From Paenibacillus xylanexedens (GTDB lineage: Bacteria > Bacillota > Bacilli > Paenibacillales > Paenibacillaceae): DNA of 64,000 bases. Location of the stretch: NCBI RefSeq assembly GCF_001908275.1, contig NZ_CP018620.1:4588001-4652000 (forward strand), given 5' to 3'. This document shows, in pieces, positions 1 to 64,000 of this stretch; position 1 is the first letter of the stretch, and each line of letters starts with the position of its first letter. A model generated the notes under the pieces. That model was not told the DNA's origin. It ran no database searches and was given only the letters and a program-made list of their open reading frames with translations. A program made the position numbers and the translations under genes.

Positions 1-219
1 AGCCAACTTTATATTCATATTGATTATCAAGGGAATGGAATAGGGCGAACCTTGCTTAATAAAGCAAAAGCACAAGCAAATGGAAACTTAACTCTATATA
101 CATTCGAAGTTAATAAAAATGCCCAAAGATTTTATGAGAATAATGGATTTGAAATTACTGGTAGAGGACAAGAAAATGAAGAGAATTTACCTGATATACG
201 ATATGAATTGAAGTTGTAA
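1..219 (+). CDS. GNAT-family N-acetyltransferase, C-terminal part
   Basis: The frame is open from the first base and stops at TAA 217-219, leaving the last 72 residues of a protein that begins before the window. QGNGIGRTLL is the acetyl-CoA pyrophosphate-binding motif A of the GNAT fold. It is followed by NKNAQRFYENNGFE, the usual beta5/alpha4 region ending in the [YF]xxxGF signature. Such enzymes move an acetyl group from acetyl-CoA to an amine. The substrate cannot be told because the N-terminal acceptor-binding half is missing. Confidence 0.85.
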   Translation, partial: SQLYIHIDYQGNGIGRTLLNKAKAQANGNLTLYTFEVNKNAQRFYENNGFEITGRGQENEENLPDIRYELKL

Positions 220-529
220 AAATCGAATTTAAAGTCACATTCAAAAAAAAGTGAACAGTCTGCAGGTTAGCTGGATGCTTGACCACCCAACCATATTCAC
301 TGGAACTGTAATCTCATGTATTTATCTTGACAGTAATTGGGTCTGACTCGTAATATTTGAAGTGGAGATGTAGGAAAGGGGACTCGCCGGACAATGTGGA
401 CTTCCTTGTAATGGTTATCTAAACTGGATCGCTCGACTTGGTGTTGTGGTTATAACCACATGCCTCGTTTGTGATGCCGATCTGCAATCATTCAAGGGAC
501 GCGAGGAACCGTTTGAATCAAACCCGGGC
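220..529 (+). other. Non-coding leader region, possibly structured
   Basis: There is no convincing reading frame between the GNAT stop and the SDR. A perfect 16-bp palindrome, TGTGGTTATAACCACA, lies at 445-460, and a short GTTTG/CAAAC inverted repeat lies near 511-523. The region ends in a terminator hairpin. A leader RNA, a small RNA ending at the hairpin, or a protein operator at the palindrome are all possible. I could not match it to a riboswitch class, 6S RNA, tmRNA or SRP RNA by eye. Confidence 0.35.
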
Positions 530-555
530 GCGGATACTTGATGTATCCGCTTTTT
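530..555 (+). terminator. Rho-independent terminator upstream of the SDR
   Basis: An 8-bp perfect stem, GCGGATAC at 530-537 and GTATCCGC at 543-550, closes a 5-nt loop and is followed by five T. It lies about 70 bases before the SDR start, so it ends a transcript coming from upstream or acts as an attenuator in the SDR leader. Confidence 0.7.
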
Positions 556-627
556 GTTATACCTAGGATAATTCCATCTCCAATGAAAAATGGTTTTCTC
601 CCTCCCTTATTAAACGGAGGTAATAAA

Positions 628-1419
628 ATGACCAAACTATACGGAAAAACCGCTATTGTGACAGGCACAAGCCGCCCCGGAGGTATTGGAACCGCTGTCT
701 GCCGCACGTTGGCACAAGAAGGCGCTAATGTGTTCTATACCCATCTGTACGATTACGATAAAACAGAGAATCCGGGAGATGCCGACAAGAACTGGCCGGA
801 TCTCTTCGCCGAAGAACTTCGCTCCTATGGCATTAAGGCAGCGCATATGGAGGTCGATCTTACCGATCCCACTTCCCCAGCGCGGCTGCTTGATGCATGC
901 CGATCGGCTCTCGGGCTGCCGACCATTCTCGTCAACAACGCTACCTACAGCGTAGCAGCTGATTTCCGTCAATTGAGTGCATCACTGATCGATGCGCACT
1001 GCGCCATGAACATTCGAGGTACGTTCATGCTATCGGCCGAATTTGCACGTATGCTGGAGGTTGAACTGGCGGGCAGTCAGGTCCTTTGCGGCGGCCGGAT
1101 CATTAACCTCACGTCTGGTCAAGGTAAGGGGCCGATGCCTGGCAATCTCGCTTATGCCGCAACAAAAGGCGCTGTCTCCACCTTTACCGAATGTCTATCT
1201 GCTGAACTGGCTCCTCTTCACATTACTGTGAATGCGGTTGATCCCGGTCCTACCGATACGGGTTGGATGTCAGAAGAAGTGAAAAAAGCATTGCTACCGG
1301 GATTTCCGATGGGCAGGATCGGTCTTCCTGAAGATGTATCCCGTCTGATTGCTTTTCTGGCGAGCGATGATTCCCAATGGATTACCGGACAAATCATTCA
1401 TTCTAGAGGTGGTTTCTAA
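628..1419 (+). CDS. SDR-family oxidoreductase (FabG-like)
   Basis: A short-chain dehydrogenase/reductase of 263 residues with the family's classical length. The Rossmann loop TGTSRPGGIG at about residues 12-21 is a slightly unusual form of TGxxxGxG. NNA is at 103-105, the catalytic Ser is at about 163 and YAATK supplies Tyr176 and Lys180. These enzymes use NAD(P)H to interconvert alcohols and carbonyls; the substrate is not evident. I chose the ATG at 628 because GGAGG at 616-620 sits eight bases ahead. An in-frame ATG at 538 would add 30 residues but overlaps the terminator hairpin. The gene stands alone and has its own terminator. Confidence 0.88.
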   Translation: MTKLYGKTAIVTGTSRPGGIGTAVCRTLAQEGANVFYTHLYDYDKTENPGDADKNWPDLFAEELRSYGIKAAHMEVDLTDPTSPARLLDACRSALGLPTILVNNATYSVAADFRQLSASLIDAHCAMNIRGTFMLSAEFARMLEVELAGSQVLCGGRIINLTSGQGKGPMPGNLAYAATKGAVSTFTECLSAELAPLHITVNAVDPGPTDTGWMSEEVKKALLPGFPMGRIGLPEDVSRLIAFLASDDSQWITGQIIHSRGGF

Positions 1420-1439
1420 TTTCCATAAAACCAAAGGAA

Positions 1440-1468
1440 GCCGCCGATCAACAAGATCGGCGGCTTTA
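1440..1468 (+). terminator. Terminator after the SDR
   Basis: A 10-bp perfect stem (GCCGCCGATC at 1440-1449, GATCGGCGGC at 1455-1464) with a 5-base loop, followed by TTTATT. Confidence 0.85.
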
Positions 1469-1574
1469 TTCGACTACGGGATACAATGCTTTGTGAAGAA
1501 GATTATGCAACGGTGGCGAAAGAAGCTTTACGTCACTACCCAATCAATTGGGAAAAACTTGTCGTCTTCGCCTG

Positions 1575-1832
1575 TTAACGTCTTCGGAACGCTCCACCGC
1601 GCGCCAGAGCATAGAAAATCAAGAGAGCAATGATCGACCCGACGATCGCGGGTATGATATGAAATCCACCCACAACCGGCCCCCTCGGTCCCAACAGTTC
1701 ATACCCTAACCATGATCCAACAAAGCCAGCAATGATATTTCCGAGTACGCCTCCTGGCACGTCCCGTCCAATCAGATTTCCACTTAACCAGCCAATTAGC
1801 CCACCGACAATAAGTATCCAGATTAAATACAC
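1575..1832 (-). CDS. GlsB/YeaQ/YmgE-family stress-response membrane protein
   Basis: An 85-residue protein with three hydrophobic segments and the family's glycine pattern: GGLIGWLSGNLIGRD at the start, GNIIAGFVGSWLGY in the middle, and an arginine-rich tail. This small integral-membrane family ('transglycosylase-associated protein' in older annotation) is commonly linked to general stress regulons; its biochemical role is unknown. The start is the GTG at 1832, with an AGGGAG ribosome site about nine bases ahead. The gene is convergent with the SDR. Confidence 0.88.
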   Translation of the reverse strand: MYLIWILIVGGLIGWLSGNLIGRDVPGGVLGNIIAGFVGSWLGYELLGPRGPVVGGFHIIPAIVGSIIALLIFYALARGGAFRRR

Positions 1833-2038
1833 GAATTGGTCTCCCTTCCATTGATTTATTACAAGTTATGTTTCGTTAGGGGGAATGTTGCGGATCCTCT
1901 GCAAATCGACCACTGAGAATCGATTACTAAACCATTTCCATTTTAATCCAAGGGTAGTAAAATCGGTTGTACCACCACTAGTCTGAATGCTAGTGCAGAT
2001 GGGGAGGGAAATGGACAGTATAGAAAGGAGGCGCTCAG

Positions 2039-3697
2039 GTGTTTATGTTTCGAAGTCCTTTTATTACAGCCTTGTTGATGATGTGTCTGATGTCAGGCTT
2101 GACTGCTTGTTCTGAGTCAGAGCAATCGGAAGATAGGGGTGCTCCGACAAAGGCTGACTTCACGGAGCAGATACAGAGCCTTAATCTGAATCTGGAAGAA
2201 CCGTCATGGAAGCTGGATACCACCCCCGTGAATCTAACGTGGTTCGTTGGAGCCGAATGGTACGGGCACACTTGGGGTGAGAGCCTGACTTCCAAATATG
2301 TCACCCAAAAAACAGGGGTCAATATCGAATTTGAAGTATCAACTGGTGAACCAAGCGAGATGTTATCACGGATGTTGACAACCGGTAGTCTGCCGGATTT
2401 GATAACCATCGGCTCCTGGGAGAGTGCGGTTAACAAACTTCGGGAGAGTAATCTCGTCTATGCCCTGGATGAGCTAGCCAACCAGTATGATCCTTACTTT
2501 TACAAGGTAGCAGGTGATGGTGCTCTACAATGGTATCGGCAGGAAGACGGCCATACCTATGTCATCCCCAATGATGCGTACAGTCCCGAACAGATGCGTT
2601 CAACCGGCTTGACAGGAGCGAACCAAACCTTTCTCGTACGTAAAGATCTGTATGAGTCGATGGGCAAACCGGACCTTACCACACCGAAAGGTTTTCTAAA
2701 TGCATTGCAATTGCTGAAGAATCAATATTCTGTTTATAAAGGCCAACTGATCAGTCCGTTTTGGGCACAGGGAAATGCATCCTATGGGATGACCGAATAT
2801 TTGCAAAATCTGCTTGCGATCCCCCATGAACAGAACGGTAAAGTATACGACCGAATGACAGATCCAGATTATATTGAGTGGCTGAAAACATTTCGTATCG
2901 CTTACGAGCAGGGCCTGATTAATGTTGATTTTCTGGTCGACTCCAGTGCACAGGTGCAAGAAAAAACCAACCATGCCCAATATTTTATGATGATTCGGGA
3001 ATGGACAGACATATCGGACCTTAATTCGAAATTGGAAGGCCTTACGAATCAGAGTTCATACTATACTGCTGTAGATGGACCCCGGAGCAGCAGGGAAGAA
3101 TCCGCCAAACTGTTTCCCGGCAGCATGGATGGCTGGATGGTTACGATGATTAGCAGATCCACGGAAAACCCTGAACGGGCCATCCGATTTTTGACCTATC
3201 TGGCCTGCGAAGAAGGCCAAAGGGATTTATTTTTGGGCAAAGAAGGTGAAACCTGGGCGATGAAGAACGGCAAACCGCAGTTGACGGCGGCAATGGTTCA
3301 GTTGCATGACACGGATAGGGAGCGGCTGGAAAAGGAATATGGCATTATGGATACCTACTGGATGCTGCGAAACCCCGCTTTCGTTAACCAGTGGAGACCA
3401 GAGAATGCCCCATCCATTAAGCAAATGGAGGAGTTCGCCAACCAACAGGCCGATCTGGACAGCGGCATCTATAAGGGACTAGATCCTATAGGGGATTCCG
3501 ATATAGCGTTAGCCTGGTCACGTATTTCTCAGAATTGGGAAGAAGTGCTGCCAGAACTGATTACAGCGAAGGATGAAGCTGCCTTTGACAAAATTTTTGA
3601 AAATTTTCTGATACGTCGTGTGAACTACGGCTTCAACCAGGTGATGGAATATCGCCAGGCTGAACTGGAACTGCGAAAATCCAAGATAGCCAGATAA
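2039..3697 (+). CDS. Extracellular solute-binding lipoprotein (sugar ABC type, LipO-like)
   Basis: A 552-residue family 1 extracellular binding protein. The N-terminus is a lipoprotein signal with lipobox LTAC, making Cys24 the likely lipidated residue, so the protein should be anchored outside the membrane. Binding proteins of about 550 residues like this usually serve oligosaccharide uptake in Paenibacillus. No permease or ATPase gene lies beside it. The next two genes are a YesM-type kinase and a YesN-type regulator, so it may feed ligand information to the kinase or share permeases encoded elsewhere (inference). The start is GTG 2039 behind AAAGGAGG; ATG 2045 is an alternative. Confidence 0.85.
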   Translation: MFMFRSPFITALLMMCLMSGLTACSESEQSEDRGAPTKADFTEQIQSLNLNLEEPSWKLDTTPVNLTWFVGAEWYGHTWGESLTSKYVTQKTGVNIEFEVSTGEPSEMLSRMLTTGSLPDLITIGSWESAVNKLRESNLVYALDELANQYDPYFYKVAGDGALQWYRQEDGHTYVIPNDAYSPEQMRSTGLTGANQTFLVRKDLYESMGKPDLTTPKGFLNALQLLKNQYSVYKGQLISPFWAQGNASYGMTEYLQNLLAIPHEQNGKVYDRMTDPDYIEWLKTFRIAYEQGLINVDFLVDSSAQVQEKTNHAQYFMMIREWTDISDLNSKLEGLTNQSSYYTAVDGPRSSREESAKLFPGSMDGWMVTMISRSTENPERAIRFLTYLACEEGQRDLFLGKEGETWAMKNGKPQLTAAMVQLHDTDRERLEKEYGIMDTYWMLRNPAFVNQWRPENAPSIKQMEEFANQQADLDSGIYKGLDPIGDSDIALAWSRISQNWEEVLPELITAKDEAAFDKIFENFLIRRVNYGFNQVMEYRQAELELRKSKIAR

Positions 3698-3771
3698 CCA
3701 TTCCCTATTACATTGTTAATTATCAGCTAACTAGTAATATATGGTATAACAAAGGTGGTGAATACATCAGA

Positions 3772-5610
3772 ATGAAATACCTACTGACGAGATTGAGGAA
3801 GCTTTATCGCAATGCCCGTATATCCCAAAAGCTGTTTCTGGCATTTAGCCTGATGATTGCCATACCTGTTATTTTGATATCCTTTGTGTATATCCGCATG
3901 CAAGAAACCCAGCTATATAAGGATGCTATGGCAACGGGCAACAGCCACGTTTCATGGCTGAATGAACAATTGCGCAGAAGAATGGATATGATTGAGAACG
4001 CTTCCAATACAGCCCTTACTCAAAAGTCATTTGTAGATTTTATTCATTCCAATATGCTTGTGGATGGACTACGTCTGGTGAAGTTTAAGCAAAACCAGTT
4101 TGAGCAAATGCTTAATATCATTCAAAGCAATGCGATGATCAGTGAGCTTAACTTTTACGTTGATAACCCAAACTTGTATGAAATCTGGCCTGAAATCTAT
4201 CATTATAAGAAATTTTGGCCGCAGGATTATTGGGTAAAGCTTCGGGACGAAGGTGGTGCGGCTTACCGTTTATTTTCTTTTAAAGATGGTGAACACACAT
4301 TATCCTACTATCGTCTGGTTCGCCTTCAAGGGCAGGAACAAAAACGCCCTAGTATTATGGAGGTGCGAGTCCCGCACAGCATGTTTTTCAGCGACCTGCT
4401 CCAGGAGAGCAAGGGGGACTTCTTTTCGGTGTTGATGAACGCAAGCGATCCTCCCCAGTATGTTTACAATCCCCAGCATGAGTTTTCTGAGAAGTACGGG
4501 CAGGGGATGGAGGAGATCCTTGGCAGTATTCATCGCCAGCTGGATATATTGCCGCAGGAAAGCCCGCTTCAGGTTAAGGTGGGAGATCAGAGCTTCTATG
4601 CATTGTACCGATACATCGCTCCGTTGAACACTTATGTGGTCGAGATCGCTTCCCATCAGGCATTGATGAAGGGGCCGCGCAGTTGGTATGCATTTGTGGT
4701 AACGATTACATTATGTGTATTGCTGCTGATTATGCTACTCGTATCCCAAACGACGCGGCGTATTTTCCGGCGGTTGGACAGCGTACTGGTATCCATGCGT
4801 CAGGTACGGAAAGGCGAGCTGGATGCAATGATTGATACAGGCCTTGATGAGAACGAAAGAGGGGATGAAATCGATGAGGTGGCGGTGAATTACAATAAAA
4901 TGTTACATGAGGTCAAACGTCTAATGACACAGGTCGTGGATAAGCAGTTAATTGCCAAAAACGCACAGTTGCACTCCCTGCATTCGCAGATTAATTCTCA
5001 TTTTTTATATAACGCCCTGGAATCGATCCGTATGGTGGCAGAGGTACAGAGGCAGCCTGCTATAGCCAATTCATTGGTGTCGTTGGGCTCCCAGCTACGT
5101 TACAGCATGCAGTGGCGTAGCGATACCGTTGCTTTTCGTGAGGAGCTTGCCAATATCCAAAGTTATATTGAATTTATTAACTTTATGGAAGGAAGCAGTA
5201 TCGTTATGACGGCCGATCTTCCTCAGGAGATACTTCGCTACGCCATTCCCAAGATGTGTATGCAGCCCATCGTTGAAAATGCCGTTCATCACGGGGCACC
5301 TTCAGGCGGCAGGGTATCTATAGAGATTACTTTCTCTGTGGAGAATGACAGTCTGCTTTTCATTAACATAAGAGATGACGGAGAGGGGTTAGAGCCTGAG
5401 ATGTTACACCGTATTCAGGCAGTACTGCGGAGCGAATCGGATACGCCGATGGTGACTAGCAGGAGCGGACTTGGTTTGGAAAACGTGAATAAGCGGTTGC
5501 AGCTTCATTATGGCAAGAATTGCGGTCTTTGGATTGATAGTGTGCAAGGTGCATATACCTGCGTAACGATACGCTTGCCTTGGGAAAATGTAAATCTTGG
5601 AGGGTGGTAG
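3772..5610 (+). CDS. Sensor histidine kinase, YesM type
   Basis: A 612-residue membrane kinase. One transmembrane helix lies at about 20-41 and a second at about 304-325, with a large extracytoplasmic sensor domain between them. A HAMP linker follows. The His_kinase domain carries NSHFLYNALESIR at about 407-420, where the His is phosphorylated. The HATPase domain has the N-box PIVENAVHH at about 497 and the G-boxes DDGEGL and SGLGLENV. This is the LytS/YesM class that pairs with AraC-type regulators. The next gene is such a regulator, starting three bases after this stop, so the pair is one operon with the upstream binding protein. GH16 is a likely target (inference from position). Confidence 0.92.
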   Translation: MKYLLTRLRKLYRNARISQKLFLAFSLMIAIPVILISFVYIRMQETQLYKDAMATGNSHVSWLNEQLRRRMDMIENASNTALTQKSFVDFIHSNMLVDGLRLVKFKQNQFEQMLNIIQSNAMISELNFYVDNPNLYEIWPEIYHYKKFWPQDYWVKLRDEGGAAYRLFSFKDGEHTLSYYRLVRLQGQEQKRPSIMEVRVPHSMFFSDLLQESKGDFFSVLMNASDPPQYVYNPQHEFSEKYGQGMEEILGSIHRQLDILPQESPLQVKVGDQSFYALYRYIAPLNTYVVEIASHQALMKGPRSWYAFVVTITLCVLLLIMLLVSQTTRRIFRRLDSVLVSMRQVRKGELDAMIDTGLDENERGDEIDEVAVNYNKMLHEVKRLMTQVVDKQLIAKNAQLHSLHSQINSHFLYNALESIRMVAEVQRQPAIANSLVSLGSQLRYSMQWRSDTVAFREELANIQSYIEFINFMEGSSIVMTADLPQEILRYAIPKMCMQPIVENAVHHGAPSGGRVSIEITFSVENDSLLFINIRDDGEGLEPEMLHRIQAVLRSESDTPMVTSRSGLGLENVNKRLQLHYGKNCGLWIDSVQGAYTCVTIRLPWENVNLGGW

Positions 5611-5613
5611 AGC

Positions 5614-7185
5614 ATGATTAATATCCTGATTGTGGACGATCAAAAACACATTCGTGACGGCCTGCAGGCCATGCTGCATCAATTTCCTCTGGAGCTGAAC
5701 AACATATACTGTGCCGCGAGCGGGATTGAGGCGCTGTGCCTATTGCGGCAGCATTGCATTCACATCGTTATTACCGATATTAGGATGCCGGATATGGATG
5801 GGTTGGCACTCATGGCTCAAACCAAAGAGGAATACATGGATGTGGAATACCTCATTATCAGCGGTTATAGTGACTTTACATATGCCCAAAAAGCTATCGG
5901 GCTTGGGGCAAAGGGCTACTTGCTAAAACCTTTGAAGCGAGAGGATCTGCAACATTCCCTGGAGCATGTATGGCAAGAAATCCAGACACGGCAGGCACTT
6001 ACGCATAATATGCAGCGTGTATCCCGTCTCGCCCAAGAGACCGATCGTAAAGAATTAAGAATGTTTATGCAAGGTGCGTTAAGTGATGACGCATGGATTC
6101 TTCAGATTGAGGAACAAAATGTTGCGTTATGGCGTAATTATCGCCTAACCCTGCTGCGGGAAGAAGTTTGCATTAACCAGCCCGGGGCCAGCAGCGCCCA
6201 TAGCATGGAAGCCATTGCTTATCGTGTGTTTGGCAGACAAGGTTGTATTTGCCTGCAACATCGCCCATACCTGATCCTTGCGGTGGATGCGTCCATAGAT
6301 CCAAGTGTTTTGCCTGCAGCGCTCAAGGAAGGAAAGATCGATGCCATAACAGCCATGACTAACCCGATTCAGGGGTTAAAAGAACTACCCGACAGCTATA
6401 CCCAAGTGCTTGAGCTCTATCGCCACAGTTACCTGTTTCCTGATCAGTACAGTATCTTCCCAGCACATATTGAGCATATGGAACAGCAATGGCAACTTCC
6501 CTATGAAGACTTATATGAACTGTTCCAGTCGGTTGGAACAGATAACAGCGGAACATTCACTCAGGGTATTTCTGCAATATTTCACAAAAAGGTGCTGCAA
6601 CGTTATCCTATTCGCTATACCCAACAGCTCTGCGCTGCCACCGTTCAGATGATGGAGGAATACAAACGAGTTATCCACCCTTATATGGGGGAAGAAGCGC
6701 TGGATCTTGAATCCTTGCGTAACCTCTTTGATTATCAAGGGATGCGTGAGTATATACAAGCACTGCAACAGCAGCTGCTTCGGCTGAATCAGTTATATTA
6801 TGACTATAAGTGCAGCTATCGCCATTCGCAGGATCTAAATGAAGCCATTCGTTTTATACACGAAAGTTACCACAAACCGCTGGACCTCGCGATGGTATCC
6901 AATCATGTATCGCTTAATTATGCTTATTTTTCAAATCTGTTTAAGAAGAATATTGGTAAAGGTTTTGCTGAATACCTACGAGATGTGCGTCTGGATAAAG
7001 CGCGGCGGCTTCTCGCCGAAACCGATCATAAAATTGTGGAGGTGGCTGCTATGGTTGGATATGAAAGCTACAAAAGCTTTACACGCGCGTTCCGCCTTGT
7101 GATGGAAATTCAACCTACAGAGTATCGACAAATGATGCGCCAAAAGGTAGAACGTGAAGTGCAATATCACAGTACAAATATATAA
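5614..7185 (+). CDS. Response regulator with AraC-type DNA-binding domain, YesN type
   Basis: A 523-residue regulator. The receiver domain is at residues 1-120 with VDD near the start, Asp55 in VITDIRMPDMDG as phospho-acceptor, and LLKPL carrying the conserved Lys. A long middle region of unknown fold follows. The last 100 or so residues are two helix-turn-helix motifs of the AraC/XylS family, with VSLNYAYFSNLFKKNIGKGF and VAAMVGYESYKSFTRAFR as recognition parts. The ribosome site GGAGGGTGG lies inside the end of the kinase gene. By position it answers to the YesM-like kinase and probably activates the downstream glucanase gene. Confidence 0.92.
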   Translation: MINILIVDDQKHIRDGLQAMLHQFPLELNNIYCAASGIEALCLLRQHCIHIVITDIRMPDMDGLALMAQTKEEYMDVEYLIISGYSDFTYAQKAIGLGAKGYLLKPLKREDLQHSLEHVWQEIQTRQALTHNMQRVSRLAQETDRKELRMFMQGALSDDAWILQIEEQNVALWRNYRLTLLREEVCINQPGASSAHSMEAIAYRVFGRQGCICLQHRPYLILAVDASIDPSVLPAALKEGKIDAITAMTNPIQGLKELPDSYTQVLELYRHSYLFPDQYSIFPAHIEHMEQQWQLPYEDLYELFQSVGTDNSGTFTQGISAIFHKKVLQRYPIRYTQQLCAATVQMMEEYKRVIHPYMGEEALDLESLRNLFDYQGMREYIQALQQQLLRLNQLYYDYKCSYRHSQDLNEAIRFIHESYHKPLDLAMVSNHVSLNYAYFSNLFKKNIGKGFAEYLRDVRLDKARRLLAETDHKIVEVAAMVGYESYKSFTRAFRLVMEIQPTEYRQMMRQKVEREVQYHSTNI

Positions 7186-7243
7186 ATTGAATCAAAACCA
7201 AAAAAATTGGGATATAACAAAAATAATTGTACCTTTTCAGCAG

Positions 7244-7330
7244 ATTATCCTATTCGATAGAATAAAGATGTTCCCCGATGTAAGCGATTACCTTTATACG
7301 CATAGATTGGGAGAAACTATTATCCTATTC
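7244..7330 (+). repeat. 12-bp direct repeat in the GH16 leader
   Basis: ATTATCCTATTC occurs exactly at 7244-7255 and again at 7319-7330, 75 bp apart. The second copy directly abuts the AAGGAGG ribosome site of the GH16 gene. It may be a binding site for the adjacent AraC-type regulator or an RNA element; this is inference only. Confidence 0.5.
7279..7292 (+). promoter_or_regulatory. cre-like catabolite control site before GH16
   Basis: TGTAAGCGATTACC fits the CcpA operator consensus TGWAANCGNTNWCA at 13 of 14 positions. It lies 52 bases before the GH16 start, where bound CcpA would repress. Carbon catabolite repression of a polysaccharidase gene is expected in this group. Confidence 0.55.
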
Positions 7331-7343
7331 AAGGAGGGCAATT

Positions 7344-9392
7344 ATGAAACCATCTTACTTTACGGCGAAACGGTTTATGAAAAAGGTACTCGGTATGTTC
7401 CTTGTGGTTGTGATGCTGGCTAGTATTGGCTTACTGCCAGCTTCAAAGGTTCAGGCAGCGGGAACTACCGTAACCTCAATGGAGTACTTCTCACCAGCAG
7501 ACGGGCCTGTTATTTCAAAATCTGGGGTTGGCAAGGCCAGCTACGGATTTGTTATGCCTAAGTTCAATGGAGGCTCCGCGACATGGAATGATGTTTACAG
7601 TGATGTGGGCGTTAATGTAAAAGTGGGCAACAACTGGGTTGATATCGACCAGGCAGGCGGTTATATCTATAACCAAAACTGGGGGCACTGGAGCGATGGC
7701 GGCTTCAATGGTTATTGGTTCACCCTCTCCGCAACAACCGAGATTCAGCTGTACTCCAAAGCGAATGGTGTTAAGCTGGAGTATCAACTTGTATTCCAAA
7801 ACATCAACAAAACAACCATTACCGCGATGAATCCGACACAAGGTCCACAAATCACGGCAAGTTTCACAGGCGGTGCAGGCTTTACATATCCAACGTTCAA
7901 CAATAATCCTGCGGTCACTTATGAAGCTGTTGCGGATGATTTGAAGGTGTATGTCAAACCTGTAAACAGCAGCAACTGGATTGATATTGACAATAACGCT
8001 GCCAGCGGCTGGATCTACGATCACAATTTTGGCCAATTCACTGATGGTGGCGGTGGGTACTGGTTTAACGTAACGGAGTCGATCAATGTCAAATTAGAAT
8101 CAAAGACTTCTTCGGCTAATCTTGTTTATACCATTACGTTTAATGAACCTACAAGAAATTCATATGTCATTACGCCATACGAAGGAACAACCTTCACAGC
8201 AGATGCGAATGGTTCCATTGGGGTTCCGCTTCCCAAAATTGATGGGGGCGCGCCAATCGCCAAGGAACTGGGCAACTTCGTATACCAGATTAACATCAAT
8301 GGGCAATGGGTGGATTTGAGTAACTCCAGCCAGAGCAAATTTGCATACTCCGGTAATGGGTATAACAATATGTCCGATGCCAATCAGTGGGGTTACTGGT
8401 CCGATTATATCTATGGTCTTTGGTTCCAGCCAATCCAGGAAAATATGCAGATCCGTATTGGATATCCGCTGAACGGACAGGCGGGTGGAAATATTGGCAA
8501 CAACTTCGTGAACTATACTTTCATCGGCAATCCAAATGCTCCGCGTCCGGATGTATCCGATCAAGAGGATATCTCAATCGGAACACCAACCGATCCGGCA
8601 ATCGCGGGCATGAACCTCATCTGGCAGGATGAGTTTAACGGAACTACGCTGGATATAAGTAAATGGAACTATGAAACAGGATATTATCTCAACAACGATC
8701 CTGCTACCTGGGGATGGGGAAATGCAGAGCTGCAGCACTACACAAACAGCACTCAAAATGTATATGTACAGGACGGAAAGCTGAATATCAAAGCCATGAA
8801 CGACAGCAAATCTTTCCCGCAGGATCCGAATCGGTATGCACAGTATTCTTCAGGAAAGATTAACACCAAGGATAAACTGTCCTTGAAATACGGCAGAGTA
8901 GATTTTCGTGCCAAGCTTCCTACAGGTGATGGTGTATGGCCAGCACTGTGGATGCTTCCACAAGATTCGGTATACGGCACTTGGGCTGCATCAGGAGAAA
9001 TTGATGTTATGGAAGCGAGAGGCCGTCTGCCTGGATCAGTAAGCGGTACCATACACTTTGGTGGACAATGGCCCGGGAACCAGTATTCGGGCGGCGATTA
9101 TCACTTCCCGGAGGGGCAAACTTTTGCCAATGATTATCATGTATACTCGGTAGTCTGGGAAGAGGACAACATTAAATGGTATGTAGACGGCAAGTTTTAC
9201 TATAAAGTCACTAACCAGCAGTGGTATTCCGCAGCTGCACCGAATAATCCGAATGCACCTTTCGATGAGCCGTTCTACCTCATTATGAACTTGGCAGTCG
9301 GCGGAAACTTTGACGGCGGCCGTACCCCGAACGCCTCCGATATCCCGGCGACTATGCAAGTGGATTATGTACGCGTGTATAAAGAACAGTAA
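7344..9392 (+). CDS. glcA: Secreted endo-beta-1,3-glucanase (laminarinase), GH16
   Basis: A 682-residue secreted enzyme that hydrolyses internal beta-1,3 bonds of laminarin-type or fungal wall glucan. The signal peptide ends around VQA-AG at residue 38. Three related modules of about 85 residues follow, each ending in an aromatic-rich NWGHWSDGG, NFGQFTDGG or QWGYWSDYI stretch and probably binding glucan. The GH16 domain spans about 430-682 with the catalytic motif GEIDVME near 551-557, holding nucleophile and acid/base Glu. Length, order and sequence agree closely, from memory, with glucan endo-1,3-beta-glucosidase A1 (glcA, 682 residues) of 'Bacillus circulans'. AAGGAGGG precedes the ATG by six bases. 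The upstream YesMN pair probably controls it. Confidence 0.95.
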   Translation: MKPSYFTAKRFMKKVLGMFLVVVMLASIGLLPASKVQAAGTTVTSMEYFSPADGPVISKSGVGKASYGFVMPKFNGGSATWNDVYSDVGVNVKVGNNWVDIDQAGGYIYNQNWGHWSDGGFNGYWFTLSATTEIQLYSKANGVKLEYQLVFQNINKTTITAMNPTQGPQITASFTGGAGFTYPTFNNNPAVTYEAVADDLKVYVKPVNSSNWIDIDNNAASGWIYDHNFGQFTDGGGGYWFNVTESINVKLESKTSSANLVYTITFNEPTRNSYVITPYEGTTFTADANGSIGVPLPKIDGGAPIAKELGNFVYQININGQWVDLSNSSQSKFAYSGNGYNNMSDANQWGYWSDYIYGLWFQPIQENMQIRIGYPLNGQAGGNIGNNFVNYTFIGNPNAPRPDVSDQEDISIGTPTDPAIAGMNLIWQDEFNGTTLDISKWNYETGYYLNNDPATWGWGNAELQHYTNSTQNVYVQDGKLNIKAMNDSKSFPQDPNRYAQYSSGKINTKDKLSLKYGRVDFRAKLPTGDGVWPALWMLPQDSVYGTWAASGEIDVMEARGRLPGSVSGTIHFGGQWPGNQYSGGDYHFPEGQTFANDYHVYSVVWEEDNIKWYVDGKFYYKVTNQQWYSAAAPNNPNAPFDEPFYLIMNLAVGGNFDGGRTPNASDIPATMQVDYVRVYKEQ

Positions 9393-9483
9393 TTTGCGAT
9401 TTCGGATAGAGCGAATGAAGATCAGATAGAACAGATCCTGGGCAAACCGGAGAACCTGAAATCTCATACTCTATAATTGGCTT

Positions 9484-9530
9484 ACGGCCGATTCCCAATA
9501 TTTCTACCTGGGAATCGGTCGTTTAAATTT
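9484..9530 (+). terminator. Terminator after the GH16 gene
   Basis: A 14-bp stem (ACGGCCGATTCCCA at 9484-9497 with TGGGAATCGGTCGT at 9509-9522, one G-T pair) is followed by TTAAATTT. Confidence 0.75.
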
Positions 9531-9869
9531 AGACTTGATAATTTAGTTCATCGGCTGCAACTCTTGTCGAAAGACAAGAACATAGGTAAGTACTGGTTAC
9601 CTGAATACAATGAGTCAGGTGACGACCTATACTTTTGTGCTAAGTGACAATTTATAGATATAATGTAGATGCACAATGACACAAAGTCACCAAACAAGAG
9701 AACCCTTTAGAGCTAAGGTTTATCAATATTTAGTAGGGAACAGATTCTAGTTGAATGCAACCGCAATCTGTTGAACTGAATAATTAATATGGCAGGACAT
9801 CTGCATCATGCCTTATTACCGCTTAGCAAGCTGCTATAAGTTAATTTTCTATTTTGAAGAAGGAAGGGG
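9531..9869. other. Non-coding stretch with short repeats
   Basis: No gene was seen. CTTGTC-GAAA-GACAAG at 9563-9578 is a perfect six-bp hairpin with a GNRA-type loop and runs into ACAAGAACAT, the core of the dispersed repeat found elsewhere in this window. TTTTGTGCTAAGTGAC at 9633-9648 recurs with one mismatch at 42791-42806. The rest has no structure I recognise. Confidence 0.5.
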
Positions 9870-9941
9870 ATGACCTTGCATTTACAAAAAAATGGGCTTT
9901 ACGTTGATAATGGAAAGTTACATATGGACTATATGCAATGA
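9870..9941 (+). CDS. Possible 23-residue peptide
   Basis: ATG 9870 stands behind AAGGAAGGGG and reads 23 codons to TGA 9939-9941. The product is hydrophilic (MTLHLQKNGLYVDNGKL then HMDYMQ). The ribosome site is good but the frame is very short and lies in a decayed region, so it may be the start of a truncated gene. I do not recognise it. Confidence 0.25.
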   Translation: MTLHLQKNGLYVDNGKLHMDYMQ

Positions 9942-9971
9942 AAAGATTAATTTCATTGAAGGAGGTTCGAG

Positions 9972-10170
9972 ATGAAAAACGAAGAATGTTGTCCTGAATG
10001 TGGAGGAACAAAATTTGGGGGAGGGCAAGTCGCACGGCGAAGCTAGGGTATATCCTATGAAAAAGATGCTAACATTAGGATCTGATGTTACTCATGTAAT
10101 TTGTATAACGTGTGGATTTATTTTAAAAAGTTTTGTTAAAGAGCCACATAAATTTGAGGATAATAAATAA
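9972..10170 (+). pseudogene. Small zinc-ribbon protein, frameshifted
   Basis: GGAGG at 9961 precedes ATG 9972, which reads MKNEECCPECGG and ends early at TAG after 24 codons. The next frame continues without a gap through EARVYPMKKM to HVICITCGFILKS and TAA 10168-10170. Joined, this is a roughly 65-residue protein with two CxxC knuckles (CPEC and CITC), like the small zinc-ribbon 'nucleotide-binding' proteins common in Bacillales. One indel near 10030-10040, within GTCGCACGGCGAAGC, explains the break. It is either a real mutation or a read error. Confidence 0.55.
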
Positions 10171-10228
10171 AATTGTAATAATTGTCCAAGGACACAAACA
10201 TTGTTCAAACTATTAAGAACTCTTTAGA

Positions 10229-10300
10229 TGTCGAGGGACAAGAACTTGTACCGATTGCCGAAATAGACAAGAACATGGTCCCGTTTCCGATTAGGTGTAT
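10229..10300. repeat. Two copies of the dispersed GACAAGAAC repeat
   Basis: TGTCGAGGGACAAGAACTTG at 10229 is followed by TACCGATTGCCG, and a second copy GACAAGAACATGGTCCC at 10266 is followed by GTTTCCGATTAGG. A diverged third copy, GGACACAAACATTGTTC, starts at about 10190. The same motif recurs at 13187, 41697, 42876, 45259, 45746 and, weaker, 47206. A small open frame over this place is made of the repeats and is not a gene. Confidence 0.7.
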
Positions 10301-10473
10301 ATTTAATCGTTATTTTGCCCGTCAATTCATTAACCTAACGGGCAGGATAGTTTTAGATTCGATTGAGTTTGAATAGTACATATGCTATCATTTACATCAC
10401 CTTTATGCTCGATTAACAGCGGAGCTCAATGCTCAATAATTTACACAAATATTTATAAGAGGAGTGGCCTACT

Positions 10474-11010
10474 TTGAGAAGCGTCAACATACATATTAGG
10501 GATATTTCCGTCGATGATGCTGCGGGACTACTCCAGTTGCAGAAAGAAAACCGTGATTTTTTTGACAGCTACTCACCGACACGCACCGACGAATTTTATA
10601 CGATGGAAGGACAGCTTAAGCGTATCCAAAAGCAGGCCGAAGATAGAAAAAATGACCAAGCATATAATTTTGGAATCTTTACAAACACCGATAATATTTT
10701 AGTGGGGACGGTAAGCCTTTTCCAAGTGATGCGGGGCCCTCTTCAAAGTGCATATATCGGATATGATTTAGATCGAAAAAATAACGGTAGAGGCTACACG
10801 ACTGATGCTGTTCGGTTAGTCGTTGACCATGGCTTCAATAAATTGAAATTACATAGAATTGAAGCAGGGGCAATGACGCATAACATCGCTTCAATTCGAG
10901 TGCTTGAGAAGGTCGGCTTTCAAAAAGAAGGCATCGCTCGACAGAATGTTCATATTAATGGAAAATGGGAGGATCATCAGATACTCGCGATTCTTAACCC
11001 ATACAGTTAG
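10474..11010 (+). CDS. GNAT-family N-acetyltransferase, RimJ/RimL-like
   Basis: A 178-residue complete GNAT enzyme. The acetyl-CoA motif appears as RKNNGRGYTTDAVRLV, and the C-terminal part NIASIRVLEKVGFQKEGIAR is the usual RimJ/RimL signature. Members acetylate N-termini of ribosomal proteins or small amines; B. subtilis YdaF and YjcK are of this size, and the substrate here is unknown. The start is TTG 10474 with AGGAGTGG about eight bases upstream. It is one of the few intact genes in this region and has no operon partner. Confidence 0.85.
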   Translation: MRSVNIHIRDISVDDAAGLLQLQKENRDFFDSYSPTRTDEFYTMEGQLKRIQKQAEDRKNDQAYNFGIFTNTDNILVGTVSLFQVMRGPLQSAYIGYDLDRKNNGRGYTTDAVRLVVDHGFNKLKLHRIEAGAMTHNIASIRVLEKVGFQKEGIARQNVHINGKWEDHQILAILNPYS

Positions 11011-11170
11011 TTCTTTAGAATATGAGTAGTACTGCGTCCATATAGCTTTACGATATAGAATATAGTAAGCTATCCAGTGACAAGGAGACTGGAAGAAAGA
11101 TTGTATTTAGGTTAGAATAGCTCAACTAGCATGGATTAAACTAACGGGTAACTATAGCCCAATAACAACT

Positions 11171-11222
11171 GAACTGCACCCCATTTGTTAGGTACCATCT
11201 AGCAATTGGAGGTGCAGTTTTT
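11171..11222. mobile_element. IS3-type end remnant or terminator-like inverted repeat
   Basis: TGAACTGCACCCCATTTGTT starting at 11170 looks like the inverted repeat end of IS3/IS150-group elements. The reverse GGTGCAGTT at 11211-11219 gives a 9-bp inverted repeat over about 50 bp followed by TTTTTT. Both halves of an end in so short a span suggest a collapsed element or a miniature derivative. A plain rho-independent terminator is the other reading. Confidence 0.4.
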
Positions 11223-11400
11223 TTGTCAAAATTCAATTAAAACCGCACTACTTTACACTTTTGAATATTCGGAGCAGCATGCTTCTTTCTACTCGATTAT
11301 GCTGAAGAGCAAGGGAAACATGGTATTTCGAAACCAAATGGAGACCATGTTTAGAAAAAGTCTGATTAACATCTGGATTCAATCAATCTCGATCAGGACA
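11206..11400 (+). pseudogene. TetR-family regulator fragment (C-terminal domain)
   Basis: An open frame here reads SIKTALLYTFEYSEQHASFY followed by an SKG...FRNQMETMFRKSL stretch. This is the look of the ligand-binding domain of TetR regulators. The helix-turn-helix half is missing, and the frame begins inside the inverted repeat just before it. After about residue 60 the similarity fades. It is best read as a remnant cut by the neighbouring mobile-element scrap. Confidence 0.35.
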
Positions 11401-11520
11401 GGAACAGGGACATTACATTACAGTACAATAATTGTTGGTCGATCATCTATTGATTCTTATAGAAAAGATGCTTTAACTCATCCCATTTCCGTTTTGGTAG
11501 TCATAATTGTTGATAAATGA

Positions 11521-12139
11521 GGGATTGAATCCGAATAGATCATAGTAGATACCTCTCAGTATCGCAAGGATTCAAATATATAATTATATGTAGATGAGAA
11601 TAGACATAAGCTCTTCAAGGATTCGTTTTGTCTGATCGTTAAACAAGTGACATACCTTTTGAATAGAGATAAGCCTTGCAAATTGAATGCAATTCCGGTT
11701 TGGAACAACCATAGCGTCCAACCACGTTTTGCGGGTTAGTTAGTTTAGGTCTTTCCGATAACTTGCATGCCTTTTGAAAAATGAAAGGGTGTGTTTAGTA
11801 TAGAAACTATCTTTCTTGGATGGTCAGGGTTGAACGAGTATCTACATAATGAAATAAAGACCTGTACTGGGTACTCTATTGGTTTGAACAAAGAATCAAT
11901 ACGAATAATCACTAACTGCCATGATCAGATGAGAAACGCTGTAAAACTTGAGTTGACAATGGTGCTAATCGGCTTTTTGTTGTAACGGTACACCATGAAT
12001 GGAAACAAATGTGTGGCACAGATAAGAGGGTGACCAAGCCGTTGAAATTGTCGGTCTATAGGAATTAAAAAAGGATTAGGATATAAGGAATGCAGATTTC
12101 TCTCCTGTTCCTGAAAACGTAAAGAAAGGGGGGAAATAA
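11521..12139. other. Stretch without recognised gene
   Basis: Only short unsupported frames are seen. One reads from 11791 over 64 codons but lacks a ribosome site and any recognisable motif. The last 30 bases hold the AAAGGGGGG ribosome site of the collagen-like gene. A sporulation promoter would be expected here for that gene, but I cannot point to one with confidence. Confidence 0.4.
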
Positions 12140-12787
12140 ATGGCCATTTTATCAACTGGACCGATCGAGAATAATCCCGTTAGTGGTGTAAGACCAACAA
12201 TAGGGATTACTGGCGCCACGGGGAGCACGGGCGCGACTGGAGATACAGGTATCACTGGTGTGACTGGCACTACCGGGAGCACCGGCACTACTGGGCAGAC
12301 AGGAACCACCGGTGTGACTGGTGCGACAGGACCTACTGGGGTAACCGGCGCAACAGGTGCAACTCCTACGTTTGTAGACTCATACTTTAATGGTAATATT
12401 CAACCTCAGACAATTGCTTCTGGATCAAATATTTTAAATATTACTCCAAACCAATTTACTGCACTTACTTATAATGCAGCAACAAGTGTTTTCACAATAC
12501 AAAATGCAGGTTTGTACAACATAAGTGTTGTACTAAATCTTGCAGCTGCTACATTAACAGGAGCAACAATTGGGCTATCACTAAATAATTCTACAGCATT
12601 TCTGGCTCCTGCTGTAACCACGGCAACAAGTGGTCAATTGGTTTTAGTTCAAGTTCAGTCCTTGGCTGTTGGAGGTACACTTCAATTTAGGAATATATCT
12701 GGGTTTCCTATTACCATTGCTAATTTATCAGTAATAGCTAACAGCGCAGGTCATGTAACTATTTCAAGGTTCTCAGCCTTCTTTTAA
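12140..12787 (+). CDS. Collagen-like repeat protein with BclA-type C-terminal domain
   Basis: A 215-residue protein. After a short leader, residues 21-76 are an almost perfect Gly-X-Thr collagen repeat ([16 protein letters not shown] and so on). A Ser/Thr/Ala-rich domain of about 135 residues follows and resembles the trimeric C1q/TNF-like jelly-roll of Bacillus exosporium protein BclA. Such proteins form the hair-like nap of spores; the N-terminal FDPNPTG-like targeting motif of BclA is not obvious here. The repeat DNA is highly GC-rich, unlike the AT-rich C-terminal part. The start ATG follows AAAGGGGGG. Confidence 0.85.
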
Positions 12788-12872
12788 TTATTGGTAGTAT
12801 TTTGTTGTTTTCTACGCTCTTTAGAATCACGGCAGTACCAATCATTTTTAATACCCCCTCAAGGTAGACAGT

Positions 12873-12901
12873 GAAAAAAAGAGATCATTTTAGAATGATC
12901 T
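12873..12901 (-). terminator. Terminator, minus strand
   Basis: AGATCATT at 12882-12889 pairs with AATGATCT at 12894-12901 around a four-base loop, and a run of seven A at 12874-12880 gives U on the minus strand. It would end a transcript from the decayed minus-strand genes between 13000 and 13470. Confidence 0.55.
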
Positions 12902-12994
12902 TAACACTGCAAACTGGAGGGGATTTTTGTTATGTGCGAGCATAATAAAGTGAAGGAACAAATAAAGAGGCTGTTCCTCTGCTGATGGTCAAAA

Positions 12995-13110
12995 CCCCAT
13001 TTTGTAGACATTATAAAAAGACCCTAGGCTGCAAACTGGCGTCATTTTTCTTAGTTTTCGTTGTGGCCGATTCGGTTGTAAAAACGGATACACCATACAC
13101 TCACTGACAA
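12995..13110 (-). mobile_element. IS3-family transposase (OrfB) tail remnant
   Basis: Read on the minus strand, this stretch encodes QPNRPQRKLRKMTPV, the characteristic end of IS3/IS150-group OrfB integrases (NxRPQxKLKxMTPVEYR). Beyond it comes TGTCTACAAAATGGGG, resembling the terminal inverted repeat and matching the end-like sequence at 11171. The rest of the element is gone. This marks an old insertion and deletion. Confidence 0.55.
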
Positions 13111-13186
13111 GTCCTCTAAATAGCCTGTGATTTCCTGTTACATCCTGGTTTTCATAACACCTACGTTGGTATAAAGAATGCATATC

Positions 13187-13216
13187 TGTCGCAGGACAAG
13201 AACTTGGTTCCATTGC
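13187..13216. repeat. Copy of the dispersed GACAAGAAC repeat
   Basis: TGTCGCAGGACAAGAACTTG followed by GTTCCATTGC. It sits exactly where the AraC-like reading frame on the minus strand loses similarity, so the repeat marks a breakpoint. Confidence 0.6.
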
Positions 13217-13470
13217 TGAAAAGTAATTGTAAACTCTAGTATGAACACTAGAGTACCTTTGTTGATTAAAATCGCTTGGCCTGTTTCTAATTCATAGTCC
13301 ATTCCGTTCACTCTGATAACCAGTTTTCCATGGGTAACCAGAGTAATCTGCAGTTCTTCGTGCCAATGTAAATCATTAAATCCTCGTCCCTCAGGAACCC
13401 TTGTTGAAGAAGTAGCTATGTACATAATGTATGGAAATGAAGTATCCGGGAAGATGATGGTCTCGTGAAG
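13217..13470 (-). pseudogene. AraC-family regulator, N-terminal fragment
   Basis: The minus strand encodes HETIIFPDTSFPYIMYIATS and, further on, LHWHEELQITLVTHGKLV with DYELETGQAILINKG. This is the cupin-type arabinose-binding domain at the start of AraC regulators. About 80 residues are recognisable; the rest of the cupin and both helix-turn-helix domains are missing, replaced by the dispersed repeat and the IS3 remnant. It lies head-to-head with the broken EamA transporter it probably once controlled. Confidence 0.6.
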
Positions 13471-14200
13471 CTGTTTTACTATTCAACGTCGTTCTTTCTG
13501 ATATTGACGATTTTTATATATAATACAGTGATATTATTACACAAAACAAATATTAATGATGATATTATTATATCCAATTCTGTCGCCGGGATGTACAGAT
13601 TGTTTATATCGGTGATCCTTATGCTTCCTTTTGTTCATTGGAAAAGCCTGCGTTTCATGGAGATGAGAAAGGAAGATTGGAGTATCAAGGGAAGCATTAA
13701 TAGGAGATGGATTGTCTTTATTAGGAACGCTTCTGGTTTCGGCATATATGCTGGCAGGACAAAAGGTGAGTCATAAAATAGATGCAAACATCTACAGTGT
13801 TATTGTTTTTTTCCTTGGGGGCTGCGTGATGCTGGTTTAAAATTTGTTAAACCATACCTCTTTAGTGGAATATAACTCTTCAGATTGGATCTACTTCTTT
13901 TTACTTGTGTTGATTCCTACTATTTTTGGACAATATCTTATTAATCTGCTGTTGAAATCTTTGGGTGCGACTACGGTCTCTGTAGGTATCATCGGAGAGC
14001 CTATTCTTGCTATAATTCTTGCCTATGCATTCTTGGGAGAATCCATTTCTGGCTTTCAGTTCATAGGTGGAATGATGACTATACTAGGTATGGGGGGGAT
14101 TTTCGGGCAAAATCATGGAGCTATAACGTTGCTAATGATCAAAAGTAATTGGTTAGTAATGAACTGGGCAGTCAAATCTAAAAGTAAAAGAGGAGAATGT
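13465..14200 (+). pseudogene. EamA/DMT-family transporter, disrupted
   Basis: The first frame contains MYRLFISVILMLPFVHWKSL, the early part of an EamA drug/metabolite transporter, up to about 13700. The similarity continues in another frame as GDGLSLLGTLLVSAYMLAGQ, hits a TAA after GGCVMLV at about 13838, and resumes in the same frame to IGEPILAIILAYAFLGESIS and a final helix near 14100. At least one internal deletion (helices 2-4), one frameshift and one stop are needed to explain it. The reading frame then runs into the csaA start without its own stop. Confidence 0.7.
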
Positions 14201-14204
14201 TTAC

Positions 14205-14537
14205 ATGGCAACTATTGATGATTTATTGAAACTGGATATTCGTGTTGGAACAATTACACACGCTGCATTTTTTACAGAGGCAAAAGTACCTGCAATTAAA
14301 CTTGAGATAGATTTCGGACCAGAGATCGGAATCAAAAAATCTAGTGCACAAATTACTAAAAGATATGTGGCCGAAGATATCGTAGGGAAACAAGTCGTCG
14401 GGGTAGTGAACTTTCCTCCGCGTCGTATAGCCGGATTTAACTCCGAGGTACTGGTGCTAGGTGGAATTCCTGAGAAGGGGGATGTCGTGCTATTAACCCC
14501 AGATATTGAGGTCCCTAATGGAACATCAATCGGATAA
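14205..14537 (+). CDS. csaA: Secretion chaperone CsaA (tRNA-binding domain protein)
   Basis: A 110-residue protein made only of the OB-fold tRNA-binding domain. LDIRVGTI near the start, SSAQITKRY in the middle and [20 protein letters not shown] near residues 65-84 are typical of CsaA. B. subtilis CsaA binds SecA and preproteins and is regarded as an export chaperone; the same domain also binds tRNA in MetRS and Trbp111. Length equals the family norm. AGAGGAGA precedes the ATG. It is intact despite lying directly behind a broken transporter. Confidence 0.92.
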
Positions 14538-14581
14538 TAAATAGTTTGCTGTTTGGTCAGTTTAAATATATATTTCTTCAG

Positions 14582-14632
14582 AGCGTCAGCCATGGAAGAT
14601 AAAATATACTCCTGGCTGACGCTGTTTTATTC
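14582..14632 (+). terminator. Terminator after csaA
   Basis: AGCGTCAGCCA at 14582-14592 pairs perfectly with TGGCTGACGCT at 14613-14623, followed by GTTTTATT. No further gene was seen between here and 14897. Confidence 0.8.
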
Positions 14633-14897
14633 TAATTTCGTTAACTTATTAATTAGTTCGCAGCCATGCCAATTCTTAAAGGTATCCAAGAGTAAGTTTA
14701 GATATAGTTATTTTGTCTTTCTTTATAGTTATTTAAGGATAACGATCATTCCTTTAGAATAGATACATACAAAAGATGCCTGATATCGACGACATATGAA
14801 AAATTTTCGCAAAGTATTGTTAGAGGCTCTTAGCAACGTTTAAATAAAAGGATCAGAAGCTCCGTTGTAAATAGAGATCCTGTGGAGGAGATAGCAT

Positions 14898-16406
14898 ATG
14901 GAGAGGGTTATTAATCCTTTTTTACCGTTAAATGAATATATCCCGGATGTAGAGCCCCACGTTTTTAATGACAGGGTCTATGTGTATGGTTCCCATGACA
15001 GAGAAGGAGGAACTACGTTTTGTGAACTGGATTATGTAGTGTATTCTGCCGATGTGAAAGACCTGACGGATTGGACATACGAAGGAACGATTTATAGTGC
15101 CTCGCAGGACCCGCATTCAACAGAGGTTGTACAGGGTGGAGGAGAACGAAAGTACTTATACGCACCAGATGTGGTGCAAGGAAACGATGGAAGATACTAT
15201 TTGTACTACTGTTTGGCAGCGCACTCGGGTAAAGGAGGATTCAATGGGCCGATTTCTGTCGCCGTCTGCGATACTCCTGCTGGAAAATATGAATACTATG
15301 GAGATGTTAAATACCCGGATGGCAGTCTCATGCTTCGCTTTATTCCATTTGACCCGGCGGTCATCAATGACGAAGGAAAAATCTATCTTTACTACGGGTG
15401 GGCGCTTCCAGTAGGGCCGACGAATAGCAAACTGGTAAAAGGCATCTATAATAAAGTTATGCAAGGAATGCTCCATAGAACCATGGATGAAATTAAATCA
15501 GAGGCGCAGGGCATCATGGGGGCAAATGTGGTAGAACTTGAGGCAGATATGCTAACTGTTAAAAGTGAGCCCAAACGAATTATACCTTGTGAGATGGAAG
15601 CCAAAAATACGGATTTTGAAGGACATGCTTTTTTTGAAGCAAGTTCTATACGAAGGATTGGATCAACATATTACTTTATCTATTCTTCTTTTGTAAATCA
15701 TGAACTCTGCTATGCTACAAGTATTTATCCCGACAAGGACTTTCAATATGGTGGAGTCATTATTTCCAATGGAGACATTGGGATGAATGGCAGAAATCCT
15801 AGAGATCGACTTGCAATCACGGGAAATAACCATGGAAGCATCGAATGTATCGATGGTAACTGGTATATTTTTTATCACAGACATACACATATGAGTTCTA
15901 ATTCCAGACAGGTATGCGCAGAACGAATCAACATTCTGAACGATGGTTCCATTCCACAAGTTGAAATGACTTCGTGTGGCCTGAACGGAGGACCATTGGA
16001 AGCATCAGGGGAGTATCCAGCTGTTATTGCCTGTAACTTGACAGATGGACGAATGCCTCACTTGACTAATGGAAGCAGTAAAAAGATAAAACCACACATT
16101 ACACATCGGGCTGATGAACGCTTCATTACTAATATTAGCAATAGAACGCTTATTGGTTATAAATATTTTAATTTTCAAGGTACAACAAGACTCACTGTAA
16201 AGACAAGAGGCCAGGGAAGTGGAACACTGATTATCTCGGATGAGCCGGGAAAAAAACGTGCTGCAATCAAAGTCGATGCATCGGATACTTGGACATTAGA
16301 TAGTACGCTTATAGACTTAAAGGGGACGCATGCTTTGTATTTCACATATTCTGGGAATAAGAGCATTGAGTTTCTAAGTTTTTCGTTTGAAAAGTCAGAG
16401 GGGTAA
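14898..16406 (+). CDS. Glycoside hydrolase family 43 enzyme (beta-xylosidase / alpha-arabinofuranosidase type)
   Basis: A 502-residue cytosolic enzyme without signal peptide. The five-bladed propeller domain fills about residues 1-330. The candidate catalytic acids are Asp17 in PDVEPHVF, an Asp at about 153 in FDPAVI, and a Glu at about 248 in FFEASSI, which fits the GH43 base, pKa modulator and acid. The last 130 residues look like a carbohydrate-binding beta-sandwich (CBM6-like). Substrates are probably short xylo- or arabino-oligosaccharides after import. GGAGGAG lies six bases before the ATG. It is a single gene convergent with a response regulator. Confidence 0.88.
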   Translation: MERVINPFLPLNEYIPDVEPHVFNDRVYVYGSHDREGGTTFCELDYVVYSADVKDLTDWTYEGTIYSASQDPHSTEVVQGGGERKYLYAPDVVQGNDGRYYLYYCLAAHSGKGGFNGPISVAVCDTPAGKYEYYGDVKYPDGSLMLRFIPFDPAVINDEGKIYLYYGWALPVGPTNSKLVKGIYNKVMQGMLHRTMDEIKSEAQGIMGANVVELEADMLTVKSEPKRIIPCEMEAKNTDFEGHAFFEASSIRRIGSTYYFIYSSFVNHELCYATSIYPDKDFQYGGVIISNGDIGMNGRNPRDRLAITGNNHGSIECIDGNWYIFYHRHTHMSSNSRQVCAERINILNDGSIPQVEMTSCGLNGGPLEASGEYPAVIACNLTDGRMPHLTNGSSKKIKPHITHRADERFITNISNRTLIGYKYFNFQGTTRLTVKTRGQGSGTLIISDEPGKKRAAIKVDASDTWTLDSTLIDLKGTHALYFTYSGNKSIEFLSFSFEKSEG

Positions 16407-16419
16407 TGTGAAACTTGTT

Positions 16420-16447
16420 AGAGCCAGCCAATAAGCTGGCTCTTCTC
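16420..16447. terminator. Shared terminator between convergent genes
   Basis: AGAGCCAGC at 16420-16428 pairs with GCTGGCTCT at 16435-16443 and is followed by TCTCTAT. It lies just after the GH43 stop and before the end of the minus-strand regulator, so it can serve both. Confidence 0.65.
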
Positions 16448-16497
16448 TATGTAATTTAAGGATACCGTCAATACTGATGGGTACTCTGTCAATACGT

Positions 16498-18099
16498 TTA
16501 TCTGGTGCGGAATTCCTGTGGAGTACAACCATAGTGCTTTTTAAAGATTTTAATGAAGTGCGGAGGAGCCAAAAATCCGAGCTCCTTGCTGACATCTGCA
16601 ATTTTCAAGTCGGTGTTTAACAGGAGATATGAAGAGCGCTTCATACGTAAATGATACAAATAATCTCCTATGGTTTCTCCGGTAACTGTTTTATATACCT
16701 TGGAAAGATACACTGGATGAAGGCCAACATGTTCTGCGATCATCTGCAGTGAGATTCCCTCAGCAAGATACTCCTGAATATACGTCCTGACATTTGAAGT
16801 AATTTGCTCATGGGCATTCTTCAATTGATGAGAGGTCTTTTTCCTACGCAGATCAATCATTTTCTCTGCCCATATATATATTCGTTGGCTGGATAATTGG
16901 CTTTTCTTTCTGATTAGAAAATCAAACTCTTCGCCAAGAAGCTCCTCAACCGTTGCTTCCTGTGACTTAAATGATATGGAAAACGTAGAAGACAGATAGA
17001 GCAGGACCATAAATAATTGATCATGAGAAAGCTCTCTCTTGGGATCATTTAAAAATAATATTCTGGCAATTTTGCTGACCGCCTCGTCCCAGTTCCCCGA
17101 TTCCAGCAGATTAGGCAACAAAGGTGGCTCGTGCAGATTAATCAAATTTTGTTGTTCATGAGATTCGGTGTCTTTTTTGTCTAAAGTGATGAAATAACTT
17201 TTGTTTTCGCCAACATTGCGGTTGATGGCAGACACGGAAGCCATGTACAGGTCTGATAGAGATTCAGGAAAGGTATGCTCTTTACTCAAACATATCGATA
17301 CTGCACCCTTCAGGAACTTTTGTACATTATTTTGCAGTCTGATCGCATAGGAATCTACCGAATCGAGTACGTTACGGTCATTATTTTTTATCAGGAACAC
17401 GAGATACCCCTGATCCGTAATGCAGTGCCATAATTTAAAAGGATTTTGAAATATCTCTTCCGTTATATTGCTGACGGCGTACTCTAACAGCGATAAAGAT
17501 CGGAGATCATAACCGGAGAATTCTTCCTCCATTCGGATGACCATCATCTTGAACGGATCGGCCGAACTAAACGGAAGCTTCAGCATACCTAGCCGCTCTG
17601 CAAGAATGTGATCGCTCATGGCTTTGTTCTGAAGAAGATCATTGAGAAGCTGGTTCCGAAGCAAAGGCAAATTGGCATGAAGGGCATGCTGTATTTGTTG
17701 AAAAGAACTGATATTCTCCCATTCGTGCTCGATATCTTGTATCGCAGCCGTAACGGAGTGAATCAATTCACCGGTATCAATTGGCTTGAGAAGATAATTC
17801 GTTGCCTGATACTGAATTGCTTTCTGGGCATATTCAAACTCATCGTGACCCGATAAAATAATACAACGTATTTTATTAGAAAACCGTCTAATCTCCAAAA
17901 TCAACTCGAGACCATCCATCTCAGGCATACGAATATCCGTAATCATAATATCAATCGCGTGTCTGGATGCAATGTCCAAAGCCTCAGCGGCAGAGTATGC
18001 TCTGTGTACTTCCTGGATACTGTATTCTTCCCAAGGGATGGTCAGTGCCAGGCTTTCAACAACTGATTTCTCGTCATCCACTATTAATAAATCATACAT
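16498..18099 (-). CDS. Response regulator with AraC-type DNA-binding domain, YesN type (no adjacent kinase)
   Basis: A 533-residue regulator. The receiver domain has VDDEKSV at residues 7-13, phospho-acceptor Asp55 in MITDIRMPEMDG and YLLKPID with the conserved Lys. A long middle domain follows, then a C-terminal AraC-type double helix-turn-helix including VGLHPVYLSKVYKTVTGETI and LGFLAPPHFIKIFKKHYGC. No kinase gene adjoins. The nearest YesM kinase lacking a regulator is at 26813-28492. It is divergent from the GH3 gene and the intergenic region holds paired CTTAAG palindromes, so it probably controls GH3 (inference). Confidence 0.9.
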   Translation of the reverse strand: MYDLLIVDDEKSVVESLALTIPWEEYSIQEVHRAYSAAEALDIASRHAIDIMITDIRMPEMDGLELILEIRRFSNKIRCIILSGHDEFEYAQKAIQYQATNYLLKPIDTGELIHSVTAAIQDIEHEWENISSFQQIQHALHANLPLLRNQLLNDLLQNKAMSDHILAERLGMLKLPFSSADPFKMMVIRMEEEFSGYDLRSLSLLEYAVSNITEEIFQNPFKLWHCITDQGYLVFLIKNNDRNVLDSVDSYAIRLQNNVQKFLKGAVSICLSKEHTFPESLSDLYMASVSAINRNVGENKSYFITLDKKDTESHEQQNLINLHEPPLLPNLLESGNWDEAVSKIARILFLNDPKRELSHDQLFMVLLYLSSTFSISFKSQEATVEELLGEEFDFLIRKKSQLSSQRIYIWAEKMIDLRRKKTSHQLKNAHEQITSNVRTYIQEYLAEGISLQMIAEHVGLHPVYLSKVYKTVTGETIGDYLYHLRMKRSSYLLLNTDLKIADVSKELGFLAPPHFIKIFKKHYGCTPQEFRTR

Positions 18100-18192
18100 A
18101 GCTAGTTCCCCCTCGTAGCAAAGTTGACTGTATCACTTATTGTAGAGTGGAGGTGGACTCATTTCAATGGATGACCACTCTAATCACCTCCA

Positions 18193-18258
18193 ATCTTAAG
18201 ATAACGATACTCATCTTAAGATATCCTTATCATTCAGATTGCGTTATGTAACCTTAAG
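18193..18258. promoter_or_regulatory. Paired CTTAAG palindromes between regulator and GH3
   Basis: ATCTTAAGATA occurs at 18193-18203 and 18213-18223, exactly 20 bp apart, and a third CTTAAG lies at 18253-18258. The first two are near-perfect dyads on the same helix face. They lie in the divergent promoter region between the YesN-like regulator and the GH3 gene, where an AraC-type activator would bind. Confidence 0.5.
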
Positions 18259-18386
18259 AAAGAGATATTTCAATCATTTTGCCTTTCCCGTAGTATAAAT
18301 ATGAAAGCTTACAAGCGCGGTGGGAACATTACAAGGATCTGCTGTTCATGAGGAGACCTGCCGGGAGATGAAGGAGTGTCGAGAAG

Positions 18387-20669
18387 ATGAGTCGTGACAT
18401 CAAACAACTGGTAAAACAATTAACCTTGACTGAAAAAGCCGAGCTATGCTCAGGGAGTGCTTTCTGGACTACACAAGCTGTAGAAAGGTTAGGAATTCCT
18501 TCGATCATGATGACAGATGGTCCTCATGGACTGCGTAAGCAAGCAGGCGAGGCAGATCACCTGGGTTTGAACGAGAGTGTGCCTTCAACCTGTTTTCCTT
18601 CAGCGGTTGGCCTGGCCAGTTCATGGAATCGTGACCTTGTTCAACTTGTAGGAGCGACGATCGGAAAAGAAGCACAGGCAGAAGATGTAGCCATTCTGCT
18701 CGGCCCAGGGGCTAACATCAAACGTTCCCCGCTTTGCGGGCGCAACTTCGAATATTTCTCAGAAGATCCTTATCTGACTGGAGAACTTGCCGCTGCTCAT
18801 ATAACAGGTGTTCAGAGTCAGGGAGTTGGAACGTCTCTGAAGCACTTTGCGGTAAACAACCAAGAGCATCGTCGTATGACGACAGATGCCATTTTAGATG
18901 AACGGACATTAAGAGAAATCTATTTGACCGGATTCGAGAAAGCAGTCAAACAATCACAGCCATGGACGGTTATGTCCTCATATAATAAGGTTAATGGTAC
19001 ATATGCTTCTCAGCATGAGTACTTACTCACTACTATCCTGAAGGAAGAATGGGGTCATGAAGGTTTTGTAGTCACGGATTGGTCTGCGGTGAATGAAATT
19101 GCACCAAGTATTGCAGCAGGTCTGGGGCTTGAGATGCCATCATCCAACGGAGAAGGACCAAAACAGATTGTAGAAGCGGTAAACCGAGGGGAACTGACTG
19201 AAGAGCAATTGGACCGTGCCGTAGAGAGGCTTTTAGGTATCATTTTCAAAACGGTTGATAACAACCGTCCCGATACCACTTACGACCAGGAACAACATCA
19301 TCAGATTGCCAGAAAAGCAGCATGTGAAACGATGGTTCTATTAAAAAATGAACATCAAATTCTCCCGCTTAAAAAAGAAGGCCACATTGCTGTCATCGGA
19401 GAGTTAGCCGACAAAGTAAGATATCAAGGCGGGGGCAGTTCCCATATCAAACCAACCAAGCTGGATAGCGCCTTTGAACAGATGGCCTTGCTTGCAGGCT
19501 CTAACGCAACGCTCACATACAAGTCAGGTTACAACCTCGACTCCGATGAGAGTGCTCCGAATTTGGTAGCTGAAGCGGTTGAATCTGCAAGAGCAGCTGA
19601 TGTCGCCGTGTTGTTCATCGGTCTGCCTGACCGCTACGAGTCCGAGGGATACGATCGATCACATCTGGATATTCCGGTGAACCAGCAGGAACTTATAACA
19701 GCCGTTGCTGCTGTCCAGCCTAACGTGGTGGTTGTGCTCAGCAATGGCTCACCTATTGTTATGCCTTGGCTTAACAATGCAAAAGCTGTACTTGAAGCGT
19801 ACCTGGGTGGACAGGCTGCAGGAGGAGCAATCGCTGATCTGTTATTCGGAGAAGTTAATCCCAGTGGGAAGCTGGCAGAGACTTTCCCGCAATCCTTAAA
19901 GCATAATCCATCTTCGCTGTTCTTCCCTGGTGATGGGGATCGGGTCGAATATAGAGAAGGCATTTATGTGGGTTATCGCTATTATGACGGCAAAGATATT
20001 GAACCTTTATTCCCCTTCGGTTATGGTTTGAGCTATACTCAATTTGAGTATTCACAGCTGAACGCAAGCCAAACGGAATGCAAGGATACAGATATAATCA
20101 CTGTTACGGTTAACGTGAAAAACATAGGGCAACGGTATGGTCAAGAAGTGGTACAACTATATGTTCATGATCGGCAGACAACCGTTAGCCGCCCTGAAAA
20201 AGAACTGAAAGGTTTCGCCAAGGTTTCTCTTGAGCCGGAGGAAGAGAAGACTGTTACCTTTAATTTAGATAAACGAAGCTTTGCGTATTACAATATTGAC
20301 TTGAAGGATTGGCATGTTGAGAGTGGTGAGTATGATCTCCTGATCGGTTCTTCATCTCGTCAAATCATCCTGCAAAAGACCGTTCATGTAGAATCGACTT
20401 CACCTGAAATCATTCCAGTCTACGACCGTAACACAGCCCTGGGAGAATTGCTCTCTAATCCGAAAACCATGGCTGTACTGGGACAATTGCAGGGATTTGC
20501 TCCACAAAGTGCTGAAAATGCCCACTCAGATGCAGTCTCTTCAGAGATGATTCAAGCATCCATGCGTTATATGCCACTGCGAGCTCTTATTCCTTTTACG
20601 GGGGGAGCACTTACAGAAGAGTTGCTCTCACAGCTTCTTGCAGGCTTGAATGCAGCCGTGCGCCAGTAA
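18387..20669 (+). CDS. Beta-glucosidase, glycoside hydrolase family 3, with extra C-terminal module
   Basis: A 760-residue cytosolic GH3 enzyme. The N-terminal barrel holds [12 protein letters not shown], a [12 protein letters not shown] substrate loop and the nucleophile Asp at about 231 in VVTDWSAV. The alpha/beta sandwich spans about 310-530 and a fibronectin III-like domain follows to about 670. Residues 677-760 are an additional helical module beginning [16 protein letters not shown] that is not part of the catalytic fold. Related modules end the GH78 protein and begin the SDR at 36364. Members release terminal beta-linked glucose or xylose. GAAGGAG precedes the ATG by ten or so bases. 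The promoter faces the divergent YesN-like gene. Confidence 0.92.
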
Positions 20670-20768
20670 AGAGTAGATGAACTAAAAAGAGTAGACAAAG
20701 TGGAATCGTCCATAAGAATGACTTATGGGCGATTTTCTTATACTATTATTACATAGCAAGCTAATGAT

Positions 20769-20794
20769 GTACGAAAGGGCATGCACTAAAGTAC
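20769..20794. promoter_or_regulatory. YdfI-type half-sites before the two-component operon
   Basis: GTACGAAAGGGC at 20769-20780 (a GCCCTTTCGTAC 12-mer on the minus strand) and GCACTAAAGTAC at 20783-20794 resemble the 12-mer GCCCRAAYGTAC reported for B. subtilis YdfI, here facing each other. They lie about 52 bases ahead of the kinase start and could allow autoregulation. The match is weaker than at 22786-22820. Confidence 0.4.
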
Positions 20795-20845
20795 ATATAA
20801 CCCATAGACAATTCGTAATATAATGACTGGATGAGAGGTGATTCC

Positions 20846-22048
20846 ATGAAAAATATGTCCAACCACCCCGGCTTCCTTCAATCAAGTATGGATGAGGATT
20901 ATGACAAGATTACTTCCTCCCGTCTTCCCATTATCATATGGACCGTACTGGTGACCATCGTCACTGTCGCGTTACAAACTATGTCTATTCCCCTCCTGGT
21001 GCCCACCTTGTTTTTTATAATGATTATGGTCATTCACATGTATCTATACTGGCGTGTGAACGATATTATCAACCGTTCCAGAGCACTGTATCTAATGATC
21101 CAGGGAAGCCTTATTTTTGGGAGCTCGATCATCATGCCCGATGGGCTTCCTGTCATACTTATTGGCTTGATTCCTGTATTAATAGGGCAAAGCGTAGCTA
21201 TTTTTTTTGAAACCAAAAAGGTGGTTTTTGTAGCTTTTGTGCTGTATCTTTTCTTTTGCCTGATCACCTTGTGGATCAAGAATGTACAGGATCTTGCATT
21301 GTTCATCCCGTTACTTATGCTTATGATTGTCGTTGTTATGGCGTATGCGCTCCTTTACTATCGGCAGGTTAATGCCAGGGTTCGTACGCAGACATTTCTG
21401 CGTGATCTGGAACTGACCCACCAGAAGGTGGAAGAGCTGACGCTGGCCAACGAGCGTCAACGAATGGCAAGGGATCTGCATGATACGTTGGCTCAGGGGC
21501 AAGCCGGACTAATCATGCAATTGGAAGCGATAGACGCATATCTGAGCCGAGGGAACATCGACCGAGCTCATGAGATTGTTTTGTCATCCATGGGACAGGC
21601 CAGACAGACACTGGGCGATGCGAGAAAAGCGATTGACGATCTAAGAACCAGAGCTACACCTGCCGTCAACTTTAACGAGGCGATTCATGATCAACTGCAA
21701 CGCTTTAGACTAGCGACAGGAGTTGATGTCAATTTGGAATTTAACATAAAGTCTGTTCTGTCCGGAGCTAAAATGGAGCATGTATTGCATATGTTGAGTG
21801 AAACACTGACTAACGTGGCACGTCATGCGCAGGCCAGTAGTGTATCCGTAAACATTTGGGATAATCATCAACAATTTCACATGGTAATTAAGGATAATGG
21901 AAGAGGTTTTAACATTGGAAAAATTGGTAAAGAGACAGGACATTACGGCCTGATCGGTATTCATGAACGGGCTCGGCTGATAGGTGGGCAAATTCATATT
22001 GAGAGCAATAATGAAGGTACTACAATAGAGCTATCTGTACCTGTATAG
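20846..22048 (+). CDS. ydfH: Sensor histidine kinase, NarL-type (YdfH-like)
   Basis: A 400-residue kinase. Five or six hydrophobic helices fill residues 25-180 with almost no extracytoplasmic loop, typical of intramembrane-sensing kinases of DesK/LiaS/YdfH type. The HisKA_3 domain has RMARDLHDTLAQG with the phosphorylated His at about 211. The ATPase domain ends with DNGRGFN and HYGLIGIHERARLIGG. I chose ATG 20846, five codons inside the longest frame, because AGAGGTGA precedes it. The response regulator follows at once and an MMPL transporter comes next, exactly the B. subtilis ydfH-ydfI-ydfJ arrangement, and sizes agree. Confidence 0.88.
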   Translation: MKNMSNHPGFLQSSMDEDYDKITSSRLPIIIWTVLVTIVTVALQTMSIPLLVPTLFFIMIMVIHMYLYWRVNDIINRSRALYLMIQGSLIFGSSIIMPDGLPVILIGLIPVLIGQSVAIFFETKKVVFVAFVLYLFFCLITLWIKNVQDLALFIPLLMLMIVVVMAYALLYYRQVNARVRTQTFLRDLELTHQKVEELTLANERQRMARDLHDTLAQGQAGLIMQLEAIDAYLSRGNIDRAHEIVLSSMGQARQTLGDARKAIDDLRTRATPAVNFNEAIHDQLQRFRLATGVDVNLEFNIKSVLSGAKMEHVLHMLSETLTNVARHAQASSVSVNIWDNHQQFHMVIKDNGRGFNIGKIGKETGHYGLIGIHERARLIGGQIHIESNNEGTTIELSVPV

Positions 22049-22064
22049 TATGGGAGGAAAAATA

Positions 22065-22715
22065 ATGAAGCATAAAGTTCTGATTGTAGATGATCATTGG
22101 GTGGTACGTGAAGGGATGAAATTGATTCTTGGAACTGATGACAACTACGATGTTGTCGGAGAAGCCGAGGAAGGAAACGCAGCCTTGGAACAGATGGACG
22201 CACTGAAGCCAGACGTCATTCTCATGGATCTGAATATGCCGGGTGGATTGAGTGGACTAGATACATTGAAGATCATGAACGAAAAAAACATACAGATTCC
22301 CGTAATTATTTTGACCACATATAATGAGGACGAACTTATGATCAATGGGCTGGGATTGGGAGCCAAAGGATATCTGCTGAAGGATACAAGCAGAGAGAAT
22401 CTGTTCCGCACTCTGGAGTCCGCTCTGCGTGGGGAGACATTGCTGCAGCCTGAAATAACCGCCAGAGTATTTGCGTATCGGGACAAGCCCGCAGCAGAAG
22501 TGAAACCGAAAAACTCACTATCGTTGACTGAGAAGGAATTAATCATCCTTCAGGCAGTGGCTCGTGGGCTTCGCACCAAAGAGATTGCTTTTGATATGGG
22601 AATGGCAGAACGAACCGTTAAGGCACAGTTGACCAATATCTATAACAAACTGGGCGTAGATTCACGTTCGGAAGCTGTCGCTGTATCCGTGGAAAGGGGC
22701 ATCTTGCATTTGTAA
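22065..22715 (+). CDS. ydfI: Response regulator, NarL/LuxR type (YdfI-like)
   Basis: A 216-residue regulator. The receiver domain has VDDHWVVREG at 8-17, phospho-acceptor Asp55 in ILMDLNMPG and KGYLLKD. The LuxR-type helix-turn-helix lies at about 150-205 (LTEKELIILQAVARGLRTKE, then RTVKAQLTNIYNKLGV). The start ATG 22065 follows GGGAGGA; an upstream in-frame ATG at 22050 overlaps that ribosome site and is unlikely. In B. subtilis YdfHI activates ydfJ. Sites like its target lie right after this gene. Confidence 0.9.
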   Translation: MKHKVLIVDDHWVVREGMKLILGTDDNYDVVGEAEEGNAALEQMDALKPDVILMDLNMPGGLSGLDTLKIMNEKNIQIPVIILTTYNEDELMINGLGLGAKGYLLKDTSRENLFRTLESALRGETLLQPEITARVFAYRDKPAAEVKPKNSLSLTEKELIILQAVARGLRTKEIAFDMGMAERTVKAQLTNIYNKLGVDSRSEAVAVSVERGILHL

Positions 22716-22785
22716 ATACATTTTATATTAATATATTATTTTCCATATCAATGGTCAGCGAGTGCTAAAACCGCCCATTGGTGCT

Positions 22786-22820
22786 TCCCAAACGTACATC
22801 AAGGGCATGCCCTTATGTAC
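22786..22820 (+). promoter_or_regulatory. Tandem YdfI-like operator before the MMPL gene
   Basis: TCCCAAACGTAC at 22786-22797 and GCCCTTATGTAC at 22809-22820 are direct repeats 23 bp apart. They match GCCCRAAYGTAC, the B. subtilis YdfI 12-mer as I recall it, at 11 and 10 of 12 positions. A TATGAT at 22844-22849 is a fair -10 box, placing the repeats just upstream of -35, as for an activator. Confidence 0.6.
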
Positions 22821-22828
22821 GTTTTTTC
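22792..22828 (+). terminator. Stem-loop with T-run overlapping the operator
   Basis: ACGTACAT at 22792-22799 pairs with ATGTACGT at 22815-22822 around GGGCATGCCC, followed by TTTTTTC. It reads as a terminator for the two-component operon, but the same bases form the two regulator sites, so one or both roles are possible. Confidence 0.6.
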
Positions 22829-22917
22829 TTGTTTAATTTCAGATATGATGAATTCACGAGGTTGTCCGACATCAAGATAGCCCAGATATGCAGCAACGAA
22901 GGGAGACGTCAAAAAAT

Positions 22918-25158
22918 ATGGCAAAATTATTATTTCGACTCGGTGAGTGGTCGGTAAGAAAAAGGAAAATGGTGATCGCAGGAGGTTTGATGCTTCTACT
23001 GCTTGTGGCCGCCTTGGGTCTTGGGTTGGGAACGTCCTTTACAGGAGAAATGACCATTCCGGGAACCAAATCGGAACAGGCTGGAATAATATTGAATGAA
23101 GAGTTCCCATCCTCCGGTGATGGTGGGCAGATCAGGTTAGTATTCAAGTCTGAAAAGGCAACACTGGAATCGGAATCGAACAAAAAATGGATTGCAGAAG
23201 CATTAAAAGAGGTTCAATCGGATTCATCGGTAACATCTATCGTCAGTCCGTATGACGCCGGCACGCTAAGCGCAGACAAGAAAATTGGTTATGCTGATGT
23301 TACATACAGCCAGCCAGCCAATGAAGTAACAGAGACTTCCAAAGAACATGTTCTTGGTGTCGTAGAGAGACTGCAGGATCGTGGAATTCAAACGGAACTT
23401 GCAGGGAGTGTCGCTTTTTCGGAGCTTGAGATAGGAGGTACTTCTGAAGTCATCGGGGTTCTGATAGCGTTCATGATCCTGGCTTTCACATTCACATCGT
23501 TTCTCGCAGCAGGATTACCGATCCTAACCGCAGTTGTAGGACTCGGTATAGGCATGATGATTATCGTCATTGGCTCAAATGTAGTTTCTATGGCTTCATT
23601 CTCCATTACACTGGCTGTTATGCTGGCCTTGGCTGTAGGGATCGATTATGCTCTGTTCATCATGTCCAGGTATCGTCAACAACTGGCAGCAGGATTTGAG
23701 CGAAATACAGCCATTGCTCAAGCCAATGCAACAGCAGGTAGCTCCGTCGTCTTTGCAGGAATAACCGTTATTATCGCCCTGGTTGGTCTGTCGGTCGTAC
23801 AGATTCCATTCATAACCATGATGGGATTGGCGGCAGCTGTAAGTGTATTCGTAGCAGTATTCATTGCTGTCATTTTTGTTCCTGCCGTATTGGCAGTTGC
23901 AGGAGATCGAATTAGTCCGGCACGTGAGAACAAATGGCTGCGGAAATGGTCTGGTCCCAAAAAAGCAGAGGGAACAGAGAATCGTTGGGGCAAGATTGTG
24001 ACACGCAAACCTTGGCTCACTGCCATCCTGTGTATCGTTTTATTGACGGTTTGTACTATCCCGTTCCTGCATATGCAACTCGGCCTACCAGATAGCGGTT
24101 TAAAATCCACGGATACAACAGAACGTCGAGGGTATGACCTGCTTGCGGAAGGCTTTGGAGAAGGATTTAATGGTCAACTGGTTGTAGTTGCTAGAACAGC
24201 AAAAACGGAAGATCCACAAGCGGATATTGCCAAAGCAACCTCATATATCAAAAATCTGCCTGATGTGGCAAGTGTAAATCCTTTAATTCCGAGTCCTTCC
24301 GGGATGGCCGCAATCATTACGGTGTTACCGAAGACAGGCCCTCATGATATCAAAACGACCGAATTGGTCCAAACTATTCGTGCGGAAGCGGAACAGGTGA
24401 TGAAAGATAATAATGTCGAAATTATGGTTACCGGCGGCACGGCAGTCAATATAGATATCTCGGAGAAACTTGACGAAGCATTGCCGAAATTTGCAATATT
24501 GATTGTAGGTCTCGCCTTCGTGTTGCTCATGCTGGTTTTCCGATCCATTCTGGTTCCAATCAAAGCCGTACTTGGATTCCTGTTCACCCTTGGGTCAACA
24601 CTGGGGGTTATCGTTTTGGTCATTCAAGATGGATATCTGGCAAATTTCTTTGGTATTCCCGAACCTGGGCCGGTGCTGAGCTTCCTGCCAATTCTGGTTA
24701 CAGGTATTCTCTTCGGACTTGCCATGGATTACGAAGTATTTTTGGTAAGCCGGATGAGAGAGGATTATAATCATACTGGAGATGCAGTGAAATCAATACG
24801 AAGTGGTATTACTCACAGTGGTCCTGTTGTAAGTGCCGCAGGTTTGATTATGATCGCCGTCTTTGCGAGCTTTATCTTTGCCGGAGATGCCATGATCAAA
24901 TCCATGGGACTAGCACTTGCCTTTGGGATTTTGGTAGATGCATTCATCGTTCGGATGACACTTGTCCCGGCGGTGATGACCCTATTAGGGCGAAGCGCTT
25001 GGTATTTGCCGAAGTGGCTGGATCGAATTCTTCCTAATATTGATGTGGAGGGAGAATCCGTGATGAAGGATACTCATTCTATCGATACCTCTATTTCATC
25101 AAAAAAAGATGAAGAATCGGAAAGTTCAACTTTGATGAGTAAAGAGAAATCAGGTTAG
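22918..25158 (+). CDS. ydfJ: MMPL/RND-superfamily transporter (YdfJ-like)
   Basis: A 746-residue membrane transporter with two MMPL halves. Each half has one N-terminal helix, a large extracytoplasmic loop (about 45-170 and 400-530) and a block of five helices. VGIDYALFIMSRYRQQ and FGLAMDYEVFLVSRMRED are the conserved Asp-Tyr motifs of helices that use the proton gradient. A hydrophilic, Ser- and Glu-rich tail follows. MMPL proteins export lipids, drugs or surfactants; the B. subtilis YdfJ substrate is not settled. ATG 22918 is preferred over ATG 22888 because GGGAG precedes it and it starts directly with the first helix. DegV follows 12 bases later. Confidence 0.9.
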   Translation: MAKLLFRLGEWSVRKRKMVIAGGLMLLLLVAALGLGLGTSFTGEMTIPGTKSEQAGIILNEEFPSSGDGGQIRLVFKSEKATLESESNKKWIAEALKEVQSDSSVTSIVSPYDAGTLSADKKIGYADVTYSQPANEVTETSKEHVLGVVERLQDRGIQTELAGSVAFSELEIGGTSEVIGVLIAFMILAFTFTSFLAAGLPILTAVVGLGIGMMIIVIGSNVVSMASFSITLAVMLALAVGIDYALFIMSRYRQQLAAGFERNTAIAQANATAGSSVVFAGITVIIALVGLSVVQIPFITMMGLAAAVSVFVAVFIAVIFVPAVLAVAGDRISPARENKWLRKWSGPKKAEGTENRWGKIVTRKPWLTAILCIVLLTVCTIPFLHMQLGLPDSGLKSTDTTERRGYDLLAEGFGEGFNGQLVVVARTAKTEDPQADIAKATSYIKNLPDVASVNPLIPSPSGMAAIITVLPKTGPHDIKTTELVQTIRAEAEQVMKDNNVEIMVTGGTAVNIDISEKLDEALPKFAILIVGLAFVLLMLVFRSILVPIKAVLGFLFTLGSTLGVIVLVIQDGYLANFFGIPEPGPVLSFLPILVTGILFGLAMDYEVFLVSRMREDYNHTGDAVKSIRSGITHSGPVVSAAGLIMIAVFASFIFAGDAMIKSMGLALAFGILVDAFIVRMTLVPAVMTLLGRSAWYLPKWLDRILPNIDVEGESVMKDTHSIDTSISSKKDEESESSTLMSKEKSG

Positions 25159-25170
25159 GGGGAGGAGTAG

Positions 25171-26046
25171 ATGTCGAAAGTACGCATTTTTGCAGATAGT
25201 ATCTCGGATGTCCCACAGGATTGGATTGACCAATATAATATTGAAATTGTACCTTTATATATTGTTTTTCAGGAAAAGTCCTACGTTGACAGATTAGAAA
25301 TCAATGCAAAAGACATGTACAACTTGGTTGAGATATACGACCAATTGCCAAAGACAGCTGCACCTCCGCCTGCAGATTTCATTCAAGCGTTCCGTCCGGT
25401 TATTGAAAGTGGAGAGGATATACTGTTTATCAGTATGTCCTCTCATCTATCATCGACGTATCAGAACGCCTTGGCGGCGGCGAGAGAGTTCCCTGCAGGG
25501 CGGATAACGGTTGTTGATTCGTTGAATGTAACCGCAGGAACAGCCATGAGTGTACTCTTGGCTGCGCAAATGGCTTCGGATGGAAAAAGTGCCCTCGCGA
25601 TCGCCGAAAGGCTTGAGAAAGTAAGGCATGAAATCCAGTTAAATATACTCGTTGACAATCTCGATTATCTTCATAAAGGTGGGAGAGTCAGCAGCATTCA
25701 AAACATGATCGGAAGTATACTCCGAATTCGTCCCGTTTTATATGTGAGCCACGGAAAGGTGCTTTCCGGAGTGAAGTATAGGGGAAGCAAGGAGAGAATT
25801 GTAAAAAAACTTTTACAAGATATCTTGAGCCATATTCATCGTATTGATCACGACCAGATTATCATTGCCCAGACACTGGAAGAGGAAACTGCGGAGTGGA
25901 TACGCAACATGATTCTAGAAGAGACCTCTGTTCGCAATGTACACATCATCGAAGGCGGCTGCTCCATATGCTCTCACAGTGGTCCTCATAGTCTGGCAAT
26001 CAGTTTTATCCTGAAGTCGGAGCCCCTTATTCAGGCTCTCAAATGA
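25171..26046 (+). CDS. DegV-family fatty-acid-binding protein
   Basis: A 291-residue DegV domain protein. IFADSISDVP at the start, FISMSSHLSSTYQNA at about residue 88 with the lipid-headgroup Ser, and DYLHKGGRVSS at about 165 are family hallmarks. DegV/FakB proteins bind a free fatty acid and in many firmicutes present it to the kinase FakA. GGGGGAGGAG lies just before the ATG, 12 bases after the MMPL stop, so both belong to one transcript. A fatty-acid carrier beside an MMPL exporter suggests a lipid or surfactant substrate (inference). The end overlaps the convergent TetR gene by 16 bases. Confidence 0.9.
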   Translation: MSKVRIFADSISDVPQDWIDQYNIEIVPLYIVFQEKSYVDRLEINAKDMYNLVEIYDQLPKTAAPPPADFIQAFRPVIESGEDILFISMSSHLSSTYQNALAAAREFPAGRITVVDSLNVTAGTAMSVLLAAQMASDGKSALAIAERLEKVRHEIQLNILVDNLDYLHKGGRVSSIQNMIGSILRIRPVLYVSHGKVLSGVKYRGSKERIVKKLLQDILSHIHRIDHDQIIIAQTLEEETAEWIRNMILEETSVRNVHIIEGGCSICSHSGPHSLAISFILKSEPLIQALK

Positions 26047-26681
26047 TCAAGGAACAGTTTTTTCAGGATTTTAAACTGCTGCACTTCATTGACTTGGGTC
26101 TGGAATGCATCAATACCGTTCAACATCGCCATCTTTTTGGAAAAGTTTCCAAACACATTAATCATGGTAATAATGGTTTCACGAGTATTGCCATCCGTCT
26201 GCAAGGACCCGTCCTGTTCACCAAGTTCCGCAAGCTCGGTAAACAGGGTAATCAGTTTATTATAATTGGCCTGATAGATTTCTATATCGTCCAGAGAAAG
26301 CTTCGACATGGAGACGTAACATTCGAATGCCTCAATTAATTTCGAGTTCCGTTGATGTTCCGCCTGTTGGAAGAAAATAAGTGTATCAAAGATTCTTTCC
26401 AGCTTGTCATAACAGGTTCCTTGATCGTGTATAATGCCCTCGAACACTTCGATCTCGGTTTGAACAATTTCGGAAGCGACCGCAACAATTAACTGGTCTT
26501 TTTTTGGGAAATAACGGAATATGGTAGCGACGCCCAAGCTCGCCTCAGCGGCGATCTCCTGCATCGTTGCTTGTTCGAAACCTTTATTGAAAAAAACGAT
26601 TTGAGCTGCTTCAATAATACTTGTGCGACGCTTCAATTTTAGATCGCTGCGCTCGTTTTCAAGCCTTTGCCGGGGTTCTAT
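26031..26681 (-). CDS. TetR/AcrR-family regulator, probable AUA start
   Basis: A TetR regulator with the N-terminal helix-turn-helix in RTSIIEAAQIVFFNKGFEQ and TMQEIAAEASLGVATIFRYF, and an all-helical ligand domain. The longest frame from a usual start begins at TTG 26636, with no ribosome site. Fifteen codons upstream, in frame, ATA 26681 stands eight bases behind a perfect AAGGAGG and gives EPRQRLENERSDLKLKRR as N-terminus, a normal TetR lead-in. No ATG, GTG or TTG exists in that window. An AUA start is therefore likely, or the TTG is used weakly. Position suggests control of itself and perhaps the MMPL/DegV unit. Confidence 0.82.
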   Translation of the reverse strand: MEPRQRLENERSDLKLKRRTSIIEAAQIVFFNKGFEQATMQEIAAEASLGVATIFRYFPKKDQLIVAVASEIVQTEIEVFEGIIHDQGTCYDKLERIFDTLIFFQQAEHQRNSKLIEAFECYVSMSKLSLDDIEIYQANYNKLITLFTELAELGEQDGSLQTDGNTRETIITMINVFGNFSKKMAMLNGIDAFQTQVNEVQQFKILKKLFLDHLRA

Positions 26682-26715
26682 TGGAAAAACCTCCTTGTTC
26701 GATTTAACTCAGACT

Positions 26716-26745
26716 ATGCTAACAAACATGACACTTTTCTGTCAA
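26716..26745 (-). promoter_or_regulatory. Promoter and candidate TetR operator
   Basis: On the minus strand TTGACA (26740-26745) and TAGCAT (26716-26721) are separated by 18 bp. The dyad TGACA-GAAAAG-TGTCA at 26729-26744 overlaps the -35 box and spacer, an ideal repressor site for autoregulation. Confidence 0.6.
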
Positions 26746-26757
26746 TTAAAAATCAAT

Positions 26758-26798
26758 AATGCCTCATACATCAAAATTCAAGTGATGTATGAGGCATT
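26758..26798. terminator. Long perfect hairpin after the YesM-like kinase
   Basis: Sixteen bases at 26758-26773 pair without mismatch with 26783-26798. T-rich sequence follows on the minus strand. It ends the kinase transcript and insulates the TetR promoter. Confidence 0.75.
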
Positions 26799-26812
26799 TT
26801 GTATAGACTTTA

Positions 26813-28492
26813 TTATTCAAGTTCTCGATCATTTGTGGGAAGGGACCAGTGAATTCTCACCCGCATACCGCCGAGTGGACTTTGATCAAATTGGATACCT
26901 GAATGAACAGGGTCATGAATACGCAGACGTTCAGTGATGTTCCACAGGGCACAACCTATGGTATCTATAGGAGGTTCGGCAAGTCTAACCATGAGGGAGT
27001 TGATCTCGTCAAGTGTCATCCCTTTTCCATCATCTTCAACAGTAAGAAGAATACCTCGTTCGGTCCGTTCTACCTTAACCTGTATATAACCTGAATCACG
27101 CTTCATTTCAATTCCGTGGATAATACTGTTTTCCACCAAAGGCTGGACAAGCAGCTTTGGAATTGGAATAGAACTGAGATCATCGGGCAGTTCAATATGA
27201 TAGGAGAGTCGTTCCATACGCAGACATTGAATTTCAAGATAATTCCGGACGATACCCAGTTCTTTTTCCAAACGGGTCATTGGTTCATTCAGACGGGTCG
27301 TATATCTGAAATACTCCGCAAGATTCTGGGTCATGGCCGTAACGGCTTCCTCGTTGCCAAGTCGCGTCATGTTATTGATGAAAAACAGGCAATTATAAAG
27401 GAAATGCGGATTGATTTGAGCCTGCAACTGCTTGAGCACAGCTTCTCGTGCTATGATTTGTTCCTTATATACTTTCTCGATCAAGTCTTCGATCTGTTCA
27501 GCCATGTCATTGAACTGTCCATACAAATAATCAAATTCATTGCTGCTCTGCCTCTTAATACGATAAGAGAAATCCGCGTGCTTGAGAAGTCGAACCCCTT
27601 TCAGAAGAACCAGTATAGGAATCTGAACTTTACGAAAGAGGACAACGATAATCGTCAACCCTGCCATAAACAGCATAACGCAGGCGGAGTAGAACCAGAT
27701 TTGGCTGGTTTTAATGGGTTGCAACACCTTATCCAGAGGCATAAAGTCAATAAGATACCATTCAAGTTGTTGTGAATACACATAGTTGACGATATAGTCA
27801 GAACTATTAACAGAGACTGTCTCGGTACCGGAAGCAGGCTTAAGATTAGTGATGACTTGGTCTAAAATAAGGGAGGTCAAGGGGTTCGCGTTTTTGCGAG
27901 TAATGGATCCCTGATTCGGATGATAGAATACGGCCTCATTCTCTCCCTGATGTGAGTTTTCTACAAGTTCCTCCAGATTGCTCCGAGGGAACTCCATTCG
28001 CATAATTAGCTCGGAATTCGTCTTGTATTTATAAAATGCCCCTGTAACCAGATCTATTTTCCACCCTGACTGTGGTGAATCATTCTCAGGAGACTGCATC
28101 TGATTTTCCGAAGATACAATCCATTGATTGAGTAGGACGGAGTAGATGGATATTTTGTTACTCCATCCTTCCGAAAGACTTTGAAGTTTCACTCTGGCCT
28201 CAACATTCTGAATGAGCTGAACCTGTTCAAATGTACTCATGACGTCGATGGATCGAAGGAGAGCAATCGTATTATCCGTTTCCAGTGTAATGGCAAGCAT
28301 ATTTAACCGATCTATGTTCTGGTCGAGTGTATTTACTACAAATTGAACCCGATTAAGGTTGTTGGCCTCAATATCTTTTTTGACCGTATCCAAGCTGGAC
28401 TGGACAGAGAAGGTGTACATGATTAATACTGCTGCAAGCATAATCAAAGTAATTGCCACCATGTTCAGGAATGTTCTGTACTTCTGCTTCAC
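26813..28492 (-). CDS. Sensor histidine kinase, YesM type (no adjacent regulator)
   Basis: A 559-residue membrane kinase. A helix at about 11-30, a large extracytoplasmic domain, and a second helix at about 270-292 are followed by HAMP and the YesM-type catalytic core. NPHFLYNCLFFINNM carries the phosphorylated His. LLVQPLVENSIIHGIE is the N-box and DDGKGMT the G-box. I chose GTG 28492 because AGGGGG stands ahead; an upstream frame adds 25 residues without a ribosome site. A binding-protein gene is divergent from it. The regulator at 16498 lacks a kinase and could be its partner (inference). Confidence 0.88.
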   Translation of the reverse strand: MKQKYRTFLNMVAITLIMLAAVLIMYTFSVQSSLDTVKKDIEANNLNRVQFVVNTLDQNIDRLNMLAITLETDNTIALLRSIDVMSTFEQVQLIQNVEARVKLQSLSEGWSNKISIYSVLLNQWIVSSENQMQSPENDSPQSGWKIDLVTGAFYKYKTNSELIMRMEFPRSNLEELVENSHQGENEAVFYHPNQGSITRKNANPLTSLILDQVITNLKPASGTETVSVNSSDYIVNYVYSQQLEWYLIDFMPLDKVLQPIKTSQIWFYSACVMLFMAGLTIIVVLFRKVQIPILVLLKGVRLLKHADFSYRIKRQSSNEFDYLYGQFNDMAEQIEDLIEKVYKEQIIAREAVLKQLQAQINPHFLYNCLFFINNMTRLGNEEAVTAMTQNLAEYFRYTTRLNEPMTRLEKELGIVRNYLEIQCLRMERLSYHIELPDDLSSIPIPKLLVQPLVENSIIHGIEMKRDSGYIQVKVERTERGILLTVEDDGKGMTLDEINSLMVRLAEPPIDTIGCALWNITERLRIHDPVHSGIQFDQSPLGGMRVRIHWSLPTNDRELE

Positions 28493-28682
28493 ACCGTTAT
28501 TCCCCCTGCCAATGATGTAAATATATCTCATTGTAGGGCGACTAAAGGAGAAACACAAGTGAATCAAAGAGTAATAGAAGCGTAAGTTAAGATTGAATTA
28601 TGGAATGTTGAAATAGCGTTATTTCGATCCCATAGTTGTCACGATATGATTAAGATGAAATAGATGAAGGAGAATTTTGAAT

Positions 28683-30325
28683 ATGAGCTGGAGGAAAAAA
28701 TCCCTGCTTCTGTCCGTCCTTTGTTTGGCTCTATTGACGGCATGTGATGAAACAACTCCCCAACAGGAACCTGTTAAACATGAAGTCGTCCTAACCACCG
28801 TGAAGATGGATGAACCAACCACCGTATACAAAAACAGCGAAACGGCGTCCGATAACGTACATATACGTTGGGCCAAGAAGACATTGGGGGTGGATATTCG
28901 CACACAATGGAGTGCTCCGGTGGAGGATTACGATATGAAGCTTAGATTAATGTTGTCTTCCGATGATCCACTTCCTGATGTATTTTCATCTAAAGTCATG
29001 GATACGACGAATCAGTTCCTGACTTCAGGAAAGGTATTGGATGCGGGAGAAGCCTTTGATCAATACGCCTCTCCCACCTGGAAAGCGGCTATGGCAGAAG
29101 TTCCTGAAGCCTGGCAACCGTTCATTGAAAATGGTAAAAGAATGGCGATCCCCATTATTACTGAACAAGCTTCACAAGCTGTACTATGGATCCGTAAAGA
29201 TTGGCTGGATAAACTGGGACTTGAAGCCCCGCGTAATCTGGATGAACTCGAACAAATCATGAAAGCCTTTACTTATGATGATCCGGATGGGAATGGGTTA
29301 AAAGATACCTACGGCATTGATTTTGCCATCAAGGATCAGTATCTGGCTTCCCCAACAGGAGATATCTCATGGGTATTCGGGGCTTATGGAGCCCTTCCTG
29401 AAATATGGGGTGAAGATGGAAAGGGACAGTTGATGTACGGCAGCATTCAACCGGAGATCAAAAAAGCACTGTTGAGACTGAGATCATGGCAAAGCAAAGG
29501 ATATATGGGAAACAACGTTGCATTACAAGATTTCAGTCAAGTTAACGAAAACGTAATTGCCGGCAAGGTCGGAATTGTTGCAGGACCACGATGGTTTGCT
29601 GACTATCCGGTGAAGCAGCTCATAGCTAGAGATTCTCAAGCAGAATTTATTCCTAATCCGATACCAACGGGTCCTGATGGAACAGCAGGGAGACTGGCGG
29701 ACAATTCTTACAGTGCTGCTCTCCTTATTAGCAAAGACATTTCTGAAGAAGCGTTACAGGCATTTTTTAAATACCAGAACTATTTATATGAAGCAACTGT
29801 AACCGATGATCCGTCTTTCTTAGCGCCTATCAAAACGGGTATGACTATGTTCTGAAACAGGATGGATCTATTAACAGTGAGAGCAGTACAATTCAAGGAG
29901 GAAAAGTAAATACCTCCAAATATACATTGTTTAGCCAATATGCAAGCTATCCTTCACGATTTAAAGACGCCATTCTAAAACTAGGTAAAGGTAAACAACT
30001 GAATGCTTATGATCGAGCCGCCTTTTTCAGTATGGGGGTAGACCCGAACAACCCGGATGAGTTGCCGGTTACACAGGCAGACGTTGTTGAGGCGACTCAG
30101 GAAAAAATAGACCAACGAAACCTGTTTCAAGGACCGGCGACGAAAATAATGCGATCAAGGAACACCTATCTGCAAAAGATGGAGTTGGATACCTTTAATT
30201 CTATTATTTATGGCGAGCAGCCTATAGAGGCTTTTGATGATTTTGTTAAGAAATGGCTCAAATCTGGCGGAAAACAAATGACGGACGAAGTGAACGAGTG
30301 GTACAGGTCAATCCAATCTCAATAA
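28683..30325 (+). pseudogene. Solute-binding lipoprotein, frameshifted
   Basis: The first frame runs from ATG 28683, with GAAGGAGA ahead and a lipoprotein signal ending LLTAC, to TGA 29853-29855. The similarity continues without loss in the next frame from GYDYVLKQDGS to WYRSIQSQ and TAA 30323-30325. Joined, the protein has about 547 residues, the same class as the binding protein at 2039. The break lies in ATCAAAACGGGTATGAC near 29832-29840, where one extra A would restore KNGYDYV. So it is a one-base loss in an A-run, either real or a read error. The full gene would start the GH78 transcription unit. Confidence 0.8.
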
Positions 30326-30375
30326 TGCAGAACAAAGTTGTGAGAACGTATTCAACGATAATGGAGGGTAAAGTC

Positions 30376-33219
30376 ATGAAAATCACAAATTTAAAAACAA
30401 ATCATGTATCCAATCCGTTAGGATTCGCAATAGAATATCCAAGCTTGTCTTATGTTGTTACGGAGACTACGGCAACTAAACAGATTGCTGCACAAATAGA
30501 AATAGCGCTGGATGAAGCCTTCATTAACATCGTTTTTGACAGTGGTAAAAAAGAGGACATTGATTCACTCGCATATATACCGTCTCTGACATTAGCTCCA
30601 AGGACCCGATATTACTGGAGAGTACGGGTATGGAACGAACGTGGTGAAGATGCCATCAGTGAGACAGCTTGGTTTGAAACCGCAAAGCAGGAAGAGGCGT
30701 GGACAGCTCAGTGGATCACCCCCGAACTGGACAGTTCAGTCCATCCTGTCTTGAAAAGAAGTTTCGAAATTGCGGGTTCAGTGGTAAAAGCCCGTGCATA
30801 CGTATGTGGTCTGGGTGTTTACGAGATGATGCTTAATGGCTCCAAGGTTGGAGATGAATATTTGGCTCCCCATTATAATGCCTATCACAAGTGGTTGCAG
30901 TATCAGACCTACGATATTACAGATATGCTGCAGCTAGGTACAAACACGGTTGATGTAGGCCTCGGAAACGGTTGGTACAAAGGTCGCTTTGGCTTTGAAG
31001 GGGATACAACAGGGGAACTGTATGGAGACCATTTTGCACTACTCTCCGAAATCATTATTACCTATACAGATGGTACCGAAGTCGTATTTAAAACAGATAC
31101 GTCCTGGCGCGCTACCCGCTCCCAGGTGTTGGATAGTAACATCTATGATGGAGAAATCTATGATGCTACTCTGGATGTTTCTGAGGAATATCCTGTAAAG
31201 GAAACCTATCTCGGCTATGAGCGTCTGATGGCTAGAAAGAGTCTCCCCGTTGTGATCAAGGAAACAATAAAACCGATCGAGGTCCTCATCACTTCAGCTG
31301 GGGAGACCGTCATTGATATGGGACAAAACATGGTAGGCTGGCTGCAATTTCGCACTCAGGCACCGCGTGGATCAGTCATTTATTTACAATATGGCGAAGT
31401 ACTTCAGGATGGTAATTTCTATCGGGAGAATCTTAGATCGGCCAAGGCGGAATATACGTATACATCAGATGGCAATGAGGCCATCATTCGACCCTACTTT
31501 ACGTTCTACGGCTTCAGATATATCAAAGTAGAGGGTTGGATTGGTAAGTTGGACTTGGACGATTTCACAGGATGTGTTGTTTACTCGGATATGGACCGCA
31601 TCGGATATTTGGAGACAAGCCATTCAGGAATCAACCGTCTATATGAGAATGCACTATGGGGTCAAAAAGGAAATTTCCTGGATACACCTACAGATTGTCC
31701 GCAACGGGATGAACGAATGGGCTGGACAGGTGATGCACAGGTCTTCTCAGGTACGGCTAATTTCAACATGGATACTTACGCATTCTTCAATAAATACGGC
31801 TATGATCTATGGATGGAGCAAGAAGATCGTGACGGTATGGTCCCTATGGTTATTCCAGTTGGAAGAGTGCAAGGCGGTGGATCTAGCGCCTGGGGCGATG
31901 CAGCCACAATTATTCCATGGAACAGTTATGTGCACTCTGGAGATAAGGGAATTCTTGAGCAACAGTTCGACAGCATGAAGGCATGGGTGGACTTCATTAA
32001 GCGCACAGATGACGAATCAGGCGGCAAACGATTATGGACAGTAGGTTTCCATTTTGGTGACTGGCTCGCACTCGATGGGGATAATCCTGACTCTCCAATG
32101 GGCGGAACAGATAATCATTTTGTGGCTTCAGCGTATTACGCTTATTCAGCAGATATTGTAGCGAAGGCAGCCAAAGTTCTGGGACATGGAGACATCGCGG
32201 AGACCTATGCGCAACTGGCGCTAGAGGTTAGAGCAGCGATTAAGGATGAATTCTTTACTAGCAATGGACGTCTCGCTGTAGATACGCAGACGGCATATGC
32301 GGTAGCCTTGTTTAAGAATCTGGTGCCTGAAAAACACACTCCGCGGATTGAGGAAGACATCCGCATGCGTCTGCGCAAGGACCAGAACCATCTGCGAACA
32401 GGCTTTGTCGGAACACCCTATCTGAACCGGGTTCTGTCAGAGCATGGAAGCAACGACATTGCATACACACTGCTGCTTAATGATGATTATCCAAGCTGGC
32501 TGTATGCGGTCAATATGGGGGCGACAACGATCTGGGAGCGCTGGAACTCTATTCTTCCGGACGGGAAAATCAGCGAAGATGGCATGAACTCCCTTAATCA
32601 TTATGCTTATGGAGCAGTTGTGGAATGGATGTATCGGAATATGGTAGGAATCAACCCTGTCGAGGACAAGCCAGGATTCCGTTACGCATTATTGGCACCT
32701 CTGCCTGATTTTAGAATCCAATGGGTAAAAGCTCATGTAGATACAGCAGCGGGGCGGTACAAGAGTGAATGGCGATTCGACGAGCAAGGTCATTTGTTCT
32801 TCAGCTTCTCCATACCGTTCAATGCAACAGCTACGATAAAACTGCCACATGCTCAAATGGAGAATGTGACCCTGAACGGTGTTATCCTTACCGATTCCGG
32901 ATTACCTGTTACACAGGAAGAAGAGAATACCGTAATTGAAGTGAGTAGTGGTACGTATGAAGTAAACTATGCTCCATCCAAAGCATACAAAAAAATTCTT
33001 AGCACACACACTCCACTCAATGACTTGCTACGTAATGAGGGAGGCCGCGAAGCTTTAAGCGAATTCTCACCAGTCTTTGCTACGTTGAATCCAGAAACCA
33101 TTGGGCCAATGGGAGAAGCGAGTGTACGTGAATTGGCCAGTTATCCATCCTTCAGCGCACCTGAAGAACAGTTGGATGAACTCGATCGCAAGTTGGCGAT
33201 GGTTCAGCTTGACCAATGA
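30376..33219 (+). CDS. Alpha-L-rhamnosidase, GH78, with extra C-terminal module
   Basis: A 947-residue cytosolic enzyme removing terminal alpha-L-rhamnose from glycosides such as flavonoid rutinosides, saponins or pectin fragments. N-terminal beta domains (about 1-330) are followed by the (alpha/alpha)6 barrel, with DCPQRDERMGWTGDAQVF at about 439-456, whose Glu near 446 is the expected general acid. A C-terminal beta-sandwich follows. Residues 872-947 form an added module starting THTPLNDLLRNEGGREAL, similar to the end of the GH3 protein and the start of the SDR at 36364. GGAGGGT precedes ATG 30376. An upstream in-frame extension overlaps the binding-protein gene and is not used. Confidence 0.92.
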   Translation: MKITNLKTNHVSNPLGFAIEYPSLSYVVTETTATKQIAAQIEIALDEAFINIVFDSGKKEDIDSLAYIPSLTLAPRTRYYWRVRVWNERGEDAISETAWFETAKQEEAWTAQWITPELDSSVHPVLKRSFEIAGSVVKARAYVCGLGVYEMMLNGSKVGDEYLAPHYNAYHKWLQYQTYDITDMLQLGTNTVDVGLGNGWYKGRFGFEGDTTGELYGDHFALLSEIIITYTDGTEVVFKTDTSWRATRSQVLDSNIYDGEIYDATLDVSEEYPVKETYLGYERLMARKSLPVVIKETIKPIEVLITSAGETVIDMGQNMVGWLQFRTQAPRGSVIYLQYGEVLQDGNFYRENLRSAKAEYTYTSDGNEAIIRPYFTFYGFRYIKVEGWIGKLDLDDFTGCVVYSDMDRIGYLETSHSGINRLYENALWGQKGNFLDTPTDCPQRDERMGWTGDAQVFSGTANFNMDTYAFFNKYGYDLWMEQEDRDGMVPMVIPVGRVQGGGSSAWGDAATIIPWNSYVHSGDKGILEQQFDSMKAWVDFIKRTDDESGGKRLWTVGFHFGDWLALDGDNPDSPMGGTDNHFVASAYYAYSADIVAKAAKVLGHGDIAETYAQLALEVRAAIKDEFFTSNGRLAVDTQTAYAVALFKNLVPEKHTPRIEEDIRMRLRKDQNHLRTGFVGTPYLNRVLSEHGSNDIAYTLLLNDDYPSWLYAVNMGATTIWERWNSILPDGKISEDGMNSLNHYAYGAVVEWMYRNMVGINPVEDKPGFRYALLAPLPDFRIQWVKAHVDTAAGRYKSEWRFDEQGHLFFSFSIPFNATATIKLPHAQMENVTLNGVILTDSGLPVTQEEENTVIEVSSGTYEVNYAPSKAYKKILSTHTPLNDLLRNEGGREALSEFSPVFATLNPETIGPMGEASVRELASYPSFSAPEEQLDELDRKLAMVQLDQ

Positions 33220-33325
33220 GTGTAGCAGGGTACGTCATATTCCAAAATTTGAAAGTCGCATTCGGAAATGATAGAATTGATATTGTATTGATATCCAAAC
33301 TATCATGTATTCGGGAGGCGTTGTA

Positions 33326-34552
33326 ATGTTTACCAATGGTAACAAGGGACATTCGAAGTCGGGAGTTGATTTTCTTGATAAATCGTTTATAAATACTCCC
33401 TTTCCGGTCTACGAGGAGCTGCGAAACGAAGATCCAGTGCACCGTTTTCTGCTGCCCAGTGGTCACTTTGCATGGATGATTACTCGCTACGAAGACGCCG
33501 TTGAGATTTTGCAGGATAAACGCTTTGTGACGAACCCTCCGTTCATGGGGAATGTTGAGGGGTCAGCTCCGCCACATCAAGAGATAATTTCTCGTAATTT
33601 GCTTAGTGTGAACCCGGAGGATCACCGCCGTCTACGGAGATTGATACAGAAAGCTTTTACACCCCGTATGATTGAGCGCCTGCGCGGTAGAATTGTAGAA
33701 ATAAGCGATGAATTGCTTGACAAGGTACTGGCGAGTGGAAAAAGGGAACTGGATCTGATCGAAGATTATGCTTTTCCCCTTCCGATCATGGTTATATGTG
33801 AAATGTTGGGGGTTCCTCTAGAGGATCAGGACAAATTCCAGGAGTGGTCCAATACCATTATGGAGGGATTCAACAATCCACAAATGAACGAGAAGAGCGA
33901 TGAGGTCATGAAGGCATTCGTAGACTATCTGCATGTGTTGATCACAGAAAGACGCCAACATCTTCAGGAAGACCTGATTAGCGACCTCATCAGCGTGGAG
34001 GAGGAGGGAGATGTTCTTTCGGAGCAGGAACTATATGCCCTTGTCTTCGTTCTAATCATTGCAGGCCATGAAACAACCGTGAATCTGATCGGGAACGGTA
34101 TGCTGGCGTTGCTTGATAACCCGGAGCAGAAGCAATTGCTCTTGAATGATCCTGAATTGATTCATCCAGCCCTGGAAGAGATCCTTCGGTATAACGGACC
34201 GGCTGAAGTGAGCAACATACGCTGGGCTACTGAAGATGTAGAGTATGGCGGAAAACATATTCGACAAGGGGAGATGCTCTTTGTTTCGTTTTCATCTGCA
34301 AATCGTGATCAACAGCAGTTCCCCGAACCGGATACGTTTGATATTACACGTAAGGTGAATAATCATATTGCCTTTGGAAAGGGCATACATTTCTGTCTTG
34401 GAGCACCCTTAGCGAGACTAGAAGGGGAAATTGCTATTAATGCGTTACTGCGTAAAATGCCTGATATTCGTCTGAACACAACAGAGGAATCATTGGAATG
34501 GCGCCCAGGCATGATTATTCGCGGATTAAAAGACTTCCCGGTTTCGTTCTGA
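33326..34552 (+). CDS. Cytochrome P450 monooxygenase (soluble, class I type)
   Basis: A 408-residue soluble P450. AGHETTVNLIGNG at about 245 is the I-helix oxygen-binding motif, EEILR supplies the ExxR pair, and FGKGIHFCLGAPLAR at about 349-363 carries the heme-ligating Cys near 356. Size and motifs resemble the CYP107/CYP109 group of Bacillales, which hydroxylate fatty acids, terpenoids, steroids or flavonoids. No ferredoxin or reductase gene lies nearby. ATG 33326 follows GGGAGGCG. Between an alpha-rhamnosidase and a sugar symporter, it could act on the aglycone freed by the rhamnosidase (inference). Confidence 0.92.
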   Translation: MFTNGNKGHSKSGVDFLDKSFINTPFPVYEELRNEDPVHRFLLPSGHFAWMITRYEDAVEILQDKRFVTNPPFMGNVEGSAPPHQEIISRNLLSVNPEDHRRLRRLIQKAFTPRMIERLRGRIVEISDELLDKVLASGKRELDLIEDYAFPLPIMVICEMLGVPLEDQDKFQEWSNTIMEGFNNPQMNEKSDEVMKAFVDYLHVLITERRQHLQEDLISDLISVEEEGDVLSEQELYALVFVLIIAGHETTVNLIGNGMLALLDNPEQKQLLLNDPELIHPALEEILRYNGPAEVSNIRWATEDVEYGGKHIRQGEMLFVSFSSANRDQQQFPEPDTFDITRKVNNHIAFGKGIHFCLGAPLARLEGEIAINALLRKMPDIRLNTTEESLEWRPGMIIRGLKDFPVSF

Positions 34553-34594
34553 TTTACATTAAATGAGAAACGTACTTATTCATATTGAATGAAG

Positions 34595-34627
34595 AGAAGC
34601 CACGATAATTGTGGCTTCTTTTTTTAT
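34595..34627 (+). terminator. Terminator after the P450 gene
   Basis: AGAAGCCAC at 34595-34603 pairs with GTGGCTTCT at 34611-34619, followed by a run of T to 34625. Confidence 0.88.
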
Positions 34628-34659
34628 AAGGTACTCAACTCCGATATTGTATTTGGATT

Positions 34660-34687
34660 ACGTTATTTCATCTTAACAACGCGTTAT
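34660..34687 (+). promoter_or_regulatory. CGTTAT direct repeat before the symporter
   Basis: CGTTAT occurs at 34661-34666 and 34682-34687, 21 bp apart, in the longer contexts ACGTTATTTC and GCGTTATATC. The same GCGTTAT core is found before the GH3 gene (18241) and the frameshifted binding-protein gene (28616). This fits an AraC-type direct-repeat site upstream of a promoter with TACAAT near 34711. Confidence 0.4.
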
Positions 34688-34774
34688 ATCCGTATTCCTG
34701 TATGGATCTTACAATAAAGATATGAAAGCGAATTCAGTACGTATCCATCAAGAGTATATCGGAGGGAAAAAGTT

Positions 34775-36190
34775 ATGGGAGTTGCAGTAAATGACCAACA
34801 CGTCACCGTTGGCACAGACACACCTCACCAACCTGAACGTGAAATCCCGACTAAAAGACTGATCGGAGATTCCATGGGGCAGTTTGGACTCAACATTTCA
34901 AGCGGATTGCTGGGACTAATAACGTATTATTACACGGATGTTGTAGGAGTATCGGCAGCTATTGTCGGAACCGTACTATTGGTTACCAAACTACTTGATG
35001 CAGTTGCTGATGTGGGCATGGGCGTGCTCGTAGACCGGACTAAATCCAAGTATGGGCAAGCACGTCCTTGGTTACTCTGGATGAGCATTCCGATGTTTGT
35101 ATCGTTGTTATTGTTATTTTCAGTTCCGGATATCAGCGTCACAGGTAAAATTGTATATGCCATTATAACCAATCTGGTATTTTACATTATGGTCTATACA
35201 CCTACATTCATACCATACTCAAGTTTGATGGCCCTGACTACACGCAACACCTATGAAAGATCTTTAATGGGTATTATCAGATCAAGTAGCGGTTATTTAG
35301 CAGGAATGGTTGTGGCGATTGCTTTTCTTCCTATTGTCAACGCTATGGGTGGTGGCAGAAGGGAATGGACTATATTAGCCGGGATCTTTGCATTCGTGGC
35401 TGCAGCAGGAATACTCATCGCCTTTTTCTCCAACAGAGAGAAATATAACAATGTACAATTGGATGAACTTGGCGCTTTTCAGGAGAAAATTCCACTAGGA
35501 CAAGGGTTGAGAATGTTAATTTCCAATAAATACTGGCTTCTGATGTTCACTGTTGGGACCTTTTCTAATATTTTGTTCGCTTTAGGTGTTGCTGCAGGAA
35601 CCTATTACGCCAAGTACATCTGGGGAGATGTGAATCTGATTGCCATTATGGGAGGCATAGGTCTAATTCCGGTCGTCATCGGTTTTAGCTTATCCGGACC
35701 CTTTATTAAAAAGTTTGGCAAACGCAACACAGCTCTTGGTGGGGTCATCATTGGTTTGATTGGAGCAACGGCCAGATTGATTGCACCCGAGAGTATTATG
35801 CTAGGACTTGTGTGTTCGATATTCCAAACCCTTGGTACAATTCCTCTCATGGCAGTTGGAGGAGCACTCATCACGGATACGATTGAATATGGAGAATGGA
35901 AATTCCATAAAAGAATGGTTGGATTAACGAATAGTGTTAATGCCTTTGGCAACAAGGTGGGTACTGCTTTAGGAGCAGCCATGATTGGATGGTTGCTTGC
36001 CTTAGGCGGTTACGTGGAACAGGCGAGCGAGCAGGGGAATGCAGCTAAACAAGCTATTATTGCATTGAACATTTATGTACCTATTGTTGTAATGGCAGTG
36101 ATTGTAATCTGTCTGTTCTTCTACAAACTGGATAAAGAATTCCCTAAAATCCTCAAAGATCTTGAAGAAAGAAGAACCGCTAAAATTTAA
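34775..36190 (+). CDS. Glycoside-pentoside-hexuronide:cation symporter (MFS, MelB/YicJ type)
   Basis: A 471-residue transporter with a hydrophilic 28-residue N-terminus and 12 predicted helices. The early RLIGDSMGQFGLNISSGLLG, the loop VDRTKSKYGQARPWLLW after the third helix, and TDTIEYGEWKFHKRMVG near residue 370 are signatures of the GPH family, which takes up di- and oligosaccharides or glycosides with Na+ or H+. Placed between GH78/P450 and an SDR, it probably imports the rhamnoside substrate. CGGAGGG is ten bases before the ATG. Its own promoter region holds the CGTTAT repeats. Confidence 0.9.
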   Translation: MGVAVNDQHVTVGTDTPHQPEREIPTKRLIGDSMGQFGLNISSGLLGLITYYYTDVVGVSAAIVGTVLLVTKLLDAVADVGMGVLVDRTKSKYGQARPWLLWMSIPMFVSLLLLFSVPDISVTGKIVYAIITNLVFYIMVYTPTFIPYSSLMALTTRNTYERSLMGIIRSSSGYLAGMVVAIAFLPIVNAMGGGRREWTILAGIFAFVAAAGILIAFFSNREKYNNVQLDELGAFQEKIPLGQGLRMLISNKYWLLMFTVGTFSNILFALGVAAGTYYAKYIWGDVNLIAIMGGIGLIPVVIGFSLSGPFIKKFGKRNTALGGVIIGLIGATARLIAPESIMLGLVCSIFQTLGTIPLMAVGGALITDTIEYGEWKFHKRMVGLTNSVNAFGNKVGTALGAAMIGWLLALGGYVEQASEQGNAAKQAIIALNIYVPIVVMAVIVICLFFYKLDKEFPKILKDLEERRTAKI

Positions 36191-36363
36191 ATTGAGAACG
36201 CTTCAATATGCTATAAATGAAAATTGTAGAAGAAGCACTGGAATGGATTCATTTCAATGAGAATTGCAAATTCCGACAGTAAATGATATCTTAATAATCA
36301 CATTGATAGCAATACTATCAACTAAAAATTTTACACACATCATGTATCGGAGGATGAAGAATA

Positions 36364-37389
36364 ATGGCCTACAATGAAAATATTAAAATCGGTGATTTGC
36401 TGAATAATGAAGAGGCGGTAGCAATTCTAACTAAACATTTACCCGAGTTTATTAACGCTCCTACATTTAAGATGGCTTCCAATTTCACACTAAATCAGTT
36501 GGTAGCGGTTCCTCAAGTGGATATTCCTGAAGTTACATTGATAGCTTTAAAGAATGATTTGGCTGGTATTTCAATTGTGTCAGGAGAAACTCCGAAAACC
36601 AAACCTGCGGTTGCTGCAAACAAGCAATCGGATTCCCTGGCAGGGAAAGTCATTACAATCACAGGAGCAGGCAGTGGAATAGGAAGAGCAAGCGCCATTC
36701 TGATGGCAGCCAGAGGAGCCAAGCTGGTTCTGGTCGATTATAATACTGCAACAGGACAAGAGACACTGGAGCTAGTAAAGGAGCAAGATGGCGAAGCCAT
36801 TTTTGTACAAGCCGATGTTTCCAAAGAAGATGATGTCCAGAATTATATCCAGCAAGCTGTTGATACTTACGGAAAAATTGATGTAGCTTTTAATAACGCA
36901 GGAATCATCCAACAATTCCAAAGTTTCCATAGCATGAGCCTGGAAGACTTCAATCGAATCATCGATGTCAATCTGAAAGGTATATTCCTCGGAATGAAAC
37001 ATGCACTTCGAGTGATGGACGAACAAGGATACGGTCATGTCATTAATACTGCATCTACAACAGCCATTCGCGCTGAACACAGCTTGGCTGCTTATACAGC
37101 CAGCAAACACGGCGTTGCCGGTTTAACCAAGGCAGCTGCACTTGAATACGTCCGAAAAGGAATTCGAGTTAACGCGATCTGCCCTGGAGGGGTAGCTTCC
37201 GCTTTGACAGCTGCTGTTCCACAAATGCTGCAAGACAGCGGTTATATGCCAGAAGAGTTTCCTAATATGAGAATTGGACGGTATGCTGAACCAGAGGAAC
37301 TCGCTGAAGTCGTTGCATTCCTGGCTTCGGACGGATCAAGCTATATGACTGGTTCCATTATCGTGGCTGATGGTGGCCTTACCCTTTAA
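36364..37389 (+). CDS. SDR-family oxidoreductase with N-terminal helical module
   Basis: A 341-residue protein in two parts. Residues 1-75 form a predicted helical module (IGDLLNNEEAVAILTKHLP and later FTLNQLVAVP) related to the C-termini of the GH3 and GH78 proteins. After a short linker, residues 92-341 are a classical SDR: TGAGSGIG at about 99-106, NNAG, a Ser at about 230 and YTASK at about 243-247. The closing TGSIIVADGG is typical of FabG/glucose-dehydrogenase-like members. It oxidises or reduces a sugar or aglycone with NAD(P); the exact substrate is unknown. ATCGGAGGA precedes the ATG. SDRs rarely carry such an N-terminal domain. Confidence 0.9.
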   Translation: MAYNENIKIGDLLNNEEAVAILTKHLPEFINAPTFKMASNFTLNQLVAVPQVDIPEVTLIALKNDLAGISIVSGETPKTKPAVAANKQSDSLAGKVITITGAGSGIGRASAILMAARGAKLVLVDYNTATGQETLELVKEQDGEAIFVQADVSKEDDVQNYIQQAVDTYGKIDVAFNNAGIIQQFQSFHSMSLEDFNRIIDVNLKGIFLGMKHALRVMDEQGYGHVINTASTTAIRAEHSLAAYTASKHGVAGLTKAAALEYVRKGIRVNAICPGGVASALTAAVPQMLQDSGYMPEEFPNMRIGRYAEPEELAEVVAFLASDGSSYMTGSIIVADGGLTL

Positions 37390-37562
37390 GAATTCTAAAT
37401 GGACACTAAATTAGAAATGATGAGAGAGATATACAATGAAGCGTTTAAAAGAAGAAGGGATGCATTTTTTTGAGAAAATGGCCATCAGATTATATTGAAT
37501 GGGATTAATCTAGTTTGTAAGGAAAGGCATAACGGTTATATGGAGTAAAAAACTCATCTATA

Positions 37563-38155
37563 ATGACATTTTCCATTTATAGAAATACTCCAAAAAGCCA
37601 GGTTCACTGTAAATCGAATGGTGAGTTCGGCACTAGCACCCCAACCAGCAAAGACATATTCGTGGATAAATTGACCCTCAAGAGCGATGAATTTTATAGA
37701 ATTGCGAGGGACAAGAACATGTTCCCAGTAACACAGCAGTTATATCATTTTGTCATGCATGAAGAAGAAATAGAGCCGATTGTGAGTAAGCTGCCAATTA
37801 CGGAAGTTTCGTGGATGGATGCTATTGCTTTCTGTAATCGTGCTAAACAGGATCAACGGGATATCGGTATGCAAGAATTGATCAAATTGCATGGTATCAA
37901 GGAAATTCCAATGGATCTGTTCATAAAGTAGCACAGTTGCTTCCTAATCCATGGGGACTTTATGACTTGATCGGTAACGTCTGGGAATGGTGCTGGGATC
38001 TCTATGATGCTGAACGATATGGGAACTATAGAGTTTTCAGGGGAGGCAGTCGGGCTGAAGTGGAGAGTAATTGTGGTTCTACGAGTAGAAGGAAAAGCAT
38101 GCCCAATTTCAAAATAGATGATCTTGGTTTTAGAATAGCACATACAAATCCTTGA
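37563..38155 (+). pseudogene. Formylglycine-generating-enzyme-like (SUMF1) protein, broken
   Basis: The first frame holds FPVTQQLYHFVM and PITEVSWMDAIAFCNRA, and after a stop at 37931 a second part reads NPWGLYDLIGNVWEWCWDLYD, YRVFRGGSRAE and LGFRIAH. These are successive motifs of the FGE-sulfatase domain. The middle third (the RLPTEAEWEYAA region) is deleted. In frame near 37705, GCGAGGGACAAGAACATG is a copy of the dispersed repeat and replaces the usual GKYPVTQ approach, so the repeat may have inserted. Just before, 37399-37473 encodes a 24-residue charged stub I do not recognise. Confidence 0.65.
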
Positions 38156-38238
38156 GAAAACGACACATCGAGTATGCTCAAGTCGTTGAGCTGACGGTAG
38201 GTGTTCAACTATCCGGAAACTATAGCTTACTGATGACT

Positions 38239-38273
38239 CGAAGGCAGCCGACGACTAAGATCGGCTGCCTTCG
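38239..38273. repeat. Perfect 13-bp inverted repeat
   Basis: CGAAGGCAGCCGA at 38239-38251 pairs fully with TCGGCTGCCTTCG at 38261-38273. No T-run follows on either strand, so an ordinary terminator is doubtful. Confidence 0.6.
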
Positions 38274-38749
38274 CTGCGCTAACGGGGGCAGGGTAATTCA
38301 ATATTTTTGTCTTCATAATGCTTATCCACTTTAACAAAGATGAGAAAACAGTTTAATGAGTAAATATTGCCAATGCAAGTCGCTAGCCGGTTAGGCAATC
38401 CTGCACACATGAGACTTATGAAAAGTAAATTTGAGGTGGGAGATAGTACCATCAGGACATTAGATTATTCACGTTAATTTTTGTTTTAATCTTTTACGAC
38501 AACTTATGCTAGGATATTGTTCCGATGCAGGAATCTACAGGAACATATTCCTATTAAAGTCGATATTGTAGCGGCTTTTTTGTTTTGATCGCCATCTTTA
38601 TGGGACGTGATTTATTTTCTCGTTATCCATTTGATAGTAATACTCATCCATCTGTTCTGCGGTAACATCTTCTTAAAGCTGATATATCCACCACGTCACA
38701 AGTAAACTAATGACCCCTGAATGATATTCGGCTAAGAGTTAGTTTTCAA
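38274..38749. other. Non-coding stretch with a terminator-like repeat
   Basis: No gene was seen. At 38556-38585 AAGTCGATATTGTAGCGGCT followed by TTTTTTG is a weaker copy of the stem-loop unit found at 41726 and 42824. It is preceded by ACAGGAACATATTCCTATTA, a diverged form of the GACAAGAAC repeat. Confidence 0.5.
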
Positions 38750-39361
38750 ATGAAGATCCAATATTGTATTGATGCAAAAATTCTTTTTTGGATTATTGAA
38801 AAATTAGTTATTCAATTCAGCGAAAATTTTTTTAATGCCTGGCTGGAGATAGCAGGGAGGAGAAGTACGGAAATTAGCACGCCTTCTTGGAACGAAGTAA
38901 ATACAATGAGATATCGATCTTTTCCAAACGTAGCTTTGAAATACAGCTTTGTTGAGAATACCTCATCAAGTTTCATTGAGTATCACTATTTAGAAAATGA
39001 AGAAGTGCCGGCTTTTAAATACGTCTGCCCATATCAACATGAAAGTGCCAAACGTAATATTTATACTATGACGTCCTATACACCTCAATCAGTCGCGATA
39101 CAGATCAGAAGAAACACCCATGATGTTGTTGAAAAGAAAGCTTACTATGGTAAATTACCGATTAGTCGTGTATCTAATCGGCATGGTATCGCAAACTACC
39201 GAGCAGCAAAAGATATAAGCAAAGATTTAGTAGCGATTTCTTCCGAGAATGGGGGAAGCAATCGCTATATTTTTTTGCGGATTTTTTTATTTTTTGTCCG
39301 CCACATGTGTACAAAAAATAAAAATGATGATACATTTAAATTAGTTTATTTCCTTTTATAA
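38750..39361 (+). CDS. Unrecognised 203-residue reading frame
   Basis: An open frame in AT-rich DNA without a ribosome site. The N-terminal 30 residues are hydrophobic and aromatic, the middle is rich in Tyr, Ser and Asn, and the end is hydrophobic and basic. I see no family motif. The length makes chance less likely, but the flanking remnants suggest a decayed or chimeric gene rather than a working one. Confidence 0.25.
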   Translation: MKIQYCIDAKILFWIIEKLVIQFSENFFNAWLEIAGRRSTEISTPSWNEVNTMRYRSFPNVALKYSFVENTSSSFIEYHYLENEEVPAFKYVCPYQHESAKRNIYTMTSYTPQSVAIQIRRNTHDVVEKKAYYGKLPISRVSNRHGIANYRAAKDISKDLVAISSENGGSNRYIFLRIFLFFVRHMCTKNKNDDTFKLVYFLL

Positions 39362-39427
39362 CAGGGTTTTTTTGAAGAATACTGTGTCTCCTGTACGAGG
39401 ACATGCGTATGTTGAGGAGGGAATGGA

Positions 39428-40618
39428 ATGTCAAGTCAAGCATTGGACCAATTTTTAAAATCGAACATCGAAGATCTAAAAACTAAAGGTCTATATAACT
39501 TCATCGATACGCTGCAGGGTGCAAATGGTCCTGTTATTCGTATCGACGGAAAGTCCCTAATCAATTTGTCTTCCAATAACTATTTGGGACTGGCAACAGA
39601 TTACCGCCTGATTGATGCTTCAGTTAAGGCGTCGCAGACATACGGGGCAGGCGCAGGGGCTGTGAGAACAATTAATGGTACGATGGATCTTCATATTGAG
39701 CTTGAAGAAAAACTGGCCCGTTTCAAAAAAACGGAAGCCGTTATCGTTTATCAATCGGGATTTAACTGCAATATGGCTGCTATATCTGCGGTAATGGACC
39801 AGCATGATGCGATTTTATCAGATGAGCTGAACCACGCTTCGATTATTGATGGCTGCCGCCTGTCGAGAGCCAAGGTGATTCGCTTTAAGCATTCGGATAT
39901 GAATGATTTAAGACAGCAGGCGAAAGATGCCACGGAATCCGGTCAGTACCATAAAATTATGGTCATCACCGACGGGGTTTTCTCCATGGATGGTGATATA
40001 GCAAAGCTGCCTGAAATCGTGAAAATAGCAGAAGAATTCGATCTGATTACTTATGTGGATGATGCCCACGGTTCGGGCGTTCTCGGAGCAGGTGCGGGAA
40101 CCGTGAAGCATTTTGGATTGTCCGACCGGATTGACTTTCAAATTGGTACTCTTTCCAAGGCGATTGGCGTTGTCGGCGGTTATGTGGCGGGTAAAAAACA
40201 ACTGATCGAATGGTTGAAGCTGAGAAGCCGTCCGTTTCTGTTCTCGACATCGCTACCTCCGGCTGCAATCGCTTCTTGCAGCGCTTCTGTCGACATTTTG
40301 ATGAATGACAAAGAGCTGATCGAGAAGCTGTGGGAGAACGGCAATGATTTGAAAAATGGCTTGAGCCGGCTTGGATATGATGTAGGCCAAAGCGAAACGC
40401 CGATCACACCTTGTATCATTGGCGATGAAGTAACCACCCAACAGTTCAGCAAACGGCTTTATGAAGAAGGCGTTTACGCCAAGGCAATCCTGTTTCCGAC
40501 GGTTCCGAAAGGAACCGGAAGAATACGCAACATGCCGACAGCTGCCCATACCAAGGAGATGCTCGACCAGGTGATCTCCGTTTATGAGAAAGTTGGCAAG
40601 GAAATGAAGCTGATTTAG
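39428..40618 (+). CDS. kbl: Glycine C-acetyltransferase (2-amino-3-ketobutyrate CoA ligase)
   Basis: A 396-residue PLP enzyme of the alpha-oxoamine synthase family. It cleaves 2-amino-3-ketobutyrate with CoA to glycine and acetyl-CoA, the second step of threonine breakdown. Length equals E. coli Kbl. [11 protein letters not shown] at about 40, [15 protein letters not shown] at about 75, [12 protein letters not shown] at about 205 and [13 protein letters not shown] at about 241 (PLP Lys near 244) are diagnostic. GAGGAGGGA precedes the ATG. tdh follows 37 bases later with its own GGGAGG, so the two form one operon. Confidence 0.96.
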
Positions 40619-40655
40619 CTGCATTCGCGGAAGTACATTTCGGGAGGAATGTCTT

Positions 40656-41615
40656 ATGAACAAGATTTTGGTGACCGGAGCACTGGGCCAAATCGGTTCT
40701 GAGTTAGTTGTTAAATTACGTGAAATTTATGGTGCTGATCACGTCGTTGCTACGGATCTCAGGTCATCAGCCCACGAAATTACCCGATCCGGGCCATTCG
40801 AGCTGCTCGACGTGACGAATGATAAGGCCATGTTCGAAATCGCCAAGCGGTACGAAGTTGATACCGTCATCCATTTGGCTGCGCTGCTGTCGGCTACCGC
40901 AGAGGAGAAACCGCTGCTTGCCTGGAATTTGAATATGGGCGGATTGATGAATGCACTTGAAATATCCAGGGAGCTCGGTTGCCAATTTTTCACTCCAAGC
41001 TCCATTGGATCTTTTGGTCCTTTGACTCCGAAAGACAATACCCCTCAGGATACGATCCAGAGGCCCAATACGATGTACGGCGTGAACAAAGTGTCCGGCG
41101 AACTGCTTTGTGATTATTATTTTCACAAATACGGCCTGGATACTAGGGGGCTGCGATTCCCGGGGTTGATATCTTATATGACGCCTCCCGGCGGAGGAAC
41201 GACGGATTACGCTGTGGAAATTTATTACGCAGCCGTGACGGCTGGCCGGTATACATCTTATATCGCCAAGGACTCAAACATGGACATGATGTATATGCCG
41301 GATGCCCTGAACGCTATCATCGATTTGATGGAAGCGGATTCTTCCCGGTTGATGCACCGAAATTCATTTAATGTCACCGCAATGAGCGTGGATCCGGAGG
41401 CGATCGCTGCAGCGATTCGGGATGAGCTTCCCGGCTTTATCCTCGATTATGACGTTGATCCGAAGAGACAGGCGATTGCCGATAGCTGGCCGCATTCCAT
41501 TGATGCGACGGCAGCGAAAACAGAATGGGGATTTCATGCTCGCTACGACCTGAAGGCCATGACGAAGGATATGCTTTCACAGCTAAGCGAGAGACAAATG
41601 CTTCGCAAGGCTTAA
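40656..41615 (+). CDS. tdh: L-threonine 3-dehydrogenase, NAD-dependent epimerase-like type
   Basis: A 319-residue extended SDR that oxidises L-threonine to 2-amino-3-ketobutyrate, the substrate of the preceding Kbl. VTGALGQIGSELV at about 6-18 is the NAD loop, HLAALLSATAEEKP at about 73 and PSSIGSFGP at about 113 follow, and YGVNKVSGE at about 140 holds the catalytic Tyr and Lys. This type differs from the zinc-dependent Tdh of E. coli and is common in firmicutes and Bacteroidetes. The intact operon lies between two repeat-rich decayed stretches. Confidence 0.94.
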   Translation: MNKILVTGALGQIGSELVVKLREIYGADHVVATDLRSSAHEITRSGPFELLDVTNDKAMFEIAKRYEVDTVIHLAALLSATAEEKPLLAWNLNMGGLMNALEISRELGCQFFTPSSIGSFGPLTPKDNTPQDTIQRPNTMYGVNKVSGELLCDYYFHKYGLDTRGLRFPGLISYMTPPGGGTTDYAVEIYYAAVTAGRYTSYIAKDSNMDMMYMPDALNAIIDLMEADSSRLMHRNSFNVTAMSVDPEAIAAAIRDELPGFILDYDVDPKRQAIADSWPHSIDATAAKTEWGFHARYDLKAMTKDMLSQLSERQMLRKA

Positions 41616-41696
41616 AGTTATTATGAATTCGTTCGAAGAGTGACATCGCTAAAAAAGCAAGAAAGGGGAACTTATAAAAAAAAACAGAACGAAATT

Positions 41697-41795
41697 GTCG
41701 AGGGACAAGAACATTGTTTCATTAAAGTCGCTATTACAGCGGCTTTTTTTGTTTTAAGGACAAGAACATTGTGTCATTTCGGATTAGGTAGCTAT
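41697..41795. repeat. Dispersed repeat pair around a terminator unit
   Basis: GTCGAGGGACAAGAACATTG at 41697 is followed by a stem-loop (AGTCGCT at 41727-41733, AGCGGCT at 41739-41745, then seven T) and a second copy GGACAAGAACATTGTGTC at 41758, leading into GGATTAGGTAG. This is the clearest complete unit: repeat, terminator, repeat. Confidence 0.75.
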
Positions 41796-42012
41796 CTAAA
41801 TAGCATCATGATGAAGATCATGTGGCAAGAAAAAAGCAGATGAATTTAAGAATTCGCGTGAATAACGATTTTTTTATTAGAAATAACGTTTTTCCGGTAA
41901 AGACCAATCAATATTCGCCAACCATCGGGACGCGAATATGTGCTTACGAACTCGTCGATGTCGGTTTCGTAGATTGCTCTTGGTATCTCACGCTCATGCT
42001 TAGGAACACGAA

Positions 42013-42717
42013 TTGTGGCTTCTTGGCATTCGTGATATCGGAGGGTTCCACCTAAGATCGGAATTAGGATTATCTATTGCGAAGAGCTTTGGCAAGCGCG
42101 GCTTCCAAGTGGCATTAGTTGGAAGAAATGCTGCAAAGCTGCAAGATATGGTGGATGAACTGAAAGCGGATAGTATCGAGGCATCTTATTTCGTAGCAGA
42201 TATTTTTAACAAGGAACAGATTGAACAGGCTATGACCAACATGAAAGAAAAGTATGGCCAGATTGATGTGTTGGAATTCAGTCCAACAGCAGGCAATTAT
42301 CCTCCCTCTTCTGTATTGGAGTTAACGGCGGAGAACGCCAGGGACGCATTTGAGGCGAATGTGGTTAGTGCCATCCATGTCGTCAATGCTGTTCTCCCTG
42401 ATATGCTCGCCAGGAAAGAGGGAGCCTTGCTCTTTACCTCAGGATTATCCGCCATGTACCCTGTGTCCATGATGGGGAATATCGGTATTGCTCTTTCAGG
42501 GTTACGCAATTATGTTGCTAATCTTCATACTTCATTGTCTGCTCAAGGGATTTTTGTGGACCACCGCTCATTAGGTTTATTGATCAAGGAGTCAGGTACC
42601 GGCGCAATTAATGATCCGGATGTAATTGCAGAGATGTGGTACCAGGCCTATGTAGATAAAAACGTATGGGAAGAAGAGTATCCTAAGGGTGTTACCCCCG
42701 AAACCATTCTGTTTTAA
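42013..42717 (+). pseudogene. SDR-family protein with lost nucleotide-binding start
   Basis: From about residue 18 the frame reads LGLSIAKSFGKRGFQVALVGRN, through YGQIDVLEFSPTAG and MYPVSMMGNIGIALSGLRNY, an SDR of the subgroup without the usual YxxxK. The expected start MxxxLVVIGAGPGLG is missing. In its place are GGFHLRSE and repeat-like DNA, with no ribosome site. The nucleotide loop GxGxxLG cannot form, so the product should be inactive even if made. Confidence 0.6.
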
Positions 42718-42823
42718 CATTGGTGATGATTTCAGCAGGTCATAACATACAGTTGTAACCAAGTAGATGAGCTTGAGAACTAGGCATATATTTTGTGCTA
42801 AGAGACGCTTGAAAGAGATGAAG

Positions 42824-42852
42824 AAGTCGCTAATTTAGCGGCTTTTTTGTTT
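42824..42852 (+). terminator. Terminator of the dispersed-repeat unit
   Basis: AGTCGCTAA and TTAGCGGCT (42825-42843, a single T between them) form a 7-9 bp stem followed by TTTTTTG. It is nearly identical to the unit at 41727. Confidence 0.75.
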
Positions 42853-42854
42853 TT

Positions 42855-42915
42855 CGGTACAAGTTCTTGTACCGAGTCGAGGACAAGAACTTGTACCGAT
42901 TACCGATTAGATAAA
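42855..42915. repeat. Palindrome and adjacent dispersed repeat
   Basis: CGGTACAAG-TT-CTTGTACCG at 42855-42874 is a near-perfect dyad. It is followed by GTCGAGGACAAGAACTTG at 42876 and TACCGATTACCGATTAG, the best preserved 3' half of the repeat family. From here to 43224 no gene was seen. A CCGCG-AAGG-CGCGG hairpin lies at about 43101-43114. Confidence 0.7.
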
Positions 42916-43224
42916 CACCTAACTAAGTTTCATGCAATTTCATTTAACAAATGTGTAGGAAAATAAACTAATTGTCCAGTGAAAATATAGTATTTTCTTA
43001 GTGTTTAGGTTAAAGATAAGTTCCTGTTTAAGCACTACATGCTACACGCGTAGGTTCTTTAATAGGTGACTGGAATTGGAATATAAAAAGGAGGACGTAA
43101 CCCGCGAAGGCGCGGAGGGCAGCGCTTAGACTCTCATGAATAAAAGAGGTGTCTGTGGTATTATATGTAATTATGGGTTATGAAATAAATGGATTATTTG
43201 AAAAGAAAATGGGGGAATCAAAAT

Positions 43225-43578
43225 ATGGAACGTAAAATTCAACTAATGGAAACCTACGTAAATATCGACTTTGGAAACTCACCCTTTTTAAAATTAGATA
43301 AAGGGTTGCAAATTCCATACTCTTCAATCGAGGGAATAACAACAGGTAGACCAATACCCCAGGCTTTTAAACTATATGGTGCTTTATTAGGAGAAAAGAG
43401 AAATGGGTTATTTAGATCAAATGGTGGTTATCAACTCCACTTTTTTGAAAATGAGCTTGAAACTCTTCATTTAGATTTGAATAGCTTTAAAGTTGGTAAG
43501 TTCAAAATATCAAAGTTGATCATTGGTGTTGAAAATCCTGAAGAAATAAGTGAAAATATTTCCGAAAGAGTGCAGTGA
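43225..43578 (+). CDS. Small PH-like domain protein
   Basis: A 117-residue protein. It starts with METYVNIDFGNSPFLKLDKG and continues with IPYSSIEGITTGRP, KLYGALLGEKRNGLF and FFENELETLHLDLNSFK. The strand pattern and the closing KLIIGVENPEEI are those of bacterial PH-like domains of unknown function. ATG 43225 follows GGGGGA; an upstream in-frame extension lacks a ribosome site. No partner gene is evident. Confidence 0.65.
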   Translation: MERKIQLMETYVNIDFGNSPFLKLDKGLQIPYSSIEGITTGRPIPQAFKLYGALLGEKRNGLFRSNGGYQLHFFENELETLHLDLNSFKVGKFKISKLIIGVENPEEISENISERVQ

Positions 43579-43591
43579 TAATAAAGGAAAA

Positions 43592-43693
43592 GTGTATTAC
43601 GAACGTGAGACGGTGGAACTTCGAGAAAAAAGCTTACGAGCTCAAAAACTTGTGAAGACATATAATGGTTGCGATCCAGAGGAGAAGAAATAA
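43592..43693 (+). CDS. Short basic/acidic peptide or gene remnant
   Basis: GTG 43592 behind AAAGGAAAA reads 33 codons to TAA 43691-43693, giving a charged helical peptide (ETVELREKSLRAQKLVKTY then NGCDPEEKK). It overlaps nothing and follows the PH-like gene by 13 bases. It may be the tail of a lost protein; I do not recognise it. Confidence 0.3.
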   Translation: MYYERETVELREKSLRAQKLVKTYNGCDPEEKK

Positions 43694-43843
43694 TATGTGC
43701 GACAAGACAACGCAAAAAAGATCACTTCATTGTAGAATACAAGAATTATGAGATGGGCGGGAATTGTACATTTTTTCGGGGGAAGATCTTTATTATGTGT
43801 ACTAGGAAAAAATAAGCGGGGCTTATACAATAACATTAGAGGT

Positions 43844-43857
43844 TGTAAACGCTTGCT
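43844..43857. promoter_or_regulatory. cre-like or LacI-type operator before GH43
   Basis: TGTAAACGCTTGCT (AGCAAGCGTTTACA on the other strand) fits the CcpA/LacI-family dyad except at one end. It lies 85 bases before the GH43 start, consistent with catabolite control. Confidence 0.5.
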
Positions 43858-43941
43858 TTTAATTCTGAGGATGCAATCAATGAATTACCGTAATCCCGTA
43901 CATGAAGTATTTTATTATTCCAATACCAAAGGAGATGCCTT

Positions 43942-44934
43942 ATGAATCAACAACTACCTAAGCCCCACCAACCGCTCGTAACCCACATCTTCACTGCTGA
44001 CCCGTCCGCCCATGTCTACGAGGGCAAAATCTACATCTATCCTTCCCATGACCTCGATCATGACGAGCCGAGCAATGATAACGGCGACCAGTATAAAATG
44101 GAAGACTATCATGTCCTCTCGATGAACAACTTCGATTCCCCGGTGGTTGATCACGGCGAAGCGTTGCATCTGAGAGATATTCCGTGGGCCTCCAAGCAGC
44201 TCTGGGCACCAGATGCCGCTTATAAGAACAGTACCTATTACCTGTTTTTCCCGGCACGGGATCATGACGACATCTTCCGTCTGGGTGTGGCAACATCAGA
44301 GTCTCCGGCAGGCCCATTCATGCCGCAACCGAATTATATGGAAGGCAGCTTCAGTATCGATCCGGCCGTACTGGTGGATGACGACAATCAGTCATACATC
44401 TATTTCGGCGGACTCTGGGGTGGCCAGTTGGAGAAATGGCAGACTGGCAGCTTCGTGCCAGATGCAGAAGGACCTGCTCCTGACCAGCCGGCGCTTGGAC
44501 CGCAAGTTGCACTGCTTAGCGACGACATGCTGTCCTTCCAAGGCAAGCCTGCCGAGATATCGATTGTCGATGAAGACGGGAATCCGATTCTGGCTGGGGA
44601 TGAGGAACGGAGATATTTTGAAGGCCCATGGGTGCATAAATATAACGGCTATTACTACCTGTCCTACTCTACAGGAACCACGCATAAGCTCGTATATGCG
44701 ATCGGCAAGAACCCGATGGGACCATTCACGTTCAAGGGCGAGATTCTCTCTCCGGTTATCGGCTGGACAACCCATCACTCCATTGTGCAAGTTGAAGACA
44801 AGTGGTATCTGTTCTATCACGACAGCTCCCTGTCGGAAGGCGTCAACCACAAGCGCTGCGTTAAATATTCGGAGCTGAACTACAACGAAGATGGAACGAT
44901 CCAGAAGATCAATCCTTATCCGGGTGCGGAGTAA
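43942..44934 (+). CDS. Glycoside hydrolase family 43 enzyme (xylosidase / arabinofuranosidase type)
   Basis: A 330-residue single-domain GH43 protein without signal peptide. The three expected carboxylates are visible: Asp20 in TADPSAHV, an Asp at about 140 in FSIDPAVLVDDD, and a Glu at about 228 in YFEGPWVHK. HHSIVQVEDKWYLFYH near the C-terminus holds the metal-site His common to the family. It should release xylose or arabinose from imported oligosaccharides. AAAGGAGA precedes the ATG. It is monocistronic, with a terminator behind and a cre-like site before. GC content is higher than in the surrounding repeat region. Confidence 0.9.
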   Translation: MNQQLPKPHQPLVTHIFTADPSAHVYEGKIYIYPSHDLDHDEPSNDNGDQYKMEDYHVLSMNNFDSPVVDHGEALHLRDIPWASKQLWAPDAAYKNSTYYLFFPARDHDDIFRLGVATSESPAGPFMPQPNYMEGSFSIDPAVLVDDDNQSYIYFGGLWGGQLEKWQTGSFVPDAEGPAPDQPALGPQVALLSDDMLSFQGKPAEISIVDEDGNPILAGDEERRYFEGPWVHKYNGYYYLSYSTGTTHKLVYAIGKNPMGPFTFKGEILSPVIGWTTHHSIVQVEDKWYLFYHDSSLSEGVNHKRCVKYSELNYNEDGTIQKINPYPGAE

Positions 44935-44988
44935 GTTAGCTGGTTAGCGGAAACAGATAAGATTACAATATAAGGCATAATACATGAG

Positions 44989-45014
44989 GCAGCTCCTGAC
45001 GGGGCTGCTTTTTT
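44989..45014 (+). terminator. Terminator after GH43
   Basis: GCAGCTCC at 44989-44996 pairs with GGGGCTGC at 45001-45008 (one G-T), followed by six T. Confidence 0.8.
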
Positions 45015-45128
45015 GATAGGAGGAGGATCAGTTGTTTCACTCAAACTTGGAGAAAATCTCTGCTGAACAAAGAATACTTCAGCAGTATACTGATTGAATT
45101 AATAAATTTATCTTAATTAAACATAAAG

Positions 45129-45157
45129 CCTTCTTTCCTTCGGAGAGAAGGTTTTTA
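45129..45157 (+). terminator. Second terminator-like hairpin
   Basis: CCTTCTTTCC and GGAGAGAAGG form a ten-bp stem (one T-G pair) with a tight TTC loop, followed by TTTTTAG. It lies 115 bases after the first hairpin. Confidence 0.6.
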
Positions 45158-45258
45158 GTCTAATTAGAATTTTGTTGACACACATATATCCTAATGGCTT
45201 TATCCAGTTGAGTGCGTGAAGCGCGTGTCGACGAGTTTTAGTAGGGAACTTCTTTTCC

Positions 45259-45300
45259 TGTCGAGGGACAAGAAAATAGCCCGATTAACGATTAGATGAG
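45259..45300. repeat. Copy of the dispersed repeat
   Basis: TGTCGAGGGACAAGAAAATA, then GCCCGATTAACGATTAGATG. Both halves of the family are present with a changed centre. From 45301 to 45532 no gene was seen, only an unsupported frame starting near 45397. Confidence 0.65.
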
Positions 45301-45532
45301 TATCAAAATAAAAAAGCTATATAGAGGAGAGTGGGCTTTAACTTGGGTCAGTAGCGCTACAGGGAAATACTTAACCCATAGAAAGGGATGAAATAGTTGT
45401 TTACTTGGATACGTATTGTGTCTTATAATTTTCACAAAGATACATATCGTATCTTAAAAAGTTTGTATCGCACAAGTAATGTAAGGGTGCTCGCATCTTG
45501 GTTCCAGTTTTTGCAGAAAGAGGGGACGACCG

Positions 45533-45670
45533 ATGGAAACGAAAAAAACGCCTTGGTAGGCACCGGAATTAGAGGTGCTGGATGTGCAGCAAACGGTGGC
45601 TGGCTATGGATTCAGGCAAATTGATTGGATCGAAGAACATGATGCATACCTATATGATCCATCGTCCTGA
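45533..45670 (+). pseudogene. Lasso-peptide precursor, paeninodin-like, with in-frame amber stop
   Basis: ATG 45533, with GAGGGG ahead, reads METKKTPW, then TAG at 45557-45559, then in the same frame APELEVLDVQQTVAG and on to DAYLYDPSS with TGA 45668-45670. The leader motif PxLEVLDVxxT and the Thr at -2 are those of firmicute lasso peptides such as paeninodin. The predicted 23-residue core begins Ala1-Gly2, has Asp9 as ring acceptor as in paeninodin (from memory), and ends in Ser, the residue phosphorylated there. No lasso cyclase, protease or RiPP-recognition gene is visible nearby. One base change would explain the amber codon. Confidence 0.65.
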
Positions 45671-45710
45671 TGATCATACTTCAAATTGAAAATCGTATTC
45701 TTGCTCAAAA

Positions 45711-45735
45711 GGTCGCCTGTGGGCGGCTTTTTCGA
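45711..45735 (+). terminator. Terminator after the lasso precursor
   Basis: GTCGCC at 45712-45717 pairs with GGCGGC at 45722-45727, followed by five T. It gives the precursor its own transcript end. Confidence 0.65.
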
Positions 45736-45741
45736 TGCTCA

Positions 45742-45780
45742 GATGAGGGACAAGAACATTGTACCATTCCAAACCAAGAC
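45742..45780. repeat. Copy of the dispersed repeat behind a terminator
   Basis: GATGAGGGACAAGAACATTG then TACCATTCC. As at 41697 and 42855 it directly follows a hairpin of the GTCGC/GCGGC kind. Confidence 0.65.
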
Positions 45781-46130
45781 GACTATGATTGATATTGAGC
45801 AGCAGCTAAATAAGGCGTAGCCAGCCTCCTGTTGATGTAACATTTGTTCGAATACGTTGCGAAATTCGTTACGCCGCTCGACAAACAATGCCCAATTGAG
45901 GCCTCCACGAAAAAATGATTTCTCCAAAAACGGCTTATACAGACAGTTCATAATATATAACGTAACCTGTTCTTTCAAATCCAGTGGTTGAAACACATGT
46001 GATGCATCATCGTAAACGGCTCTTCTTTTGTCAGCTTCAAATGGACGGAGGTGAAGGAGTCAAAAAATACTCTTCTCTAAATACGATTGAATTGTGCATG
46101 ATCAGATTCCCCTTCGCTTCTTAAGTCATT
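45781..46130 (-). other. Decayed minus-strand reading frames
   Basis: On the minus strand a frame with TKEEPFTMMHHMCF near 46030 appears to continue, after a frameshift, as LKEQVTLYIMNCLYKPFLEK and FVERRNEFRNVFEQML down to about 45800. The style suggests the middle of a regulator, perhaps AraC-type, but no firm family can be named. The stop and shift make it non-functional. From 46131 to 46243 nothing is seen except the promoter region of the methyltransferase. Confidence 0.3.
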
Positions 46131-46243
46131 TGGAAGGAAGCATTGCTTACGGATAGCGGCGCATTCAACCATATATTGGATTTGTTTATTATGTTAAAGA
46201 GGTTCTACACCATTTATAGCGTTGTGAGAGGGGAGTGATCATT

Positions 46244-47080
46244 TTGAATACTTCTAAACAAATGATGTCTCATAATTCCAATGATCGTTTTAGTAAACTT
46301 GGAATTTATAGCGTCCAAAGTGTCTTTATTATTCTGTTCTTGCTGTTAACCCCTGTCTACTATTTGAACAAATGGGACTTTAAACGTCACAAAAAACGGA
46401 ATCCTTTCTACACCAGTAAATTGGTTCGATTGCAAGAGCGTTATCCGATTTTCTACGAATTGGCCATGTACGTTCAAAATTTTCCTATTCCTCGTAATGT
46501 TTACAAATTTTTACCCCCTTTAAAAGGCGATGTTCTTCAGGTGGGCTGTGGTACAGGTTTATTGAACAAGTATCTTCGCAAGCAGAAGGATGTTCGTTTT
46601 CTTAACATGGATCCGAATATAAATGCTCTAAAACTTGGAAAGAAGTGGGGAAGGTTTAATTCTTATATCCATGCTTTCATTGATAAACCGACTTCTTTAC
46701 CTGATCATAGCTGCGATATGATTTTGTTTGCAAGAAGCTTTCATCACATTCGCTATCACAAAAAAGCCTTCATAGAGAGCTGCAGACTGTTACGTGACGG
46801 TGGATCTATCATTATTGCGGACCCGGTTGTTCTCAAGTCTCTTTCAGGTTCTGTAACGGACGGTGGTTATATGGCGAACTCTTCGATTGATGGTGTAATT
46901 TGGAGATTTACCAAAGAAACATTAATTACTCACATAGAGCGCTGTCTTCCTCCTGAATTAAAGATAGAATCAGTAACCGAAACGAGACAAGTGCATGTAA
47001 CGAATTATAATTTATTTGTACCTCAGACAGATATCGTAGTGGTACTGCGAAAAAGGGAGGCTGTATACAATGACAACTAA
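46244..47080 (+). CDS. Class I SAM-dependent methyltransferase, membrane-anchored
   Basis: A 278-residue protein. A hydrophobic segment at about 21-40 (SVFIILFLLLTPVYYL) suggests a membrane anchor. The Rossmann methyltransferase core follows with LQVGCGTGLLNKYL at about 95-108 as SAM-binding motif I, NMDPN as motif II and LLRDGGSIIIADP as the later motif. The acceptor is unknown. I prefer TTG 46244, about ten bases behind AGAGGGGA; GTG 46235 lies too close to that site. It stands alone and has a strong terminator. A link with the broken lasso precursor 570 bases upstream cannot be shown. Confidence 0.78.
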   Translation: MNTSKQMMSHNSNDRFSKLGIYSVQSVFIILFLLLTPVYYLNKWDFKRHKKRNPFYTSKLVRLQERYPIFYELAMYVQNFPIPRNVYKFLPPLKGDVLQVGCGTGLLNKYLRKQKDVRFLNMDPNINALKLGKKWGRFNSYIHAFIDKPTSLPDHSCDMILFARSFHHIRYHKKAFIESCRLLRDGGSIIIADPVVLKSLSGSVTDGGYMANSSIDGVIWRFTKETLITHIERCLPPELKIESVTETRQVHVTNYNLFVPQTDIVVVLRKREAVYNDN

Positions 47081-47168
47081 ATTTATTTATGGTGTTTGAA
47101 ATCTGCAGCATTATTCAATGTTTATCCATTGCTCAGCCAGAAACATGTCTTGCGGATAATATAGGTAA

Positions 47169-47199
47169 AGGTATCTCTCCACAGAGGTGCCTTTTTTTT
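47169..47199 (+). terminator. Terminator after the methyltransferase
   Basis: AGGTATCTCT at 47169-47178 pairs with AGAGGTGCCT at 47183-47192 (two G-T pairs), followed by eight T in total. Confidence 0.85.
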
Positions 47200-47205
47200 G
47201 TTTTT

Positions 47206-47250
47206 AGGAACCAAGTCTTGTCCCAAGCTGAAGACAAGATCATTGTGTAG
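47206..47250. repeat. Diverged copy of the dispersed repeat
   Basis: GGAACCAAGTCTTGTCCC and GAAGACAAGATCATTGTG read as an inverted pair of the repeat core. Again it lies directly behind a terminator. Confidence 0.5.
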
Positions 47251-47268
47251 GCTGCAACGTTTGTCGTG

Positions 47269-48333
47269 TCAAGGGAAGATGAGTTGCACGGGAATAACGG
47301 CGTTCTTGGGAGAATAGATATCATCCATTTGTTCACGTAACAGCTTTACGGCTGTTCGTGCCATTTCCTGTTCATCCTGCTGCACATAAGCTACGCCTGA
47401 AAGATGTGGATTATCAAAAGATAGCAAGTCGATATTTGAGTGAACGTTCAGAAGACTGATCGCAGCGGATGTAAGGCGTGCTGTTTCTTCAGTCAAGGAA
47501 AAGGCTGCCGAAATTCCACTGTGGTTCTGCAAGAAGTTGCTTACATAGTCCAATGCTTGCTCGCTGCGTAGAATGTCGAGAGGGATGTGACACCACAAGC
47601 TCTTGTCAATCGAGATGCCTTGATCTGTGTACGCCTGCTCAAAGCCGAGCGTGCGATCCTCGACGGCTGTATTGGCATTTTCAGGTGAGATGAGCGCAAT
47701 CTGCTGATGACTCTTGGATAACAAATGGGATACAGCTTTATACGCACCGCCGTAATTGTCGGATGTAATGGTGTACGTCTCAATGTTGCGCAGATAGCGG
47801 TCGATGAACACACACGGGAATTTATCGAGCGACAGACGCAGTAATGATTCGTTATACTTCTCATCTTCTGTTGGAAAAACGATCAACCCCTTCACACCGA
47901 GCTCCGTTAGTGTACGAATGACGTTTGATTCGATAGAGGAGGACTCGCGCGTGATGCTTAGTACCATGCTGAGGCAGGCTTCTTGTAGGAAGTGTTCCGT
48001 GTAGTCAACGAGCTTCTGAATGACACGGGTTCTCATCGTCGGAATGATGAAGCCGATGAGCGGCATGGAGCACGCGCTGCGTGGGGATGGCGAGAAATTG
48101 ATGCTAGAAACAACAAGACTAGAAGAGACGAATGAGCCTTTGCCTTGTACGCGTATAATTAATCCTTCGTCAGCTAGTAGGGTTAGGGCGTTCCTGACGG
48201 TTATTTTACTTACTCTGAATTCGTCCATTAGTTCTTGTTCAGAAGGAATGCGGTCCGTTGGCCGAAGCTGCCCTGATTTAATTTTCTGTATAATGTTTTC
48301 TCGAATTTGTTTGTAGAGCGCCAGCTTTTTCAA
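47269..48333 (-). CDS. GntR-type repressor with LacI-like sugar-binding domain (AraR-like)
   Basis: A 354-residue regulator. The N-terminal winged helix (RIPSEQELMDEFRVSKITVR, residues about 30-49, then GLIIRVQGKGSFV) is GntR type. From about residue 85 (LIGFIIPTMRTRVIQ) the rest is a periplasmic-binding-protein-like effector domain. This combination is that of B. subtilis AraR, the arabinose repressor. It is divergent from araNPQ and a GH43 arabinanase, so arabinose or an arabino-oligosaccharide is the likely inducer. TTG 48333 sits nine bases behind GGGGAG; ATG 48351 overlaps that site. Confidence 0.88.
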   Translation of the reverse strand: MKKLALYKQIRENIIQKIKSGQLRPTDRIPSEQELMDEFRVSKITVRNALTLLADEGLIIRVQGKGSFVSSSLVVSSINFSPSPRSACSMPLIGFIIPTMRTRVIQKLVDYTEHFLQEACLSMVLSITRESSSIESNVIRTLTELGVKGLIVFPTEDEKYNESLLRLSLDKFPCVFIDRYLRNIETYTITSDNYGGAYKAVSHLLSKSHQQIALISPENANTAVEDRTLGFEQAYTDQGISIDKSLWCHIPLDILRSEQALDYVSNFLQNHSGISAAFSLTEETARLTSAAISLLNVHSNIDLLSFDNPHLSGVAYVQQDEQEMARTAVKLLREQMDDIYSPKNAVIPVQLIFP

Positions 48334-48366
48334 AGAGTAGCATCTCCCCATAAACTTTATGATTTT

Positions 48367-48382
48367 ATAATCAATTGGTTAT
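48367..48382. promoter_or_regulatory. Candidate operator of the GntR-type regulator
   Basis: ATAATCAATTGGTTAT is an imperfect 16-bp dyad centred on CAATTG, just upstream of the regulator start. Its position suits autorepression. It does not match the AraR box of B. subtilis as I recall it. Confidence 0.35.
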
Positions 48383-48416
48383 ATAAAGCTTATTTCATAT
48401 ATATTATAATACGGCA

Positions 48417-48431
48417 TGTAAAGCGCTTACA
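48417..48431. promoter_or_regulatory. cre-like site in the regulator/araN region
   Basis: TGTAAAGCGCTTACA is close to the CcpA operator, with one base extra in the dyad. It lies between the divergent genes. Confidence 0.5.
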
Positions 48432-48515
48432 ATATGGAATCTGAGAAATTGTTGCGAAGGGGTCTTTTCTTTGAAAGGTTAGAATTATGTTAAGGATGGT
48501 GGTGCCAAGATGGAT

Positions 48516-48529
48516 TGTAACCGCTTAAA
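48516..48529 (+). promoter_or_regulatory. Second cre-like site, before araN
   Basis: TGTAACCGCTTAAA lies 66 bases before the araN start and fits the left half and centre of a cre site. With the site at 48417 it suggests catabolite repression of the araNPQ operon. Confidence 0.45.
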
Positions 48530-48594
48530 TTAACAGAACTAACTAGTCAGCCGACTTTTCAAATGCATAACAAAAAAGAGAGGATGACGAACAA

Positions 48595-49932
48595 ATGAAA
48601 AAACGCAGTGCTTTAATCTCCATCGTTACTCTCCTGATTATGTCACTTGTTTTTACTGCATGTGGTAGTCCTTCTGGTTCAAAAACGGAAACACAACAAT
48701 TAGGCGCTAATGCCGGTGAGAATGCAACAGTATTATCATTTTGGACATTCGCAGATTTGCACGGCAAGCATTTGGATAAAATGCTGGGGTTATGGAACCA
48801 ACAGAACCCAGACAAACAGATTAAGTTGAATGTAACGGTTATGCCTTACGATGATATGCACAACAAGCTCTTATTGGCAGTTACAAGCGGAAAAGGTGCT
48901 CCTGATATCGCGGATATTGAGCTTGGTCAATTCCCTAAATTCTTGGAAGGTGACAACGTTCCCCTGGAATCTTTGAATGATGTATTTGCACCATACAAAG
49001 ACGTTGTTGTTCCTTCACGTGTCGAGATTTACTCCAAAGCTGATCAGGTTTATGGCTTTGATTATCACGTAGGTGCTACGCTTGCTTTCTACAACACTGA
49101 AATTCTCGAACAAGCAGGTGTTGACTACAAGACAATCAAAACGTGGGAAGATTACAAACAAGCAGGTATCAAGGTTTACGAAAAGACTGGCAAGTACTTA
49201 GGTACTGCTGATACATCAGCTTCGTGGCAAGCATCGCTGCTACTAGCTCAGCAAAATGCCGATTTTACAGATGAAAATGGTAATCCAAAAGTGAACTCGC
49301 CTGAAATGATTAAAGCGTATGAAATGTTAGTCGATCTGCAGAAGAACAATGTTATTCATACGATCCCTGGCGGACAACCCGACACAGAAGAAGCAAAAGG
49401 TGAATATAACAAAGGCAACTACGCAAGTGCATTGATGCCTGAGTGGTACATGTCCCGCTTTGTAAACGAAATGAAAGACCTTAAAGGTAAGTATGCAATA
49501 GCTCCATTGCCTGTATTCGAAGAAGGTAATCCTCGTTCCGTTGGCTTAGGCGGTACTGGCACAGTTGTTACTAAGAATGGTAAAGACGTTCAGTTGGCAA
49601 AAGAATTTGTAGCCTTTGCTAAGCTTTCCAAAGAAGCTACTACAGAAATCTGGAATACACTTGGATTTGACCCAATCAACATGGAAGTATGGAAAGATGA
49701 TGCAGTTACGAAAAACCCTGAAAATGAATACGTCCAATACTTTAAAACAAATGCATTTGATACTTTGAATGAAATCAAAGACGAAATTAGAGCGATTAAG
49801 TCCGTTAAAGCTTCACCAACCATCGGCAATATATTCAATACGGTTACTTTGAATGCTATCTTTGAAGATGGCCAAGACGTGAAGGAAGCGTTGGATGAAG
49901 CACAAGCAGCAATTGAACAAGAATTGAAATAA
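48595..49932 (+). CDS. araN: Arabino-oligosaccharide-binding lipoprotein AraN
   Basis: A 445-residue extracellular binding protein. The signal peptide ends in lipobox FTAC with Cys23. The mature part begins with VLSFWTFADLHGKHL, and PDIADIELGQFPKFL is typical of sugar-binding family 1 proteins. Size, the divergent AraR-like regulator and the two following permeases match araN-araP-araQ of B. subtilis, which imports alpha-1,5-arabino-oligosaccharides using the shared ATPase MsmX. No ATPase is encoded here either. AGAGAGGA precedes the ATG. Confidence 0.88.
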   Translation: MKKRSALISIVTLLIMSLVFTACGSPSGSKTETQQLGANAGENATVLSFWTFADLHGKHLDKMLGLWNQQNPDKQIKLNVTVMPYDDMHNKLLLAVTSGKGAPDIADIELGQFPKFLEGDNVPLESLNDVFAPYKDVVVPSRVEIYSKADQVYGFDYHVGATLAFYNTEILEQAGVDYKTIKTWEDYKQAGIKVYEKTGKYLGTADTSASWQASLLLAQQNADFTDENGNPKVNSPEMIKAYEMLVDLQKNNVIHTIPGGQPDTEEAKGEYNKGNYASALMPEWYMSRFVNEMKDLKGKYAIAPLPVFEEGNPRSVGLGGTGTVVTKNGKDVQLAKEFVAFAKLSKEATTEIWNTLGFDPINMEVWKDDAVTKNPENEYVQYFKTNAFDTLNEIKDEIRAIKSVKASPTIGNIFNTVTLNAIFEDGQDVKEALDEAQAAIEQELK

Positions 49933-49954
49933 ATATAATAAGTAAATGATTTGA

Positions 49955-49992
49955 TTAAACCTGTCGGCAGGTACAGTGGTCGGCAGGTTTAA
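49955..49992 (+). terminator. Intercistronic stem-loop between araN and araP
   Basis: TTAAACCTG at 49955-49963 pairs with CAGGTTTAA at 49984-49992. Only a weak T-run follows. Such loops after binding-protein genes usually protect or partially terminate the message, so that more binding protein than permease is made. Confidence 0.5.
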
Positions 49993-50016
49993 CCATAGTC
50001 AAGGGAGATTGAGAAT

Positions 50017-50913
50017 ATGATAAAGAAATTTGTATACTCTCAAAAAGTTGCACCTTATGTTTTTGTATTGCCATTTATACTCATATTTTTGGTATTCTGG
50101 TTTTTTCCGCTTGTAAATTCATTCGTAATGAGCTTTCAAGATAGGATGCTGGGACAGGATCCTAAATGGATTGGAGGAGCAAATTATTCGAAATTACTCA
50201 CTGATAAAGTGTTTTTGACATCTATTAAAAATAGCATTGTGTACATGTTAGGAACCTTAGTGCTGTTGATTCCTTTTCCCATGTTATTCGCCGTTATGAT
50301 CAACAGTAAGTTAATGATGGGAAGAGAGTTTTTTAAATCTTCTTTCTTTCTCCCTGCATTGACATCTGTCGCAGTTGCGGGTACCATTTTCCGCCTTACA
50401 TTCGGTGAGATGGAAGGTTCATTAATGAACAGTTTCCTAGGTCTATTTGGTGTAGAGCCTATCAAATTTTTGAAAGACGGAAATTGGAGTATGGCAGCAC
50501 TGTTAATCCTCGCATGTTGGAGATGGACAGGCGTTAATATGCTTTACTATCTATCGGGTTTGAAAAGCATTGACAATGAATATTATGAGGCTGCTTCAAT
50601 TGACGGTGCATCTGCTTGGCAGAAGTTTAGAACGATCACAATGCCATTATTGAAGCCGACCACGGTATATGTTACCACAATTAGTGTTTATGCAGGTTTA
50701 GCAATGTTTACCGAGAGCCTGATGATGTTCAACGGTAACAAATCACCCCAAAATATTGGCTTAACCATTGTTGGATATCTGTATAGACAAGGGATTGAGC
50801 AGAATAAGCTGGGTTACGCAGCTGCAGTTGGTATCGTTCTGTTAGTCATTGCTATGGTTATCAATTTAACGCAGTTGAAATTTAGTGGAATGTTCAAAAA
50901 GGAGGAGGATTAA
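50017..50913 (+). CDS. araP: ABC sugar permease AraP
   Basis: A 298-residue inner-membrane permease of the MalF type with six helices. The EAA loop EAASIDGASAWQKFRTITMP at about 190-209 contacts the ATPase. It forms the channel with AraQ and receives oligosaccharide from AraN. AAGGGAG precedes the ATG. araQ begins just after the stop, with its ribosome site inside the end of this gene, so translation is coupled. Confidence 0.9.
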   Translation: MIKKFVYSQKVAPYVFVLPFILIFLVFWFFPLVNSFVMSFQDRMLGQDPKWIGGANYSKLLTDKVFLTSIKNSIVYMLGTLVLLIPFPMLFAVMINSKLMMGREFFKSSFFLPALTSVAVAGTIFRLTFGEMEGSLMNSFLGLFGVEPIKFLKDGNWSMAALLILACWRWTGVNMLYYLSGLKSIDNEYYEAASIDGASAWQKFRTITMPLLKPTTVYVTTISVYAGLAMFTESLMMFNGNKSPQNIGLTIVGYLYRQGIEQNKLGYAAAVGIVLLVIAMVINLTQLKFSGMFKKEED

Positions 50914-50914
50914 A

Positions 50915-51763
50915 GTGGGCAGAAGTCAGACGAGGAGTGATTTCATCTCTAGAATAGTAATTATTTGTTTATTCATTATACTATTCGTTATAATTATGAT
51001 CCCATTCTACGCAGTGGCCCTATCTTCCTTTAAACCAGGTGAATCATTAGTTAGATATGGACTTAACCTAAGTTTGGATTTTGAAATCATGAGTTTTGAT
51101 AATTTCATCTTTCTGTTTACTGGAGAACATGATTATTTTGTTTGGTTTTGGAACAGTATGATTTTAACAATCGTTCAAGTGGTTTTAACACTTTTTGTAA
51201 GCGCATTTGTTGCATATGGTTTTGCAGCATATCATTTTAAAGGTAAGAACTTCCTCTTTATATGTGTTTTGCTCATTATGATGGTGCCTTTCGAAATACT
51301 GCTGGTTCCTTTGTACAGCCTAATTAATGATTTGGGAATGGTGAATAGCTATTCGGCAATCATTCTGCCCGGTATAGCCAATGCCGCGACAATATTTTTC
51401 TTCAGGCAATATTTACGAAGCATACCCAAAGAGATTATTCAATCTGGGCGGGTTGATGGCGCAAACGAGTATGCGATTTATTTCAGACTAATTATGCCGA
51501 TTATGAAGCCATCGTTTGCAGCAATGGCCATATTGAATGGTATGAATAGCTGGAATAATCTATTGTGGCCATTCATGGTGCTGGGAGATCAGAGTAAATA
51601 TACACTTCCAATCGGTTTGAAAACGTTGTTAACTCCTTATGGCAATAACTATGACTTATTGATCGTGGGCTCCTTCTTCTCCATCATTCCAATTTTCATA
51701 TTATTCATTGCTTTTCAGAAATATTTCATAGACGGTATGACTGCAGGCGCTGTTAAAGGGTAA
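50915..51763 (+). CDS. araQ: ABC sugar permease AraQ
   Basis: A 282-residue permease of the MalG type, six helices, with the EAA-like loop SGRVDGANEYAIYFRLIMP at about 180-198. Length matches B. subtilis AraQ. The start is GTG 50915, one base after the araP stop, with AAGGAGGAGG at 50899-50908 as ribosome site. A GH43 gene follows 28 bases on and should be co-transcribed. Confidence 0.9.
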   Translation: MGRSQTRSDFISRIVIICLFIILFVIIMIPFYAVALSSFKPGESLVRYGLNLSLDFEIMSFDNFIFLFTGEHDYFVWFWNSMILTIVQVVLTLFVSAFVAYGFAAYHFKGKNFLFICVLLIMMVPFEILLVPLYSLINDLGMVNSYSAIILPGIANAATIFFFRQYLRSIPKEIIQSGRVDGANEYAIYFRLIMPIMKPSFAAMAILNGMNSWNNLLWPFMVLGDQSKYTLPIGLKTLLTPYGNNYDLLIVGSFFSIIPIFILFIAFQKYFIDGMTAGAVKG

Positions 51764-51791
51764 TCTATATTATGATGAAACAGGTGATAAG

Positions 51792-52775
51792 ATGGAAATC
51801 CAACAACGAGCGTCACACGACATTCAACCATTAATTGAACAGAGAGCTGATCCTTTTATTTACAGACATTCGGATGGTTATTATTACTTCGTAGCATCCG
51901 TTCCGGAGTATGATCGGATTGAAATCCGTAGAGCCCAGAACCTTGAGAAGCTTGTTACATCAACTCCTGTAGTGATCTGGAGAAAGCGCGAGAATGGTAT
52001 CCTTAGTGCCAATATTTGGGCACCCGAACTGCATTTTATTGATAACAAATGGTACGTGTATTTCGCTGCCGCATACACGACGGAAACGAATGAAGGCTTG
52101 TTCGACCATCGGATGTACGTGCTAGAGAATGAAAATGACAATCCGCTCGAAGGCAGTTGGATGGAAAGAGGGCAGATTCGTACCGAATGGGAAAGCTTCG
52201 CCCTCGATGCCACTACCTTTGAGCATAATGGCAGCCGTTATTACGTATGGGCACAAAAGGATCCGAACATCGGAGGTAACTCTAATCTGTATATATCTAA
52301 AATGAGCAATCCGTGGACGCTGACTGGGTCGCAAACGATGATTTCGATGCCGGAATATGACTGGGAAATCATTGGTTATAAAGTGAACGAAGGCGCGGCA
52401 TTTCTTCGCAAGGGTAATCGGGTATTCCTCTCTTACTCGGCTAGCGCCACCGATTTCAATTATTGCATGGGCCTACTTGAAGCAGATGCGGATGCTGATT
52501 TGCTCGATGCCACCTCATGGCGCAAGTCTCAAGCAGCGGTTTTCTCTACAGATGAGAGTATCTCAATGTATGGTCCCGGTCATAATTCCTTCACGGTGTC
52601 AGAGGACGACGAAGAGACGCTATTTGTGTTTCACGCAAGAACGTACAAGAACATTATAGGAGATCCGCTGTACGATCCGAATCGCCATACATTTGTGACG
52701 GAGCTTTTGTGGACGGCTGACGGCAGACCCGATTTCCGCGGTTCTGTTGCAGCACTTGCACGTTCTTTACAATGA
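51792..52775 (+). CDS. Intracellular GH43 exo-alpha-1,5-arabinanase / arabinofuranosidase
   Basis: A 327-residue GH43 enzyme without signal peptide. Asp20 in QRADPFIYRH, an Asp at about 138 in FALDATTFEH and a Glu at about 200 in VNEGAAFLRK fit the catalytic trio. MYGPGHNSF is the late motif with the metal His. The WAPELHFID and YGPGHNSF pattern is that of the GH43 subgroup cutting arabinose from alpha-1,5-arabino-oligosaccharides. As the last gene of the araNPQ operon it should process what the transporter brings in. AGGTGAT precedes the ATG. A strong terminator follows. Confidence 0.9.
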   Translation: MEIQQRASHDIQPLIEQRADPFIYRHSDGYYYFVASVPEYDRIEIRRAQNLEKLVTSTPVVIWRKRENGILSANIWAPELHFIDNKWYVYFAAAYTTETNEGLFDHRMYVLENENDNPLEGSWMERGQIRTEWESFALDATTFEHNGSRYYVWAQKDPNIGGNSNLYISKMSNPWTLTGSQTMISMPEYDWEIIGYKVNEGAAFLRKGNRVFLSYSASATDFNYCMGLLEADADADLLDATSWRKSQAAVFSTDESISMYGPGHNSFTVSEDDEETLFVFHARTYKNIIGDPLYDPNRHTFVTELLWTADGRPDFRGSVAALARSLQ

Positions 52776-52849
52776 ACGAGTGTCCCAACAAGGTTGGTTG
52801 ATGGATTTGAGTTCGTTTATCCAACTTGCCAAAGAGAGACAGTAAGAAC

Positions 52850-52882
52850 ATCGAAGGCACCCTACTGGGTGCCTTCGATTTG
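52850..52882 (+). terminator. Terminator of the ara operon
   Basis: A perfect 13-bp stem (ATCGAAGGCACCC at 52850-52862, GGGTGCCTTCGAT at 52867-52879) with a 4-base loop and a short T-run. Confidence 0.8.
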
Positions 52883-53057
52883 GCTCTACAGATAATACGC
52901 CGAACCGTATCATAAGGGCAGGATAGTTTAACAAATAAGTCGAAGAGTTGAGTCGGACTAACCTTGCTTAAAGAGGAAAGAGATAACGTTAAATTATAGA
53001 AATGTTGTTCACACTTAAATTAACCATGAATTAACTAAAAGTGAGGAAAAAATACTT

Positions 53058-53282
53058 GTGATAATTTTGGGTTTTATCGAACAAATGGCTTTAAGTAATG
53101 ATGTTGATGTTCGAAATGTTGTAAGCGTATCAGTTATGGCTCGGTTAGGCGACGATACAACAGTTCTGACTAACGACTTGAAATATCTAGGGGAACAAAC
53201 AAATGTATTGTCTAAAGAAATTGAGGCGAGTTATGGAAGAAGTTGCAATCTAAAGATTCGGAAAACGATGCGCTTATTATAA
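53058..53282 (+). CDS. Small unrecognised protein before the bacteriocin-like genes
   Basis: A 74-residue frame from GTG 53058 with GTGAGGA ahead. It is acidic in the middle (VMARLGDDTTVLTNDLKYLG) and ends in a basic stretch, KIRKTMRLL. The style recalls small immunity or antitoxin-like proteins, but I see no firm motif. A terminator hairpin follows at 53315, which supports it being a transcription unit. Position before a bacteriocin-like gene makes an immunity role thinkable, not shown. Confidence 0.4.
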   Translation: MIILGFIEQMALSNDVDVRNVVSVSVMARLGDDTTVLTNDLKYLGEQTNVLSKEIEASYGRSCNLKIRKTMRLL

Positions 53283-53314
53283 CTTTTTTTGGACTATTTA
53301 ACAAAATAATGAAT

Positions 53315-53339
53315 AAAAAGGAAACTATTTTCCTTTTTT
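53315..53339 (+). terminator. Terminator
   Basis: AAAAGGAAA pairs with TTTCCTTTT around CTA, with extra A and T on both sides. It separates the small upstream gene from the bacteriocin-like unit. Confidence 0.6.
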
Positions 53340-53390
53340 GGCGTCTATATATGTGAGGGAAATCCTCAAAACTGGTTATAAGGAGCGTGA

Positions 53391-53655
53391 ATGTTATTGA
53401 GATATAAGAAGACTTGGTTAATTGCGGGTACGTTTGGCCTAAGCTTCAGCTTAATGGGTAACGTGTCAGGAGACCAACTCGGGGCAGGAAAAGAAATCCA
53501 AATCCAGGCCTAGCAGCATTCAGTTCTATAATACACTCCCAGGTACGTCGGACAACGAGAAAGAAAAAGCCCTCATTGAACATGCAGATGCTATCGAACT
53601 GGTATCTAAGCAATTACATACAGATGGTATCAATCTTGAAGAGGAAATGTTATGA
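53391..53655 (+). pseudogene. Small secreted protein, frameshifted
   Basis: ATG 53391 behind AAGGAG reads MLLRYKKTWLIAGTFGLSFS, a signal peptide, and stops at TAG 53511-53513 after 40 codons. The +1 frame then runs SIQFYNTLPGTSDNEKEKAL to LHTDGINLEEEML and TGA 53653-53655. Joined, this is a secreted protein of about 87 residues with an acidic helical tail. It lies 31 bases before the bacteriocin-like gene and probably belonged to the same operon. I do not recognise the family. Confidence 0.5.
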
Positions 53656-53686
53656 CGAAATATTAAAAAATAGGAGTTTTTTTATT

Positions 53687-54391
53687 ATGTTAAAGGCGAA
53701 AAAGGTCTTTTTGCCAGTATTAATGATTTTGTCTATTTTCTGTTTAAGTTTATCTCCAAATTTGAGTGTTACAGCACAAGCGGATAACAGCCAAGTTTTT
53801 GCTGTAGTTATAGGTAATGAAGCCAAGGAATTGATCGATGCAACGCTACATGGAGTAGAAGCAGGTGAAATTGAAAATATCGCCCCTGTCTCTGCCTTTG
53901 ATTTGGAAAAATCGAGTGTGTACACGGTTGGCGGTGGAGTTACGGTTGTTACAGTTCCTTTGCATGGGGATTACAGCCTTCCTAGTAACGTAACAGTATT
54001 CTTCGATGAGGATAATACCGTATTGCAGACAAATGAAATGCTGGTGACCAAGAATGAGGCAGGAAACTTCCGAGTTGAGACGTATTTGAATGGATCAGTT
54101 GTTAAATCCGTGGACACTGACAGACCTTATATCACAGATGAAGAAATGCTTGCAGAAGAGCCAGTTAACTCTGGAGTGCAACCAAATAGTGTAGGCGCAG
54201 TGGCAGGTTGTCTTGGAGCAGTACTTGGAATTGGTGGTACGGCGGCTTATATTATTGCGGTCGCGTGTGGGGGTTCGTGTGCAGTACCGACACCAGTGAC
54301 TGCTCCGATATGTGCTGCATGTATTGGTGCATATGCACTTCTTGGTGGTGGTGCTATCGCTGGGGCAGTAGCTTGTTTCAATTACCTGTGA
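53687..54391 (+). CDS. Secreted protein with Cys/Gly-rich halocin-C8-like tail (bacteriocin candidate)
   Basis: A 234-residue protein. MLKAKKVFLPVLMILSIFCL begins a signal peptide ending near TAQA. Residues 35-160 form an acidic soluble domain (AKELIDATLHGVEAGEIENI, then a beta-rich part). From about 172 to the end comes a hydrophobic tail full of Gly and Ala with six Cys (GC, AC, SC, IC, AC, AC spacing), as in halocin C8-like bacteriocins. In those the N-terminal part of the precursor is the immunity protein. ATG 53687 with TAGGAG ahead is chosen over an in-frame ATG 111 bases earlier, which would hide the signal peptide. Confidence 0.6.
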   Translation: MLKAKKVFLPVLMILSIFCLSLSPNLSVTAQADNSQVFAVVIGNEAKELIDATLHGVEAGEIENIAPVSAFDLEKSSVYTVGGGVTVVTVPLHGDYSLPSNVTVFFDEDNTVLQTNEMLVTKNEAGNFRVETYLNGSVVKSVDTDRPYITDEEMLAEEPVNSGVQPNSVGAVAGCLGAVLGIGGTAAYIIAVACGGSCAVPTPVTAPICAACIGAYALLGGGAIAGAVACFNYL

Positions 54392-54400
54392 GGTGATTTG

Positions 54401-54442
54401 ATGAACAAGATTTTAGCGATCTCGGTTTTAGGGCGAAATTAG
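54401..54442 (+). pseudogene. Truncated start of a following membrane protein
   Basis: Right after the bacteriocin-like stop, GAGGTGATTTG and ATG 54401 give MNKILAISVLGRN and a TAG. This is the beginning of a hydrophobic helix cut short, probably a deleted immunity or export partner. The 170 bases behind it hold no gene. Confidence 0.4.
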
Positions 54443-54612
54443 ATACTGCTTCAAACACGTAAACATAGCATAATTTTACAAGGACCAAATTATGAGGAGC
54501 TTGTAACATCCATCAGGACGTAGGTTTGGAGGACATGGGGACGGCCTGGATCACACGAGCAAGGGTATACATATGTACAAAATACGAGTTTTGTGAAACA
54601 GTACTAATGATT

Positions 54613-54647
54613 AAAAAGCTGCACAGTGATTTTTACCCCTGTACAGC
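54613..54647. terminator. Shared terminator, mainly for the RDD gene
   Basis: GCTGCACAG pairs with CTGTACAGC (one mismatch). Five A before and five T after give U-runs on both strands, so it can end the minus-strand RDD message and plus-strand transcripts. Confidence 0.6.
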
Positions 54648-54669
54648 CAATTTTTCTTTTACTTCCAAA

Positions 54670-55083
54670 TTAATCCCAAACTACTTCTGTTCCTGCTACA
54701 AAGTCATGAATCGCACGTCGATCCTCACGCAAACCGACCATAAAAGCACTCACAATAACTCCGATACCCAAAGTTAATACGTACACAAGTCCAGCCACAA
54801 CAACTCGCATCAGCATCGTACCAATTTTTGGCGGTTCGTGTGTATCGTATTGGCGTATTCGAATTCCACATATACGTTTTCCGATGGTTCGACCATACCA
54901 GTAAACTGGTAATAAAATTGAGTATAACGCACTAAGTAGTTTGGCAATCGGCTCATCCGTATCAAAGTTACCCGTAAGCACACCTGCAATAATCACTAAC
55001 GGAATTGAAATAATAAGACTATCCAACACGCCTGCTCCTAATCTAATCCAAAAACCTGCTTTATACAAAATGCTTTCCTCCAA
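54670..55083 (-). CDS. RDD-family membrane protein
   Basis: A 137-residue integral-membrane protein with three or four helices. It carries the family's Arg and Asp residues: WIRLGAGVLDSLII near residue 12-25 (R, D) and RRAIHDFVAGTEVV near the end (D). GRTIGKRICGIRI in the middle is the conserved loop. RDD proteins have no settled general role; some act in Na+/H+ transport or stress. The promoter lies in the AT-rich 55084-55350 stretch, which holds nothing else. Confidence 0.88.
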   Translation of the reverse strand: MEESILYKAGFWIRLGAGVLDSLIISIPLVIIAGVLTGNFDTDEPIAKLLSALYSILLPVYWYGRTIGKRICGIRIRQYDTHEPPKIGTMLMRVVVAGLVYVLTLGIGVIVSAFMVGLREDRRAIHDFVAGTEVVWD

Positions 55084-55347
55084 ACTACAATTTCAAACTA
55101 AACGGCTAATTTACTTCATGAACTCCCTTCATTAAAATATCTAACTTTATGTACACAACTCAAATAGTATAACAGAAAATTTTACCTTTTTACGATAAAA
55201 CTCCTATTTCATTTTAATTGCACACTTTGTGAATTTCATAACAAACTATCGAATTTATCTTAACCGCTGTTAATGTTCACTACTTAATCGTACATAATCC
55301 TTTCTAACTGCATCCCCAATGAAAACACCATAATAATTATGTAAACC

Positions 55348-55380
55348 AAAAAAGCTACTCAACATTTGTTAGGTAGCCTT
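55348..55380 (-). terminator. Terminator of the small membrane protein gene
   Basis: On the minus strand a stem of about ten bp with mismatches (GGCTACCTAAC against GTTGAGTAGC) is followed by TTTTTT. It overlaps the last codons of the gene. Confidence 0.6.
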
Positions 55381-55833
55381 CTGTTCGTTCTGCATCTGCC
55401 CTCTTCGCCAAATCTTATTCTCCACAATAGCATAGACTAAACCGGCGATGGCAAATATCCATATCGATGACATTCGGTTCAGATGGTATCCATTCACGAA
55501 ATATGGACTGTACATGAGATCAAAAACCCACAGCCCGCCCCATCCAAACCCAACCATATAGATGAAAATTCTCATCATAGGAAAACGTACATATTTTCGC
55601 AGCAACCATGAGATCGGGCTAAGAATAACAACATAAAAAGCGACTAAATAGTGACCGAAGCCCAGGATGAGCGAAAGAATATATATTACTCCCCCTGCAT
55701 TACGTAAGCCGTAATACTCTGTCGTTGTAATTTGGTACCCTTCAACCCATTCAAGAACGAGATATGCCGTCAAGCTTATCCCTATAAATATAAGTCCGAA
55801 TACCATGTACCGTTGAACCGCGTTCACCAACAT
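55369..55833 (-). CDS. Four-helix membrane protein of unknown function
   Basis: A 154-residue protein with helices at about 10-28, 48-72, 85-108 and 122-140. It ends in a charged tail (ENKIWRRGQMQNEQKAT). GGGGTGAT precedes the ATG. I recognise no family. It stands alone between the RDD gene and the iron-uptake operon and has its own terminator. Confidence 0.65.
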   Translation of the reverse strand: MLVNAVQRYMVFGLIFIGISLTAYLVLEWVEGYQITTTEYYGLRNAGGVIYILSLILGFGHYLVAFYVVILSPISWLLRKYVRFPMMRIFIYMVGFGWGGLWVFDLMYSPYFVNGYHLNRMSSIWIFAIAGLVYAIVENKIWRRGQMQNEQKAT

Positions 55834-55981
55834 CAGATCACCCCAATGTCTAAACGCAGCCAGAACCGCTCAAGTTACATGATTTCGAACAAATTACACA
55901 ATCCCACAATTAACATAGGCGTTATTAGGTCCTGTTAAATGTTAAATTTAATCTATCGTTTCAATTGCTTTAATCCAACGA

Positions 55982-56944
55982 CTACTTCTGTCCTTCCAGG
56001 ATCATCGTACCCAAACGGTCCATAAGCTCCATTCTCCCCATCGCTGTGTACGAATAATTGTAATTATCAACATTAGAGATTTTATAGATCTTCTCATTCT
56101 TCACTGCGTTCATGTTATTCCACACCTTGCTATCGACCATCTTGTTCTCACTATTCTCCATTAATAGCAGACGATCCGGATTAACGGTAGCCAGAGCCTC
56201 CAGCGCAATCTGTTTGCCGCCCCAGCCCTCTGGATCAGGGATACCCTCTGTGCGCTTCAGGCCCCATTCACCGTATAACATCTCAGCTGCCCCTTTATTG
56301 GAATAGATGACCAGGTTGTTTGGATATGTCTCAATTACGGCAAAGGATTCACCATGTACAGCCACCTCCAACTTTTGTTTCCACTCTGCAGATTTCGCAT
56401 CATACTTGGCCAAATATTCATCTTTCTTGCTTTCTTCTCCAAACGTATCTGCCAAGAATGTCAGGCGTTCTCTCCAATCATAGTAGGAATAAGGCAATGC
56501 AATTGTAGGTGCAATTTTAGATAAAGTTTCATATTGATCCGTGTTAAAATCCTTTCCTAGAATAATCAGATCCGGATTGGCACCCGCTATAGCTTCAATG
56601 CTGAACGGGAAACCATACCAGCCCAGATTAACGGTATCTGCACTCAGCTTATCCTCAATGGTTGGCGTGAGTTGCTCCGGATTGCCGTAATCCGCGCTCA
56701 TTGTGGCCACAGGTGTTTTCCCAATGATCAGCAGCTCTTCTGTAGAGCCAGAAAGATCAACAATGCGCTCTGGATTCAAAGGGATCGTAATCTCTTCACC
56801 ATTCGGATTGGTAATCACTTTGGTCGTTGCTTGTGCTGTCCCCTCTGAGGGGCTGGCCACTTCACTGGTGGTCTGGGTCGTTCCACAGGCCGCCAAGGTG
56901 AGCATACAGCATAGTGCAATCCATACAGGAATTCGTTTAAACAT
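55982..56944 (-). CDS. Iron-siderophore-binding lipoprotein
   Basis: A 320-residue class III binding protein. The signal ends in LAAC with Cys20. The two-lobe fold shows IVDLSGSTEELLIIGKTPVA in lobe one, PDLIILGKDFNTDQYETLSK at the hinge start, and VNPDRLLLMENSENK in lobe two. It belongs to the FhuD/YfiY group that captures ferric siderophores outside the membrane. It is the third gene of a minus-strand operon behind two half-size ABC proteins under a Fur-like box. The ribosome site AAAGGAGAA lies just ahead of the ATG. Confidence 0.9.
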   Translation of the reverse strand: MFKRIPVWIALCCMLTLAACGTTQTTSEVASPSEGTAQATTKVITNPNGEEITIPLNPERIVDLSGSTEELLIIGKTPVATMSADYGNPEQLTPTIEDKLSADTVNLGWYGFPFSIEAIAGANPDLIILGKDFNTDQYETLSKIAPTIALPYSYYDWRERLTFLADTFGEESKKDEYLAKYDAKSAEWKQKLEVAVHGESFAVIETYPNNLVIYSNKGAAEMLYGEWGLKRTEGIPDPEGWGGKQIALEALATVNPDRLLLMENSENKMVDSKVWNNMNAVKNEKIYKISNVDNYNYSYTAMGRMELMDRLGTMILEGQK

Positions 56945-57026
56945 CGTTGTCGTTCTCCTTTTATGTCAGTTCAATAGCCACATTAGGCTTACTCGCTTCA
57001 GTTACTTTATCTATCTCATCGAACAC

Positions 57027-58778
57027 TCATGATCCGTTCACTTTTACCTGCCAGCCTTCCGCATCCTGTTGTAATTGCCACAACCGAGCGTAGATGCCTG
57101 AGTGATCTAACAAATGCGCATGAGTTCCTTGCTCTACGAGCTGACCATGGTCCAATACAAGGATCTGATCCGCATTCTGAATGGTCTTTAATCGGTGTGC
57201 AATCAAAATAACCGTCTTGTCCGCGACTAGCTCATTAATCGCTTGCTGCACCGCGGCTTCGTTCTCCGGATCAAGTGAAGCGGTGGCTTCGTCGAGCAAG
57301 ACGATCGATGCATTTTTTAATAAAGCACGTGCAATGGAGATCCGTTGCTTCTCCCCACCTGATAACGTCGATCCACCCTCGCCAACGAGCGTATCGTACC
57401 CTTGAGGCAGACTGGAGATAAACTCATGACAACAAGCTCTGCGTGCTGCCTCCTCAATCTCGAATTGCGAAGTGTCTTTCTTTCCTACACGAATGTTGTT
57501 GCCGATTGTATCCTGGAACAGATACACGTCCTGGAAGACCACAGAGATATCCTTTAACAGCTTCTCCGGGTCCATCTGATCAACGGGTCTGCCACCAATG
57601 CGAATGGTTCCTTGCTGTACATCCCAGAAGCGGGCAATGAGACGTGTGACTGTACTCTTACCACTACCGGATGGGCCAACCAGCGCAGTAATGGTATGCG
57701 GCTCAATCGTAAACGACAAGTCTTTCAACACCGGTTGCTGATCATCATATCCAAAGGTCACCCGGTCGAATGAAATCGCCTGATTGGGCTGTACATCTCC
57801 CTTTCCTGCCATCGGGGCCTCCTGCTGCACATCCATAATGCGTCTTGCACTATACGCAGAATACCGCATCTCCCCATAACTCATCAGTACAACCGTTAAC
57901 GGTTCAAATACCTTTGTACCTACCAGCAAAAATAACAGAAATACCGGTAGGGACAACTCACCGCCTGCAAGCAAATAACTGCCCACGAGAATCATCCATG
58001 TCATCCCTGATCGTGCGAGCAACATCGCGCCCATGATCATCGGTCCCATGATGCCTTCCAACCGAATGGAAGCGGATTTCAATTCGTCAAAAGAACGACG
58101 CAGCCGTTCAAAACGTTTCCCCCCCATATTGTGGGCCTTAATCTCACGAATACCGCTCAGGTACTCCTGCAGCCGGCTGGCGGCTTCATTTTTAGCCCGA
58201 ACATGGTTCTCACTCAGCCGTGCCTGAATCGAATCCGTAAGCCATAACAGCGCTACACCTAAGGGAACGGCAATAAACATGGCTACGGCCATTCTCCAAT
58301 CCACCAACAGAAGTCCGCCAAAAGCGAGTACGGGAAGCACAATCGCGCTGATCAGCTGTGACAGATTGTGAGAGATCGTATGCTCGACCTGACCATAATC
58401 ACTCAAGATCAGATTCGTCAGATCCCCAGGATCACGTTTCCCGAAAAATCCTAACGACAGATGACGAATATGTTCTGCCAGCTTCAACCTTCCTGAGGCC
58501 GCGAGGCTGTATGCTGCCCGATAGGTCTTGTCATAGAGCGAAGCATAAGCCGCATACTCCACCAGAAGCCAGGCAAACAGGATGCAGCATACAATCCACA
58601 TTCGGTTGATATCCAATCCTTTGTCCGGATCAGCGAAAGACTTATAGATCGTATTGAATATGTCCACAAGCAGCGCCGCAGGAACAATCTTTGCAATCCC
58701 GTCCAGAATCGCTGCAATTACCGAAGGAAGCAGACTACGAGGGTTACCGCCAGATATATTGTATAAATAATTCCTCAT
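57027..58778 (-). CDS. ABC half-transporter, fused permease/ATPase (YbtQ/IrtB-like)
   Basis: A 583-residue protein with a six-helix exporter-type membrane domain (about 1-310) and an ATPase domain. GPSGSGKST is the Walker A, LSGGEKQRISIARALL the signature and VLLDEATASLD the Walker B. The ATG at 58778 overlaps the stop of the preceding gene (ATGA) and has GGAGGTG ahead, so the two are translated together and should form a heterodimer. Pairs of this kind beside a siderophore-binding protein are known as importers in Yersinia (YbtPQ) and Mycobacterium (IrtAB). Iron-siderophore import is the most likely role. Confidence 0.88.
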   Translation of the reverse strand: MRNYLYNISGGNPRSLLPSVIAAILDGIAKIVPAALLVDIFNTIYKSFADPDKGLDINRMWIVCCILFAWLLVEYAAYASLYDKTYRAAYSLAASGRLKLAEHIRHLSLGFFGKRDPGDLTNLILSDYGQVEHTISHNLSQLISAIVLPVLAFGGLLLVDWRMAVAMFIAVPLGVALLWLTDSIQARLSENHVRAKNEAASRLQEYLSGIREIKAHNMGGKRFERLRRSFDELKSASIRLEGIMGPMIMGAMLLARSGMTWMILVGSYLLAGGELSLPVFLLFLLVGTKVFEPLTVVLMSYGEMRYSAYSARRIMDVQQEAPMAGKGDVQPNQAISFDRVTFGYDDQQPVLKDLSFTIEPHTITALVGPSGSGKSTVTRLIARFWDVQQGTIRIGGRPVDQMDPEKLLKDISVVFQDVYLFQDTIGNNIRVGKKDTSQFEIEEAARRACCHEFISSLPQGYDTLVGEGGSTLSGGEKQRISIARALLKNASIVLLDEATASLDPENEAAVQQAINELVADKTVILIAHRLKTIQNADQILVLDHGQLVEQGTHAHLLDHSGIYARLWQLQQDAEGWQVKVNGS

Positions 58779-60574
58779 CGTCCTGCACCTCCAAGCTTCC
58801 AGGAAGCCGCACTGATATGGGCCTGCCACATGTGCTCATATACTCCGCCTAATGCACGCAATTGATCATGTGTCCCACGCTCGGCAATCGTTCCCTTGCG
58901 GATCACGAGTATTTGCTCGGCTGCACGAATCGTTGTTAGACGATGAGCAATAATCAGGACTGTTTTGCCTTGAACCAGTTGGGCCAGACCTTGATGGATC
59001 TTGTGTTCATTCTCTGCATCTGCGTAGGCAGTCGCTTCATCCAGGACCAGAATGGGAGCATTTTTAAGCAGTGCCCGTGCAATCGCAATTCGCTGTGCTT
59101 CACCGCCGGACAGGTACGTGCCGCCTTCTCCGATCTTGGTGTCATATCCAGAATCCAGCTTCTCAATAAACTCATGACAGCAAGCAGTTTGAGCCGCCGC
59201 TATAACGTCCTGTAATGAAGCTGATGTGTTGCCCATCCGAATATTTTCTTCAATCGTATCGTAGAACAGATGTACATCCTGAAATACAAAGGACACGGTA
59301 TCCATCAGTTTCTCCGTACCCATCTCCTGAATCGGAATCCCACCAATCGTAATCTCACCTTCCTGTACATCCCAGAAACGAAGCAATAGATTCGCAATGG
59401 TTGATTTTCCTCCACCAGAAGGTCCGACAAGTGCGGTCATCTCTCCTGCCTTGGCTACAAAATCAATCTGTTCAAGTACGGGTTTATATGCTTCGCTCTC
59501 CTTACGCTCATAAGCAAACGATACCTGACGAAAGGCAACCTCATATGTATCCGGAACTTTAGGCAATTCAGGTTCTTGTACAATCGGCTCGGCAAACACC
59601 GATTCAATCCGTTTCTGTCCTTCCACAATCTCTCGCATCCCACTACCCAGATACATTAACTTCAATAACGGTGCAGATAGACTCGGGGTAATGATCAGAA
59701 ACAGAATAAACGTGATCGCAAACGACTGATTCCCCGCATTTCCACTCGACAGCAGAATACCCACCGGAACAATGAAGGTAAATAACGAGATCATGATTAC
59801 AAAAAACAGCCCGTAAGATGTTTTACATAAATCTGTTATTTTCAACGAAATATCCCGATAACGCGTCACCGCCTGTTTAAACGTCAGAAACGAATCGGCT
59901 GTAATCCCAAATACTTTCACTGCCGGCATACCTCTCACGTATTCAACACCCGTCGCATTCATCTCTTCGATGGCAAGTTGAAAATCACGATAAGCCTGAC
60001 GGCCTTTTTCGCTGCGGAAAAGGCGACTTTGGAGCCAGAACCCGATTCCAATCGGAACCAAAAGCGTCAGCGCCATGCGATAATCGAGCCAGAACAGATA
60101 TCCCAAGAGCATCAGTGGAATAACGATCGCACTTACCAGATCCGGTAACTGATGGGCGATAAATTTCTCAATTTTCTCCACACTGACTTCGATGATCTTC
60201 TTCAGCTCACCAGTTGCCGTACGAGTGTGATACCCCATGGGTACTTTGGCAACATGCTCCGCAAGTCTCACTCTGAGCTGGTACAAAATGTTGAACGCAG
60301 CAATGTGTGAGCACATCCCCCCGATATAGAGCGCAATGAGCCCTGCAATCAGGGCTACGAATGCGACAATCCCCCAATAGATCAACAGATCTTTGTCCAT
60401 AGCAGAGTGTTGCCCCGCATGCGTTAGCAGTTCCTCGACGATCTTATACACTCCGACAAAAGGAACAATCTGCAACAGACTCGATAGGGTCGAGAAGATA
60501 CTTGCTGTAATCAGCAGACCTTTGCGCTCCTTCGTTACTTGCATTAGTCCGGACACTTCCGATGTGTTGTTCAT
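58775..60574 (-). CDS. ABC half-transporter, fused permease/ATPase (YbtP/IrtA-like)
   Basis: A 599-residue partner of the next gene, with exporter-type membrane domain and ATPase. GPSGGGKST is Walker A, LSGGEAQRIAIARALL the signature and LVLDEATAYADAENE the Walker B. YHTRTATGELKKIIEVSVEK in the membrane domain is close to YbtP/IrtA-type proteins. I start at ATG 60574 because a perfect AGGAGGAG stands ahead; the longer frame would translate through the Fur-like box. First gene of the operon. Confidence 0.88.
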   Translation of the reverse strand: MNNTSEVSGLMQVTKERKGLLITASIFSTLSSLLQIVPFVGVYKIVEELLTHAGQHSAMDKDLLIYWGIVAFVALIAGLIALYIGGMCSHIAAFNILYQLRVRLAEHVAKVPMGYHTRTATGELKKIIEVSVEKIEKFIAHQLPDLVSAIVIPLMLLGYLFWLDYRMALTLLVPIGIGFWLQSRLFRSEKGRQAYRDFQLAIEEMNATGVEYVRGMPAVKVFGITADSFLTFKQAVTRYRDISLKITDLCKTSYGLFFVIMISLFTFIVPVGILLSSGNAGNQSFAITFILFLIITPSLSAPLLKLMYLGSGMREIVEGQKRIESVFAEPIVQEPELPKVPDTYEVAFRQVSFAYERKESEAYKPVLEQIDFVAKAGEMTALVGPSGGGKSTIANLLLRFWDVQEGEITIGGIPIQEMGTEKLMDTVSFVFQDVHLFYDTIEENIRMGNTSASLQDVIAAAQTACCHEFIEKLDSGYDTKIGEGGTYLSGGEAQRIAIARALLKNAPILVLDEATAYADAENEHKIHQGLAQLVQGKTVLIIAHRLTTIRAAEQILVIRKGTIAERGTHDQLRALGGVYEHMWQAHISAASWKLGGAGR

Positions 60575-60591
60575 CTCACTCCTCCTGATAT

Positions 60592-60606
60592 TAATAATCA
60601 TTCTCA
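60592..60606 (-). promoter_or_regulatory. Fur-box-like operator of the iron operon
   Basis: On the minus strand TGAGAATGATTATTA matches the Fur consensus TGATAATNATTATCA at 12 of 14 defined positions. It lies just upstream of the ribosome site of the first ABC gene, where bound Fur would block transcription when iron is plentiful. Confidence 0.7.
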
Positions 60607-60662
60607 ATATAGCGCAGTGTTATATACGCACATTAATATCTCATAGAGCCCTGAATGATCAC

Positions 60663-60697
60663 TACCTCTTCGCGGAGCAATAATACCTCTTCACGGA
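60663..60697. repeat. 21-bp-spaced direct repeat upstream of the iron operon
   Basis: TACCTCTTCGCGGA at 60663-60676 and TACCTCTTCACGGA at 60684-60697 differ at one base and lie exactly 21 bp apart. They are 57-91 bp upstream of the Fur-like box, suited to an activator that senses the siderophore. From 60698 to 60940 nothing else was seen. Confidence 0.5.
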
Positions 60698-60944
60698 TTA
60701 TGGTTGTCTCACAGCATCTTATAAGCCCTATCGGACATATGACCTCGTCGCGTAACTTGAGAATGACTGGTGAAGTATTTACATTCACGCCAAGCAAAAG
60801 AAGTGTTGTTGGAGAAAGTTTTCATTTTTTCTTGTATAGACAAATATGACTTCTTTGATCTGTAACTCCCGTAATATTTTCCATTTCATATGGATAAATA
60901 TGTGAAGGAGTTACTTACATCATTAAACTGTCGCCTATCGAATC

Positions 60945-60977
60945 CAAAATGAAGCCATATTGGATGTATGGCTTCAT
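60945..60977 (-). terminator. Terminator of the WG-repeat gene
   Basis: On the minus strand ATGAAGCCATA pairs with TATGGCTTCAT, followed by TTTTGG. It lies 22 bases after the stop. Confidence 0.7.
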
Positions 60978-60999
60978 CGCTTAACCTGTGAATGGACAC

Positions 61000-63507
61000 T
61001 CAACTATGAAAAGCTCTCCAGAACGAACCTTCTGTATTAATGATATCCTTGATCTGAACAAAAGGAATCGTAAACGTTGGAAACCCTGCTGCATAGGGTG
61101 CGATATCATATGGGTTGAAGTAGAGATGCAGAGCATCCGCTGTGACAAAAAACGGCTGATCCGCACTAATCCCCGTATAGGTGTCCGGAAACACATACGA
61201 GTATTGAGGATCATTTTTGATCTGATCCCCCACAATCTGGCTCAACACTTTTACGTAGTCACTATTCAGTTTAAATAGATCCTTCAGCTCATACAACTGA
61301 CCATTCGTCAGATTAATGATCGCATAGATCATCGTAGGCATACCATGCGCTGCACCAGCCGGGTAGTTATAACCTGTGAGTTGCAGTTGCAGCAATTGCT
61401 GCTGATAAAACGTAATATCAAAATCACCTGTATACGTGTAATCCAGCTGTTGATCGGCCGGGATCGGTTTAACCTGGGAGAGTTGCTTCAACTTGGCATT
61501 CAGCGCAAGCTGCTCCGCTTGGTTCGTTAATCCCTCCACCTGCGGATAATATACGAGATAGTCGCTGTTCGGTTTGTACTTCTCTTCGCGAACACGGTAC
61601 GGCGGATGTAGCGGAACGATTGTATTTTGACGCCAGATGATCTGTCCGGCCCGATTCACATACGATAAGCGCTGGTCTACATACGCCTTAATCAGATCTG
61701 GTGCCACAACCTCCAGCGTTCCCGAACCTTCAACATGGGGATACCCAGCGGCGGGTCTTCCACTCAGATCCAGTAGATAAGTCTGTCTGCCATCCGATGC
61801 GGAAGCAAGGCCGTTTTTGTAATTGCTCACTTCGCGATATAGGAACTCCGTAAGTCTTCTGCCATTGGTATCTGCAATCGCGTATACAGAGCCAATATAC
61901 GGCTGCTCCGGATTAATTGCTTGCCCCAGCGCATAACGATGCTCGCCTAGTTCGCGGATGTCATTATACGCGGGTTGAATGATAAACGATCCCTCCGTAT
62001 TAATAACACCGTAGATCGATTTGTAGTCCTCTGCTGTATTAACAATCGCTTGCCCGCCGCTAAAAGGAAATGCCGATGAAAATTTGGGCTGAATGCGAAT
62101 ATTACCCCGTTCGTCGATGTACCCATACTTGCCCGAGGCTTCTTTTTGAAAAGCCAGCAGACCATCCCCTAGTGGTCCCACATAGGCATATGGGTACGTT
62201 GCGAGCCGATGTCCATTGCGATTAATGAGTGCATATTCATTGTCCTTAATCTGCACAACCGCTTTGCCATCTTGAAAATCATTCGCCGAAGCGAACTGTG
62301 CAGGTATCACCTCATTGCCCGACGCATCCAGATAACCATACCGACTCACCGATCCATCTGCCTGACCAGGATTAGAATCGTAAAATAATGCTCGACCGTC
62401 GTTCATATTCGAGATATACGGGTACGCCCGTTTGGTCAGAACCGTACCTTGTTCATTAATCATCTTAAATCCTTGAGAATCAATGGTTATCGCCCGTTCT
62501 TCGGAAAAGGAATTGATGGAATCGTATACAGGTTGCACGACATACTGCCCCTGAAGATTAATAACGCCGGCTCGACCATCCTTCACAACCACAGCCAATC
62601 CATTGGGCTGAAACTCTTGCGCGTCATCCAGTACCGGCTCAAGCCGAATGTGGCCTTGTGCATCCATATACCCCCAACGCGTCCCACTCGTGGTTCGAAC
62701 GGAGATTGGATATAACCATGTCGTTACCCGGGTATGACTTATAGGGGCCATCGCCTGCTTTATTTTCTTTTCCAGCTCTTGTAGTACTTCTCTGGAAGGA
62801 TACGCTTCCGGGAAACTGAGTGCCTTCTGAACGGAAGCGAGTGCTGCCGGATACTGGCCTGCATGGTACTGAGCATCCGCAAGGTAATACCAGTAAAAGA
62901 TATAATCGGGATATTGCTGAGTTAATTGCTCGTAATATTGCACCACTTTGGGATAGTAGGTTGCATATACGTCCGGTGCAGGAACCCATTTCCCATTCTG
63001 CCATCGGATAATCTCCACCCGGTAGGCTTCCCCTGTGTCATGGATCCAGAGTGCAATCTCCACTTTCCCATCTCGGCCATGCTGACCAGGCATATCTATA
63101 ATCTCTGCATAGCTATAGTATAGATCGTCAGGCGCCAGATCTTTTAGCCCTGATTCCGTCCACTCATATACGGCAAGCTTAGACCAAATAGAACCAATCC
63201 TCCAACCAATAATGAGATTGTTCCTTGCCGTTGAAGTTACAGGGGCTGCAGTCATTAAAGTCACCCCATACCCCAATCCCTTGATTAGTGCCATCTTGAT
63301 CCAATGTCCTTGAACAAATTTCAGAATGAGCAAATACAGCTCACCATTCAACTGATAGACTGCAGCAATCTCCGGCATACCGTCACCGGTAAGATCGGCC
63401 GCATAGATCGCTGGATGTTGAACAGGTTTATCAATAGTGACGACCGTTGCGCCAGCCGGAATATGTTGATTCACAATTTGCGTTAACAGCGGTTCGCTCA
63501 TGGACAT
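61000..63507 (-). CDS. Large WG-repeat protein with C-terminal DUF3298-like domain
   Basis: An 835-residue protein. Residues 1-170 look like an FG-GAP/VCBS-style part (YAADLTGDGMPEIAAVYQ). A TPR-like stretch follows at about 185-250 (YWYYLADAQYHAGQYPAALA). Then come repeated WG modules between about 275 and 570, each a GYMDAQGHIRLEPVLDDA-like unit (also GYLDASGNEVIPAQF, GYIDERGNIRIQPKF, GVINTEGSFIIQPAY). The last 190 residues resemble the DUF3298/RsiV-type domain. No signal peptide is visible: the first residues are MSMSEPLLTQIVNQHIP. WG proteins are usually exported or peripheral, and their role is unknown. GGGAGGAA precedes the ATG. Confidence 0.85.
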   Translation of the reverse strand: MSMSEPLLTQIVNQHIPAGATVVTIDKPVQHPAIYAADLTGDGMPEIAAVYQLNGELYLLILKFVQGHWIKMALIKGLGYGVTLMTAAPVTSTARNNLIIGWRIGSIWSKLAVYEWTESGLKDLAPDDLYYSYAEIIDMPGQHGRDGKVEIALWIHDTGEAYRVEIIRWQNGKWVPAPDVYATYYPKVVQYYEQLTQQYPDYIFYWYYLADAQYHAGQYPAALASVQKALSFPEAYPSREVLQELEKKIKQAMAPISHTRVTTWLYPISVRTTSGTRWGYMDAQGHIRLEPVLDDAQEFQPNGLAVVVKDGRAGVINLQGQYVVQPVYDSINSFSEERAITIDSQGFKMINEQGTVLTKRAYPYISNMNDGRALFYDSNPGQADGSVSRYGYLDASGNEVIPAQFASANDFQDGKAVVQIKDNEYALINRNGHRLATYPYAYVGPLGDGLLAFQKEASGKYGYIDERGNIRIQPKFSSAFPFSGGQAIVNTAEDYKSIYGVINTEGSFIIQPAYNDIRELGEHRYALGQAINPEQPYIGSVYAIADTNGRRLTEFLYREVSNYKNGLASASDGRQTYLLDLSGRPAAGYPHVEGSGTLEVVAPDLIKAYVDQRLSYVNRAGQIIWRQNTIVPLHPPYRVREEKYKPNSDYLVYYPQVEGLTNQAEQLALNAKLKQLSQVKPIPADQQLDYTYTGDFDITFYQQQLLQLQLTGYNYPAGAAHGMPTMIYAIINLTNGQLYELKDLFKLNSDYVKVLSQIVGDQIKNDPQYSYVFPDTYTGISADQPFFVTADALHLYFNPYDIAPYAAGFPTFTIPFVQIKDIINTEGSFWRAFHS

Positions 63508-63682
63508 CTCAGTTTCCTCCCTTATGACCGCATTCGCCTAATGGTATGCGTCATAAATCGGGATATGACATGTAATTCATTTTATATAAGTTGAACTGTA
63601 GAATATTCACACTTACCACTCCGATGACAGAACAACCTTCTGATTGCACTTATCCCCCGATTCTTTGATTCACTTTTTATAT

Positions 63683-64000
63683 TTATCTATCTTGCAAAGT
63701 TACTTTCTCTCCATTGATTAGCAGGTAGCTCACATCATTCACCGGAATGGTCTTAGGGGATATCCACTTAATGAGATCCTGATCCAGCTGGAGGAAAGCG
63801 GATGCGCCAGACAACTTTGTACCATCCTTCAGGTGTACTTCAATACTCAAGTCCTCCATCCGAATCTTGCTCAGTGCCTCCCCTGTAAGTGTTACGCCAA
63901 CTACGGAAAGGGTTACATTTGCCTGTGAGGCTCCATTTGCATCAAGCTGAACGTTGCCTGTTTTACTCAAACCATTTTGACTCAAGTTAAAGGTCGTTTT
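63683..64000 (-). CDS. C-terminal part of an unrecognised protein
   Basis: The minus-strand frame is open to the window edge and ends at TAG 63683-63685, giving the last 105 residues. The beta-rich sequence (VQLDANGASQANVTLSVVGV, SIEVHLKDGTKLSGASAFL, SYLLINGEKVTLQD) looks like an immunoglobulin-type or DUF4179-like extracellular domain of an anti-sigma-factor-like protein, but this is only an impression. The gene starts beyond the window. Confidence 0.6.
   Translation of the reverse strand, partial: KTTFNLSQNGLSKTGNVQLDANGASQANVTLSVVGVTLTGEALSKIRMEDLSIEVHLKDGTKLSGASAFLQLDQDLIKWISPKTIPVNDVSYLLINGEKVTLQDR

Follow-up and report, generated by a model that had tools for sequence, protein, structure and literature searches.

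A stand-alone paeninodin-family precursor in Paenibacillus xylanexedens: a probable pseudogene whose intact relatives appear co-regulated with a distant lasso operon

We analysed a 64-kb stretch of the Paenibacillus xylanexedens genome (the window; G000:C1:4588001-4652000 of a 7.1-Mb genome), which carries on its forward strand a short frame whose translation reads METKKTPW, a stop, APELEVLDVQQTVAGYGFRQIDWIEEHDAYLYDPSS and the natural stop. The first stop is a TAG at codon 9 (45557-45559), with Trp8 on one side and Pro11 on the other. The features at the locus are as follows.

45400-45429, forward strand: sigma-A-like promoter, TTTACT - 18 - TATAAT, with 10/12 consensus matches.
45408-45422, forward strand: putative operator 1, GATACGTATTGTGTC, within the promoter spacer; 1/15 positions variable among 13 clade copies.
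45439-45453, forward strand: putative operator 2, GATACATATCGTATC, 31 bp 3' of operator 1; tandem boxes also lie at the lasso-operon promoter.
45517-45525, forward strand: Shine-Dalgarno sequence AAAGAGGGG, one G less than the AAAGGAGGGG of most relatives in the 15-copy alignment.
45533-45670, forward strand: precursor frame with TAG; leader of 22 codons, core of 23 codons.
45572-45586, forward strand: possible internal restart by sequence reading; GAGGTG, 6 bases, GTG codon 18.
45711-45734, forward strand: intrinsic terminator, GGTCGCC-loop-GGCGGC then T5; -17.5 kcal/mol, z -4.0 on folding.
46235-47080: methyltransferase gene beside the precursor frame.

The promoter scan found one such site and shuffled sequences averaged 1.1, so the support for the promoter is its conservation in the orphan copies described below. 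The terminator was also conserved across these copies; it was unlisted by the consensus scan and was revealed by folding. Two short stretches of the window (45194-45225 and 45259-45314) recur widely in genus genomes at 80-97% identity and are dispersed repeats.

With X in place of the stop, the frame scored 47.4 bits (E 1e-12; curated cut-off 27 bits) against NF033524, the NCBIfam model of the paeninodin family. Two intact precursors encoded elsewhere in this genome matched the frame at 62% (E 8e-15) and 50% (E 9e-11). The score and these matches together exclude a chance origin. Like the known paeninodin-family precursors (PadeA; NF033524), the frame has Thr at leader position -2, a 23-residue core, a ring-forming Asp9 and a C-terminal Ser at position 23 (...QQT-V / AGYGFRQID...SS, with the cleavage site placed by analogy); of the WxxP leader motif of the family, Trp and Pro are in frame and the first x is the TAG. 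A sequence-only reading of this DNA had already described a paeninodin-type precursor with an amber codon in its leader and a core of this length and these two residues, and the model score and the translation bore it out. Known members are described next to their enzymes, whereas the window frame stands alone, with no adjacent C, K, B1, B2 or transporter genes other than generic ABC transporters in the window, and has a stop in its leader. Because the TAG at codon 9 leaves it without a translatable frame, we filed the gene as a family pseudogene and not as a working member.

When the 64-kb window was searched by tblastn with the cluster proteins of this genome, no gene for C, K, B1, B2 or a nucleotidyltransferase turned up, as the sequence-only reading had stated of processing genes; the other matches were two ABC transporters only, at 26 and 38% identity. 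That reading had offered enzymes encoded elsewhere as one option, and a genome search located a complete paeninodin-type operon with a kinase at C1 2.935-2.944 Mb (locus L002), 1.69 Mb from the window frame. It comprises a sulfotransferase, cyclase C, two intact precursors, an HprK-like kinase, B1, B2, a nucleotidyltransferase and an ABC transporter. B1 and B2 both exceeded their model cut-offs, the cyclase scored 373 bits with the lasso cyclase model, short of its strict cut-off (525 bits), and the kinase scored 28.4 bits with the Pfam HprK domain (below 33.3). The two L002 precursors are those that match the window frame, which makes the latter a third paralog. Its core is a close paralog of the own-genome cluster core AGTGYRQIDWVTVHDADLYDPTS, so the earlier description of the core as unlike paeninodin was incomplete.

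Some precursor match was found in 70 of 75 genus genomes, and we count 15 copies in 14 of the 75 as the orphan family (G000, G004 with two, G005, G006, G010, G011, G030, G033, G035, G037, G038, G053, G068 and G069), in which G010 and G011, at 68% identity, were placed by promoter and stand-alone position. Alignment of the 15 copies revealed a common layout of promoter, two GATAC boxes, Shine-Dalgarno sequence, about 45 codons and terminator. The 14 copies located elsewhere were each examined with about 20 kb of surrounding sequence (one flank only for the second G004 copy, at a contig end), and no gene for C, K, B1, B2 or a nucleotidyltransferase was seen there. The window frame had been called an orphan, and it does stand alone; it is not a lone orphan but one of a conserved 15-copy family. 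In a scan of 42 loci from named organisms, 33 had all six cluster genes and nine had none of the six; the named relatives are Paenibacillus species and include P. xylanexedens, P. amylolyticus, P. barcinonensis and P. polysaccharolyticus. B2 is present in every orphan-bearing genome, yet it occurs in 72 of the 75 genus genomes overall, and the operator pair and the lasso cluster are likewise present in nearly all of them, so co-occurrence of orphan and cluster alone proves nothing.

The same methyltransferase gene adjoins 9 of the 15 orphan copies, the window included. We considered the orphans as relics of a deleted on-site lasso cluster and rejected this: neither the window nor any of the 14 other copies retains a fragment of a C, K, B1, B2 or nucleotidyltransferase gene, and the shared methyltransferase neighbour also counted against it. 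Tailoring of the product by the methyltransferase was set aside as well, since the region upstream of that gene also occurs in G054, which has no orphan match.

Nine of the 15 copies have an ATG and an open frame. The sequence-only reading had named, as the outcome that would speak against it, a lack of both lasso machinery and any open homolog in related genomes; both are present. In-frame stops occur in two copies, the window TAG and, together with a lost start, a TGA in the second G004 copy. Four others start with ATA, ATT, CTG and CTG instead of ATG (G033, G035, G005 and G053; loci L070, L073, L075 and L076), and all four sit behind a strong Shine-Dalgarno sequence. The database protein P0006 is annotated from an ATT start, and the non-ATG copies may still be translated. 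Five copies have one extra leader codon and two additional terminal Ser residues, and G006, classed as intact, ends in Phe instead of Ser.

The window copy differs from its nearest relative by four changed codons and zero synonymous differences. Its core had been described as intact, which holds for Asp9 and Ser23; core position 17 is Tyr in the window copy and Asp in 35/35 cluster precursors. The nonsense codon, the shortened Shine-Dalgarno sequence and the Tyr at an otherwise Asp/Glu core position point to a relic as the most likely reading, in agreement with one of the three options first proposed. Relatives carry a sense codon at the TAG site, the version that the sequence-only reading had proposed to look for in sister strains. 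That same observation would fit a sequencing or assembly error in an intact gene, which we regard as highly improbable: the assembly has two contigs and is 99.99% complete, and the lesion is a substitution accompanied by further marks of decay in the same short gene.

Translation through the TAG, by a suppressor tRNA or misreading, would still yield the precursor, and the frame after the stop is indeed open to its natural end with Asp9, Ser23 and the leader motif kept. A PylS search of the own genome, however, gave three matches, all below the cut-off (such matches occurred in 13/14 control genomes, above the cut-off in one), which does not bear out the suppressed or misread amber suggested earlier. 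The shortened Shine-Dalgarno sequence and the altered core position 17 are also what is expected without selection, and we give readthrough only the faintest chance. Restart at the internal GTG (45584) would produce a 28-residue peptide that keeps the core and loses the B1-binding part of the leader (WxxP). In its favour, GAGGTG lies six bases 5' of the GTG, and the database protein P0023 has the same form, with ...AYLYDPSS like the window. Against it, GAGGTG is dictated by the coding of LEVL in all copies, and a peptide without WxxP should not bind B1, on which cutting by B2 depends according to the available part of PMC5067487. Internal restart thus seems to us quite unlikely, and a relic remains our reading of the window copy.

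We compared selection on the orphan and cluster precursors with codon models. These excluded the start codon and one inserted codon and masked stops and missing codons; in runs with a fixed omega, kappa kept its estimated value. The 33 cluster precursors gave an omega of 0.074 (2 delta lnL 308), and those of eight of the 14 orphan-bearing genomes, trimmed to 42 codons, gave 0.095 (2 delta lnL 46.3 vs omega 1). For the clade sets, from which G010 and G011 were left out, omega was 0.97 in the seven intact orphans, where omega 1 was not rejected and omega 0.2 was (16.6), and 0.77 in all thirteen copies. As omega 1 is not rejected for the seven intact copies, the open orphans could also be drifting. 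When the two distant copies were included, the nine intact orphans gave an omega of 0.30 and omega 1 was rejected (18.1). The positions of the changes were also compared over the 36 positions from the Trp, with 35 cluster precursors as reference (those of the 33 loci and the two in the own genome, the first of which was left out when variability was judged). All 10 positions variable in the seven intact copies fell among the 21 cluster-variable ones (Fisher p 0.0014). With five altered copies added, p was 0.009 and two cluster-invariant positions were changed: Pro to Leu in G033 and core Asp17 to Glu in G035, each of them an altered copy.

These data bear on a further explanation, in which the transcript or the operators are what is kept, as a small RNA or a regulator sink, and the peptide is irrelevant in the clade. 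Operator 1 was the least variable stretch measured in the 13 clade copies, and both it (1/15 positions) and the 3' end (13/70) vary less than the core codons (20/69); the omega near 1 and the recurrence of start and stop lesions fit this explanation too. Changes in intact copies nevertheless avoid all cluster-invariant positions, and omega 1 is rejected once the two distant copies are included, so we allow this explanation a small chance. We read the pattern as one of orphan precursors that vary where variation is tolerated and decay repeatedly, with the window copy probably among the dead ones.

Each orphan promoter has a pair of boxes resembling GATAC-N5-GTATC at a spacing of 30-32 bp; among ten of these promoters, the spacing was 31 in eight, 32 in one and, by reading, 30 in one. 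The lasso-operon promoter has the same box pair, 31 bp apart, in 32 of 33 named cluster loci and in the own genome, where the pair lies immediately 5' of the first operon gene. Strict GATAC-N5-GTATC occurred exactly once per locus in 41 of the 42 named loci (832,807 bases), against a chance expectation of about 0.8 that assumes equal base frequencies; L117 has no strict box and was left out of the spacing table. The box-bearing loci are related and so not independent, and one record is labelled Neobacillus mesonae. At cluster loci the strict box sits in the operon promoter, with 3.4-3.7 kb between it and the downstream precursor; at orphan loci it precedes the start by about 95 bases. In 33 cluster promoters (32 named and the own), at least 9/10 box positions were matched 31 bases from the strict box, with a mean match over offsets of 2.7 (offset 31 included). 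The own genome contains 13 occurrences of GATACRNANNGTATC and none of the reversed control; by reading, at least 4 of the 13 sites appear within coding sequence. The stand-alone precursor family thus appears to be co-regulated with the distant lasso operon, judging from the promoter boxes, and its intact copies probably belong to the lasso regulon as in-trans members.

The same box was found at the promoter of a capsule operon encoding CpsB/CapC, Wzz, an AAA ATPase and nucleotidyl and sugar transferases, and it was kept in 30/30 capsule promoters read (the best 30 of 52 matches).

L142 (G000:C1:2355000-2367000), about 5647-10944: capsule operon with box promoter, adjoined by a divergent Xre-type HTH gene at 5647-6015.

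Because this box adjoins the Xre-type gene, an Xre-type repressor is a candidate regulator of the boxes, which we offer as a guess. Xre, which represses PBSX in Bacillus subtilis, recognises a GATAC...GTATC palindrome. A literature search on the GATAC box, PBSX Xre and paeninodin regulation, in which few subscription journals were covered, found nothing relevant.

A second stand-alone precursor-like ORF, MKELQNTSNNTVKQVWECPRMEVLDISETMNGGQSIWQYVWDGEFWKLELLVS, was found via its box at G000:C1:3339284-3339442 (L141), and its family is present in 31 of the 75 genus genomes. One of the 31 matches came without a locus; in the 30 loci read, the box was upstream in 30/30 and lay 80-130 bases before the Trp codon in 28/30. 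This family is under strong purifying selection (omega 0.086; 2 delta lnL 146). It passes the paeninodin cut-off narrowly (29.3-29.4 bits; homolog 37.1), and its database names are in some cases paeninodin family lasso peptide and in others hypothetical protein. By reading, no lasso enzymes were seen near the own-genome gene, whose neighbours resemble housekeeping genes. The leader has WxxP. In the core, as placed by analogy, positions 7-9 lack Asp and Glu, and a usual lasso ring is therefore not expected.

Taken together, we consider it likely that the window gene is a pseudogene of a stand-alone paeninodin-family precursor and that its intact relatives are satellites of the lasso regulon, processed in trans. 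The proposed mechanism builds on published work, of which the available parts state that the WxxP leader binds B1 in the paeninodin family (PMC13381572), that PadeB1 has an affinity of about 5 nM for its leader and cutting by B2 requires B1 (PMC5067487), and that PadeK acts on the precursor by phosphorylating its C-terminal Ser (PMC9266682). In this mechanism, a DNA-binding protein, probably an Xre-type repressor, would act on the tandem GATAC boxes at the satellite, the lasso operon and the capsule operon, and once transcription is on, the satellite precursor would be produced alongside the cluster enzymes. Its WxxP leader would dock on B1, K would phosphorylate the terminal Ser, B2 would cleave after Thr-X, C would join Ala1 to Asp9, and the ABC transporter would export the finished product. 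The window transcript would yield METKKTPW only; because the stop falls ahead of the Pro of the B1-binding motif, no product would be expected from it.

A broader reading is possible, and we advance it tentatively: the lasso systems of these Paenibacillus may be scattered regulons in which a single enzyme operon acts on its own precursors and on at least two stand-alone families, all of them, and the capsule operon, under one GATAC box. The same enzymes might make a non-lasso product from the family without a ring acid, or be titrated by it, and the window gene would be a dead member of the other family.

Linear polyphosphorylated peptides (LPPs) share the leader-binding logic and co-occur with paeninodin clusters. 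They differ in having a YxxP leader and a signal-peptidase-type LppS, whereas the orphans have WxxP and no such enzyme gene was seen adjoining them; the LPP motif YxxPxVLxHQxIxFETxxS was not matched by the window frame (W, stop, APELEVLDVQQT) (PMC13381572, available in part). Unclustered RiPP genes such as lanthipeptide proteases likewise split one pathway over several loci. In those systems it is the protease that lies at a distance, whereas here it is a lasso precursor, and the cluster retains its own precursors (PMC8960859, available in part). A search of titles and the starts of abstracts among the entries listed, covering few subscription journals, found no report of orphan, distant, stand-alone or unclustered lasso precursors, nor of such an arrangement. 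Our results suggest that lasso precursors can be encoded far from their enzymes; as precursors are usually sought beside enzymes, distant ones can be missed or dismissed. The window relic is ordinary in itself; what is of interest is the stand-alone arrangement, together with the second family and the capsule link. The available part of PMC13381572 states that the role of paeninodins is unknown and that a part in biofilm formation is untested speculation. A box common to the lasso operon, two stand-alone families and the capsule operon would make the paeninodin-biofilm link directly testable. Two proteins with carboxypeptidase-regulatory-like domains (L145, about 18311-19282, and L141, 9511-10755) were also observed, one with a box just upstream and the other lying immediately 3' of the second stand-alone precursor.
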